Below are positions 1-38,410 of a DNA stretch of 38,410 bases, in pieces; within the stretch, counting starts at the first letter, position 1, and the number at the start of each line of letters is the position of its first letter. The notes beneath the pieces were generated by a model. That model ran no database searches. It saw nothing but the letters and a program-made list of their open reading frames with translations, and was not told the DNA's origin. The position numbers and the translations under genes are program-made. The stretch comes from a candidate division WOR-3 bacterium (GTDB lineage Bacteria > Hydrothermota > Tepidihabitantia > Tepidihabitantales > Tepidihabitantaceae). The stretch is taken from assembly GCA_016867815.1 (NCBI GenBank), contig VGIR01000022.1, positions 1-38,410 of the forward strand, in the 5' to 3' direction.

Positions 1-109
1 CCTGCAATAGCTCCAAGGCATCCTCCTGATCCAGCGAAGCCAGCACCTGCCTGCCTGCCGACCTGACGTTCCGACTTGCAGCCGACGACCATCTCCGGTA
101 CTTTCTCAC
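1..109 (-). CDS. Partial hypothetical protein, N-terminus only (cut by left edge)
   Basis: On the minus strand an open frame begins with GTG at 109 and runs off the left edge, giving about 36 codons (VRKYRRWSSAASRNV..., ending ...DQEDALELLQ). A good Shine-Dalgarno sequence (AAAGGAG, about 117-123 on the complementary strand) lies 7 nt before the GTG, and this is the main support. An ATG slightly upstream in another frame stops at once. I do not recognise the family, and too little is visible to assign a role. It is transcribed divergently from the DUF4175-like gene. Confidence 0.4.
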   Translation of the reverse strand, partial: MRKYRRWSSAASRNVRSAGRQVLASLDQEDALELLQ

Positions 110-280
110 AGCGGTTCTCCTTTCATAACATTCAAACAACCCAGATGCTACCATCCGGGCAGGGGAACCGCTACTGATTTTCAACTAAGACAGGGACATC
201 CTCATCTGCAGCGTCGGCGGGCAATCTGTTGCGGCAGTGGCAGGAGCACGGTTTGGCAGGTATAATCGTCTGAACACGAA

Positions 281-320
281 AGTGATCGAGTGGCCCAGTG
301 ATCCAGTGGTCGAGTGCATG
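281..320. repeat. 8-nt-unit tandem array (AGTGGTCN family)
   Basis: Five in-phase octamers: AGTGATCG, AGTGGCCC, AGTGATCC, AGTGGTCG, AGTGCATG. The same unit family recurs at 375-398 and, inside hutU, at 28832-28871. Confidence 0.75.
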
Positions 321-374
321 AACCAGATAGGAAGGAGTTCAGAAACCAGATGGCAGCGTGCAGACAGGGTCATC

Positions 375-398
375 AGTGAGCCAGTGGTCTAGTGGTCG
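375..398. repeat. 8-nt-unit tandem array (AGTGGTCN family)
   Basis: Three in-phase octamers: AGTGAGCC, AGTGGTCT, AGTGGTCG. It is the same family as the array at 281-320. Confidence 0.7.
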
Positions 399-416
399 GC
401 AGAAGCTTTTCATCCC

Positions 417-465
417 AACCCTCTCCTCAGTGAGGAGAGGGGGAGCGAAGCGAGGGTGAGGAGGT
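417..465. repeat. Interspersed palindromic repeat with GGGTGAGG tail
   Basis: A perfect 9-bp palindrome (CTCTCCTCA at 421-429, TGAGGAGAG at 431-439) is followed by a purine-rich tail ending GAGGGTGAGGAGG. A second, diverged copy lies at 20471-20510 (CTCTCCTGAGTGGGGGAGG, then ...GGTGAGGGTGA). Two copies in non-coding DNA suggest a dispersed repeat family. A terminator-like RNA hairpin is an alternative. Confidence 0.55.
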
Positions 466-500
466 TACTGCAGAAGTGGTCGCGTGTAGAGCTATTGCTT

Positions 501-528
501 GAAGAACGATGAACGAAGAACGACTCCC
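501..528. repeat. 7-nt-unit array abutting a start codon
   Basis: Four heptamers (GAAGAAC, GATGAAC, GAAGAAC, GACTCCC) run straight into the ATG at 529. A TTG-initiated reading from 499 would translate this array into nine extra residues, but the ATG is the likelier start. Confidence 0.7.
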
Positions 529-3500
529 ATGAGACGCGGTGAAGTGATTGAATGCAGGCTGCGGGCGCTGGTAGGAGAGCGCGTGGCCTGGGACTTGCTC
601 GCGCTGGCGGTGTTCACTCTTGCCATGACCGGGGCGCTGCTCATGTTGGTTGTGAGTCTGTTCTGGAGCGGGTGGGTGATGGCGGCGCTGGCTGTTCCTG
701 TCGGTCTGTTGGTGAGGCGGCTGGTGGCAGAGAACCGGTTCTGGAACGTGGCAAGGCTGGTGGAGGAGAGGTTTTCGGAGGTGAGGGGGAAGCTGGTTGC
801 GGGGATGCAGCTCGCCAGATGGGGGCGGCAGGAGTTTAGAGCCCAGAGTCCAGAGTCCAGAATCCAGAATGCGAAGGTGCTCGGCAGGGAAGGGTACTCG
901 GAGGAGATGATTGAGGCCGCGGTGGCAGATGTGGAGAAGGTGTTCGCGCCGCTGCCGCTGGGGCAGTTTGTGGACCGGCGGCGGGCGTTGTGGGCCGGAG
1001 TGGCACTCGTGGCCATGGCCGTGTGCATGGCGGCGCTGTTCCGGGCGGCGCCGGCGCGGATGCGTGTCGGTCTCAGCAATGCCTTCAGCTCCGGTGCGGA
1101 GGGCATCACGTTTGAAGTCTCGCCCGGCGATACCGCGGTAATGCCGGGCGGGAGTGTTGTACTGAGGGCGCGGGTGTTCCCGGCAGGCGTGTTCAGAGAG
1201 GTGCGTCTCATTCGCTCGGGCAGTGAAAGCGACACAAGAGACCTTAGAGTCGAAAGCGACACATGCCGCGTGGTTCTGGCTGCGGGGCACGGCTTCGCGT
1301 ATCGGTTCCGCGTTCTCAGCCGGTCGTCAGACCCGCACCGAGTACGCGTGCTTGAGCCGCTCACTCTTGAGCGGCTGGTCTTCACTCTTCGTCCGCCGGC
1401 TTATTCGGGGCTGCAGGAAACGCGGATGTCAGGGGTGGGGAGAGGTGCGGAGGTCAGCGGGCTGAAGGGAACCGTGGTTGGTATCGAGGGCGAAGCGAAC
1501 CGGCCGGCGGCCGCTGGTCGTCTCCGGCTGGGTGACGATACGATTGCGGTCACGGTCGACGCGCGGGATTCGAGCCTGTTCCGAGCCGAGTTCACCATCA
1601 GGGGCGATGTGGCGGGCGCCATAGAGCTGGCCGATTTCGACTACGGTGTATTGCAGCCGGCAGCGGAGGTGCGGGTGAGAGCCATTGCCGACGAGCCGCC
1701 ATTCGTCAAGCTCTTCGCGCCGGGACGTGACATCGACCTGCCGGTCTCGATGCAGGTGCTGCTCGGCATCAACAGCCTGGATGACTTCGGACTCGGCGAC
1801 CTGGTGCTGCACTATGGCAAGGAGCTTGGGAGGGGTGAGGAGGGAGGAGAGTCAAGAGTCCAGAATCCAGAATCCAGAGTCCAGAGTTTGGTCCTGAAGC
1901 GGTTGGCGGGGAGGCGTGAGGACACGACGCTCTACGCATGGGATTTGTCCGACGCGGGGCTGCTGCCCGGCGAGGCGATGTGGTACTACGTGTCGGTGAC
2001 CGACAATGATGGGGTTTCCGGGTCCAAGGTCAGCCGCACCGAGGTGTTCCAGGTTCGCTTCCCGACCATGACCGAGATATACAACGCGGCGGTGCGGCAG
2101 ACCGAGCGGACGGAGTCCGAACTGGGGCCGATGCAGTCGGAGCAGGCCCAGCTGGGCGAGGAGTTGAGCCGGCTTTCGGACGAAATGAAGAAGAGCCGCG
2201 AGCTTTCGTGGGAGGAGAAGCAGGCGCTGGAGAAGGTACTCGGCGGCCAGGAAGGGCTGATGCAGCAGGTGTCGGACCTGAAGCAGGAAGTCTCGGACAT
2301 GATGAAGGAGCTCTCGCAGGGGATGACCCTTGACCAGCAGACGATGGAACGGATGAACCAGCTCCAGCAGCTCCTCTCCGAACTTCTGCCCCGGGAGCTG
2401 CAGCAGTCGCTGGCACAACTGCGGGACAAGCTGGAGCAGCAGTCGCCGGACGTGAAGCGGGCGCTGGAGAAGTTCGAACTCGACCAGGAGAAGATGAAGG
2501 AGGCGATTGACCGGGCCCTGGAGCTGCTCAAGAAGATAATGGAGGAGCAGCGGCTCGAGGCCCTGGCCAAGAAGTCGGAGGAGCTGGCCAGGGCGCAAGA
2601 GGACTTGACCGACAGGCTGGGCAAGGAGCCGGGTGAGAGTTCAGCGCAGATGGAGCAGAATCTGAAGGAGGCACTCGACAGCCTGCAGCAGGAGATGAAG
2701 GACCTTGCCGACTCGATGTCGGAGAAGGAGATCGGCGACTCGCTGTCCGATCTGGCGGAGCAGGCCGAGCAGGACAAGCTGTCCGAGACGGCGCAGGAGC
2801 TCGCGAACCAGATGCGGCAGGGCAGCCCCGGGCAGGCGAAGCCGAAGAGCGGCAAGCTCGGACAGAGTCTGCGGAAGATGAGCCAGTCGCTCAACTCGTT
2901 GAGCCGGAAGTTGAAGTCGAAGCGGTCGTCAGAGGTAGCGCAGGAACTCGGCAACGCGGCCCGGGACCTGTTGATGGTCTCGCACGAGCAGGAGAAGCTG
3001 GAGCAGGCGACGATGGGAATGGCGGACCTGGCCCAGAACGCAGCGCAGGAGATGGGTTTGCAGGCAGCCACGCGAATCGTGGCTGAAAGCGTGGCGAGTC
3101 TCAGTTCGCGCAGCCTGAGCGTTGACCCCAGGCTGGGGCAGGAACTGGCCAAGACGATGGCCATGATGGAGCAGGCCGCACAGGGAATGGTGGAGAACCG
3201 GTCGGAGATTGCGCAGCCGAGCATGGCGCAGGCCCGGCAGGGCCTCAACCAGACAGTCGAGGCGCTGCTACGGGCGATGGCGCAGGCACAGCAGGGCGGC
3301 GGAATGTCGAGCGGCATGGAAGGCCTGATGCAGCAGTTATCGCAGATGACCGGCGAGCAGATGGGCATCAACGCCGGGATGTCCGGGTTCCCGATTCCGA
3401 TGCCCGGCGGCCTCAGCGGGGAACAGATGGCGGCGTTGAGCCGGGTTCTCGGCAAGCAGCGGGCGCTGCGTGAGCAGCTTCAGCAGTTGCTGCAGGAGCT

Positions 3501-3858
3501 GGGCGGAACCCAGCCGGGACTCACGTCCAGCCTGGAGGGACTGCTGGACGAGATGAAAGCCGTGGAAAGAGACCTTTCAGAACTGAACGTCAGCCGCGAG
3601 CTGATTGAGCGACAGGAGAGCATCCTCTCGCATCTGCTCGATGCCGAGCGCAGCATACGTCAGCAGGGATTCAAGGAGGAGCGGCAGAGTGAATCGGGGA
3701 AGGAGTTCGAGCTGCAGCCGCGGCCGCGCCTGCCCGAGGACAAGGGTGAGCGGAACCGGCTGTTGCGCGAGGAGTTGATGCGCGCGCTCAAGCAGGGCTA
3801 TCCGGCGGAGTACGAGCAGATGATACGCGAGTACTTTCAGAGGCTGCTCAGCGAGTAG
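529..3858 (+). CDS. DUF4175-like membrane protein with long coiled coil
   Basis: About 1109 residues from ATG 529. An in-frame TTG at 499 is possible, but its extra codons are a heptamer array. Two membrane segments lie near residues 23-45 and 48-64 and a third near 153-172. A beta-rich extracytoplasmic region follows to about 510. From there almost to the end runs a Glu/Gln/Leu-rich helical coiled coil, with a Met/Gly-rich stretch near 920-970. The three N-terminal membrane helices plus a long coiled coil match the DUF4175 class, whose role is not established. A structural or envelope-complex role is only a guess. Two in-frame heptamer arrays (834-875 and 1837-1885) add low-complexity Gln/Pro/Glu/Ser/Arg insertions. 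The TPR gene begins 3 nt after the stop, so the two are probably one operon. Confidence 0.7.
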   Translation: MRRGEVIECRLRALVGERVAWDLLALAVFTLAMTGALLMLVVSLFWSGWVMAALAVPVGLLVRRLVAENRFWNVARLVEERFSEVRGKLVAGMQLARWGRQEFRAQSPESRIQNAKVLGREGYSEEMIEAAVADVEKVFAPLPLGQFVDRRRALWAGVALVAMAVCMAALFRAAPARMRVGLSNAFSSGAEGITFEVSPGDTAVMPGGSVVLRARVFPAGVFREVRLIRSGSESDTRDLRVESDTCRVVLAAGHGFAYRFRVLSRSSDPHRVRVLEPLTLERLVFTLRPPAYSGLQETRMSGVGRGAEVSGLKGTVVGIEGEANRPAAAGRLRLGDDTIAVTVDARDSSLFRAEFTIRGDVAGAIELADFDYGVLQPAAEVRVRAIADEPPFVKLFAPGRDIDLPVSMQVLLGINSLDDFGLGDLVLHYGKELGRGEEGGESRVQNPESRVQSLVLKRLAGRREDTTLYAWDLSDAGLLPGEAMWYYVSVTDNDGVSGSKVSRTEVFQVRFPTMTEIYNAAVRQTERTESELGPMQSEQAQLGEELSRLSDEMKKSRELSWEEKQALEKVLGGQEGLMQQVSDLKQEVSDMMKELSQGMTLDQQTMERMNQLQQLLSELLPRELQQSLAQLRDKLEQQSPDVKRALEKFELDQEKMKEAIDRALELLKKIMEEQRLEALAKKSEELARAQEDLTDRLGKEPGESSAQMEQNLKEALDSLQQEMKDLADSMSEKEIGDSLSDLAEQAEQDKLSETAQELANQMRQGSPGQAKPKSGKLGQSLRKMSQSLNSLSRKLKSKRSSEVAQELGNAARDLLMVSHEQEKLEQATMGMADLAQNAAQEMGLQAATRIVAESVASLSSRSLSVDPRLGQELAKTMAMMEQAAQGMVENRSEIAQPSMAQARQGLNQTVEALLRAMAQAQQGGGMSSGMEGLMQQLSQMTGEQMGINAGMSGFPIPMPGGLSGEQMAALSRVLGKQRALREQLQQLLQELGGTQPGLTSSLEGLLDEMKAVERDLSELNVSRELIERQESILSHLLDAERSIRQQGFKEERQSESGKEFELQPRPRLPEDKGERNRLLREELMRALKQGYPAEYEQMIREYFQRLLSE
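834..875. repeat. In-frame 7-nt array inside the DUF4175-like gene
   Basis: Six heptamers: GTTTAGA, GCCCAGA, GTCCAGA (twice), ATCCAGA, ATGCGAA. At 42 nt the array keeps the frame and encodes roughly FRAQSPESRIQNAK between the second and third membrane segments. Confidence 0.85.
1837..1885. repeat. In-frame 7-nt array inside the DUF4175-like gene
   Basis: Seven heptamers run in phase: GAGGAGG, GAGGAGA, GTCAAGA, GTCCAGA, ATCCAGA, ATCCAGA, GTCCAGA. They encode a Glu/Ser/Arg/Val/Gln insertion (ESRVQNPESRVQ) in the extracytoplasmic beta-rich region. The units match those at 834-875. Confidence 0.85.
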
Positions 3859-3860
3859 GA

Positions 3861-3909
3861 AATGACGAAGCTCGAAGGACGAATGACGAATCCAGCCCGA
3901 AGCCCGAAG
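3861..3909. repeat. 7-nt array overlapping the start of the TPR gene
   Basis: Seven heptamers: AATGACG, AAGCTCG, AAGGACG, AATGACG, AATCCAG, CCCGAAG, CCCGAAG. The array contains both candidate ATG codons (3862 and 3883) of the following gene and encodes its N-terminal polar segment. Confidence 0.8.
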
Positions 3910-5532
3910 GCAGTCCGGGCAGCACTGCTACTGGCCGCGCTTGGACTTGCCGCGGCCAATGCTCAGAGCTACACCAGCGGCGTGATACTGGAACGTGCCG
4001 GGCAGTTCGAGCGTGCACTTGAGGAGTACCGGCTGGTTCTGAGCAAGAGCCCGCAGGAGAGACCCGCATACGAAGGGTTCGCGCGGCTTGCCAAACAGCT
4101 CGGGCAGCTCGATACACTGGTCGCAGTCAGCCGCAGGCTGGGCAGGCAGTTCCCGGAAGTGTCTGACTACTCGTTCGGGCTCGTCGGTGGCCTGCTGGCG
4201 ATGAAGCGGACCGCCGATGCCCGGGCCGAGGCCAGGCGGGCAGCGGAGAGGTGGCCCGACAGGCTGGCGCAACTCGCAGAGGTGTTTGCCGGGCACGAGG
4301 ACTTCGCCCAGGCCATCGAATACTACGAACAGGCGCGCAAGAGGGGTGGAGATGCCTTTTCGATTGCCGATCGACTGCTTGACCTGCGTCTGGCGGCGGG
4401 CCAGCCCGGCCCGGCAGCGCGGGAGATGGTGTCAGTCCTCAATTCGTCGCCCCACCTGTTTGATCGCTATCGCCAGAAGCTCTCGGCCCTGGCGGTCCGG
4501 GGCGGCGCCGCAGTGACCGGTGAGTTGGAGAAGGTCCAGGACCAGAGAGTGCGGGGCCGCGCGCTGGCTGTGGTCTATCTGGCCATCAAGAAGGACGCCG
4601 AAGCGGTGCGGGTGCTCAAGCCAGTACTGACGGTTCAGGAGTTCTACCAGTTCGCACGCGACTGCGAGGCGCAGGGAGCGCTGCGGGCGGCGCTGGCTGT
4701 TTACCAGGAACAGAAGGCACACGTAGACGCGGCGCGGGTGCTCAGGCTGATGGGGCGAGTCCGTGAGGCGCAGGCGGAGTTGGTCATGGATGGCGGGGCT
4801 GCGGCGCAGTTCGAGCTGGGCGAGCTGTACCGGGACCAACGTGACTACGGAGCGGCTGCCGAGACCTATCAGCGGTTTCTTTCCCGACAGCCGGGCCACG
4901 AGCCGGCAGGGTTCGGACTGGCCTCGGCACTCCTCGGCCTTGGCCGCACCGAGCCGGCACGGGCCGCGGCCAGGAAAACCGGCACGCTCTCTGACCGCTT
5001 GCTCCTCATCGTGGCGCGTACGTTCTTCTACGAAGGGCAGTTTGATTCGTCCGGCGTCTACGTGGCTGAGCTGGTCAGGCGATTCCCCCAGAGCAGTCTG
5101 GCCAACGATGGACTGGAGCTCGCAGCAATGACCGGCAGCGGTGACCGCGCCAGGGAGCTGGCAGGGCTGTTGCTCGCTTACGAAACCGGTGCCGTCGACA
5201 GCGGCAAGGTGAAGGCCTTGTCCGAGGGCAACGATCCGGTCGCAGAACAGGCCTGTTTCCTGCTGGCGCGATCCCTGCGTCGCGAGCACAGGCCGAAAGA
5301 CGCGCTGGCCGTACTGGATCGCTATCGCCAGCGCTTCGGCAGCAGTGCGCTTGCGCCGCGGGCGAGGCTGGAGCAGGCGGTCTTGTATCTTGACGACCTG
5401 AAGGACGAAGGGAAGTACCGCGAGACCCTGGAGCAGTTGATAATCGAGTACCCCGGGTCCGCCTACGTTCCGGTCGCCCGCAGCCTTCTTGATGCTACCG
5501 CCAGACCCCTCACACCGGAAGGGATCCGCTAG
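3862..5532 (+). CDS. Secreted tetratricopeptide-repeat protein
   Basis: 556 residues from ATG 3862. ATG 3883 (residue 8) is an equally good start, with GAAGGA just upstream of it. Either start gives a basic N-region, a hydrophobic core (ALLLAALGLAAA) and a likely signal-peptidase site at ANAQS, so the protein is probably periplasmic or envelope-bound. The mature part is an alpha-helical chain of TPR-like helix pairs with repeated Ala/Leu/Tyr spacing, for example near 20-60 (ERALEEYRLVLSKSPQE), 95-160, 300-345 and the C-terminal 100 residues (ETLEQLIIEYPGSAYVPVA). No catalytic motif is visible. It follows the DUF4175-like gene by 3 nt and probably works with it in an envelope assembly. The partner is unknown. 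Confidence 0.75.
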   Translation: MTKLEGRMTNPARSPKAVRAALLLAALGLAAANAQSYTSGVILERAGQFERALEEYRLVLSKSPQERPAYEGFARLAKQLGQLDTLVAVSRRLGRQFPEVSDYSFGLVGGLLAMKRTADARAEARRAAERWPDRLAQLAEVFAGHEDFAQAIEYYEQARKRGGDAFSIADRLLDLRLAAGQPGPAAREMVSVLNSSPHLFDRYRQKLSALAVRGGAAVTGELEKVQDQRVRGRALAVVYLAIKKDAEAVRVLKPVLTVQEFYQFARDCEAQGALRAALAVYQEQKAHVDAARVLRLMGRVREAQAELVMDGGAAAQFELGELYRDQRDYGAAAETYQRFLSRQPGHEPAGFGLASALLGLGRTEPARAAARKTGTLSDRLLLIVARTFFYEGQFDSSGVYVAELVRRFPQSSLANDGLELAAMTGSGDRARELAGLLLAYETGAVDSGKVKALSEGNDPVAEQACFLLARSLRREHRPKDALAVLDRYRQRFGSSALAPRARLEQAVLYLDDLKDEGKYRETLEQLIIEYPGSAYVPVARSLLDATARPLTPEGIR

Positions 5533-5586
5533 CTGCCCGATTCCGCGCCGGCCCGGGCTTGTCGAAGGACGGTGCATCTTGGATGC

Positions 5587-5614
5587 TTGCACTCCGGGCC
5601 AGAATAGCTACAAT
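5587..5614 (+). promoter_or_regulatory. Promoter for the pseudokinase operon
   Basis: TTGCAC (5587-5592), a 16-nt spacer, and TACAAT (5609-5614). Transcription should start near 5621, leaving about 77 nt of leader before the ATG at 5698. Confidence 0.7.
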
Positions 5615-5697
5615 CCGAACCTAGGCATGTTGCGAGTGGCATCTGACACCAAAACACGCATTTGCGGCGGATTGGTTGCCGAATCCTCAGGAGAAGA

Positions 5698-6996
5698 ATG
5701 ACCGAGAGTGACGAGAGCCTGGAAAGCCCGGACGGCATCGCGCCGGAACCAGAAGAGACCGTTGTCCTGGCCGACGTGCTGCACAAGCGCGGTCCGCTTC
5801 CCAAGTCGGAACTGCTGAGCACGTTCATTGATGTTCTGCGCGACCTCGAGCGGGCGCACGGGGACGGTTTGCTCCATCGCGATATCAGTCCGCAGAGAAT
5901 AGTGCTGATCGACGGCGTCTGGAAGCTGGTCGAGTACGGTCTGGACACCGTGGGTACGGTCAGGTACATGTCGCCGGAGCGCTGCCAGGGCAAGCCGACC
6001 GACGCGCGCTCCGATATCTACTCCCTGGGAGTCGTCCTCTACCAGGCGGCCACCGGCATCGTTCCTTTTGATGCCGAGATGAAGTTCCAGATCATGGACG
6101 CCCACGCCAAGACCCCGCCCCCCTCCCCGCGCGCGGTGAACCCGGAGTTGGCCGAAGAACTCGAGCAGGTCATGCTTCGGGCGCTGGCCAAAGAACCGGA
6201 GAGTCGATTCCAGGACGCAACCGATTTCCGGCACGCCCTTGAGGCTCTGCTACCTGAGTCGGACCGGACATTTGATTCCGACCTGGGCCCGATAACGGAA
6301 ACGGCGGGAGTGGTTGCGGAGGAGATGACCTCTGGGCCGGCCGAGAGGGCGAGCGCCGGAGTTCCCTACACGTCCGCGGCGATAGAGTCGCTGGTAGAGT
6401 CGGTGAGTGACTCCCTGGCAGATTCCGGGCACGAACCGAGGCGCATCAGGCTGGCGCCAATCCTGGTGACGCTGGGGACAGTTGTCGTCGTGGTCGTCGG
6501 GTTGCTCTTGGTGACAGGAGTCATCGGCGGTCGGAAGGTGCCATTGGTGACGGGCATCAGCCGGGCTGAGGCCGAGAGCACGCTGGGCGCGAGAGGCTTC
6601 CGGGCGAAGATCGACTCGGTGAGTGATACACTTCCGGCCGGCATCGTCGTGGCGCAGGTGCCTGGAGCCGGAGAGAACGGCCCTCGTTCCCGGATGGTGG
6701 AACTGAGGGTGAGTACAGGCAAAGTGGAGATGCCTTCCCTGGTCGGGCTACCCCTGGCAGACGCCCGCCAGCTGCTGGCAAGACTGGCGCTGACACCGGC
6801 CAAAGTGGACTCGCAGTACAGCGACGCGTACACCGCCGGACTCGTCATGTCCAGCAAGCCGAAGGCAGGCACGATGATGGCTCCCCGTACCAGCGTCGGC
6901 TTGACAGTCTGCGCCGGACCGGCGACGTGCCCGCAGTGCGAAACGAGGCGGGAGGCCCGCGCGAGGTTCTGCACCAAGTGCGGATTCAAGTTCTAG
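5698..6996 (+). CDS. PASTA-domain pseudokinase with C-terminal zinc ribbon
   Basis: 432 residues from ATG 5698, which has AGGAGA upstream; an in-frame TTG at 5662 lacks such a site. Residues 24-170 align with the C-lobe of PknB/Hanks-type Ser/Thr kinases: HRD at 60-62, then GTVRYMSPER, then DIYSLGVVLYQAATG. The whole N-lobe is absent (no glycine loop, no VAIK lysine). After HRD, the usual KPxN lysine and asparagine are Ser64 and Arg67, and DFG is replaced by EYG (79-81). Catalysis is therefore very unlikely. A membrane helix lies at about 250-276, followed by two PASTA domains (about 280-408) and a CxxC-x10-CxxC ribbon (Cys 411, 414, 425, 428) on the outer side. PASTA domains bind peptidoglycan in known kinases, so a wall- or envelope-sensing scaffold is the best inference. 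It is the first gene of a three-gene operon. Confidence 0.8.
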   Translation: MTESDESLESPDGIAPEPEETVVLADVLHKRGPLPKSELLSTFIDVLRDLERAHGDGLLHRDISPQRIVLIDGVWKLVEYGLDTVGTVRYMSPERCQGKPTDARSDIYSLGVVLYQAATGIVPFDAEMKFQIMDAHAKTPPPSPRAVNPELAEELEQVMLRALAKEPESRFQDATDFRHALEALLPESDRTFDSDLGPITETAGVVAEEMTSGPAERASAGVPYTSAAIESLVESVSDSLADSGHEPRRIRLAPILVTLGTVVVVVVGLLLVTGVIGGRKVPLVTGISRAEAESTLGARGFRAKIDSVSDTLPAGIVVAQVPGAGENGPRSRMVELRVSTGKVEMPSLVGLPLADARQLLARLALTPAKVDSQYSDAYTAGLVMSSKPKAGTMMAPRTSVGLTVCAGPATCPQCETRREARARFCTKCGFKF

Positions 6997-7019
6997 GTGG
7001 GACGTGAGGACGTAGAGGA

Positions 7020-8048
7020 GTGCAGCGCTTGCCGCGTGTGATTCTGGTCTTGGCCGCGCTGGCGGTCTGCGCCGGTCTTGTCTTCGCGGCAAAGACCTGC
7101 CCGAATTGCGGCGTATCCAACAAGGACAGCAACAGGTTCTGCAAGACCTGCGGGGAGGTGCTGCCGGAAGCTTCTTCTCCTCAACCTACGACGCCCCGCG
7201 TGTCGGGTTTCGTTTCCGTGGACGGCTCGGTCGTGCGCATCACCTCTCAACCGTCGGGAGCAGCCGTGAGTGTCGACGGTCGGAGCCGGGGCAAGACGCC
7301 GCTGCAGTTGACTGACTTGGAGCCCGGGCGGCATTCGATAGAGCTTGCCCGCAGCGGGTATCGGTCGTACAGCGGGGAATTCCGCATTACGGGTAGTTTC
7401 GGCTCGATCGTTGTGACCACCGATCCGGTAGGGGCAGAGGTGTTTCTCGACGGCAAGTCAAAGGGTGCCGCCCCGGAGGGAGGCCTGTCCCTGGCAAATG
7501 TCCCGTACGGCCGTCGCACCATCACCGCGCGGCTGTACGGGTACAAAGACGCCGTGCAGGTAGTCGACCTGAAGTCGGCCGGGCCAATCGGCGTGACCTG
7601 CCGCCTGCTGTACGGCAAGGGTTGGCTGGTGGTCAAGTCGGACCCGCCCGGCGCCGGTCTGTTGGTCAACGACACGTCAGCCGGCCAGACTCCTTTGGTG
7701 GCGGAACTGGAGCCGGCAAGGTACGGGCTGAAGTTGATGCGGCGGGGATACTACGACTGGATTGGGGATGCCAACGTCCAATACGCGGAATCTACCATAG
7801 TCCGGGCTGTCCTGTACAGGTTGGAGACGCGGAAACTGCCTCTGCTACTGGGGGCGATCGTCGGTATCGGTGGCGGAGCCGTCTCTGCCGTGAAGGGTGA
7901 GTCTGAGTACGGCAAGTACCGGGATGCGACTACACAAGCAGATGCAGAGAGATATCACAGGTCAACAGCGGCATGGGATACGCGGCGGAACATAGCCCTG
8001 GCGGCAGGCGTCGCCCTGGCCGGGGCGTGGTGGATACTGAAGTGGTAG
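7020..8048 (+). CDS. Exported zinc-ribbon and PEGA-domain protein
   Basis: 342 residues from GTG 7020, 23 nt after the pseudokinase stop, with GAGGA about 9 nt upstream. A signal peptide or membrane anchor (residues 7-24) is followed at once by a CxxC-x10-CxxC zinc ribbon (Cys 27, 30, 41, 44). Three PEGA-like beta domains follow, roughly 60-122, 124-196 and 198-264, each with the GxxVxVDGxxxGxTP-like core and a 'PxGRHxIExxxxGY' strand pair. Hydrophobic helices near 272-290 and at the extreme C-terminus (ALAAGVALAGAWWILKW) could anchor it. PEGA domains occur on surface or envelope proteins; no enzymatic role is seen. The ribbon echoes the one ending the pseudokinase, which suggests the two products are related or interact. 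Confidence 0.75.
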   Translation: MQRLPRVILVLAALAVCAGLVFAAKTCPNCGVSNKDSNRFCKTCGEVLPEASSPQPTTPRVSGFVSVDGSVVRITSQPSGAAVSVDGRSRGKTPLQLTDLEPGRHSIELARSGYRSYSGEFRITGSFGSIVVTTDPVGAEVFLDGKSKGAAPEGGLSLANVPYGRRTITARLYGYKDAVQVVDLKSAGPIGVTCRLLYGKGWLVVKSDPPGAGLLVNDTSAGQTPLVAELEPARYGLKLMRRGYYDWIGDANVQYAESTIVRAVLYRLETRKLPLLLGAIVGIGGGAVSAVKGESEYGKYRDATTQADAERYHRSTAAWDTRRNIALAAGVALAGAWWILKW

Positions 8049-8065
8049 CCCGGGACAAGCGCGGG

Positions 8066-8800
8066 GTGCATGGGAGAGGGGACAGGGCCAGGGGCGTTGG
8101 AGGTATCCGGACAGCCCTCTTGCTGGTGTTCCTCTTGCCGGGACTGGCTTGCCGGATCTGGGACAACCCGCTTGATCCGGTAGGCAACCAGCCGCCGGCG
8201 GTGCCCAGGTCTCCGAGCCCGGCCGATTCCAGTATCCAGACCGACTTGGACCTGGTCCTCTCCTGGCAAAGCTATGACCCCGACAGAGGAGACACGTTGC
8301 ACTTCGATATCTTCATGGGGACAACATCGCCGCCAGGGCTGGTCCAGTCCGGCTGGAGGCATACGACTTTCCAGCCGACCGATGTTGCCGACTCGACCAG
8401 GTACTACTGGCGCGTCACCGCCTACGACAACCACGGTGACAGCACGGTCGGGCCGCTCTGGCAGTTCCAGACCTATGCGGCGCTTGCCGTGACCGCTCCG
8501 GATGCCGGCGAGCAGTTGCCGATGCACTCGCAGGACCCGGTCACGTGGACCGGCGGTCCGCCGGGTACAGCCGATTCCACGGTGCTCTCCCTGTCGGTCA
8601 ACGAAGGTGCTGCGTGGACCCGCCTAGGCAAAACTGCTAGCGCGGGCCGGTTTGCCTGGGAGGTGCCGGCGCCGGCGACCGAGTCGGCCAAGGTGAAGGG
8701 CAAGGTCTGTGCGCTGACCGACACCATGACCGGCAGGGGCGGGCGGTTCGAGATCCCCGTTGCCATCACCGATAGCCGCGTCCCCGACCGGCAGGATTGA
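8066..8800 (+). CDS. Putative lipoprotein with fibronectin type III-like domain
   Basis: 244 residues if GTG 8066 is used. GTG 8042, overlapping the end of the PEGA gene, is also possible, and neither has a clear ribosome site. A short hydrophobic stretch (TALLLVFLLPGLAC) ends in a cysteine that could be lipidated, although the lipobox is not ideal. After it comes WDNPLDP, a motif often seen just after the lipidated Cys in FCB-type lipoproteins. Residues about 50-140 form one fibronectin III-like sandwich with the hallmark RYYWRVTAYDNHGDS strand. The C-terminal half is a second beta domain I cannot name. It is the last gene of the pseudokinase operon, and the next promoter overlaps its stop codon. 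Confidence 0.65.
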   Translation: MHGRGDRARGVGGIRTALLLVFLLPGLACRIWDNPLDPVGNQPPAVPRSPSPADSSIQTDLDLVLSWQSYDPDRGDTLHFDIFMGTTSPPGLVQSGWRHTTFQPTDVADSTRYYWRVTAYDNHGDSTVGPLWQFQTYAALAVTAPDAGEQLPMHSQDPVTWTGGPPGTADSTVLSLSVNEGAAWTRLGKTASAGRFAWEVPAPATESAKVKGKVCALTDTMTGRGGRFEIPVAITDSRVPDRQD

Positions 8801-8824
8801 CGTGCCCGGGGCCGGCGGTACAAT
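8797..8824 (+). promoter_or_regulatory. Promoter for gdhA
   Basis: TTGACG (8797-8802, overlapping the TGA of the upstream gene), a 16-nt spacer, and TACAAT (8819-8824). The leader is about 83 nt and ends in GGAGGA before the ATG at 8914. Confidence 0.8.
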
Positions 8825-8913
8825 AGTGAACCGCCGGTCCGACCCGGCACACGACAGAGATACCAATATCGCTCGACAATCACCGTCTGTGGCAGCTCAA
8901 ACTGGAGGACAGA

Positions 8914-10275
8914 ATGTCTGATGCAGTACGGATCTTCGTGGAGGGCGTGACCGCCAGGAATCCCGGCGAGAAGGAGTTCCATCAGGCGGTCTACGAAGTG
9001 ACCATGTCGGTCATGCCCTACCTGGAAAAGGCACCCCAGCTTCGGAAGGCGAAGATCCTGGAGAGGATGTGCGAACCGGAACGGGTCATCATGTTCCGCG
9101 TACCGTGGGTGGATGACAAGGGCGAGATTCGGGTTAACCGCGGGTACCGCATCGAGATGAACTCGGCCATCGGCCCGTACAAGGGCGGGCTGCGTTTCCA
9201 CCCGAGCGTGAACCTTGGCATCCTCAAGTTCCTCGCTTTCGAGCAGGTGCTCAAGAACTCGCTCACAACCTTGCCGATGGGCGGCGGCAAGGGCGGCAGT
9301 GACTTCGACCCCAAGGGCAAGAGCGATAATGAAGTCATGCACTTCTGCCAGAGCTTCATGACCGAGTTGTACCGGCACATAGGGCCGAACACCGATGTGC
9401 CGGCCGGGGATATCGGCGTCGGCGGTCGTGAGATCGGCTATCTGTTCGGCCAGTACAAGCGGCTTGCCAACGAGTTCACAGGTGTTCTGACCGGCAAAGG
9501 CGTGGATTGGGGCGGCAGTTGCATGAGGCCGGAGGCGACCGGCTATGGGGTGGTCTATTTCGCGCAGGAGATGCTTGCGACCCGCAGCGATTCGATGAAG
9601 GGCAAGAACTGCCTCGTTTCCGGATCGGGCAACGTGGCCCAGTATACCGTCGAGAAGGTCAACCAGCTCGGCGGCAAGGTCGTCACGATGTCCGATTCGG
9701 CGGGCTACATCTACGACGAAGCCGGAATCACCGCCGAGAAGCTCGCGTACGTGATGGAGCTCAAGAATGTGAAGCGCGGCCGCATCGGCGAGTACGCCTC
9801 CAAGTTCGCGGGCTCGGTCTACACGCCGGTCGATCCCAAGCTCGACTACAACCCGCTTTGGGACCACAATGCCGACTGTGCGTTCCCGTGCGCGACCCAG
9901 AACGAAATCAACGGCAAGGACGCCGCGAACCTCATCAAGAACGGCGTCTTCGTCGTCTCCGAGGGTGCCAACATGCCGTCGACGCCGGAGGCGATCAAGC
10001 TGTATCTGGACAGGAAGATGCTGTACGGCCCCAGCAAAGCGGCGAACTCCGGAGGGGTTGCGGTCTCCGGGCTGGAGATGTCCCAGAACCGACTCGGACT
10101 TCACTGGGCGTGTGAAGACGTGGATGGGCGGCTGCGGGATATAATGAGGTCAGTGCACCAGCAGTGCGTCCGGTTCGGCCGCGTGGACGACGCGTACACC
10201 AACTATCTGGACGGCGCCAACATCGCGGGATTCGCCCGCGTTGCCGACGCGATGCTGGCACAGGGAGTGGTCTAG
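8914..10275 (+). CDS. gdhA: Glutamate dehydrogenase, hexameric (NADP-type)
   Basis: 453 residues, the standard length of the bacterial 450-residue hexameric enzyme, from an ATG preceded by GGAGGA. It interconverts 2-oxoglutarate plus ammonia and glutamate in the cytosol, using NAD(P)H. The substrate-binding region is intact: YKGGLRFHPSVN, then LPMGGGKGGSDFDPKGKS with the catalytic-lysine neighbourhood, then VPAGDIGVGGREIGYLFGQY. The Rossmann segment SGSGNVAQYTVEK is present, and the C-terminus ends GANIAGFARVADAMLAQGVV. NADP preference is inferred from family resemblance only. It has its own promoter and lies just upstream of the NuoEF-GltS-like operon, which fits a shared role in nitrogen/redox balance. 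Two diverged copies of its last codons recur at 15147 and 15904. Confidence 0.95.
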   Translation: MSDAVRIFVEGVTARNPGEKEFHQAVYEVTMSVMPYLEKAPQLRKAKILERMCEPERVIMFRVPWVDDKGEIRVNRGYRIEMNSAIGPYKGGLRFHPSVNLGILKFLAFEQVLKNSLTTLPMGGGKGGSDFDPKGKSDNEVMHFCQSFMTELYRHIGPNTDVPAGDIGVGGREIGYLFGQYKRLANEFTGVLTGKGVDWGGSCMRPEATGYGVVYFAQEMLATRSDSMKGKNCLVSGSGNVAQYTVEKVNQLGGKVVTMSDSAGYIYDEAGITAEKLAYVMELKNVKRGRIGEYASKFAGSVYTPVDPKLDYNPLWDHNADCAFPCATQNEINGKDAANLIKNGVFVVSEGANMPSTPEAIKLYLDRKMLYGPSKAANSGGVAVSGLEMSQNRLGLHWACEDVDGRLRDIMRSVHQQCVRFGRVDDAYTNYLDGANIAGFARVADAMLAQGVV

Positions 10276-10336
10276 CCGTCGGGTTAATGTCGCGGATCTT
10301 GCGGGGAGACAGGTGGTCTGGCGCAGTCTTGGCTGG

Positions 10337-10364
10337 TTGACAACCGGGATGCCGCCGCTATACT
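10337..10364 (+). promoter_or_regulatory. Promoter for the NuoEF-GltS-like operon
   Basis: TTGACA (10337-10342), a 16-nt spacer, and TATACT (10359-10364). The predicted leader is long, about 148 nt, up to the ATG at 10519. I found no clear terminator between gdhA and this point. Confidence 0.75.
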
Positions 10365-10518
10365 TCCCGTCCGCTTCTACAGAAAGTAATCGCAGTGGAT
10401 ACCCGGCGCGATCTGGTCGGCGAGCACGGCAACCGCGGGCCGTGCGGTATGCGTGTTGTGGACCGTCCGATCCGGCCAGGGTTGACAATACGGTCGCTAC
10501 TAGAACGGAGGATTATTG

Positions 10519-10986
10519 ATGGACGTTGGCAAGATAATCGATAAGTACGGCAGCAGGAGGCGCTTCCTGATCGCCATTCTTCAGGACATCCAGGAGCAGG
10601 AGCGCTACCTGCCGAAGGAGGCCCTGCGTCAGGTCTCACTGCGACTGGGCATGCCACTGGTCGACGTGTACGGCGTCGCCACATTCTACTCGGCCTTCAG
10701 TCTCGAACCGAGAGGAAGACACGAGGTTACCGTTTGCCTGGGCACGGCCTGTCACGTGCGTGGCAGCCATCGCATCCTGGAGGAGTTCGAGCGGCAGATT
10801 GGCGTCGAGGCAGGACACACCACCAAAGACGGGGAGTTCACGCTCGAGTCGGTGAACTGCCTCGGGTGCTGTGCCATCGGTCCCGTCGTCGTCGTCGACA
10901 AGGTTTATCATGGCGAGATGACCTCGAACCGAGTCAAGACGCTAATCAGTCAATGCCGCAAGGCACAAAAGGTCGAAGCATCATGA
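10519..10986 (+). CDS. NuoE/HydC-like [2Fe-2S] subunit
   Basis: 155 residues from ATG 10519, with GGAGGA six nt upstream; the TTG immediately before it is less likely. The fold is the thioredoxin-like ferredoxin of NuoE/HoxE/HydC. A helical N-terminal part (residues 1-65, with LPKEALRQVSLRLGMPLVDVYGVATFYSAF) precedes a [2Fe-2S] site made of CLGTAC (C-x4-C) and NCLGCC. In complex I and soluble hydrogenases this subunit passes electrons to or from the NuoF flavin. The stop overlaps the next start as ATGA, so translation of the two is coupled. It is the first gene of a four-gene redox operon. Confidence 0.9.
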   Translation: MDVGKIIDKYGSRRRFLIAILQDIQEQERYLPKEALRQVSLRLGMPLVDVYGVATFYSAFSLEPRGRHEVTVCLGTACHVRGSHRILEEFERQIGVEAGHTTKDGEFTLESVNCLGCCAIGPVVVVDKVYHGEMTSNRVKTLISQCRKAQKVEAS

Positions 10987-12827
10987 GCAAGCTTAAGTCG
11001 ACGACAGAACTGAAGAGCCTTCAGGAGAAACTCGGCAAGACGCAACACCGTGACCGGCCGACTATCGTCGTTTCCTCAGGTACGTGCGGACGGTCGCGCG
11101 GCTCGAGCCAGGTCTACGCGGCCTTCGAGGCCGGCATCAAGGATCGCGGCCTTGCGGACAAGGTGAACCTGCGCGACAGCGGTTGTCACGGGTTCTGTCA
11201 GGCTGAACCGAACGTGGTCGTGTATCCAGGAGAGGTCTTCTACGCCAACTTGAAGCCGGAAGATGCGGCCACAATCCTCGATGAAACCGTCGGCAAGGGC
11301 CAGGTTGTTGACCGCTTGCTCTATGCAGACCCGGGCAGCGGCAAGAAGGCGGCTAAGCTCGGCGACGTACCGTTCTACACGAAGCAGAAGCGCCTTATCT
11401 CGGGCCGCAACATACTACTGGACCCGACGCGAATCGAGGACTATCTGGCGATCGGCGGCTATTCCGGGCTGGCGAAGGCGCTGAGCATGGAACCGAAGGC
11501 CGTGACCGAGGAGGTTGTGAAGTCCGGTCTTCGCGGCCGCGGCGGAGGTGGGTTCCCCACCGGGCTCAAATGGCAGCGGCTGGGGCAGGGCACGCCCAAG
11601 TACGTCATCTGCAACGCGGACGAAGGAGACCCGGGCGCCTACATGGACCGGGGACTGCTCGAGGGCAATCCCCACAGCGTACTCGAAGGTATGGTCATCG
11701 GTGCCTTCGCGGTCGGCGCGACAGAAGGTGTGATGTACGTACGGACCGAGTATCCGCTCGCCGTGACCAACGTGACCCGGGCGATAGAGCAGGCGCGGGA
11801 ACTCGGGCTTCTGGGCGAAAACATCCTGGGCAGCGGTTTCAGCTTCGACATCACCATCGCCCGCGGTGCGGGCGCGTTCGTCTGCGGCGAGGAGACGGCG
11901 TTGATCGCCTCCATCGAAGGCCGGATCGGGGAGCCGCGCCAGCGGCCGCCCTATCCAAGCGAGAAGGGTCTCTGGGGTAAGCCGACGATTGTGAACAACG
12001 TCGAAACCTGGGCCAGCGTGCCGATTGTTGTCGAACACGGCGGCGAGAAGTTCGCGTCCATCGGCACCAAGGGCAGCAAGGGCACGAAGATCTTCTCGCT
12101 GGTCGGCAAGGTCAACAACACCGGGTTGGTTGAGGTGCCGATGGGCACTACACTGCGGGAGGTGATCTTCGACACCGGCGGAGGGATCCCGGATGGACGC
12201 AAGTTCAAGGCGGTACAGATCGGCGGTCCGTCGGGCGGCTGCCTGCCGGCGGACAAACTGGACCTGCCGGTGGACTACGAGAGCCTGACCGCTGCAGGCG
12301 CGATGATGGGTTCGGGCGGCATGATCGTCATGGACGAGACCACGTGCATGGTGGACATCGCGAAGTACTTCCTCAACTTCCTTCAGGAAGAGTCGTGCGG
12401 CAAGTGCTTCTCGTGCCGCGAAGGCACACAGCGGATGTACGAAGTCGTGGACCGCATCACCCAAGGTAATGGGCGTGCGGATGATCTCGCTCTGCTCGAG
12501 GAGCTGGCCACAATGGTCAAGGACGCCTCGATGTGCGGACTCGGGCGGACCGCCGGGAATCCGGTGCTGTCCACGCTTGCGAACTTCCGCGGCGAGTACG
12601 AGGCTCACGTTCTGGAGAAGAAGTGTCCTGCCGGCGTGTGCAAGGCACTGATTCACTATCGGATTCTCGTGGACAAGTGCACGGGTTGCATGGCGTGTGC
12701 CAAAGCCTGTCCGCAGAAGGTGATCAGTGGCGAGAAGAAGCAGCCCCACCGGATCGATCAGAGCGGCTGCATCAAGTGCGGCATCTGCAAGGACTCCTGC
12801 AAGTTCGACGCAGTAGTCGTTGAGTAG
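10983..12827 (+). CDS. NuoF/HydB-like NAD(P)H:FMN iron-sulfur subunit
   Basis: 614 residues from ATG 10983 (ATGA overlap). Domain order: a thioredoxin-like N-terminal [2Fe-2S] domain (SSGTCG, then GCHGFC; only three Cys are obvious, the usual first one being Ser); the NADH/FMN domain with RGRGGGGFPTGLKW and CNADEGDPGAYMDR; the SLBB region; a [4Fe-4S] site SCGKCFSCREGT plus a distal MCGLGRT Cys; and a C-terminal two-[4Fe-4S] ferredoxin (CTGCMACAKACP and CIKCGICKDSC). The extra N- and C-terminal cluster domains are the layout of HydB of electron-bifurcating hydrogenases, and are not found together in complex I NuoF. It should be the flavin hub that oxidises or reduces NAD(P)(H). The partners are the flanking NuoE-like and HoxU-like proteins. 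Confidence 0.9.
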   Translation: MSKLKSTTELKSLQEKLGKTQHRDRPTIVVSSGTCGRSRGSSQVYAAFEAGIKDRGLADKVNLRDSGCHGFCQAEPNVVVYPGEVFYANLKPEDAATILDETVGKGQVVDRLLYADPGSGKKAAKLGDVPFYTKQKRLISGRNILLDPTRIEDYLAIGGYSGLAKALSMEPKAVTEEVVKSGLRGRGGGGFPTGLKWQRLGQGTPKYVICNADEGDPGAYMDRGLLEGNPHSVLEGMVIGAFAVGATEGVMYVRTEYPLAVTNVTRAIEQARELGLLGENILGSGFSFDITIARGAGAFVCGEETALIASIEGRIGEPRQRPPYPSEKGLWGKPTIVNNVETWASVPIVVEHGGEKFASIGTKGSKGTKIFSLVGKVNNTGLVEVPMGTTLREVIFDTGGGIPDGRKFKAVQIGGPSGGCLPADKLDLPVDYESLTAAGAMMGSGGMIVMDETTCMVDIAKYFLNFLQEESCGKCFSCREGTQRMYEVVDRITQGNGRADDLALLEELATMVKDASMCGLGRTAGNPVLSTLANFRGEYEAHVLEKKCPAGVCKALIHYRILVDKCTGCMACAKACPQKVISGEKKQPHRIDQSGCIKCGICKDSCKFDAVVVE

Positions 12828-12837
12828 GGAGCAAACA

Positions 12838-13542
12838 ATGCCCATAGTAGAAATCAACGGAGTCTCGATTGAACTCGAGAAAGGAACGACGGTTCTCGAG
12901 GCCGCGAAGTTCCTCGGGGTCAACATCCCGACTCTCTGCCATGACGACGGGCTGACCGCGTACGGCGCGTGCAGGCTGTGCGTGGTCGAGGTCGAGTCAG
13001 GCGGAAGGACGCAGGTCGTTTCGGCCTGTACCTACCCGATCGAGGATGGTCTCAAGGTGCGGACCCACTCTCGGCGAATCATGGGTATTCGCCGACTGCT
13101 TATCGAGATGTACCTGGCGACGTGTCCGTCGTCAAAGACCATCCAGGACATCGCCTCAAAGTGGGGCGTCAGTCAGTGCCGACTCAAAGTGAAGCACGAA
13201 GACTGCGTTCTGTGCGGGTTGTGCGTGCGGATGTGCGCCCAGCAGATGGCCGCCAAGGCGATCGGATTCGTCGGCCGCGGTCGGAAGCGACGTATAACGA
13301 CGCCGTTTGACGAGCGGTCGGAGGTGTGCCGTCTCTGCGGTGCCTGCATGTACATCTGCCCGGTCTGTCAGGCCCGGTGCCAGGGGCCCCAGGAGGAATC
13401 GGCGGTCTGTAGCGCCTGTGTGGCGTGTGAGCCGCCGTGCCTGGTTCCGTTCGACGACATGAAGTGTTACATGGACCCCTGCGCCTGGTGCGAGCAGGAG
13501 ACCAAGACCAAGCTGTTAGCAGAAGCCAAAACCAAGCAATAA
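12838..13542 (+). CDS. HoxU/NuoG-N-like iron-sulfur subunit with Cys-rich tail
   Basis: 234 residues from ATG 12838, 10 nt after the NuoF-like stop, with GGAG upstream. Residues 1-75 are a plant-type [2Fe-2S] ferredoxin (Cys 34, 45, 48, 64). The His-Cys3 [4Fe-4S] segment usual in NuoG/HydA is degenerate: only YLATCPSS and a distant SQC remain. Two [4Fe-4S] motifs follow (CVLCGLCVRMC and CRLCGACMYICPVC). An unusual cysteine-rich tail comes next, with CQARC, CSACVACEPPC and CAWC. There is no H-cluster domain, so it is not a hydrogenase. In length it resembles HoxU of soluble hydrogenases. It probably carries electrons from the NuoF-like flavin to the GltS-like protein encoded 11 nt downstream. 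Confidence 0.85.
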   Translation: MPIVEINGVSIELEKGTTVLEAAKFLGVNIPTLCHDDGLTAYGACRLCVVEVESGGRTQVVSACTYPIEDGLKVRTHSRRIMGIRRLLIEMYLATCPSSKTIQDIASKWGVSQCRLKVKHEDCVLCGLCVRMCAQQMAAKAIGFVGRGRKRRITTPFDERSEVCRLCGACMYICPVCQARCQGPQEESAVCSACVACEPPCLVPFDDMKCYMDPCAWCEQETKTKLLAEAKTKQ

Positions 13543-13553
13543 GGAGGATTTCC

Positions 13554-15137
13554 TTGGGTACTCTTACCAGACTCAATGCCTCGGCCGCAACCCTAACAAA
13601 GAACCGGACCGAGGAGTCCCGCACCCACCTGAGCGGGATGTGCGTTACCTGCGTCGACGGGTGTGTCGGTATGTGCGAAATCGGCAAGTCCGCCTATCGC
13701 GGACACGAGTGCATCTACCCGCAGCCGTTCGGCATCATCACCGCGGCGTCCGAGAAGGACTACCCGGTTGACTATTCGCACTTCACGATTCTCGGAACCG
13801 CGGTCGGCGCGCATGGTATCGAGGCCAGTTCGGACAAGGCGGTCTTCCCGAACGTGGTTCTCGAACAGAAGTTCGGGCATGACAAGGGCATCAAGGTCAA
13901 GTTGCCGATTGCCATCGGCGGCATGGGCTCGACCAATGTGGCCGCGATCAACTGGGAAGGTCTGGCCGGCGGCGCCGCCATCTCGGGCGTAATCCTGACC
14001 GTGGGCGAGAACGTCTGCGGCATGGACCCGAAGTCCGAGATCAAGAACGGCCGGGTTGTGAGCTCCCCGGAGTTGAAGCGGAGAGTCGACCTGTTCCGCA
14101 AGTGGCAGCGCGACGGGTACGGCGAGGTCGTGGTCCAGTCCAATGTTGAGGATACCACGCTCGGTACTCTCGAGTATGCAATCGAGAAGCTCGGGGTCAG
14201 GATCGTTGAGCTGAAGTGGGGACAGGGCGCCAAGGACATCGGCGGCGAAGTCAAGATCAAGGATCTCAAGAAGGCCCAGATGCTCTACGAGCGGGGCTAC
14301 GTGGTGTTGCCCAATCCCACCGACCCGGACGTCATCAAGGCCTTCGAGAGTGGGTCGTTCAAAGAGTTCGAGCGGCACTCCCGCGTCGGGATGGTCACGG
14401 AGCAGTCGTTCATGGAGCGCGTGGCCCAGCTCCGCAAGGCCGGAGCCAAGTACGTGTTCCTGAAGACCGGAGCTTACCGGCCGGCCGACCTGGCCCGGGC
14501 CGTGAAGTTCGCATCCAAGGCCAAGCTGGACATGCTCACCGTGGACGGCGCCGGCGGCGGTACCGGAATGAGCCCGTGGCGGATGATGAACGAGTGGGGT
14601 GTTCCGCCAGTTGAGCTCCATTCGCTTCTCTATCAGTACTGCGCTGCGCTGGCTCAGAAGGGAGAGCATATCCCGATGATTGCGCCGGCCGGCGGGTTCA
14701 CCTTCGAGGACCATATGTTCAAAGCACTGGCGTTGTGCGCGCCGTACGCCGGCATGGTTGCGATGGCCCGCGGGCCGCTTTGCGCGGCAATGGTGGGCAA
14801 GACCATCGGCATCAAAGTCCAGCAGGGCGACATCCCGGTGTATATCGAGCGCTTCGGCAACACGGCCAAGGAGATCTTCGTCACCACGCCGGAGTTGCGC
14901 AAGCACTACGGAGCGGACTTCGACGCGCTGCCAACCGGAGCCATCGGCGTGTACACCTACTTCGAGCGTCTGGCCCAGGGGCTAAGGCAGCTCATGGCTG
15001 GTGAGCGCAAGTTCAACCTGAGTGTGATGAGCCGGGATGACATTGCGTCGCTCACTCCCGAGTGCGCGAAGGTCTCTGGCATCCCGCATATCATGGACGT
15101 CGACAAGGCGGAGTCCGAGGCCATCATCAACGGCTAG
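13554..15137 (+). CDS. GltS-like FMN oxidoreductase with N-terminal Cys cluster
   Basis: 527 residues from TTG 13554, which has a strong AAGGAGG seven nt upstream. Residues about 100-500 form the FMN-binding TIM barrel of glutamate synthase (GltB central domain, archaeal type), with IAIGGMGSTNVAAINWEGLA, VLPNPTDPDVIK and the signature TVDGAGGGTGMSPW. The Ntn amidotransferase domain, the GXGXG domain and the barrel's usual C-x5-C-x4-C [3Fe-4S] motif are missing. Instead, an N-terminal CxxC-x3-C-x3-C motif (Cys 30, 33, 37, 41, plus Cys 53) could hold a cluster. No GltD is present; the NuoE/F/HoxU-like proteins are the obvious electron partners. The substrate is unproven. Ammonia-dependent glutamate formation or another 2-oxo/amino acid reaction is possible. 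Confidence 0.85.
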   Translation: MGTLTRLNASAATLTKNRTEESRTHLSGMCVTCVDGCVGMCEIGKSAYRGHECIYPQPFGIITAASEKDYPVDYSHFTILGTAVGAHGIEASSDKAVFPNVVLEQKFGHDKGIKVKLPIAIGGMGSTNVAAINWEGLAGGAAISGVILTVGENVCGMDPKSEIKNGRVVSSPELKRRVDLFRKWQRDGYGEVVVQSNVEDTTLGTLEYAIEKLGVRIVELKWGQGAKDIGGEVKIKDLKKAQMLYERGYVVLPNPTDPDVIKAFESGSFKEFERHSRVGMVTEQSFMERVAQLRKAGAKYVFLKTGAYRPADLARAVKFASKAKLDMLTVDGAGGGTGMSPWRMMNEWGVPPVELHSLLYQYCAALAQKGEHIPMIAPAGGFTFEDHMFKALALCAPYAGMVAMARGPLCAAMVGKTIGIKVQQGDIPVYIERFGNTAKEIFVTTPELRKHYGADFDALPTGAIGVYTYFERLAQGLRQLMAGERKFNLSVMSRDDIASLTPECAKVSGIPHIMDVDKAESEAIING

Positions 15138-15146
15138 CCGGGCGCT

Positions 15147-15215
15147 ATGGTCACCGCGAACATCGCCGGCTTCGTCAAAGTCGCCGACTCGATGCTCGAC
15201 CAGAGCGTAGTCTAA
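15147..15215 (+). pseudogene. Remnant of a second glutamate dehydrogenase (C-terminal tail)
   Basis: The frame from ATG 15147 reads MVTANIAGFVKVADSMLDQSV and one more Val before TAA. This matches the invariant end of glutamate dehydrogenase (compare ANIAGFARVADAMLAQGV in gdhA here). The DNA differs from gdhA at many positions, and the protein is closer to the common family tail (ANIAGFVKVADAM), so it likely derives from another gdh copy that has been lost rather than from a recent copy of gdhA. It lies 10 nt after the GltS-like stop and ends just before a hairpin. Confidence 0.75.
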
Positions 15216-15267
15216 GACCCGGTTCCGAGTTCAAACATAGAGCGGGAGTCCTTCGGGACTCCCGCTT
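15180..15267. repeat. Direct repeat, copy A (gdh tail plus hairpin)
   Basis: The first 37 nt match 15904-15940 with one mismatch (A/G). Similarity continues through a short variable stretch into the UUCG hairpin, paired with 15959-15984. The two copies are 724 nt apart and bracket the DUF4258/DUF2283 pair. Confidence 0.85.
15241..15266 (+). terminator. Hairpin with UUCG loop after the redox operon
   Basis: Perfect 11-bp stem AGCGGGAGTCC / GGACTCCCGCT closing a C(UUCG)G tetraloop (15252-15255). There is no U-tract, so it may act as a 3'-end stabiliser or a factor-dependent terminator. Confidence 0.7.
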
Positions 15268-15425
15268 CGCTGTCGTGCCCTCCTGTTACTCCGTTGGTTC
15301 CTGCGGTGGCGAAGCCGCACGTAGGCCTCACCAGCGGAGTCGAGGAATCTCGTCCAAACGAGACCACTCCACAGGTGTTGGGGTGACACACGAAGTCATA
15401 CCGGATGCAGGGTCGTGCCCCTGCC
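15268..15425. other. Intergenic spacer upstream of the DUF4258 gene
   Basis: About 160 nt between the hairpin and the next promoter. I see no gene, only short inverted segments such as GGTTCCTGCGGTGGC near 15296. It belongs to the segment inserted or retained between the two direct repeats. Confidence 0.4.
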
Positions 15426-15453
15426 TTGACTGTGTCGCCGGGGGCTAGATACT
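15426..15453 (+). promoter_or_regulatory. Leaderless-type promoter for DUF4258/DUF2283
   Basis: TTGACT (15426-15431), 16 nt, GATACT (15448-15453). Only 7 nt separate the -10 from the ATG at 15461, so transcription should begin at or within a base of the start codon. Confidence 0.6.
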
Positions 15454-15460
15454 TAGCAGG

Positions 15461-15700
15461 ATGCAACTCGCCTACACCGTCCACGCGCGGGACATGCTCG
15501 CAGAGCGCGCGATACCCGACGAGTGGGTTGTTCGGGCGGTAGAATCGCCGTTGCGGACTGAGAGCCACGACGACGGCACGACTCACTACCTGAGCAACGT
15601 GCCAGAGCGCAGTGGCCGCATTCTGCGTGTTGTCGTTAGCGCGAAGGCCAGCCCACCTATTGTGGTGACGGTCTTCTTTGACCGTCGCCTGAGGAGATAA
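15461..15700 (+). CDS. DUF4258 family small protein (toxin-like)
   Basis: 79 residues. The sequence begins YTVHARDMLAERAIPDEWV and has the central HYLSNVPE and a C-terminal VVTVFFDRRLRR strand, as in DUF4258 proteins, small basic proteins often found beside a DUF2283 partner. The pair resembles type II toxin-antitoxin modules; toxicity is inferred from arrangement and not demonstrated. The start is ATG 15461 immediately after a promoter. The partner gene begins 2 nt after its stop. The pair lies between two direct repeats. Confidence 0.75.
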   Translation: MQLAYTVHARDMLAERAIPDEWVVRAVESPLRTESHDDGTTHYLSNVPERSGRILRVVVSAKASPPIVVTVFFDRRLRR

Positions 15701-15702
15701 TC

Positions 15703-15903
15703 ATGAGATTGAAGGTAGACAAAGAGAGTGACGCCCTGTACTTGCGACTCGATGAGGCTGCGGTAGTGGAATCTGAGGAAGTCCAGCCGGGCATAGTCCT
15801 GGACTACGACGCGGCCGGCAACATGGTCGGCGTCGAGATCCTCAACCTCAGCAAGCGCGTGGCGCCCGAGCGTCTCCGCGTCCTGCAACTGGAAACGGTG
15901 TAG
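15703..15903 (+). CDS. DUF2283 family small protein (antitoxin-like)
   Basis: 66 residues, ATG 15703, 2 nt after the DUF4258 stop, with GAGGAGA upstream. It shows the DUF2283 pattern: LKVDKESDALYLRLDE at the N-terminus, then PGIVLDYDAAGNMVGVEILN, then a Leu-rich end. The protein is acidic, which complements the basic DUF4258 protein, as expected for a binding partner. Its stop abuts direct repeat copy B exactly, so the gene end and the repeat boundary coincide. Confidence 0.8.
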   Translation: MRLKVDKESDALYLRLDEAAVVESEEVQPGIVLDYDAAGNMVGVEILNLSKRVAPERLRVLQLETV

Positions 15904-15984
15904 GTCGCCGACTCGATGCTCGACCAGGGCGTAGTCTAAGTCCGAGTCCAACCATCAGGCGGGAGTCCTTCGGGACTTCCGCTT
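15904..15984. repeat. Direct repeat, copy B (second gdh tail plus hairpin)
   Basis: 15904-15940 repeats the gdh-tail sequence (reading VADSMLDQGVV then TAA at 15937-15939). It is followed by a hairpin GCGGGAGTCC-TTCG-GGACTTCCGC (15959-15982) with one G-U pair and a short T-rich end. It is the partner of copy A at 15180-15267. Confidence 0.85.
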
Positions 15985-15985
15985 T
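15959..15985 (+). terminator. Hairpin with UUCG loop after the DUF2283 gene
   Basis: Ten-base stem with one G-U pair, UUCG loop at 15969-15972, then TTTGTGTT. It is a duplicated relative of the hairpin at 15241. Confidence 0.7.
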
Positions 15986-16043
15986 GTGTTGTCTGCTGTA
16001 CCTGAGGTTCCGAACATCACCGGGCGTGCGCTCTGTCCAGCAG

Positions 16044-16319
16044 CTCTCCCAACTATTCTCCGAACAGCTCTCCGAATTGCCATCCGGGCTGCTCTCCGGT
16101 CTGCTTCCTGAGCGATTCGCCGGACAATCTGCGGAGCTTCCTGCGGGCCAACATTCCCCGCAGCTTTCCCTGTAGCTCGTCGAGTTCTCCTCCGGATAGC
16201 CCGCCCGGTAGCTGACCGAACAACCGCCCAGGTAGCTCTCCAGATTCCTCTCCGGACAGCCGGTAGAGCAGTCATCCGAACTGCCTTCCGGGCAGCTTGG
16301 AGGACAACCAGCAGAATAG
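16044..16319. repeat. Degenerate 12-bp minisatellite, 23 units
   Basis: Twenty-three consecutive 12-nt units stay in phase over 276 nt. The consensus is about CTCTCCGGACAG; good units are CTCTCCGGACAG (16248-16259), TTCTCCGAACAG and CCTTCCGGGCAG. Because 12 is a multiple of 3, every frame gives a 4-residue protein repeat (for example QLSE on the plus strand, RRAV-like on the minus strand). The frames open across it therefore look repetitive, but I do not regard them as genes: they have no ribosome site and run out of the array. I see no RNA or CRISPR-like organisation. Confidence 0.8.
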
Positions 16320-16626
16320 CCTGGGGGGCGACGTAGGGGAGGAAGCAGAATGACGAATAACTAATTGCTAATTAACAACTTGGGACATTTCTGGGTCTTG
16401 CTGGAGGAGGACATATAGGAAACTGGGCGTCAGCAACCCGCCTCAAATGAGTCATCCAAATCCACCCCACTTCCAAAGGAAGTAGGGAAGCGCCAGCGGC
16501 TGCCGCGCAAGCAAGGTGCGAGGCACCATGCAGTCGCCTGACATCGCCCTGTTCGCCGAGATGGATCGCAAAGGCGAACTCGACTGAACGCGGACCGCGC
16601 CGAGCCTGCCCGTGTTTGCCCCGGCC
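16320..16626. other. Intergenic region before the histidine kinase
   Basis: It holds a 7-nt array at 16349-16383 (AATGACG, AATAACT, AATTGCT, AATTAAC, AACTTGG), which is notably AT-rich. A short frame at 16528-16587 (MQSPDIALFAEMDRKGELD) could be the end of a decayed gene. No complete gene is seen. Confidence 0.45.
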
Positions 16627-16654
16627 TTGACTGGCCAGCCGCTCCGGCTACGAT
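16627..16654 (+). promoter_or_regulatory. Leaderless-type promoter for the histidine kinase
   Basis: TTGACT (16627-16632), 16 nt, TACGAT (16649-16654). Nine nt separate the -10 from the ATG at 16664, predicting a leader of 0-3 nt. Confidence 0.7.
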
Positions 16655-16663
16655 TCGGCTGAG

Positions 16664-18994
16664 ATGCTCCGCATCCTGTTCCTGGCCATCCTTGTCTTGT
16701 CTGCCTGCAGCTCCCCGGCTCCGGTGGAGGTCCGGCTTCTGTGGCAGCGCAACTACGAGCTTGTCTCCCCTGCGGACATGGACGGCGACTCCTCGGATGA
16801 ATTCATGTGCCTGCAGGAGGGAGGCCTGCTGGACTGCCTCAGCCAGGACATAAGGCGCTGCGTCCTGGGCACGACCTATGCGAACATCGAGGGATGCAGC
16901 ACGGGGATAACTAGGATGGGTGGAAGCCGGTCAGCCGGGACTTGGTACGCTTTCGTGCGACGAGACTCGCAACTCCTGTTCAGCTCGCCGGCCAAGCGGG
17001 ACCTCTTCGTCGCCTGCGGCCGAGACTCACTGCCAGGGTCGGTATGGGACGGCGGGGCATCCGACGTATTCGTAGCCGACCTGAACGAAGATCAGAAGCT
17101 CGAAGCCATCGTCATCGTCTACAGCAATGCGGATGCTCGTCCGCGCGGCGTGTACGTGCTGGACTATGCCACCGGACGCAAGATCTGGGAGTACGCTACT
17201 GGACCGCCTCTGCTGATGCCTATCGTGGAAGACATAGACGGCGACTCGCATCTGGAGTTTCTGTCCGGGTCCCGAGCATGCGGAAATGGCGGTGTCGCCA
17301 ACGGGACCTCCGATGAAAGCTCCTACGTGTTTCTAGTCAGTGACAGCGGAAGGACCAAGTGGGTAACACCGGTCGGACGATACTCGTCGGCAGTTCAAGC
17401 GGCACATTGGGCATCGGAGCGAGAACGCAGACCGCAAGTCGTCGCATATGAAGTGGGAAACATCGCCGGAGGCAGGGCCGGTGACAGCGTGTTCATTCTC
17501 GATGCTCGTGACGGCTCCATCATCATGCGCCGGCAATTCGGTCAGTTCAACAACTGTGGCTCGGTTGCCTACTGCTTGAACGGACGCACGCGGCTTGCTC
17601 TTGCGGGCTCGGACGAGACACTGCGGGTCCTGGACGACTCTCTTGCGGTTGAGTCCAAGACGCACGTGCCGGGCGGCATCAATGGGCTCCTCGCGGGCAG
17701 GTTCAGTGGAGTTCGTGGGATTGAGTGGGCGGTCATGACCAACGACGGTCGGCTACTTCTCGTCGACGGCGCGCTCAGGACTCTGAATCGCACCGCTGAG
17801 GCTACCAGCAACGTCCTCGGTGACCTTTACACGGTCAGGAGTGGGCACAAGCATCGCCTGCTGGTCCGCAGGGCGGTCGGCGACCAGCTTCCATGGCTGC
17901 TGTTCGACTTCAGCCCAACGCCGCTCATGAGGCAGGGCGTGCCACTGGGGCTGGTCATCTCGCTGGGCACGGTGTTGCTGCTTGGATTCACCACTGCCAT
18001 CGTCGCACTACGCTCTCGCCAGACCCGTGACACACGGACTCTCATACGTGGTCTGACCGGGCAGGCGGGTGTCGTGGAGATCAACCGCAGGGGTATCGTC
18101 AGGCACGTCAACCCAAAGGGGCGTGACTTGCTCAAGCTGGCCGGAGCTTCAGATTCGGCCCCGTTCGCGGGAGCGCTCTCACCGCTGGGCGGTACCGCAC
18201 GGGATGCGTCCGAGCCCCGCGAGCTGCCGCTGTCGTTGCCGAGTGGACAGACAGTCCTGGCGCGTGTGACGCCGGTGAAGTCAGGCACACTGCTCACGCT
18301 CGAAGACATCTCCGCGGTCGAGTACATGAAGCGTGTGACGTCCTGGGCTCCGGTCGCCCAGAAACTCGCACACGACATCAAGAACCCGCTCAGTACCATC
18401 AGGCTCAAAGCTCAGCAGATGGAGGAGGATGGCGTCACCGATGCCAGGGCAATTCAAGAGGAAGTGGACCGCCTCAGCCGGATGGCGGATGGCTTCGCCC
18501 GGCTGGCTCGTTTCGAGCCACTAAAGCTGGAGCCAAAGGACGTCAATGCGCTGGTGCGGCGCGTGGTAGAAGAGCAGAACCTGAGCCTGCGTCCGGTCCT
18601 GACAGTGAGGCTGGACCTGCAGACTGGTTTGCCGTCACTGAACATGGACGAGGAGCAGATGGCCCGGGCGCTGACGAACCTCGTTACAAACGCGGTCGCC
18701 GCCATGCCCGACGAGGGCACGCTGACGATTCGCACTCTGATCTTGGATGATGGAGCCCGCGTCGCACTTGAGGTCGCAGACACCGGTCCGGGTATTCCCG
18801 AGGAGTACCTCGCCAAGCTGTTCCAACCTTTCTTCACCCGCAAGCCGGGTGGGACCGGACTTGGGCTTTCCATTGTACGCAAGGTGGTTGAGGACCACCG
18901 CGGGACCATCGAGGTCGAGAGCGAATTGGGCAAAGGGAGCACATTCTCCATCGTGTTGCCCGCAGGCAAGACGACTGGCATGAGGAGTGCATAG
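16664..18994 (+). CDS. NtrB-like histidine kinase with lipobox and sensor propeller
   Basis: 776 residues. The N-terminus (LFLAILVLSAC) is a classical lipobox, unusual for a sensor kinase. Residues about 25-415 form a large extracytoplasmic region with FG-GAP/VCBS-like calcium-type loops (DMDGDSSDEF, DLNEDQKLEA, DIDGDSHLEF), suggesting a beta-propeller. A membrane helix lies at 425-449. A PAS-like segment is followed by HisKA, with the phospho-acceptor His570 in LAHDIKNPLSTIRLK. The ATPase domain has NLVTNAVAAMP, VADTGPGIP and GGTGLGLSIVRKVVEDHRG. It should autophosphorylate and pass phosphate to the sigma54-type regulator encoded 3 nt downstream. The signal is unknown. If residue 16 is lipidated, the protein would be held at the membrane by both a lipid and a helix. 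Confidence 0.9.
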   Translation: MLRILFLAILVLSACSSPAPVEVRLLWQRNYELVSPADMDGDSSDEFMCLQEGGLLDCLSQDIRRCVLGTTYANIEGCSTGITRMGGSRSAGTWYAFVRRDSQLLFSSPAKRDLFVACGRDSLPGSVWDGGASDVFVADLNEDQKLEAIVIVYSNADARPRGVYVLDYATGRKIWEYATGPPLLMPIVEDIDGDSHLEFLSGSRACGNGGVANGTSDESSYVFLVSDSGRTKWVTPVGRYSSAVQAAHWASERERRPQVVAYEVGNIAGGRAGDSVFILDARDGSIIMRRQFGQFNNCGSVAYCLNGRTRLALAGSDETLRVLDDSLAVESKTHVPGGINGLLAGRFSGVRGIEWAVMTNDGRLLLVDGALRTLNRTAEATSNVLGDLYTVRSGHKHRLLVRRAVGDQLPWLLFDFSPTPLMRQGVPLGLVISLGTVLLLGFTTAIVALRSRQTRDTRTLIRGLTGQAGVVEINRRGIVRHVNPKGRDLLKLAGASDSAPFAGALSPLGGTARDASEPRELPLSLPSGQTVLARVTPVKSGTLLTLEDISAVEYMKRVTSWAPVAQKLAHDIKNPLSTIRLKAQQMEEDGVTDARAIQEEVDRLSRMADGFARLARFEPLKLEPKDVNALVRRVVEEQNLSLRPVLTVRLDLQTGLPSLNMDEEQMARALTNLVTNAVAAMPDEGTLTIRTLILDDGARVALEVADTGPGIPEEYLAKLFQPFFTRKPGGTGLGLSIVRKVVEDHRGTIEVESELGKGSTFSIVLPAGKTTGMRSA

Positions 18995-18997
18995 CCG

Positions 18998-20368
<1,371 letters not shown>

Positions 20369-20470
20369 CCTGCCCTGCTGACAACCGTTGCTGTCCTGCA
20401 ACCTCTGTTGCACGCCTGCAACACGCCAAGAGCGAGCCCGGAACACCTTCGGCTCACGGCCCGTCCATAC

Positions 20471-20510
20471 CTCCTCTCTCCTGAGTGGGGGAGGACAGAG
20501 GTGAGGGTGA
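20471..20510. repeat. Second copy of the palindromic dispersed repeat
   Basis: CTCTCCTGAGTGGGGGAGG followed by an AGGTGAGGGTGA tail, matching the layout of 417-465. Confidence 0.5.
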
Positions 20511-20518
20511 ACCGGCAC

Positions 20519-20566
20519 TCGAATCCTCGGTTCCTTGACCCCTCGACCCCTTTTCCTTGCCCTGGC
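20519..20566. repeat. 8-nt-unit array (TCGACCCC family)
   Basis: Units TCGAATCC, TCGGTTCC, TTGACCCC, TCGACCCC, TTTTCCTT, GCCCTGGC. Its TTGACC is part of a unit, and no -10 lies 16 nt downstream of it. Confidence 0.6.
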
Positions 20567-20578
20567 ACGCCTCGTGCT
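20563..20578 (+). promoter_or_regulatory. Candidate sigma54 promoter
   Basis: TGGCACGCCTCGTGCT has GG (20564-20565) and GC (20576-20577) separated by exactly 10 nt. It is one mismatch (GTGC for TTGC) from TGGCAC-N5-TTGCW. The position between a sigma54 activator gene and a secreted protein gene (ATG-equivalent GTG at 20676) supports it. One partial match in a GC-rich sequence could be chance. Confidence 0.4.
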
Positions 20579-20675
20579 CTTCTCGCTCTCGATGATGCAC
20601 GTCAGACAAGACTCCGGCAACGGTCGCGAGTCCGTGTCTCATCAAGGAAATCCAAGGGGCCGAAGAGGAGGTATC

Positions 20676-21182
20676 GTGAACGTAGCCAGGAAGACCGCCG
20701 CAGTCCTCCTGCTGGCACTTGCGGCTGCTGCAGCGTTCGCCCAGCAGAGCAACGCGACCAAGCTGATCGCCTACCAAGGATCACAGGACATCTGGAACCA
20801 GCACTGGAGTACCGGCACGCGGACAAACATAGATCCATCGGAACTCACGTCAAAGGAACAGCCTAATGTGAAGACCACGACGAAGTACGGGGCATGCGTC
20901 CGCGGGGGGATCGGCGCGGCAGGCGCCTCTGCGTGTCTTTCAGAGGATGGCACCGTGTCCGTTGGCGCCAGCCTGCTTGGCGGGCAGGCGAGCATCTACA
21001 CAAACCCAAAGTCCGGCAACATGGGCGGGTGCGTAGGAGTCGGAGTCACAGTCGGTGCCGGAGTCGGGGCCTCGGCATCCGCAGTGGTCTGCGGCGACAA
21101 AGAGAAGGGGCTGGTCGCGAAGACGTCAGTTGGGTCGGTCGTTGGAGAAGCGACGACCACCTACTACGACGGCAGAAGGTAA
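20676..21182 (+). CDS. Secreted glycine/alanine-rich protein, unknown function
   Basis: 168 residues from GTG 20676, with AAGAGGAGGT four nt upstream. Longer upstream readings cross repeat DNA and lack such a site. The N-terminus is a textbook signal peptide (VARKTAAVLLLALAAAAAFAQQ). The mature protein has Tyr/Trp-containing polar segments, then a Gly/Ala/Val-rich region (GASLLGGQASIY, GVGVTVGAGVGASASAVV) with four evenly placed cysteines. The alternating small residues suggest beta strands, perhaps of an outer-surface protein. I do not recognise a family. It is first in a cluster of exported proteins and may be driven by the sigma54 site upstream. Confidence 0.6.
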   Translation: MNVARKTAAVLLLALAAAAAFAQQSNATKLIAYQGSQDIWNQHWSTGTRTNIDPSELTSKEQPNVKTTTKYGACVRGGIGAAGASACLSEDGTVSVGASLLGGQASIYTNPKSGNMGGCVGVGVTVGAGVGASASAVVCGDKEKGLVAKTSVGSVVGEATTTYYDGRR

Positions 21183-21314
21183 ATGCTGTCCATCAAGTCT
21201 GAAGTAACACCGCGTCCGGCCTCGGCTGGGCACAGCACGGAAGTGCCGGGGCGAATGTCCGCAATCACACGTTGCGGGGACAGAGGTGCGCCAGGCGATT
21301 CGCACGGAGGACAC

Positions 21315-21914
21315 ATGCTGAGCAGAGCTAACGATGACGACGCCGTGAAGGCCACGCTACGCGGCGACGGCGGCATGAGACGAGAACAAACGGACGAGTC
21401 TGAGCGCAGGATGCGGGTGTCGGGAGTTGACGGATCACAGGTGCTGTGTGAAACCGCGCGCCGGCGGTACGAGCGCACGGCCCCCATCGGTGTGCGTCAG
21501 CGTACCGGATACCCCACGTGTAGCCGCCTGATCGCCGCGCTTGTCGCAGTCGCACTATGTTGCCCGGCTCTCTCCATGGCTGGAGGGGCTGGTCCGTACT
21601 TCATCTGCAAGTGGTGCGACAGGACGGTATACACGCAGGATGCGCGGTTCATCGCCACGCGCAGTGAGACGGATGCAGTCGTGCAGACGTGGTACGGCAG
21701 ACTGGGTGTCTCCATCCCGAGCACCAGCACTTTCTACGAGTACCTGTGCCCGCACTGCAACACAGCGAACGTGTTGTCCGAACTCGAGCTGTTCAAGAGC
21801 AAGGCGGATGAGAGTGAGAAGGGATGCATCGAAGGGTGCGGCAATTGGATCTGGGCGATGCTGGTACTTTCGCTGGTCGCGCTACTCATAGGGGCCGCCT
21901 CGGGTGGTTCATAG
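21315..21914 (+). CDS. Membrane protein with extracytoplasmic zinc-ribbon-like domain
   Basis: 199 residues from ATG 21315, chosen because GGAGG lies four nt upstream; ATG 21183 and GTG 21492 are alternatives. An N-terminal charged segment (residues 1-68) precedes a hydrophobic helix (about 69-86, LIAALVAVALCCPALSMAGG). A domain with two CxxC motifs follows (CKWCDRTVY and YLCPHCNTAN, about 45 residues apart), and finally a C-terminal membrane helix (WAMLVLSLVALLIGAA). The paired CxxC motifs suggest a zinc ribbon or rubredoxin-like knuckle outside the cytoplasm. The family is not recognised. If GTG 21492 is used, the protein becomes a simple signal-peptide product. Confidence 0.5.
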   Translation: MLSRANDDDAVKATLRGDGGMRREQTDESERRMRVSGVDGSQVLCETARRRYERTAPIGVRQRTGYPTCSRLIAALVAVALCCPALSMAGGAGPYFICKWCDRTVYTQDARFIATRSETDAVVQTWYGRLGVSIPSTSTFYEYLCPHCNTANVLSELELFKSKADESEKGCIEGCGNWIWAMLVLSLVALLIGAASGGS

Positions 21915-21925
21915 GTCGGAGGGGG

Positions 21926-22228
21926 ATGGTCTTGGTGGTAGATAGGACGACAGCACTGCTTCGGGCACTAGCCGGTGTGGCCGAGCAGACTCGCGTATCG
22001 TCGTCGCGTTCCCGCGACTACGTCCAGGCGATGCGCAGCCGTCAGGTTCTATCTCAGACCTTGGGGCACCTGCCGGCTCACAGTCACACCGAAGATGGTG
22101 AAGTCCGAGTAATGAGCGTGGAAAGGTGCGTGGACATGGCGGCACCGAGCCAACAAGAAACAGACTGCCTGCTTCGGTGCGGCAGGCGAATGAACGGAGG
22201 TACAGAATGCGAAAGGCAAGTGTGGTAG
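21926..22228 (+). CDS. Possible small protein, weak support
   Basis: A 100-residue frame from ATG 21926, with a purine-rich GGAGGGGG just upstream. It overlaps the next gene's start by 22 nt. Composition is polar and Arg/Ser-rich with six cysteines or so near the end, and no known domain or signal is seen. Codon use is not distinctly coding-like. It may be a real overlapping gene or only the leader region of the adhesin-like gene. Confidence 0.25.
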   Translation: MVLVVDRTTALLRALAGVAEQTRVSSSRSRDYVQAMRSRQVLSQTLGHLPAHSHTEDGEVRVMSVERCVDMAAPSQQETDCLLRCGRRMNGGTECERQVW

Positions 22229-23994
22229 TGCTACTGTGCGTCGGCATCTTGTTCGCGGCGGGTCCGACCATGCAAATGCAGCCAGTCGGCAGGGTCCGCG
22301 TCAACTATCTGCCGACCGGTGTGCCGCAACACATCAATCTGCAAGGGTATCTGACCGACACCACCGGCAATCCAATCAACGGCAGCAAGTCGATGAGGTT
22401 CGACATCTTCCGCGGCGGCAGTTCGGTCTGGAACGAGACACAGACGGTAGACGTCGATGGCGGGCTGTTCTCGGTCGTAATGGGCAGCACGACGCCGATT
22501 CCGTACAGCGTGTTCGAGCCCGGTACAACGTGCGAGCTGCAGTTGACGATCGGGGGGCAGGCACTCTCGCCGCGCGTGGAAATGACGAGCGTAGGGCACG
22601 CCTACCGAAGTGTGAAGAGCGACACAGCAGTCTATGCGCTGTCCGGCCAGAATCAGCAGTACGTTGACAGCGCGGGGGGTGCAGTCAGGGTTGGCGGGCT
22701 GAATCTGACCGGGATTGACTCACGCTACGTCAACGAGGGGCAGTCGAACTCGGTGACCAAGGCGATGATAGTGGCAAACGCGATAGACAGCAGCAAGATC
22801 GCAACAGATGCCGTTACCAGCTACGAGATCGAGGCCGGCGCCGTCGGCAGCGCCGAATTGGGGTTCGCCAGCGTGACGTCGGCAAAGATACTTGACGGTA
22901 CCATCGCCGCTGCCGACCTCAACCAGATGGGTGCGACGACTAACCAAGTGATCAAGTGGACAGGCTCTGCATGGGCGCCTCGGAACGACAGTCTTGGTGC
23001 CGGCGACAACACGTGGATGCGGTCGGGCTCGGACAGCGTCCTCTACACCGTCAACCAGCTCGGTCTCGCCAAGGGCGGGGCGAGCAACCTGCTCTACGGC
23101 ACCAACCGTTTCACCCACGTCAACTTTGGCGTCTCCTGTACCACCGGGGCTTCGGGCCAGGACTATTCCTACGCGACGGTCAGCGGCGGGTACGCCAACA
23201 AAGCCGACGGCAGTGGCTGTGCAACGGTCGGCGGCGGAAACCGCAACGCGGCGAGCGGTCAGTACGCGACGGTCGGCGGCGGGGACGAGAACTCCGCAGG
23301 CGGACGCTACGCCACGGTCCCGGGAGGAAACGACTGCATCGCTGCGGCCGACTACAGCTTCGCCGTTGGCGACAACTCGGAGGTAGTGTTTGACCACGGA
23401 AACTCGGCCGCCTTCAATGGACAGACCACAACGGCCTCGGGTCAGACCCGCGTCGGCATTCTATCCAAGGCCTCTGGCTCTTTCACGATTGACCACCCGC
23501 TAGACCCACGCGGCAAGATACTCAATCACTACTTCGTGGAATCGCCCGACATGTCGAACGTCTACTCCGGTTCGGTTGTGTTGAGTGCGTCGGGTAGAGG
23601 CGAAGTCAGCCTGCCCGACTACTTCGATGCGCTCAACCGCAACCCGCGCGTGCAGCTAACTGGGGTAGGGACGACCGAAGTCGTCTACGTGGCCGAGGAT
23701 ATCAACGGGAATCGGTTCGTGGTCGGCGGCAAGCCGGGCGCGAAGGTCTACTGGCAGGTGACCGGCGACCGAAAGGACCCGTCAGCCGAGATAACCAGAA
23801 TCATCATGCCGGTTGAGCAGCCGAAGACCGGCCAGCTTGCCGGCCATTCCCTGGACGACGACTTCCTGCGCAGCACCAAAGGTCAGCTGGAACGGATGGG
23901 CGCGGGCGGGCAGTTCAGTTTCCGCACCGCTGAAGGCCGCAAGCTGTACGAGAGGATCGAGCGTCACGCCGAGCAGCAAGGGGGCGAAAGATGA
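22207..23994 (+). CDS. Surface protein with YadA-like head repeats
   Basis: 595 residues from ATG 22207, with GGAGGT five nt upstream. A signal peptide (residues 4-20) is followed by a beta domain with INLQGYLTDTTGNPI and a Gly-rich linker. A region of heptad-like turns comes next (VNEGQSNSVTKAMIVANAI...). Residues about 345-415 hold YadA/trimeric-adhesin head-type repeats (YATVSGGYANKAD, CATVGGGNRNAAS, YATVGGGDENSAG, YATVPGGND). The C-terminal domain (HPLDPRGKILNHYFVESPDM..., ...YWQVTGDR) recurs, from memory, in large surface proteins of FCB-type and related bacteria. No membrane-anchor barrel is present, so this is not a classical autotransporter. It probably forms a surface fibre. The secretion route may be shared with the sorting-tail protein two genes downstream. 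Confidence 0.7.
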   Translation: MRKASVVVLLCVGILFAAGPTMQMQPVGRVRVNYLPTGVPQHINLQGYLTDTTGNPINGSKSMRFDIFRGGSSVWNETQTVDVDGGLFSVVMGSTTPIPYSVFEPGTTCELQLTIGGQALSPRVEMTSVGHAYRSVKSDTAVYALSGQNQQYVDSAGGAVRVGGLNLTGIDSRYVNEGQSNSVTKAMIVANAIDSSKIATDAVTSYEIEAGAVGSAELGFASVTSAKILDGTIAAADLNQMGATTNQVIKWTGSAWAPRNDSLGAGDNTWMRSGSDSVLYTVNQLGLAKGGASNLLYGTNRFTHVNFGVSCTTGASGQDYSYATVSGGYANKADGSGCATVGGGNRNAASGQYATVGGGDENSAGGRYATVPGGNDCIAAADYSFAVGDNSEVVFDHGNSAAFNGQTTTASGQTRVGILSKASGSFTIDHPLDPRGKILNHYFVESPDMSNVYSGSVVLSASGRGEVSLPDYFDALNRNPRVQLTGVGTTEVVYVAEDINGNRFVVGGKPGAKVYWQVTGDRKDPSAEITRIIMPVEQPKTGQLAGHSLDDDFLRSTKGQLERMGAGGQFSFRTAEGRKLYERIERHAEQQGGER

Positions 23995-24095
23995 GCCGCG
24001 TTGACTACTTGCTGGCGGTCCGCGTCGTGAATCTCGTATGTCTCTCACTCACGTTCGGCCAATACTACCGCTGCGACTGGAGCATTAGATGGTGA
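23991..24095 (+). CDS. Possible 34-residue hydrophobic peptide bridging two genes
   Basis: ATG 23991 overlaps the upstream stop as ATGA, and its own TGA (24093-24095) overlaps the next ATG (24089). The product (MSRVDYLLAVRVVNLVCLSL...) has one hydrophobic stretch. The double overlap suggests either a translated coupling peptide or a coincidence; no homology is recognised. Confidence 0.3.
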   Translation: MSRVDYLLAVRVVNLVCLSLTFGQYYRCDWSIRW

Positions 24096-24637
24096 GGGCT
24101 ACGAGCCTGTTCATCGCGTTGCTGACTACGGGGCTGGCCCACGCCCAACCGTACCTGCTCAGAGCGGCTGTGATCGACGGCGGTGGGACGGGGCTGGTAT
24201 CGTCGGAGTATGTCTGTGGTCTGAGCATCGGGCAGCAGGCCGCATCGGGCGTGCTGACGGCTGGCCAGTATCGTGCCGTGCTCGGCTTCTGGCACAGCCC
24301 GTACGGAGGTGGCCTTCCAGGCATCGCGGAACCTGAAGCCGGCAGCCGAGCGGTGCCGTTGGTCTTTGACCTCGGGCAGAGCTTCCCGAATCCGTTCGGC
24401 AGGATGACCACCATCAGCTACTCACTGGCACGGGAATCGGATGTTGAGCTACGAGTCTACAACTCAGTGGGACGTGTCGTGACGACCTTGGTCAGCGGCA
24501 TGCAGAGACCGGGCAGATACGCGGTATCGTGGGACGTTCGCGGTGTTCCGGCAGCCAAGCTGCCGTGCGGCACCTACTTCTGCCGGCTGGAAGCCGGAGA
24601 GTTCACGGCCACGCGGAAGATGGTGAAAACGGACTGA
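24089..24637 (+). CDS. Secreted protein with type IX/FlgD-like C-terminal sorting domain
   Basis: 182 residues. Signal peptide at 1-20 (SLFIALLTTGLAHAQ). Residues 20-75 are an N-terminal beta segment (SSEYVCGLSIGQQAASG). The last about 90 residues are a complete FlgD-like/Por-secretion tail: SFPNPFGRMTTISYSLA, then VELRVYNSVGRVV, then GRYAVSWDVRG, then GTYFCRLEAG, ending TATRKMVKTD. In Bacteroidetes such tails direct secretion by the type IX system; a similar role here is inferred. The gene ends a cluster of exported proteins and is followed by a strong hairpin. Confidence 0.75.
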   Translation: MVRATSLFIALLTTGLAHAQPYLLRAAVIDGGGTGLVSSEYVCGLSIGQQAASGVLTAGQYRAVLGFWHSPYGGGLPGIAEPEAGSRAVPLVFDLGQSFPNPFGRMTTISYSLARESDVELRVYNSVGRVVTTLVSGMQRPGRYAVSWDVRGVPAAKLPCGTYFCRLEAGEFTATRKMVKTD

Positions 24638-24662
24638 GAGGGTGGAAGAACGCGGTATGGCC

Positions 24663-24686
24663 AGGGGCGCGGGAAACCGCGCCCCT
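24663..24686 (+). terminator. GAAA-loop hairpin terminator
   Basis: Perfect 10-bp stem AGGGGCGCGG / CCGCGCCCCT closing a GAAA tetraloop (24673-24676), 25 nt after the stop codon. It lacks a U-tract. Confidence 0.75.
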
Positions 24687-24831
24687 CGGCTTCCAGCCGC
24701 GAGTCGCCACAAGAAGACCCCTCAATCAGCAGCGAGGCGCGAGCGAGTGCGCTGTTCTGACTTTGGCTTGCTGCGCTTCTTAGTCTCGGCCTCAAAGCTA
24801 CGGTCGGTCGGACGCGGGGCGTTACGGCTGC

Positions 24832-24859
24832 TTGACCTAGCGTAGCCTACTTCTACAAT
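24832..24859 (+). promoter_or_regulatory. Intact leaderless-type promoter ahead of a dead uvrB
   Basis: TTGACC (24832-24837), 16 nt, TACAAT (24854-24859), then 6 nt to GTG 24866. It is among the best matches in the window, yet only a pseudogene fragment follows. Confidence 0.75.
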
Positions 24860-24865
24860 CTCGTT

Positions 24866-24943
24866 GTGACTGAACAGACGGACAGATTCAAGCTGGTCGT
24901 GCCGTTCAAGCCTCAAGGTGATCGACCTTGAGCCATCGCAGCA
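24866..24943 (+). pseudogene. uvrB: uvrB remnant (N-terminal codons only)
   Basis: GTG 24866 opens VTEQTDRFKLVVPFKPQGDRP and then TGA (24929-24931). FKLVxPFKPxGDQPxAI is the invariant N-terminus of UvrB, the damage-recognition helicase of nucleotide excision repair. After the stop, the same frame continues AIAA (matching the expected AIxxL) and then loses all similarity. The rest of the roughly 660-codon gene is absent. The simplest reading is deletion of uvrB leaving its promoter and first 25 codons. An alternative is a recombination footprint from an intact copy elsewhere. Confidence 0.6.
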
Positions 24944-25143
24944 GGCGGTAGCTAGTCCAAGGCCAGGCTGAAGCGCAGGGCGCGGTTGACCGCAGCAGTC
25001 TGAACGGAAGTGCGTAGAGCTTCCACGCCGCACCCCGGCGTCAACAGCTTCAGGCACGGCCTGCATGATCAAACTCGTCGCTCTTGGCGTCCTTGGCGAG
25101 CTTGGCGGTTGTCCGGCTTCGAGGAATTGTCGCCGGGTCGGCG
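24944..25143. other. Gene-free region downstream of the uvrB remnant
   Basis: No gene recognised. It contains a 9-nt-unit array at 25082-25108 (CTTGGCGTC, CTTGGCGAG, CTTGGCGGT). Related units recur at 25930-25947. Confidence 0.5.
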
Positions 25144-25476
25144 CTACCGCCCGGATCGCGCGGCGAAGGCGAAGGCGTTGAAGTAGGTGCGCCAGCGGGC
25201 GGGCGAGGAGCCGTACCCGTTGTCGGCATAGAAGTAGTCGACAAGGACTTCGCGGAGGCGGGTGAGTTCTCTGAGTCGTCCGCGGTGCCGGGCGTCGGCT
25301 ATCGTCAGGTCGAGCAGTTCGAGGGCGCGTTCAATCGCTTTCGTGCTGTATTCGGCGTTGCCGCGTTGCCGCCAGTTCAGTGCCCGCTCGACCTCGCTGC
25401 CCGTATTGGCCAGCTGTTCAGCCAGACTGAACTTGCACCATCGGCCCGCTGCCAGTTCCCGGTGCTGCGCCGTCAC
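25144..25476 (-). CDS. Conserved small protein of unknown function
   Basis: 110 residues from GTG 25476, which overlaps the TGA of the preceding gene (GTGA), so translation is coupled. The helical sequence has strongly patterned motifs: FSLAEQLANTGSEVERALNW, then AIERALELLDLTIAD, then LRELTRLREVLVDYFYADN, ending in an aromatic YFNAFAFAAR segment. I recognise this from memory as a widespread uncharacterised family in environmental genomes, but I cannot give it a name or a role. It is predicted cytosolic, with no signal or membrane helix. Confidence 0.65.
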   Translation of the reverse strand: MTAQHRELAAGRWCKFSLAEQLANTGSEVERALNWRQRGNAEYSTKAIERALELLDLTIADARHRGRLRELTRLREVLVDYFYADNGYGSSPARWRTYFNAFAFAARSGR

Positions 25477-25814
25477 CGCGCCACCAGACGGCCGACCACT
25501 GCGAGTATGGCCTTGCGCGTTCCCGGGTCATCAACACCGCGGCTGCGGTTGCCCTGGGAGGGGCGGATGTTGATCATCGAGTCGAACTCGATCCAGTCTT
25601 CTTCACCAATCGCCGGGTACAGGTTTATGCCCCAGAGGTGGCGCTGGTCTGAGCCATCTTCGAGCAGCAGCGCCTCTTCGTCGGAGTGGAGTTCTCCACC
25701 GATCGCCATCAGGCCGCGCTCGACGTCCACGACTGCTTTGACCATGTCCCCGAACTGGGCTTTGGCCATCGCGTCGAGGTCGGCGAGCGGTATCTGTTGG
25801 CGGACAATGGTCAT
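25473..25814 (-). CDS. DUF5674 family protein
   Basis: 113 residues from ATG 25814. A longer reading to 25898 would start upstream of the promoter and is rejected. The hallmark block FGDMVKAVVDVERGLMAIGG, then HSDEEALLLEDGS, then LWGINLYP and DSMINIRPSQGNRSR matches DUF5674, whose function is unknown. It is cytosolic, with several conserved acidic residues. It is the first gene of a two-gene minus-strand operon with its own leaderless-type promoter. Confidence 0.8.
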   Translation of the reverse strand: MTIVRQQIPLADLDAMAKAQFGDMVKAVVDVERGLMAIGGELHSDEEALLLEDGSDQRHLWGINLYPAIGEEDWIEFDSMINIRPSQGNRSRGVDDPGTRKAILAVVGRLVAR

Positions 25815-25821
25815 CGCTGCA

Positions 25822-25849
25822 AGTCTAGCTTTGTTGCAGGCGCGGTCAA
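25822..25849 (-). promoter_or_regulatory. Leaderless-type promoter for the DUF5674 operon
   Basis: On the minus strand TTGACC (25849-25844), 16 nt, TAGACT (25827-25822), then 7 nt to ATG 25814. Transcription is predicted to start at the base just before the start codon. Confidence 0.75.
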
Positions 25850-25874
25850 GCCGCCCCGGGCCACCTGGGGGACT

Positions 25875-25950
25875 CACCACGAAGGCGCAGAGACACAAAG
25901 AGGGTGAGGACAGAAGTCAGCTCTGTCTGCTTGGCGTTCTTGGCGGTTCC
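25875..25950. repeat. 9-nt-unit repeats between divergent genes
   Basis: CACGAAGGC-GCAGAGACA-CAAAGAGGG near the left end and CTTGGCGTT-CTTGGCGGT at 25930-25947. These match the unit family at 25082-25108. Confidence 0.5.
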
Positions 25951-25966
25951 CCTACCAAAGTGCTGG

Positions 25967-25994
25967 TTGACGATTGGCGGAAAGAGGCTAGATT
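25967..25994 (+). promoter_or_regulatory. Leaderless-type promoter for the methyltransferase-like gene
   Basis: TTGACG (25967-25972), 16 nt, TAGATT (25989-25994), then 5 nt to GTG 26000. Confidence 0.7.
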
Positions 25995-25999
25995 GAACC

Positions 26000-26692
26000 G
26001 TGCTCGGCAGGTTCTTGTTCCGCTGGCGCGGAGTCATTGGTGTGCTCGCCTTCGGCGTGGTGTTCTGGCTGGCGAGGCCGACGGTCGGGTCGTGTCTCCT
26101 CGGTCTTCCGTTCCTGCTGGTCGGACTGGCGGTCAGGTTCTGGGCGTCGGGCTACATCGGCATAGAGGGACGGGTGAGGGAGATTGGCATGCGGAGTGAG
26201 AAGAGAGGAGCGAGGATGGAGGAGGGAGGAGCGCAGCGCAGCAGAATCGTGACTGGACCCTATCGAATCCTCAGGCATCCATTGTACATCGGCAACTTCC
26301 TGCTCGTTGCGGGAATGCTCCTGGCTCTACACCCGCCGATCTGGCTGAGTGCGGTTGTGATGGTTGGGTTCATTGCCGAGTACGCGGCGATTGTCGCAGC
26401 AGAGGAAGCGTATCTAGCCGGGCGCGGAGGCAATGCAGATTGCAAAACGCAGAGGGCAGAAGTGGCGGTCAGAGGGAGTGGAGAGTCGGGAGTGGGGAGT
26501 GGCGAGATCGACCGAAGTCAGAAGTCAGAATCCAGAAGGCAGAAGGCAGAAGTGCGAACAGCGAACGGCGAACGGCGAGAGGCGATGGACGAGTCGTTTG
26601 TGATGAGCCGGGCTCTGGTTGAGTGGCGGACGTGGGTGGTGACGGGAGCGGGCTGGGGGCTGGCGATTGCCAGAGCAGTCGTAGTGGACTAG
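26000..26692 (+). CDS. Isoprenylcysteine methyltransferase-like membrane protein
   Basis: 230 residues from GTG 26000. Membrane helices lie near 11-25, 30-50 and 95-135. The family signature GPYRILRHPLYIGNFLLVAG (about 86-105) and a following Glu-Glu pair (AAEEAYLAGR, near 135) are those of ICMT/PEMT-type integral methyltransferases, which methylate lipids or prenylated substrates with S-adenosylmethionine. Two in-frame heptamer arrays interrupt it. The first is residues about 65-81, between helices. The second is residues about 145-198, exactly where the family normally has its conserved C-terminal EExL/RYxxY region; here that region is replaced by Glu/Arg/Ser/Lys-rich sequence. Whether the enzyme is active is doubtful. 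Confidence 0.7.
   Translation: MLGRFLFRWRGVIGVLAFGVVFWLARPTVGSCLLGLPFLLVGLAVRFWASGYIGIEGRVREIGMRSEKRGARMEEGGAQRSRIVTGPYRILRHPLYIGNFLLVAGMLLALHPPIWLSAVVMVGFIAEYAAIVAAEEAYLAGRGGNADCKTQRAEVAVRGSGESGVGSGEIDRSQKSESRRQKAEVRTANGERREAMDESFVMSRALVEWRTWVVTGAGWGLAIARAVVVD
26194..26242. repeat. In-frame 7-nt array in the methyltransferase-like gene
   Basis: Seven heptamers: GAGTGAG, AAGAGAG, GAGCGAG, GATGGAG, GAGGGAG, GAGCGCA, GCGCAGC. Confidence 0.8.
26433..26593. repeat. Long in-frame 7-nt array, 23 units
   Basis: Twenty-three heptamers stay in phase for 161 nt, most ending in AGA, GAA or GAG. The middle reads GTCAGAA, GTCAGAA, TCCAGAA, GGCAGAA, GGCAGAA, GTGCGAA, CAGCGAA, CGGCGAA. It is translated as part of the methyltransferase-like protein. 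Confidence 0.85.
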
Positions 26693-26696
26693 GCTT

Positions 26697-26738
26697 GGGA
26701 CACGATCCGAAATCCCGGGAGGATTTCGGTCATGTCCC
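26697..26738. terminator. Bidirectional hairpin between convergent genes
   Basis: Outer stem GGGACA / TGTCCC (26697-26702, 26733-26738) and a 9-bp inner stem CCGAAATCC / GGATTTCGG (26707-26715, 26721-26729) with loop CGGGA. It serves both the methyltransferase-like gene and the GWxTD gene. Confidence 0.8.
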
Positions 26739-26742
26739 TTCG

Positions 26743-28155
26743 CTAGCGGCGGGGGAGGATTTCAAACTCGGCGGTTGCGGAAGCGGTGTGTGAATCATCG
26801 GGTGACGCCAGCATATCCGTGACGCGGCTGATGAGCAGGTACGGGCCAGGCTTCAGGTCCATGGTGTGGACACGTTCGACCGCAACTCCGGTTGAACCTA
26901 TCCCGGTGATGTAGCGCTGAGGCGCAGGCAGCACTGCCTTCTCGCGCGTCTCCCGTTGTACCAGTTCATAGTTGACCTGTGCGTTGTGGTTCCCGGTCGA
27001 GTCCTGGCCGAGATGGTAGATCTCGTACAGCACGTAGAACGATTGGCCGCTGCGGACGCGGGAGGCGACAAGCGGGACGACGCGCGTCCAGTCGAGGCGG
27101 TTGAACTGGGAGCTCTGGCTCGTGGAGTCAACCAGTGAGTAGAATAGAACATCGGACACCGGTTGGTTGCGACGCGCATAGTCAATCAGGTTCAGGTCCT
27201 GCACCTTCTTTGATGCCGCCTGGCCGTCGGCGGTGACGGCAGTGACGCTGAAGGTGTAGATATCAGCCGGAAGATTGAAGACCTCACGGCCGACGGCGAA
27301 GTCGACGGCGGTCGTGTCGGGAGGCATGGAGCAACTAAGCCAGGAAGAACTGTGCGCGGGCGTACCCTTGGCTCGCGGCACCAGGTCGATTGCCACGTTG
27401 ATAAGTGGCTGCGATTGGGGCTGGAACTCGGCCAGAATGGTCCGCAAGGGAATGCCGAACGCAAGTTCGACCTCGACTGAGTCTCCATGCTGACTCAGGC
27501 GGCCCAACGATACCTCAAGCCCTAGCGGCCGAGTAGCGCTTGCGAACTCGGGTGCTGAACGTGCGAACACTGCCGGTTCCAGAGCAGGCATCATGGCGCG
27601 TGGACCATACCTGCTCTCTCCCACGATCTTGAAGGCGGTACCTGTCCGGACAAAGTCGTACTGGCGACCAAGCGAGTCGTATGACCAGATCTCCGCCGGG
27701 TTCACGAAGATGCGACTGGTCTCGGTGTCGATGAATCGGGTCTCGTACTGCTCGCGACGGGCCGGGCCGTGGCGGATGTATGTGCGTACCCGGTCGTCGT
27801 TCAGCAAATCGGTTGCACCGAAGTACATCCGGGCTTGGAGAGCTCGTTGGCGGTAGAAGATGGAGGGAGAAGGGAGGAGAGGGGAGGGAGAAGTAAGGAC
27901 GGAGATCGGCGGGTTCTTCCAGAACCAGTCGAGATAGTCGGCTCGACTCATAGCGCTGCCGGCTGACGCGTACTGCTGTGCGGCGTCAGAAGCGAGTGCC
28001 GCCAGGACGAGGTAGTTGAGTCTCTCTTCGTCGGTGAGAGCGTCGGCAGGGGAGACCTGGCGGACTTGGGAGCAGGAAGAGAGGAAGAGCAGAAGGACTG
28101 CAAGATGCAGAATGCAGGCTGCAGATTGCAGATTGCGAGTCCGCTGGGTTGTCAT
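26743..28155 (-). CDS. GWxTD-domain lipoprotein
   Basis: 470 residues from ATG 28155, 18 nt after the hutU stop. The signal peptide (CILHLAVLLLFLSSC) ends in a lipobox Cys. Residues about 35-175 match the GWxTD domain: LTDEERLNYLVLAALAS, then YLDWFWKNPP, then DRVRTYIRHGPARREQYE and NPAEIWSYDSLGRQYDFV. Beta-rich domains follow, ending ATAEFEILPRR. The family is of unknown function and found in FCB-type bacteria. Two heptamer arrays are in frame. One (28091-28139) encodes residues about 6-22, which is the hydrophobic core of the signal peptide. The other (27858-27906) inserts SVLTSPSPLLPSPSIF after the DWFWKNPP motif. Co-transcription with hutU is probably incidental. Confidence 0.8.
   Translation of the reverse strand: MTTQRTRNLQSAACILHLAVLLLFLSSCSQVRQVSPADALTDEERLNYLVLAALASDAAQQYASAGSAMSRADYLDWFWKNPPISVLTSPSPLLPSPSIFYRQRALQARMYFGATDLLNDDRVRTYIRHGPARREQYETRFIDTETSRIFVNPAEIWSYDSLGRQYDFVRTGTAFKIVGESRYGPRAMMPALEPAVFARSAPEFASATRPLGLEVSLGRLSQHGDSVEVELAFGIPLRTILAEFQPQSQPLINVAIDLVPRAKGTPAHSSSWLSCSMPPDTTAVDFAVGREVFNLPADIYTFSVTAVTADGQAASKKVQDLNLIDYARRNQPVSDVLFYSLVDSTSQSSQFNRLDWTRVVPLVASRVRSGQSFYVLYEIYHLGQDSTGNHNAQVNYELVQRETREKAVLPAPQRYITGIGSTGVAVERVHTMDLKPGPYLLISRVTDMLASPDDSHTASATAEFEILPRR
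27858..27906. repeat. In-frame 7-nt array in the GWxTD gene
   Basis: Seven heptamers: AGATGGA, GGGAGAA, GGGAGGA, GAGGGGA, GGGAGAA, GTAAGGA, CGGAGAT. It is read on the opposite strand as a Ser/Pro/Leu-rich insertion. Confidence 0.8.
28091..28139. repeat. 7-nt array encoding a signal peptide
   Basis: Seven heptamers: AGAAGGA, CTGCAAG, ATGCAGA, ATGCAGG, CTGCAGA, TTGCAGA, TTGCGAG. The minus strand translates them as the signal peptide core of the GWxTD lipoprotein. Confidence 0.8.
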
Positions 28156-28173
28156 CCGAGCCTGGTTGGTTCC

Positions 28174-29907
28174 TCAGATCATCGGTATGTTGACGCCTTT
28201 GGCGCGGGCGAGGGCCTGGGCGTCTTCGTACCCGGCATCGGCGTGGCGGGCAATGCCGGTTCCGGGGTCGTTGACCAGCACTCGCTTCAGTCGCTCGTCC
28301 ATGTCCGGCGTGCCGTCGCAGACGATGACCTGGCCGGCGTGGATTGAGTAGCCGATGCCAACCCCGCCGCCGTGGTGGATGGAAACCCATGACGCGCCCG
28401 AGGCCACGTTCAGCATGGCGTTGAGCAGGGGCCAGTCGGCAATCGCGTCCGAGCCGTCCTTCATGGCTTCCGTTTCGCGGTTGGGCGACGCCACCGAGCC
28501 GGTGTCGAGGTGGTCGCGGCCGATGACTATGGGTGCACTGATACGTCCCTCGCGTACGGCCAGGTTGAATGCGAGGCCGGCCTTGTCACGTTCGCCGTAG
28601 CCGAGCCAGCAGATCCGACTGGGCAGGCCCTGGAATGGTATCTCGGCGCCGGCCCTCCTGATCCAGTTGACGAGCGCGGTGTTGTCCGGGAAGAGGTCGC
28701 AGATGATCCTGTCGGTCTCGGCAATGTCCTGCGGGTCGCCGGACAAAGCAGCCCAGCGGAACGGACCCTTTCCCTGGCAGAACAGGGGCCGAATGTAGGC
28801 GGGGACGAAGCCGGGGTATCTCCAGGCAGAGAGTGGTCGAGTGGTCGAGTGGTCCAGTGGTCTAGTGGCGGAGGTGCGGATTTCGGATTCGGGGAGGAAG
28901 CCACCTTCGATTGCCTTGCCGCGCAGGTTGTTGCCGTAGTCGAATGTTACAGCGCCCATCGACTGGAGTTTGAGCATCAGGCGGACGTGCTCGGCCATGG
29001 TGCGGAAGGATGCCTGCTTGTACGCTGCCGGGTCCGCGTTTCGCAGCTCGACGGCCTTGTCGAAGGAGATGCCGCTGGGGAAGTAGCCTCTCAGTTCGTC
29101 ATGCGCCGAGGTCTGGTCGGTGAGCAGGTCGGGAATGACCTTGCGCTCGGCCATGCGCGCGAGCAGGTCCACGATGTTCCCGGTCCAGGCGATACTGGTT
29201 GCTTGTCGGTGGGACTTGGCGTCAACGGCGCGGTCAATCGCCTTGTCGAGGTCAAGGATGTTCTCGTCGAGGTAGCGAGGCTTCTTACTGGCCAGTCGCC
29301 GGGCAACACGGGTTGGGTCGACCTCGGCTCCGAGATAGGTCGCGCCGGCCATGGTTGCGGCCAGCGGTTGGGCCCCGCTCATGCCGCCCAGCCCTCCGGA
29401 TACGACCAGTCGGCCGGCAAGGTCCGGTGTCCCGAAGTGCTTCCTGCCAGCGGCGACGAACGTCTCGTGCGTGCCCTGCAGAATCCCCTGCGTACCGATG
29501 TAGATCCAGGAACCGGCGGTCATCTGGCCGTACATGATGAGCCCCGCTGCTTCTAGTTCATCGAAGTAGGGCTTGGTGGCCCAGTGCGGGACCAGGTTGG
29601 AGTTGGCAATCAGCACGCGCGGGGCATGCGGCCAGGTACGGAACACTGCAACCGGCTTGCCTGACTGGACCAGCAGGGTTTCGTCATTCTCAAGCGCCTT
29701 GAGGGTGCGGACGATGACGTGGAAGCAGTCCCAATTGCGGGCGGCCCGACCGGTGCCGCCGTAGACGATAAGCTGTTCCGGCTTCTCGGCGACCTCCGGG
29801 TCGAGGTTGTTCATGAGCATCCGCAGGGCTGCTTCCTGGTGCCAGCCTTTGCAGTTGAGGGCAGACCCACGGGGAGCTCTGATTGGTGTGGAATCTGGGC
29901 GGTTCAT
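28174..29907 (-). CDS. hutU: Urocanate hydratase
   Basis: 577 residues from ATG 29907, with AGGAG about 10 nt upstream. It catalyses hydration of urocanate to 4-imidazolone-5-propanoate in histidine degradation, using NAD+ as an electrophile, in the cytosol. Family blocks are intact: [31 protein letters not shown], the nucleotide loop [24 protein letters not shown] with the conserved active-site Cys, and [19 protein letters not shown]. It is about 20 residues longer than usual because an 8-nt array (28832-28871) inserts [13 protein letters not shown]-type residues near 345-360, before [20 protein letters not shown]. No hutH, hutI or hutG is in the window. It shares a very tight divergent promoter region with bamA. 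Confidence 0.95.
28832..28871. repeat. In-frame 8-nt array inside hutU
   Basis: Octamers AGTGGTCG, AGTGGTCG, AGTGGTCC, AGTGGTCT, AGTGGCGG. On the coding (minus) strand three units give the 8-residue repeat DHSTTRPL. It is the same family as the non-coding arrays at 281 and 375. Confidence 0.85.
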
Positions 29908-29930
29908 TGAGTTTATATCTCCTGTGTCAG

Positions 29931-29957
29931 ATTATACGCCAGTAGGCATGATGTCAA
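29931..29957 (-). promoter_or_regulatory. Promoter for hutU
   Basis: Minus-strand TTGACA (29957-29952), 15 nt, TATAAT (29936-29931). The predicted leader is about 17 nt and contains AGGAG. Confidence 0.8.
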
Positions 29958-29966
29958 TCGGCGAGC

Positions 29967-29994
29967 TTGCACGGCGCGGACAAGCCGGTATTAT
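29967..29994 (+). promoter_or_regulatory. Leaderless-type promoter for bamA
   Basis: TTGCAC (29967-29972), 16 nt, TATTAT (29989-29994), then 6 nt to TTG 30001. There is no ATG, GTG or TTG in frame between 29941 and 30001, so the first usable codon coincides with the predicted transcription start. Confidence 0.75.
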
Positions 29995-30000
29995 CAGCCG

Positions 30001-31776
30001 TTGATCCCCGCGCTGCTTCTGTGCCTGGTCGGACAGCTTCGCACCGGCGACACACTCGAGGCGGTAAGATACCAGGGCAATCATACCTTCAACCGTGAGG
30101 CGTTTGCCACCCTGGTGACGGCCCGGCCAAGGAAGCCATCCAGCGAAGCCCAACTCAATGGTGACGTCGCGACCCTTGAGGCATTCTATCACAATGAGGG
30201 TTTCCACCTGGTCGGAATCGAGAAGCAGATCACGCGCGGAAGGCGGCGGCCGATCGTTACGTTCCGCATTACCGAGGGCCCGCGCACGAGGGTGAATGCG
30301 ATAGCCATCTCGGGCAATGCGACGGTTGGGACTGACCGGCTGCTCAAGCAGCTTCTGGTCAAGCCGGGACGCTTCTTCTCCGTGGGCGAATTCCTCCAGA
30401 GCGCGGAAGCCATCCGGACGTACTACCTCAATTCCGGCTACCCGTTCGTCCAGGTGCGATCCGACACGACGTTGGGCGACACGTTCGCCACGGTCACATA
30501 CGAAGTCGATGAGGGCCAGTTGTGCCACATCAGCAAGGTGCTGGTGCGCGGCAACAAGACGGTGCGGACAGGAACGGTGTTGCGCGCCTCGGAGGTGAAG
30601 CCGGGCGAGCAGTTCAGCCAGAAGCACCTGCGCGAAGCGCAGCGCCGGTTGTATGCGACCAAGCTGTTTGGCCGGGTTGTGTATTATGTCATTGCGGACA
30701 GTGGTCGGGAGACACGGGCCGATGACCAGGCCGGGCCGGGCTGTGTCATCATTCGGTTCGACGTGGTCGAGCAGGCCCACCGGGGCGTGTCTCTGGGCGC
30801 CGGGGTCGAGATTCCGCCCCGACTGTTGCTCTCGGCCGGATGGGAGCACTACAACCTGTTCAACCTCGGGCATACGCTGATCGTCGGCGGCGAGTTCAGC
30901 CCGACGCTTCCCTGGAGCTACCGGGTTGGGTTCGACGGTACGTACCGGGTGCCCTACCTGATCCTGACCCGGATAGACTTCCAGACTCACCCCTACTTTT
31001 CATACGAGCTGGTCGACACGACTCCGACGCGGGAGATCGGGATTGAGACCGGCATGAGTCGGAACGTCGTTCCCCAGTTTGTTGTCGGACTGACCAATCG
31101 CCTCCGGCTCGTTGCTGACACCGCCAACGGCATCACCAACTCGCTGGCCCTGACCGGTCACTACGACACCCGCAACGACATCTTCAACCCCAGCCAGGGA
31201 TTGTCGGTCCATGTCGCGGTCGAAGGCGCGGGCGGGCCGTTGCGGGGCGATAATGACCTGTACAAACTGACCGGAGACATGCGCTGGTACCAGAAGATGG
31301 GCATAGTGCCGGCACGGCTGGAGCAGGTCAGCGGCGACTTCGTAGTTGCGGTGCGGGCAATGGCCGGCAGGGTCTTACCCTACGGAAGGTCAAGAGAAAA
31401 GCCGGCCTCGCTGCAGGTGCCGTACTATGAGGCCTTCACTCTGGGCGGTGGAAACAGCATCCGCGGGTACGCAGACCGTTCCATCGGACCGGACAGCTCG
31501 GAGTTGGGCCAGTATCGCTTCGGCACCGCCGTGGCCAACGGCAACATTGAGTTGCGTACGCCCTACATACTGAACTGGGTCGGGCTGGTAGGTTTCTTTG
31601 ATGTGGGCGACGTGGGCTGGGACTTCCGGATGCGGGTCTACGAGTACAGCGCGGGAGCGGGCATCCGGGTAAGGACTCCAATCGGGCCGGTCAGGCTTGA
31701 CTGGGGCAAGCGATTGCGGAATCCGCCAGACGGGGATTTCGGTCGTTTCTACGTGGGGCTGTTGCATGCGTTCTAA
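30001..31776 (+). CDS. bamA: BamA/Omp85 outer-membrane assembly protein
   Basis: 591 residues from TTG 30001. A short hydrophobic start (IPALLLCLVG) serves as export signal. About three POTRA domains follow (residues 14-235; for example VRYQGNHTFNREAFATLV, ...ISGNATVGTDRLLKQLLVKPG, ...VRGNKTVRTGTVLRASEVKPG). The barrel has the Omp85 hallmark TLGGGNSIRGY near 480-490 (the VRGF-type loop) and ends in phenylalanine (FYVGLLHAF), as outer-membrane barrels do. It inserts beta-barrel proteins into the outer membrane, or may be the TamA partner of the TamB-like protein. The overlap with tamB and the roughly 590-residue size with only three POTRA domains favour the TamA-like role. Confidence 0.85.
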   Translation: MIPALLLCLVGQLRTGDTLEAVRYQGNHTFNREAFATLVTARPRKPSSEAQLNGDVATLEAFYHNEGFHLVGIEKQITRGRRRPIVTFRITEGPRTRVNAIAISGNATVGTDRLLKQLLVKPGRFFSVGEFLQSAEAIRTYYLNSGYPFVQVRSDTTLGDTFATVTYEVDEGQLCHISKVLVRGNKTVRTGTVLRASEVKPGEQFSQKHLREAQRRLYATKLFGRVVYYVIADSGRETRADDQAGPGCVIIRFDVVEQAHRGVSLGAGVEIPPRLLLSAGWEHYNLFNLGHTLIVGGEFSPTLPWSYRVGFDGTYRVPYLILTRIDFQTHPYFSYELVDTTPTREIGIETGMSRNVVPQFVVGLTNRLRLVADTANGITNSLALTGHYDTRNDIFNPSQGLSVHVAVEGAGGPLRGDNDLYKLTGDMRWYQKMGIVPARLEQVSGDFVVAVRAMAGRVLPYGRSREKPASLQVPYYEAFTLGGGNSIRGYADRSIGPDSSELGQYRFGTAVANGNIELRTPYILNWVGLVGFFDVGDVGWDFRMRVYEYSAGAGIRVRTPIGPVRLDWGKRLRNPPDGDFGRFYVGLLHAF

Positions 31777-34700
31777 CTTCTGGCGGCTGCTGTTTGGCCT
31801 CCTGGTTGCGCTGGCCGCCCCGATCATCGTTGTCCTCTTGTTGGCCGTGCTCATTCTGTCGGTGCCGTCGGTTGGCAGGTATGTGCTCGGCGCGGCGCTG
31901 GTTCGCGCGGCGCCGCGTGCAGGTCTGAAGGTGACGCTCGGGCGGATCGAGGGCAACATCATGGGGAGTATCACGTTTACCGACCTCAAGGCAGTGCTGG
32001 GCCCCGATTCGCTGAAGGTGAGGAAGCTGTCTCTGACCTACGATCCGCTGGCTTCCATCGTGCATCGCAGTTTTTCGACATCAGTGGCAACAGCGGTCGA
32101 GCCGAGGCTCTTCGTCAGTTCGGTGCGGCCCGCCTCAGGACCGCGTGACGGTGACCGTCACACCTATCCTCCCATCCGGATCGGGCAGCTCCGCGTTCTC
32201 GATGGCAGCGTCTACGTCGACGCGGTGGAGCGCGTCGACTCCGTGGACCTGGACCTCAGCCTGGCGTCCGAACCGGCGCAGCTGCAGACCCGGGTTTCCG
32301 ATGTCAGAGCGCGCTTCCCGCGTGAACGAGTCTGGCTGAAAGACCTGGCCGGCAACGCGCGTCTGACACCGGATTCGCTCGTGGTGACCGGGCTGACAGC
32401 GAAGACCGCTGCCTCATCGCTACGCGCCGGGCTGAAGATGGCGTTCCAGCCGAACTCCCTGGTCCTGCAGCTTGAAAGCCTCTCCGTCGCCCTGCCGGAA
32501 CTCACTCCCTTTCCCGGGCGCATCAAGCTGAATGGTGCTGCGAGACTGGACCAGAACCAGCCCTCAGGAAGCGTCCGGTTTGGAGCGGAGGGTCTTGCCT
32601 GGCGCAAGATCGAGTTGCCGACAATCAGCGGCCGGCTGGGACTTGACGATTCGGTTGTGCAGGTGACAATGGCGGGCGCAGACTCGCAACTCGGCAGTGC
32701 GGATTTGGCCGGCCGGGTGGACCTGCGCAAGCTCGACTACTCAGTTTCGGCAAGGCTGACCGGCATCCGTGCAAGACAGCTTCACTCGGCTCTGCCGGAG
32801 GCGAGAGCCGACGCCGAGATCGAGGTTTCGGGTCGCGGACTCGATTCAGTCGCCGTCGACGTCACGGTGCGGGCTCCTGATTTCGACATCGACCGCCTCT
32901 GGGTGACCGGTGTCTACAGAAGGGCCGGCCAGCTCGTTGCCGTTGATAGCTTTGAGCTGAGTGGACCAATCGGCAACGCCACGGGCCATGGTTCCTGGCA
33001 GGGTCGCAGGATCGAAGGCGAGGTCCGCATGGACAGTTTCGATCTCGGACAGTTGGCGAGGTTCGAGTTGCTGCAGGTGCAGGGTCGCGCCGCCGGCAAC
33101 CTGAGTCTGGCCGGGACCATGGAAACGCTGGATGTTGTTTCTGGACTGTCAGTGACGGGTCTGGAAGTTGCCCGAGTCAGCGCGGCGAGAGCACACGTGG
33201 CTATTGCTGCAGCGCTGGGACGGGAGTTCTCCGGTCAGGTGCGGGTTGGAGTCACCGCGGCGAGATATGACGGATTCGCGGTAGATTCGGCGCAGCTGAC
33301 CTGGCACGAACAGCAGTTCGGACTCGGGGTCTGGCGGCCCGGTATCTACGTCACGGCCAACGGAAGTGCCCGACTGGCAAGGGACGGTATTGGGATTGAC
33401 GTCGCCGCGCTCCGAGTCACCGCCGGCAGGGAGGACCTGACCTTCGGCGATGCGTTCCACTTCGGGCTTCGGCGCGACTCGCTGAACATCCGCCTCTCCG
33501 CCGCGGGGCTGGCCGGCGGCGATGTGCGCGCGGCGTTTGCCCGGGCCGCCGGCAGGTCGCCTCGGATTGAGGCGACGGTGAGCCGGGTAGACCTCGCCAG
33601 ACTCAAGGTGCTGACGGGCTTCGGGCCCGATCTGTCCGGTACTGCCAGTCTCAGTGTGGCAGGCAGTGATACGTTCGACGTTGCGATTGACGTCGAGAAA
33701 CTCAGCATTCCCGAAGCCGACGTTGAACTGAGTCGGGTGCAGGGCAAGGCCCGCGTCAGCCGTTCGCGGGTGGAGTCCGACTACCTCTGGCTCGTCCGCC
33801 TCGACAGCAGCGCGGTCCCGGAGACGAGCGTTGTTTCCGGCTCACTCGAATACAAGACCGCAGGAGGTTTCGAACTGGGCGCCGTCGATCTGCGCGCCAG
33901 AATGCGTGATCCCGGTGTCTGGGTAGTTGCCTATCTCAAACCGTTCATGGTAGTGCAACAGGGCACTGTGTTCGGCGATCTGTCACTCAAGGGTAGCCTG
34001 GTGCGGCCGGTGCTTGAAGGGCGCGCGCGGATTTCCCAGGCCCGTCTCGGCGTGCCGGTGCTCGGCACGACCTTCGACCGGGTGAACGCCGAACTGGTGT
34101 TCGACGGCAACCGCGTGCACATCGAGAAGCTGACCGGCAGGTCGAACAACGGCAACGCGCTCGTTACCGGCTTCGTCGACCTCGGCCAGCGTTGGTACGT
34201 CGACTCGCTGCGCTTCCACGGTGACTTCAGCGGTACGACCATCAATCCGCGGCCGGAGATCTACGGCGTCATCGGCGGCAGCCTGGACGTCGACTGGAGG
34301 TCGGGCAGACCCTACTCGCTCTCCGGTACGGTGGACATCGAGGAAGCACTGGTGGCCTGGGATTTCGGACGGAGCTTCGGGAACGGTGCCCCCGATACTT
34401 CCCTTGTGTATGACCTCCGGGTGAGGGGCGAACGCAACATCTGGCTCAGGAACCAGCTGATGGACATGGAATTCGCCGCCGACCTGACGGTACGCAAGAC
34501 GACCAGGGATGTCCTCTACTCGGGCGCGCTGAGCTCGCGGCAGGGCAGCGTCTACTACCTTGATCACACTCTGCGCGTTGACAGCGGCTCGGTGCGCTTC
34601 GACAATATCAACAACCTGAACCCGGAGTTCTACGTAACCGCCGCAATGCCGATCCGAGGTGCGTTGAGGGAGCAAGGTACGCCGGACACGGTAGTCGTGA

Positions 34701-35173
34701 CGCTGACGGGCACCCTCGAGCAACCGAGCTTCGCTTTCCGGTCCGGACCGCCGATCTGGAACGAGACTGAGATCCTCTCCTTCCTAACGCTGAACGTGAC
34801 CGAAGAACAGTTGAGACAGCTCTCAGCGTCGGAGCAGAAGGACGCGGTGACCAAGCTGCTGGGCAGTCGCCTGCTCGGCTACTTCCAGAACCAGGTTTCG
34901 AAGCGGGCGCGCGGGTTCGTCAACCTAGATTACCTCGAGTTCGAGAGTGAGCTGTGGGGCAGCAAGGAGACCAGGGTCACGGTCGGCAAGTACGTGGGCA
35001 GGAACCTCTACGTGTCCTACACCCAGAGCTTCAGCGGCCAGATGATCCCGTCCTTCCGGGTTGAATACTACATCAACCGCAAGAACCAGATCGTCGCCGA
35101 AGGCACTGCCCAAGGTGCTCCCGATGACCGATATCGGACATCGCTCCGCTACCAGTTCAAACTCCGGTACTGA
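31766..35173 (+). CDS. tamB: TamB-like (DUF490) translocation protein
   Basis: 1135 residues from ATG 31766, which overlaps the bamA-like stop by 11 nt. A single N-terminal membrane anchor (residues about 4-30, FWRLLFGLLVALAAPIIVVLLL) precedes a very long beta-rich body typical of the bridge-like AsmA/TamB superfamily, which forms a hydrophobic groove spanning the periplasm. The C-terminal 350 residues are the DUF490/TamB domain, ending YVGRNLYVSYTQSFSG and RYRTSLRYQFKLRY. Known homologues work with an Omp85 partner in outer-membrane protein assembly and phospholipid transport; the overlapping bamA/tamA gene fits this. Confidence 0.9.
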   Translation: MRSNFWRLLFGLLVALAAPIIVVLLLAVLILSVPSVGRYVLGAALVRAAPRAGLKVTLGRIEGNIMGSITFTDLKAVLGPDSLKVRKLSLTYDPLASIVHRSFSTSVATAVEPRLFVSSVRPASGPRDGDRHTYPPIRIGQLRVLDGSVYVDAVERVDSVDLDLSLASEPAQLQTRVSDVRARFPRERVWLKDLAGNARLTPDSLVVTGLTAKTAASSLRAGLKMAFQPNSLVLQLESLSVALPELTPFPGRIKLNGAARLDQNQPSGSVRFGAEGLAWRKIELPTISGRLGLDDSVVQVTMAGADSQLGSADLAGRVDLRKLDYSVSARLTGIRARQLHSALPEARADAEIEVSGRGLDSVAVDVTVRAPDFDIDRLWVTGVYRRAGQLVAVDSFELSGPIGNATGHGSWQGRRIEGEVRMDSFDLGQLARFELLQVQGRAAGNLSLAGTMETLDVVSGLSVTGLEVARVSAARAHVAIAAALGREFSGQVRVGVTAARYDGFAVDSAQLTWHEQQFGLGVWRPGIYVTANGSARLARDGIGIDVAALRVTAGREDLTFGDAFHFGLRRDSLNIRLSAAGLAGGDVRAAFARAAGRSPRIEATVSRVDLARLKVLTGFGPDLSGTASLSVAGSDTFDVAIDVEKLSIPEADVELSRVQGKARVSRSRVESDYLWLVRLDSSAVPETSVVSGSLEYKTAGGFELGAVDLRARMRDPGVWVVAYLKPFMVVQQGTVFGDLSLKGSLVRPVLEGRARISQARLGVPVLGTTFDRVNAELVFDGNRVHIEKLTGRSNNGNALVTGFVDLGQRWYVDSLRFHGDFSGTTINPRPEIYGVIGGSLDVDWRSGRPYSLSGTVDIEEALVAWDFGRSFGNGAPDTSLVYDLRVRGERNIWLRNQLMDMEFAADLTVRKTTRDVLYSGALSSRQGSVYYLDHTLRVDSGSVRFDNINNLNPEFYVTAAMPIRGALREQGTPDTVVVTLTGTLEQPSFAFRSGPPIWNETEILSFLTLNVTEEQLRQLSASEQKDAVTKLLGSRLLGYFQNQVSKRARGFVNLDYLEFESELWGSKETRVTVGKYVGRNLYVSYTQSFSGQMIPSFRVEYYINRKNQIVAEGTAQGAPDDRYRTSLRYQFKLRY

Positions 35174-35186
35174 CATCGAGAATAGG

Positions 35187-35249
35187 CTGAGGCTAGGGTC
35201 GAGGTTAGGAAGACGGGACATTCCGAATCTCAACCTCGGCCTCAACCTG
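35187..35249. repeat. Spacer of approximate 7-nt units between tamB and priA
   Basis: Loose heptamers (CTGAGGC, TAGGGTC, GAGGTTA, GGAAGAC, GGGACAT, then pyrimidine-rich CTCAACC, TCGGCCT, CAACCTG). The two halves are roughly inverted copies, so the RNA could fold back. The GTG used for priA is at its right edge. Confidence 0.45.
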
Positions 35250-37198
35250 TGTCCGGCCTGAAGCGTGACGCGTTGAGCACAAAGCATTACTGCAATGTCG
35301 CGATACCCCATACCCGGCTGCATGAGCTGACCTACGAGTTCGACCGGGAGCACTTCCCCGAACTCGCGCCCGGGGCCTGCGTGCAGGTCCGGTTGCGGGG
35401 AAAGAAGGTGAAAGGACTCGTGCTTGAAGTCCTGAGCCGCAGTCCGGTGCCGAAGACCCTGTCGGTCGAGAAGCTCATCGAGCCGAGGCTTGTCCCTGAC
35501 CAGCTTCTGCACCTGCTGCGCTGGGTGGGGGCGTACTACTTCGGCCGCATGGGGGAGGTGCTCGGCCTGGCACTGCCGCGCGGCATCTGCGGCTACGGTT
35601 TGCGCCGGTCTCGGGTTGTGCCGGCAGCCGCGACTCGGCCGGCGCCTTTCGTCCCTCTTCCTGCTGTCTCTGATCTTCGGTCTCTGCCTTTCGGTTTTCA
35701 GCCGTCGTTCGCCGTCTACGTCCAGACCAACTGCGGCACGCGGGAGGAGGTCGTCACCGGGTTCGTCGCGGCCGGGCTGGAACGGGGGACGGTGATTCTG
35801 TTGATGCCGGAATCAGACACCGAGGCCTGGGCAGACCGATTGCGTTCCCGAATCGGGATTGAGCCGGTTCGATACCATGGTGTCCAGAGCGTGTCGGACC
35901 GGAAGCAGACGTGGCGAGCGCTGCGCTCCGCCGAGCACTCGGTCATCATCGGTGTACGTTCCGCTGTGTTCTCCCCGGTCTCCGACCTCGCCGGCGTTGT
36001 CGTTCTGGATGAGCACGACAACGTCTTCAAGGAAGAGCGGCACCCACGTTTCAATGCGCGCGACGTGGCCATTGCCCGGTGCCGGCTCGCCGACTGCCCG
36101 GTGCTGCTCAGCGACCCATCTCCTTCGGCAGAGACCTGGTTGAACCTCCGCAACGGCCAGTACCGGGGCACGGAGCATCCCGCAGCCGCGCGCCGTCCGG
36201 CAACCGTTGCTGCTCTTGAGGGTGCCCCAGAGGTTCTGCCCGACACCCTCGTTGTTGACATGCGGAGGCACCGGGACGACGTGCTCTCTCCGTTGCTGGC
36301 GAACGCACTGAAGGATGCCGGGAGCGCCGGCGAATCCGCGGTCCTGTACATCAATCGCCGTGGGCTCAGCCGGTACGTGGCCTGCCGCGATTGCGGCAGT
36401 CCGCTTGTCTGTCCCGACTGCGCGGTTTCACTCGTGCTCTACTCCGGCGGTGACCTCCGCTGCCGCTACTGCGGCAAGACCGGCGCCGCTCCGGATGCCT
36501 GCCCGCTGTGCGGCGGGCTGGACTTCCGTCTCAAGGCGCCGGGCATCGAAATGGCGGCGCGCGAGGTAGCGCAGTTGCTGCCGGATGCCAAGGTTGCCGC
36601 CGTCATGACGGAGTCGGAAAGGCAGCCCTCGACCGAACCCGGGTCAGTCATCGTCGGCACGCGGGCGCTGCTCGGGATCCGCTGGCCGGCACGCGTAGGG
36701 GTGGTGGCAGCACTTGCGGTCGACTCCGATCTCTGCGTGCCCGACTTCCGGGCAAGGGAGCGGACGTTCCAGGTGCTCTCGGTGCTCTCAAGGCGCGCAG
36801 CGGAGCACGGAGCCACGCTGGTGCTGCAGACCAGCCGGCCCGATGACCCGGCCGTGCGGAGCGCGGTTGCCGGCGATGCGGCCGGCTTCCTGGACCAGGA
36901 ACTGAAGCAGAGAGAGGAGTTGGGGTTTCCTCCCTATCGCCGGCTCGTGCTGGTCGAACTGATGGTGCAGAGCGGGACAGGGGCGAGTCAGCGCGGCGAG
37001 TGGCTTTGCCGCAGACTGGGAGGAGTTCAGGGGGTGGAAGCGCTCGGCCCGGTGCCGGTGCGGGGAAAGACGAACACGGTGCAGGTGATGGTCAAGGTCA
37101 CCCGCAACATCCGGCTGGACCGGCTCGTTTCTCTCCGGCAGATCGAGGCAGACGGCGTCCGGGCCAAGGTTGACGTCGACCCGCTGGAAACCGTCTAG
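35249..37198 (+). CDS. priA: PriA-like primosomal protein lacking helicase motifs
   Basis: 649 residues from GTG 35249; TTG 35273 is an alternative. The N-terminal DNA-binding domain is recognisable (YCNVAIPHTRLHELTYEF, WVGAYYFGRMGEVL), as are the eight zinc-binding cysteines in C-terminal-half pairs (CRDCG, CPDC, CRYCG, CPLCG). The ATPase core is degraded: the Walker A lysine region GSGKT is replaced by TNCGTRE (160-166), the DEEHD box reads DEHD (254-257), SATPS reads SDPSPS, and the AGRAGR arginine-finger motif reads SRRAAE. ATP-driven unwinding is thus unlikely, as is also proposed for actinobacterial PriA. It may still load replisome proteins. A pyrimidine-rich heptamer array (35645-35714) lies just ahead of the lost Walker A. 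Confidence 0.85.
   Translation: MSGLKRDALSTKHYCNVAIPHTRLHELTYEFDREHFPELAPGACVQVRLRGKKVKGLVLEVLSRSPVPKTLSVEKLIEPRLVPDQLLHLLRWVGAYYFGRMGEVLGLALPRGICGYGLRRSRVVPAAATRPAPFVPLPAVSDLRSLPFGFQPSFAVYVQTNCGTREEVVTGFVAAGLERGTVILLMPESDTEAWADRLRSRIGIEPVRYHGVQSVSDRKQTWRALRSAEHSVIIGVRSAVFSPVSDLAGVVVLDEHDNVFKEERHPRFNARDVAIARCRLADCPVLLSDPSPSAETWLNLRNGQYRGTEHPAAARRPATVAALEGAPEVLPDTLVVDMRRHRDDVLSPLLANALKDAGSAGESAVLYINRRGLSRYVACRDCGSPLVCPDCAVSLVLYSGGDLRCRYCGKTGAAPDACPLCGGLDFRLKAPGIEMAAREVAQLLPDAKVAAVMTESERQPSTEPGSVIVGTRALLGIRWPARVGVVAALAVDSDLCVPDFRARERTFQVLSVLSRRAAEHGATLVLQTSRPDDPAVRSAVAGDAAGFLDQELKQREELGFPPYRRLVLVELMVQSGTGASQRGEWLCRRLGGVQGVEALGPVPVRGKTNTVQVMVKVTRNIRLDRLVSLRQIEADGVRAKVDVDPLETV
35645..35714. repeat. 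In-frame 7-nt array inside priA
   Basis: Ten heptamers in phase: CCTTTCG, TCCCTCT, TCCTGCT, GTCTCTG, ATCTTCG, GTCTCTG, CCTTTCG, GTTTTCA, GCCGTCG, TTCGCCG. It encodes PFVPLPAVSDLRSLPF-like residues 133-155. Confidence 0.8.
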
Positions 37199-37228
37199 CG
37201 CAGCAGGACGCGGGACGCTACGAGGGCT

Positions 37229-37990
37229 TTATTTGCCGGCGGTCAGTCGCTCCAGGTTCTCCCGGATGGTCTTCACTTCCTTTGGATAGGCGACCGAGTC
37301 AACCAGGGCAGCAGCCTCCCGGAGCGCGGCACCGGCTGCTGCCGTATCCTTCATTACTTCGTATGCCACTCCGGCGTTGTTGGCGGCGGATGCCCTGAGT
37401 AGACGGACTGAATCGGGCAGGTCCCGACGCGCGCCCGAGTAGTAGGCGACCGCGCTATCCTGGTATCCCCGGCTCTGGAACAGCCAGCCAATCGTGAACC
37501 GAAGCCGCGCCGCGATCCCGGACGGGCCAGGATCCGCCGCCAGAGACCTCCGGAAGTGCTGGAGCGAGCGGTCAAGGTTGTCGGCTTCGTAGTCGCAGAA
37601 GGCCATGTAGGCTCTGATCGATGCCGACTCGCTGCGGGTCGCGCCCTTGAGCAGGGCGTTGAGTGCGGTCAGCGCCTCGTACCACTGGCGCCGCCCGAAG
37701 AACGAGTCAGGCCCGACGAGCTTCGGACCAAGCTTGTCGGTGAACGTTGCGTGTATGCTGCTGTCGAGGGTCACGTCGCCAAGCATGCGAGTGATGGAGA
37801 TCAGGTCGTCCCGGCTGTTTGACAGCATCGGGATGGGTGCCGGCTCACCTGGTGGCCGCGTGAGTGCTCCCACTACCAGAACCACCAAGACGACCGCAAC
37901 TACTCCGACGATTACCCACTGCATCACGCTGCTCGGAATCCGGAACTTCTTCTTCGGCCGCTGCTGACGGATGTTCTTCATCTTGGCCAC
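37229..37990 (-). CDS. Membrane-anchored TPR-like protein
   Basis: 253 residues from GTG 37990, or 250 from ATG 37981. The longest open frame begins with TTG at 38023, but that TTG is the -35 box of its own promoter, so it is rejected. A basic N-terminal tail (KNIRQQRPKKKF) precedes one membrane helix (VMQWVIVGVVAVVLVVLVVGAL). An extracytoplasmic helical domain follows with TPR-like pairs (WYEALTALNALLKGA, SLQHFRRSLAADP, GYQDSAVAYYSGARRDLP, AAAGAALREAAALV). It resembles YfgM/BamD-type scaffold proteins in outline only. It is convergent with priA. Confidence 0.7.
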   Translation of the reverse strand: MAKMKNIRQQRPKKKFRIPSSVMQWVIVGVVAVVLVVLVVGALTRPPGEPAPIPMLSNSRDDLISITRMLGDVTLDSSIHATFTDKLGPKLVGPDSFFGRRQWYEALTALNALLKGATRSESASIRAYMAFCDYEADNLDRSLQHFRRSLAADPGPSGIAARLRFTIGWLFQSRGYQDSAVAYYSGARRDLPDSVRLLRASAANNAGVAYEVMKDTAAAGAALREAAALVDSVAYPKEVKTIRENLERLTAGK

Positions 37991-37995
37991 GCAGC

Positions 37996-38023
37996 ATCTT
38001 AGCCGGCCGTTGGCGGAAGTCAA
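37996..38023 (-). promoter_or_regulatory. Leaderless-type promoter for the TPR-like gene
   Basis: Minus-strand TTGACT (38023-38018), 16 nt, TAAGAT (38001-37996), then 5 nt to GTG 37990 and 14 nt to ATG 37981. Confidence 0.75.
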
Positions 38024-38336
38024 ACAGGCGGCAACCCGGCTCGCCGCCTGCGAGTAGCCGCGGCCAATCCGGGATCGATACTGGCCTTGATGGCCTGTCG
38101 GGAGCTGCTAGCTGACAGCCGTCAGCCGGCTTGAGCTTGTGCTGCGCCGCAGTCACCAACGGCCTCTTTCGCCACCTCCGCCGCAAGTAGCGCGAGCTCG
38201 GAGCCGCGCTAGTGATGCACCCAGCACTCCCTCGGGCAAGAGGATGGGCGTCAAGACTTCTCCACATAGGGGGGGCGAGCTAAGGGGTTGATTTGTATGA
38301 TGTTACGTGTGGTGTCGTTTTGTGTGGTTGTGGCTG
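38024..38336. other. Gene-free region before the SRP RNA promoter
   Basis: No gene recognised. It contains a small hairpin (GCTGAC-AGCC-GTCAGC near 38110-38130). The last 55 nt are T/G-rich, relatively AT-rich for this genome, and may serve as an upstream activating element for the strong promoter at 38337. Confidence 0.45.
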
Positions 38337-38364
38337 TTGACAGGAATGGGTGTTACGCTATGAT
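38337..38364 (+). promoter_or_regulatory. Strong promoter for the RNA gene at the right edge
   Basis: TTGACA (38337-38342), 16 nt, TATGAT (38359-38364). Predicted start is near 38370. Confidence 0.75.
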
Positions 38365-38369
38365 GGCGT

Positions 38370-38410
38370 GCTAGCGCCGGGGGAACGGCGCGGGCCGCAA
38401 CCCCGTCAGG
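38370..38410 (+). ncRNA. ffs: Signal recognition particle RNA, 5' part (cut by right edge)
   Basis: From the predicted start the sequence reads about 40 nt and ends GCCGCAACCCCGTCAGG. In bacterial SRP RNA the 5' strand ends in a G-rich stem arm, then CCGCNAAC and the invariant GUCAGG that begins the Ffh-binding internal loop, about 40 nt from the 5' end. The match in motif and position, the strong dedicated promoter and the lack of any open frame support the call. The decisive GGAAGGNAGCA partner strand lies beyond the window. Confidence 0.6.

Follow-up and report, generated by a model that had tools for sequence, protein, structure and literature searches.

Did a tandem repeat whose unit is not a multiple of three replace an export signal or create one? 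The question is raised by the start of a gene in the window analysed here, a stretch of 38,410 nucleotides (contig VGIR01000022.1, assembly GCA_016867815.1) from the 3.37-Mb draft genome of a candidate division WOR-3 bacterium, which we call G000. A first-pass annotation proposed that seven 7-nt units form precisely the hydrophobic core of the signal peptide of a GWxTD lipoprotein, and that a mobile-like repeat had either replaced or created the export signal.

The array in the lipoprotein gene

The location of the array and the residues given for it are correct: on the minus strand, 28091-28139 corresponds to codons 6 to 22 of a 470-aa open reading frame (ORF, 26743-28155), whose N-terminus is MTTQRTRNLQSAACILHLAVLLLFLSSC, followed by SQVRQ. 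A non-triplet repeat is present in the region coding for the putative signal peptide. The array is real and shorter than claimed. Compared with ATGCAGA, its seven 7-mers match at 3, 4, 7, 6, 6, 6, and 3 positions, and Tandem Repeats Finder (TRF) reports 4.6 copies at 28105-28136 (84%, score 36), so the count of seven falls to about 4.6 good units. These clear units encode approximately RNLQSAACILH. The 12 most hydrophobic residues of the signal, CILHLAVLLLFL, lie mostly outside them; the array spans the n-region and the first half of the h-region, and to call it precisely the hydrophobic core was too strong. In G000, where the array is degenerate, most of the h-region (LAVLLLFL) is non-array sequence. 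Compared with themselves at a lag of 7 nt, the 28 codons up to and including the lipobox Cys reach 17 of 21 matches, and none of 2,000 codon shuffles reached the observed score, either in G000 or in the related genomes G002, G003, and G004. The window as a whole holds six lag-7 tracts, compared with none in each of 40 order-4 Markov shuffles. The features are collected in the table. As for the name GWxTD, curated models do not confirm it: the 470-aa protein has no Pfam match at an E value of 1e-3 and none in NCBIfam at 1, and no GWxTD model in Pfam matched any of 22 aligned family members at 1, though these libraries may hold no such model.

Features of the window and their coordinates
Feature	Position	Strand	Remark
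Heptamer array, unit CAATCTG/CATTCTG on the coding strand	28091..28139; clear core 28105-28136	-	Unit matches, TRF
Gene for a 470-aa putative lipoprotein, signal MTTQRTRNLQSAACILHLAVLLLFLSSC	26743..28155	-	Without Pfam or NCBIfam family
Second repeat in the lipoprotein gene (LTSPSPLLPSPS)	27862..27893	-	Site of 7-nt arrays with other units in G003, G004, and G005
8-nt array GACCACTN inside urocanate hydratase	28828..28870	-	Array exactly here in all six genus genomes, four kinds of unit
Urocanate hydratase gene (hutU), host of the 8-nt array	28174..29907	-	Lies shortly upstream of the lipoprotein gene
7-nt array in a PEMT/ICMT-like methyltransferase ORF (25997-26689)	26202..26233	+	
Pair of neighbouring 7-nt arrays, the first GGGAGTG, the second CAGAAGT grading into GCGAACG; same methyltransferase ORF	26474..26588	+	
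7-nt array AGAGTCC in ORF 499-3858 (AQSPESRIQ)	832..875	+	
7-nt array AGAGTCC in ORF 499-3858 (SRVQNPESRVQ)	1846..1891	+	

We found an orthologue of the lipoprotein in 38 of 61 genomes. The genus of G000 is represented by six genomes (G000 to G005), and the site is readable in five of these, the contig of G001 ending inside the gene. Three carry a CAATCTG/CATTCTG array: beside G000, G002 has CATTCTG units (PHSAFWILTSAFCTF), and G004 has a longer array of both units at the same point (LQSAICILQSAFCIL). The signal of G003 is built on an unrelated heptamer, GGCTTGT/GCTTGAG (VACGLRLVAPRLCLCLSLLLGAC), and that of G005 has no array. Next to the 17 of 21 in G000, the lag-7 self-match is 18 in G002, 18 in G003, 19 in G004, and 13 in G005. 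All four array-bearing orthologues are in frame. In G003, the codons that follow the upstream stop and precede the mature protein include no ATG; possible starts are GTG or TTG only, in or adjoining the array-like stretch, which may itself supply the start codon.

Ten orthologues from other genera were fetched and nine counted, G010 (L022) being omitted for an unreadable N-terminus. All nine signals are array-free, with a best lag-7 self-match of 7 to 11 of 21, and their N-termini are ordinary hydrophobic segments, by our own reading with a Cys at the lipobox position in eight of the nine. Since signals in other genera lack arrays, the family would have had an export signal before the arrays came. 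The comparison shows that arrays replaced or extended an older, array-free putative signal and did not create it, which leaves the first half of "replaced or created" standing. The annotation had suggested looking in close relatives for a different signal at this point, and this is what G003, G005, and the other genera have. None of the orthologues compared showed what it named as counterevidence, an unchanged signal sequence lacking the 7-nt periodicity.

Arrays in other genes

The same array pattern is found at the putative export signal of a second, unlinked exported protein. P0003 is a protein of 986 aa with PD40 repeats, encoded on a contig other than that of the lipoprotein. Its N-terminal hydrophobic segment holds an 8-nt array, CTATCCCT, in G000 and G003; the G002 orthologue has a 7-nt array, CTTTGTC, in the same segment, and that of G005 encodes a related peptide that is below threshold. 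G004 has no array there, nor do those N-terminal stretches that were read in other genera, G018 being left out because it was unaligned in the region or represented by the wrong ORF. The screen for arrays near ORF starts gave 38 rows in which true and false starts are mixed, and orthologues were compared for the lipoprotein and P0003 only. An apparent N-terminal array at L040 was dropped, since the longest ORF there looked antisense when judged by eye. An ORF of 866 codons at L104 has a CAATCTG array (NLQSAICNLQ) inside what we take to be a C-terminal sorting domain (PNPTIVRG...GVYFLREAV...KVIIPR); an array may thus be part of an export-related C-terminus too.

Arrays also lie in frame within unrelated protein genes, those for urocanate hydratase, MutS, a helicase, and the methyltransferase. 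The hutU array sits between a 10-residue stretch and the conserved WKYPGF segment, and its units are GACCACTN in G000, GACCCCTN in G002, GATCCCTN in G003, and CAATCGN in G001, G004, and G005; 7-nt and 8-nt units thus alternate among sister species. Urocanate hydratase of six other genera of the family is about 10 residues shorter at the array site, in a comparison that leaves out G020, G023, and G024 (unaligned in the region or wrong ORF). In mutS (L161-L166, corresponding to G000-G005; G000:C53:8000-13000), arrays whose units differ from species to species occur at several variable segments and leave the conserved blocks of the protein intact. Between sister species, the arrays in MutS, in urocanate hydratase, and in a UvrD-family helicase, all in variable segments, differ in unit and even in unit length.

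Twelve of 18 genes compared contain arrays. Where array sites overlap, the units differ in 98 species pairs and agree within one mismatch in 36; the genes come from two chosen stretches plus MutS, and the species pairs are non-independent. That sister species have unlike units at a shared site suggests that arrays are exchanged or re-inserted, and not merely drifting. At several sites, orthologues with and without an array are of equal length, which fits a change of sequence in place as well as overwriting.

Two other repeats were seen in the window. A 48-nt near-palindrome at 26691-26738, in the gap where the methyltransferase and lipoprotein genes converge, has copies 90-98% identical at many places in all genus genomes and looks REP-like. 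A further dispersed element, some 70 nt long, lies at about 25872-25943 and has matches of 81-90% identity at many places in the genus.

A dispersed population of arrays and its units

We then examined how far the arrays extend beyond these genes. With a strict tract defined as at least 18 of 21 self-matches, 400 kb of G000 contain 21 tracts at lag 7, 14 at lag 8, and 7 at lag 6, and none at lags 4, 5, 9, 10, and 11; the shuffled control has none at each lag from 2 to 25. With the cutoff of the wider census, 17 of 21, 837 kb contain 88 lag-7 and 43 lag-8 tracts, 131 in total or 15.6 per 100 kb, which would amount to about 525 in the whole genome if the sample is typical. The arrays are 30-80 nt long, with a median of 5.0 units for 7-nt and 4.1 for 8-nt arrays, and they are imperfect, a perfect stretch of three or more units occurring in 17 of the 131. 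Densities elsewhere in the genus are 22.7 tracts per 100 kb in G002, 22.5 in G003, 18.5 in G004, and 36.6 in G005 (the last from 14 kb only). Other genera had no tracts in G006 (40 kb), G007 (64.5 kb), G010 (20 kb), G011 (29 kb), G014 (15 kb), and G016 (17 kb), and none in 20 kb each of G023, G031, G034, and G047; tracts were sparse in G008 (1 in 83.4 kb), G017 (2 in 20 kb), and G019 (1 in 28 kb). G015, from another genus of the same family, has 7- and 8-nt arrays (1 tract in 12 kb; 6 in 41.9 kb, at L171-L173), and the trait is therefore not confined to the genus of G000. Among 147 genomes of the phylum, three exact copies of GACCACTN in tandem occur in seven, the six of the genus plus one match in G014, and three copies of CAAGCCN occur in six, all in the genus. 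These data show a genome-wide, dispersed population of imperfect 7- and 8-nt arrays, expanded in one WOR-3 genus. The word "mobile-like" was apt for the dispersal of the same units across the genome; movement itself would be the process behind it.

By a rough gene caller of our own making, under which about 82% of the DNA is called coding, genes contain 55 of the 131 arrays, another 12 extend across a gene end, and the remaining 64 fall outside. A first impression from the longest ORFs, that most arrays are in genes, was given up at this figure of about 42%. Arrays are depleted in genes and enriched between them, yet common inside; the depletion is expected if most genic insertions are lost.

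The 131 tracts in G000 yield 57 7-mer and 23 8-mer consensus units, and the same units recur. Two 7-mer tracts share a consensus unit with a frequency of 0.0188 (maximum of 200 random draws, 0.0039), and two 8-mer tracts with a frequency of 0.0399 (maximum, 0.0044). The G000 dictionary also contains 18 of 35 7-mer units of G002, 19 of 38 of G003, and 12 of 26 of G004, where about 6% is expected. Mismatches within tracts gather in one phase of the unit (4494 versus 3653 ± 59 for 7-mers, 968 versus 697 ± 26 for 8-mers). A first entropy measure at this free base was inflated by seeds that leave the base unconstrained, and the phase-mismatch and neighbour tests serve as its control. In four families, neighbouring units agree at the free base no more than in shuffles: GACCACT-N (15 of 56, versus 16.1), CAAGCC-N (16 of 69, versus 17.7), GATCCCT-N (19 of 46, versus 21.0), and GAACCCT-N (9 of 30, versus 9.1). 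Agreement is above shuffles for CAATCG-N (57 of 99, versus 27), CAATCT-N (51 of 82, versus 33), and CATTCG-N (31 of 58, versus 17), and intermediate for CAGAAG-N (26 of 73, versus 21.0 ± 3.8).

Neither 7 nor 8 shares a factor with 3, so a unit without stops gives one and the same cyclic peptide, of seven or eight residues, whichever frame of the strand is read; on a given strand, 69% of all heptamers contain no stop. Of 43 genic arrays that are open on both strands, 29 are oriented so that the more hydrophilic of the two peptides is encoded (P = 0.03); their mean hydropathies are -1.01 versus 0.01, and none of the 43 exceeds 0.69. Units at the two signals score 1.63 (CATTCTG), 2.11 (GGCTTGT), 2.10 (CTTTGTC), 0.75 (CTATCCCT), and 0.69 (CAATCTG); CAATCTG is also internal in five called genes of G000. 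With two signals, this pattern fits a sorting of arrays by context.

Four known systems resemble these arrays in part. Dispersed heptamer repeats of cyanobacteria are called STRR. Heptamers of the GGGNATC type in Nostoc and Xanthomonas and TAACTGA in Beggiatoaceae are likewise short direct repeats, genome-wide, patchy among lineages, and with few units per array (PMC4692102, PMC4679880). Those have one or few units and are mostly intergenic, and forward repeats of TAACTGA have stops in all frames; in contrast, the WOR-3 arrays draw on 57 plus 23 units, lie in called genes in 55 of 131 cases, and appear to exchange units at one site between species. TAACTGA is not among the 57 7-mer units of G000, and two copies in tandem occur 0 times in 1.34 Mb of genus sequence; of the other known units, GGGGATC occurs once among the 57 and the remaining GGGNATC/GGGGAYT forms are absent. 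In Neisseria opa, CTCTT pentamers, also tandem units not divisible by 3, lie in the signal-peptide coding region, and their varying copy number turns the gene on and off (PMC3899988, PMC4534519); the WOR-3 array differs in being imperfect and part of a genome-wide dispersed population. Rickettsia palindromic elements are dispersed DNA in frame within many unrelated protein genes as well (PMC10969869), but they are MITE-like palindromes of about 150 bp, not 30-80-nt tandem arrays of 7- or 8-nt units. The fast-evolving tandem repeats of Borgs lie within ORFs and between genes and add peptide repeats to proteins (PMC9879509); they belong to an extrachromosomal element and encode perfect amino acid repeats, whereas the WOR-3 units are 7 or 8 nt, degenerate, and chromosomal as far as draft genomes show. 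The WOR-3 arrays are a variant of dispersed short tandem arrays, and each known relative shares only part of their anatomy. The portions of the literature consulted gave no account of such arrays in WOR-3.

Origin and spread of the arrays

The reading that we prefer, with a probability of about 0.7, is that dispersed arrays enter or overwrite genes, that selection keeps peptides suited to the site, and that an older lipoprotein signal was replaced by hydrophobic units. The pattern suggests that arrays, their units taken from a dictionary that recurs across the genome, insert into or overwrite short DNA segments, both genic and intergenic. Each array would offer one cyclic peptide whatever the frame, and selection would retain those that fit. 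At the start of the lipoprotein gene, units that encode hydrophobic peptides on the coding strand (HSAFCIL, GLWLVAC) would have replaced or extended the older signal, and the array units would now act as the n-region and part of the h-region of a lipoprotein signal that presumably works in export. In loops of other proteins, the arrays presumably retained are on average hydrophilic.

Could the array in the lipoprotein gene be a product of composition, a leucine-rich signal in a GC-rich genome that mimics periodicity? It has only 4 to 5 good units and a TRF score of 36, but the codon shuffles in four species refute this idea, and leucine-rich signals of other genera score just 7 to 11 of 21; we give it almost no credence. 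It is also very improbable that gain and loss of 7-nt units toggles the lipoprotein as a phase-variable contingency locus. The opa repeats are a precedent, and the array does lie in the signal-peptide coding region with a unit not divisible by 3. Yet it is short and imperfect, with units matching at 3 to 7 of 7 positions, all four array-bearing orthologues are in frame, and arrays occur in MutS, hutU, and the helicase, most of them internal.

Local slippage deserves more weight, though we still consider it unlikely. In this account, arrays grew from chance native seeds, and the dictionary reflects only composition and tolerated peptides. Shared variable bases between neighbours in CAATCG, CAATCT, and CATTCG arrays speak for it, as do the 17 tracts with perfect stretches of at least three units. 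Against it stand the reuse of units far above random draws, the alternation of 7-nt and 8-nt units between sister species at hutU, and the empty lags 4, 5, 9, 10, and 11. The free base left unshared by neighbours in four families argues against simple slippage as well, and GACCACT-N, CAAGCC-N, GATCCCT-N, and GAACCCT-N arrays are hard to explain by recent duplication of adjacent units.

If arrays do enter and overwrite genes, as we prefer, they might be dispersed by templated copying between loci, through template switching or short conversion tracts in repair, and not by slippage in place; we hold this tentatively, at somewhat less than even odds. A more speculative proposal, which we doubt, is that an active system of the genus writes arrays from 6- or 7-nt cores, adds to each unit one random base that has no template, and is able to erase an array and write another at the same site. 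If it were true, proteins including export signals and MutS would gain ready-made, frame-independent peptides, sorted by hydrophobicity. One free base in a unit that is fixed elsewhere is a clue to mechanism, and ordinary slippage leaves it unexplained. The origin of new protein segments is a long-standing question, and this genus is a natural experiment: many orthologous sites have different units in one loop or signal, and the entry of frame-independent peptides, their exchange, and their sorting by selection can be counted directly.

Several candidate causes were considered and set aside. Loss of mismatch repair is not supported as the cause: MutS_V is present in 31 of 31 relatives. An insertion splits the MutS_V match in G008 and in each of the six genus genomes, but alignment shows the conserved ATPase blocks unbroken, and arrays are few in G008. 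Reverse transcriptase (RVT_1) is not a requirement, being present in G001-G004 and absent from G000 and G005, nor is Ku-type end joining, found in none of the six genus genomes and in 1 of 31 overall. Y1 (RAYT-type) transposases number 4 to 7 per genus genome and 12 in G015. G007 has 5 but no 7- or 8-nt tracts in its 64.5 kb, so these transposases are not specific to the genus; they may have a role in array spread. A 127-nt sequence at the start of G000:C1 (L038:1-127) is 98-100% identical at the ends of many G000 contigs and is probably a repeat at which the assembly breaks.
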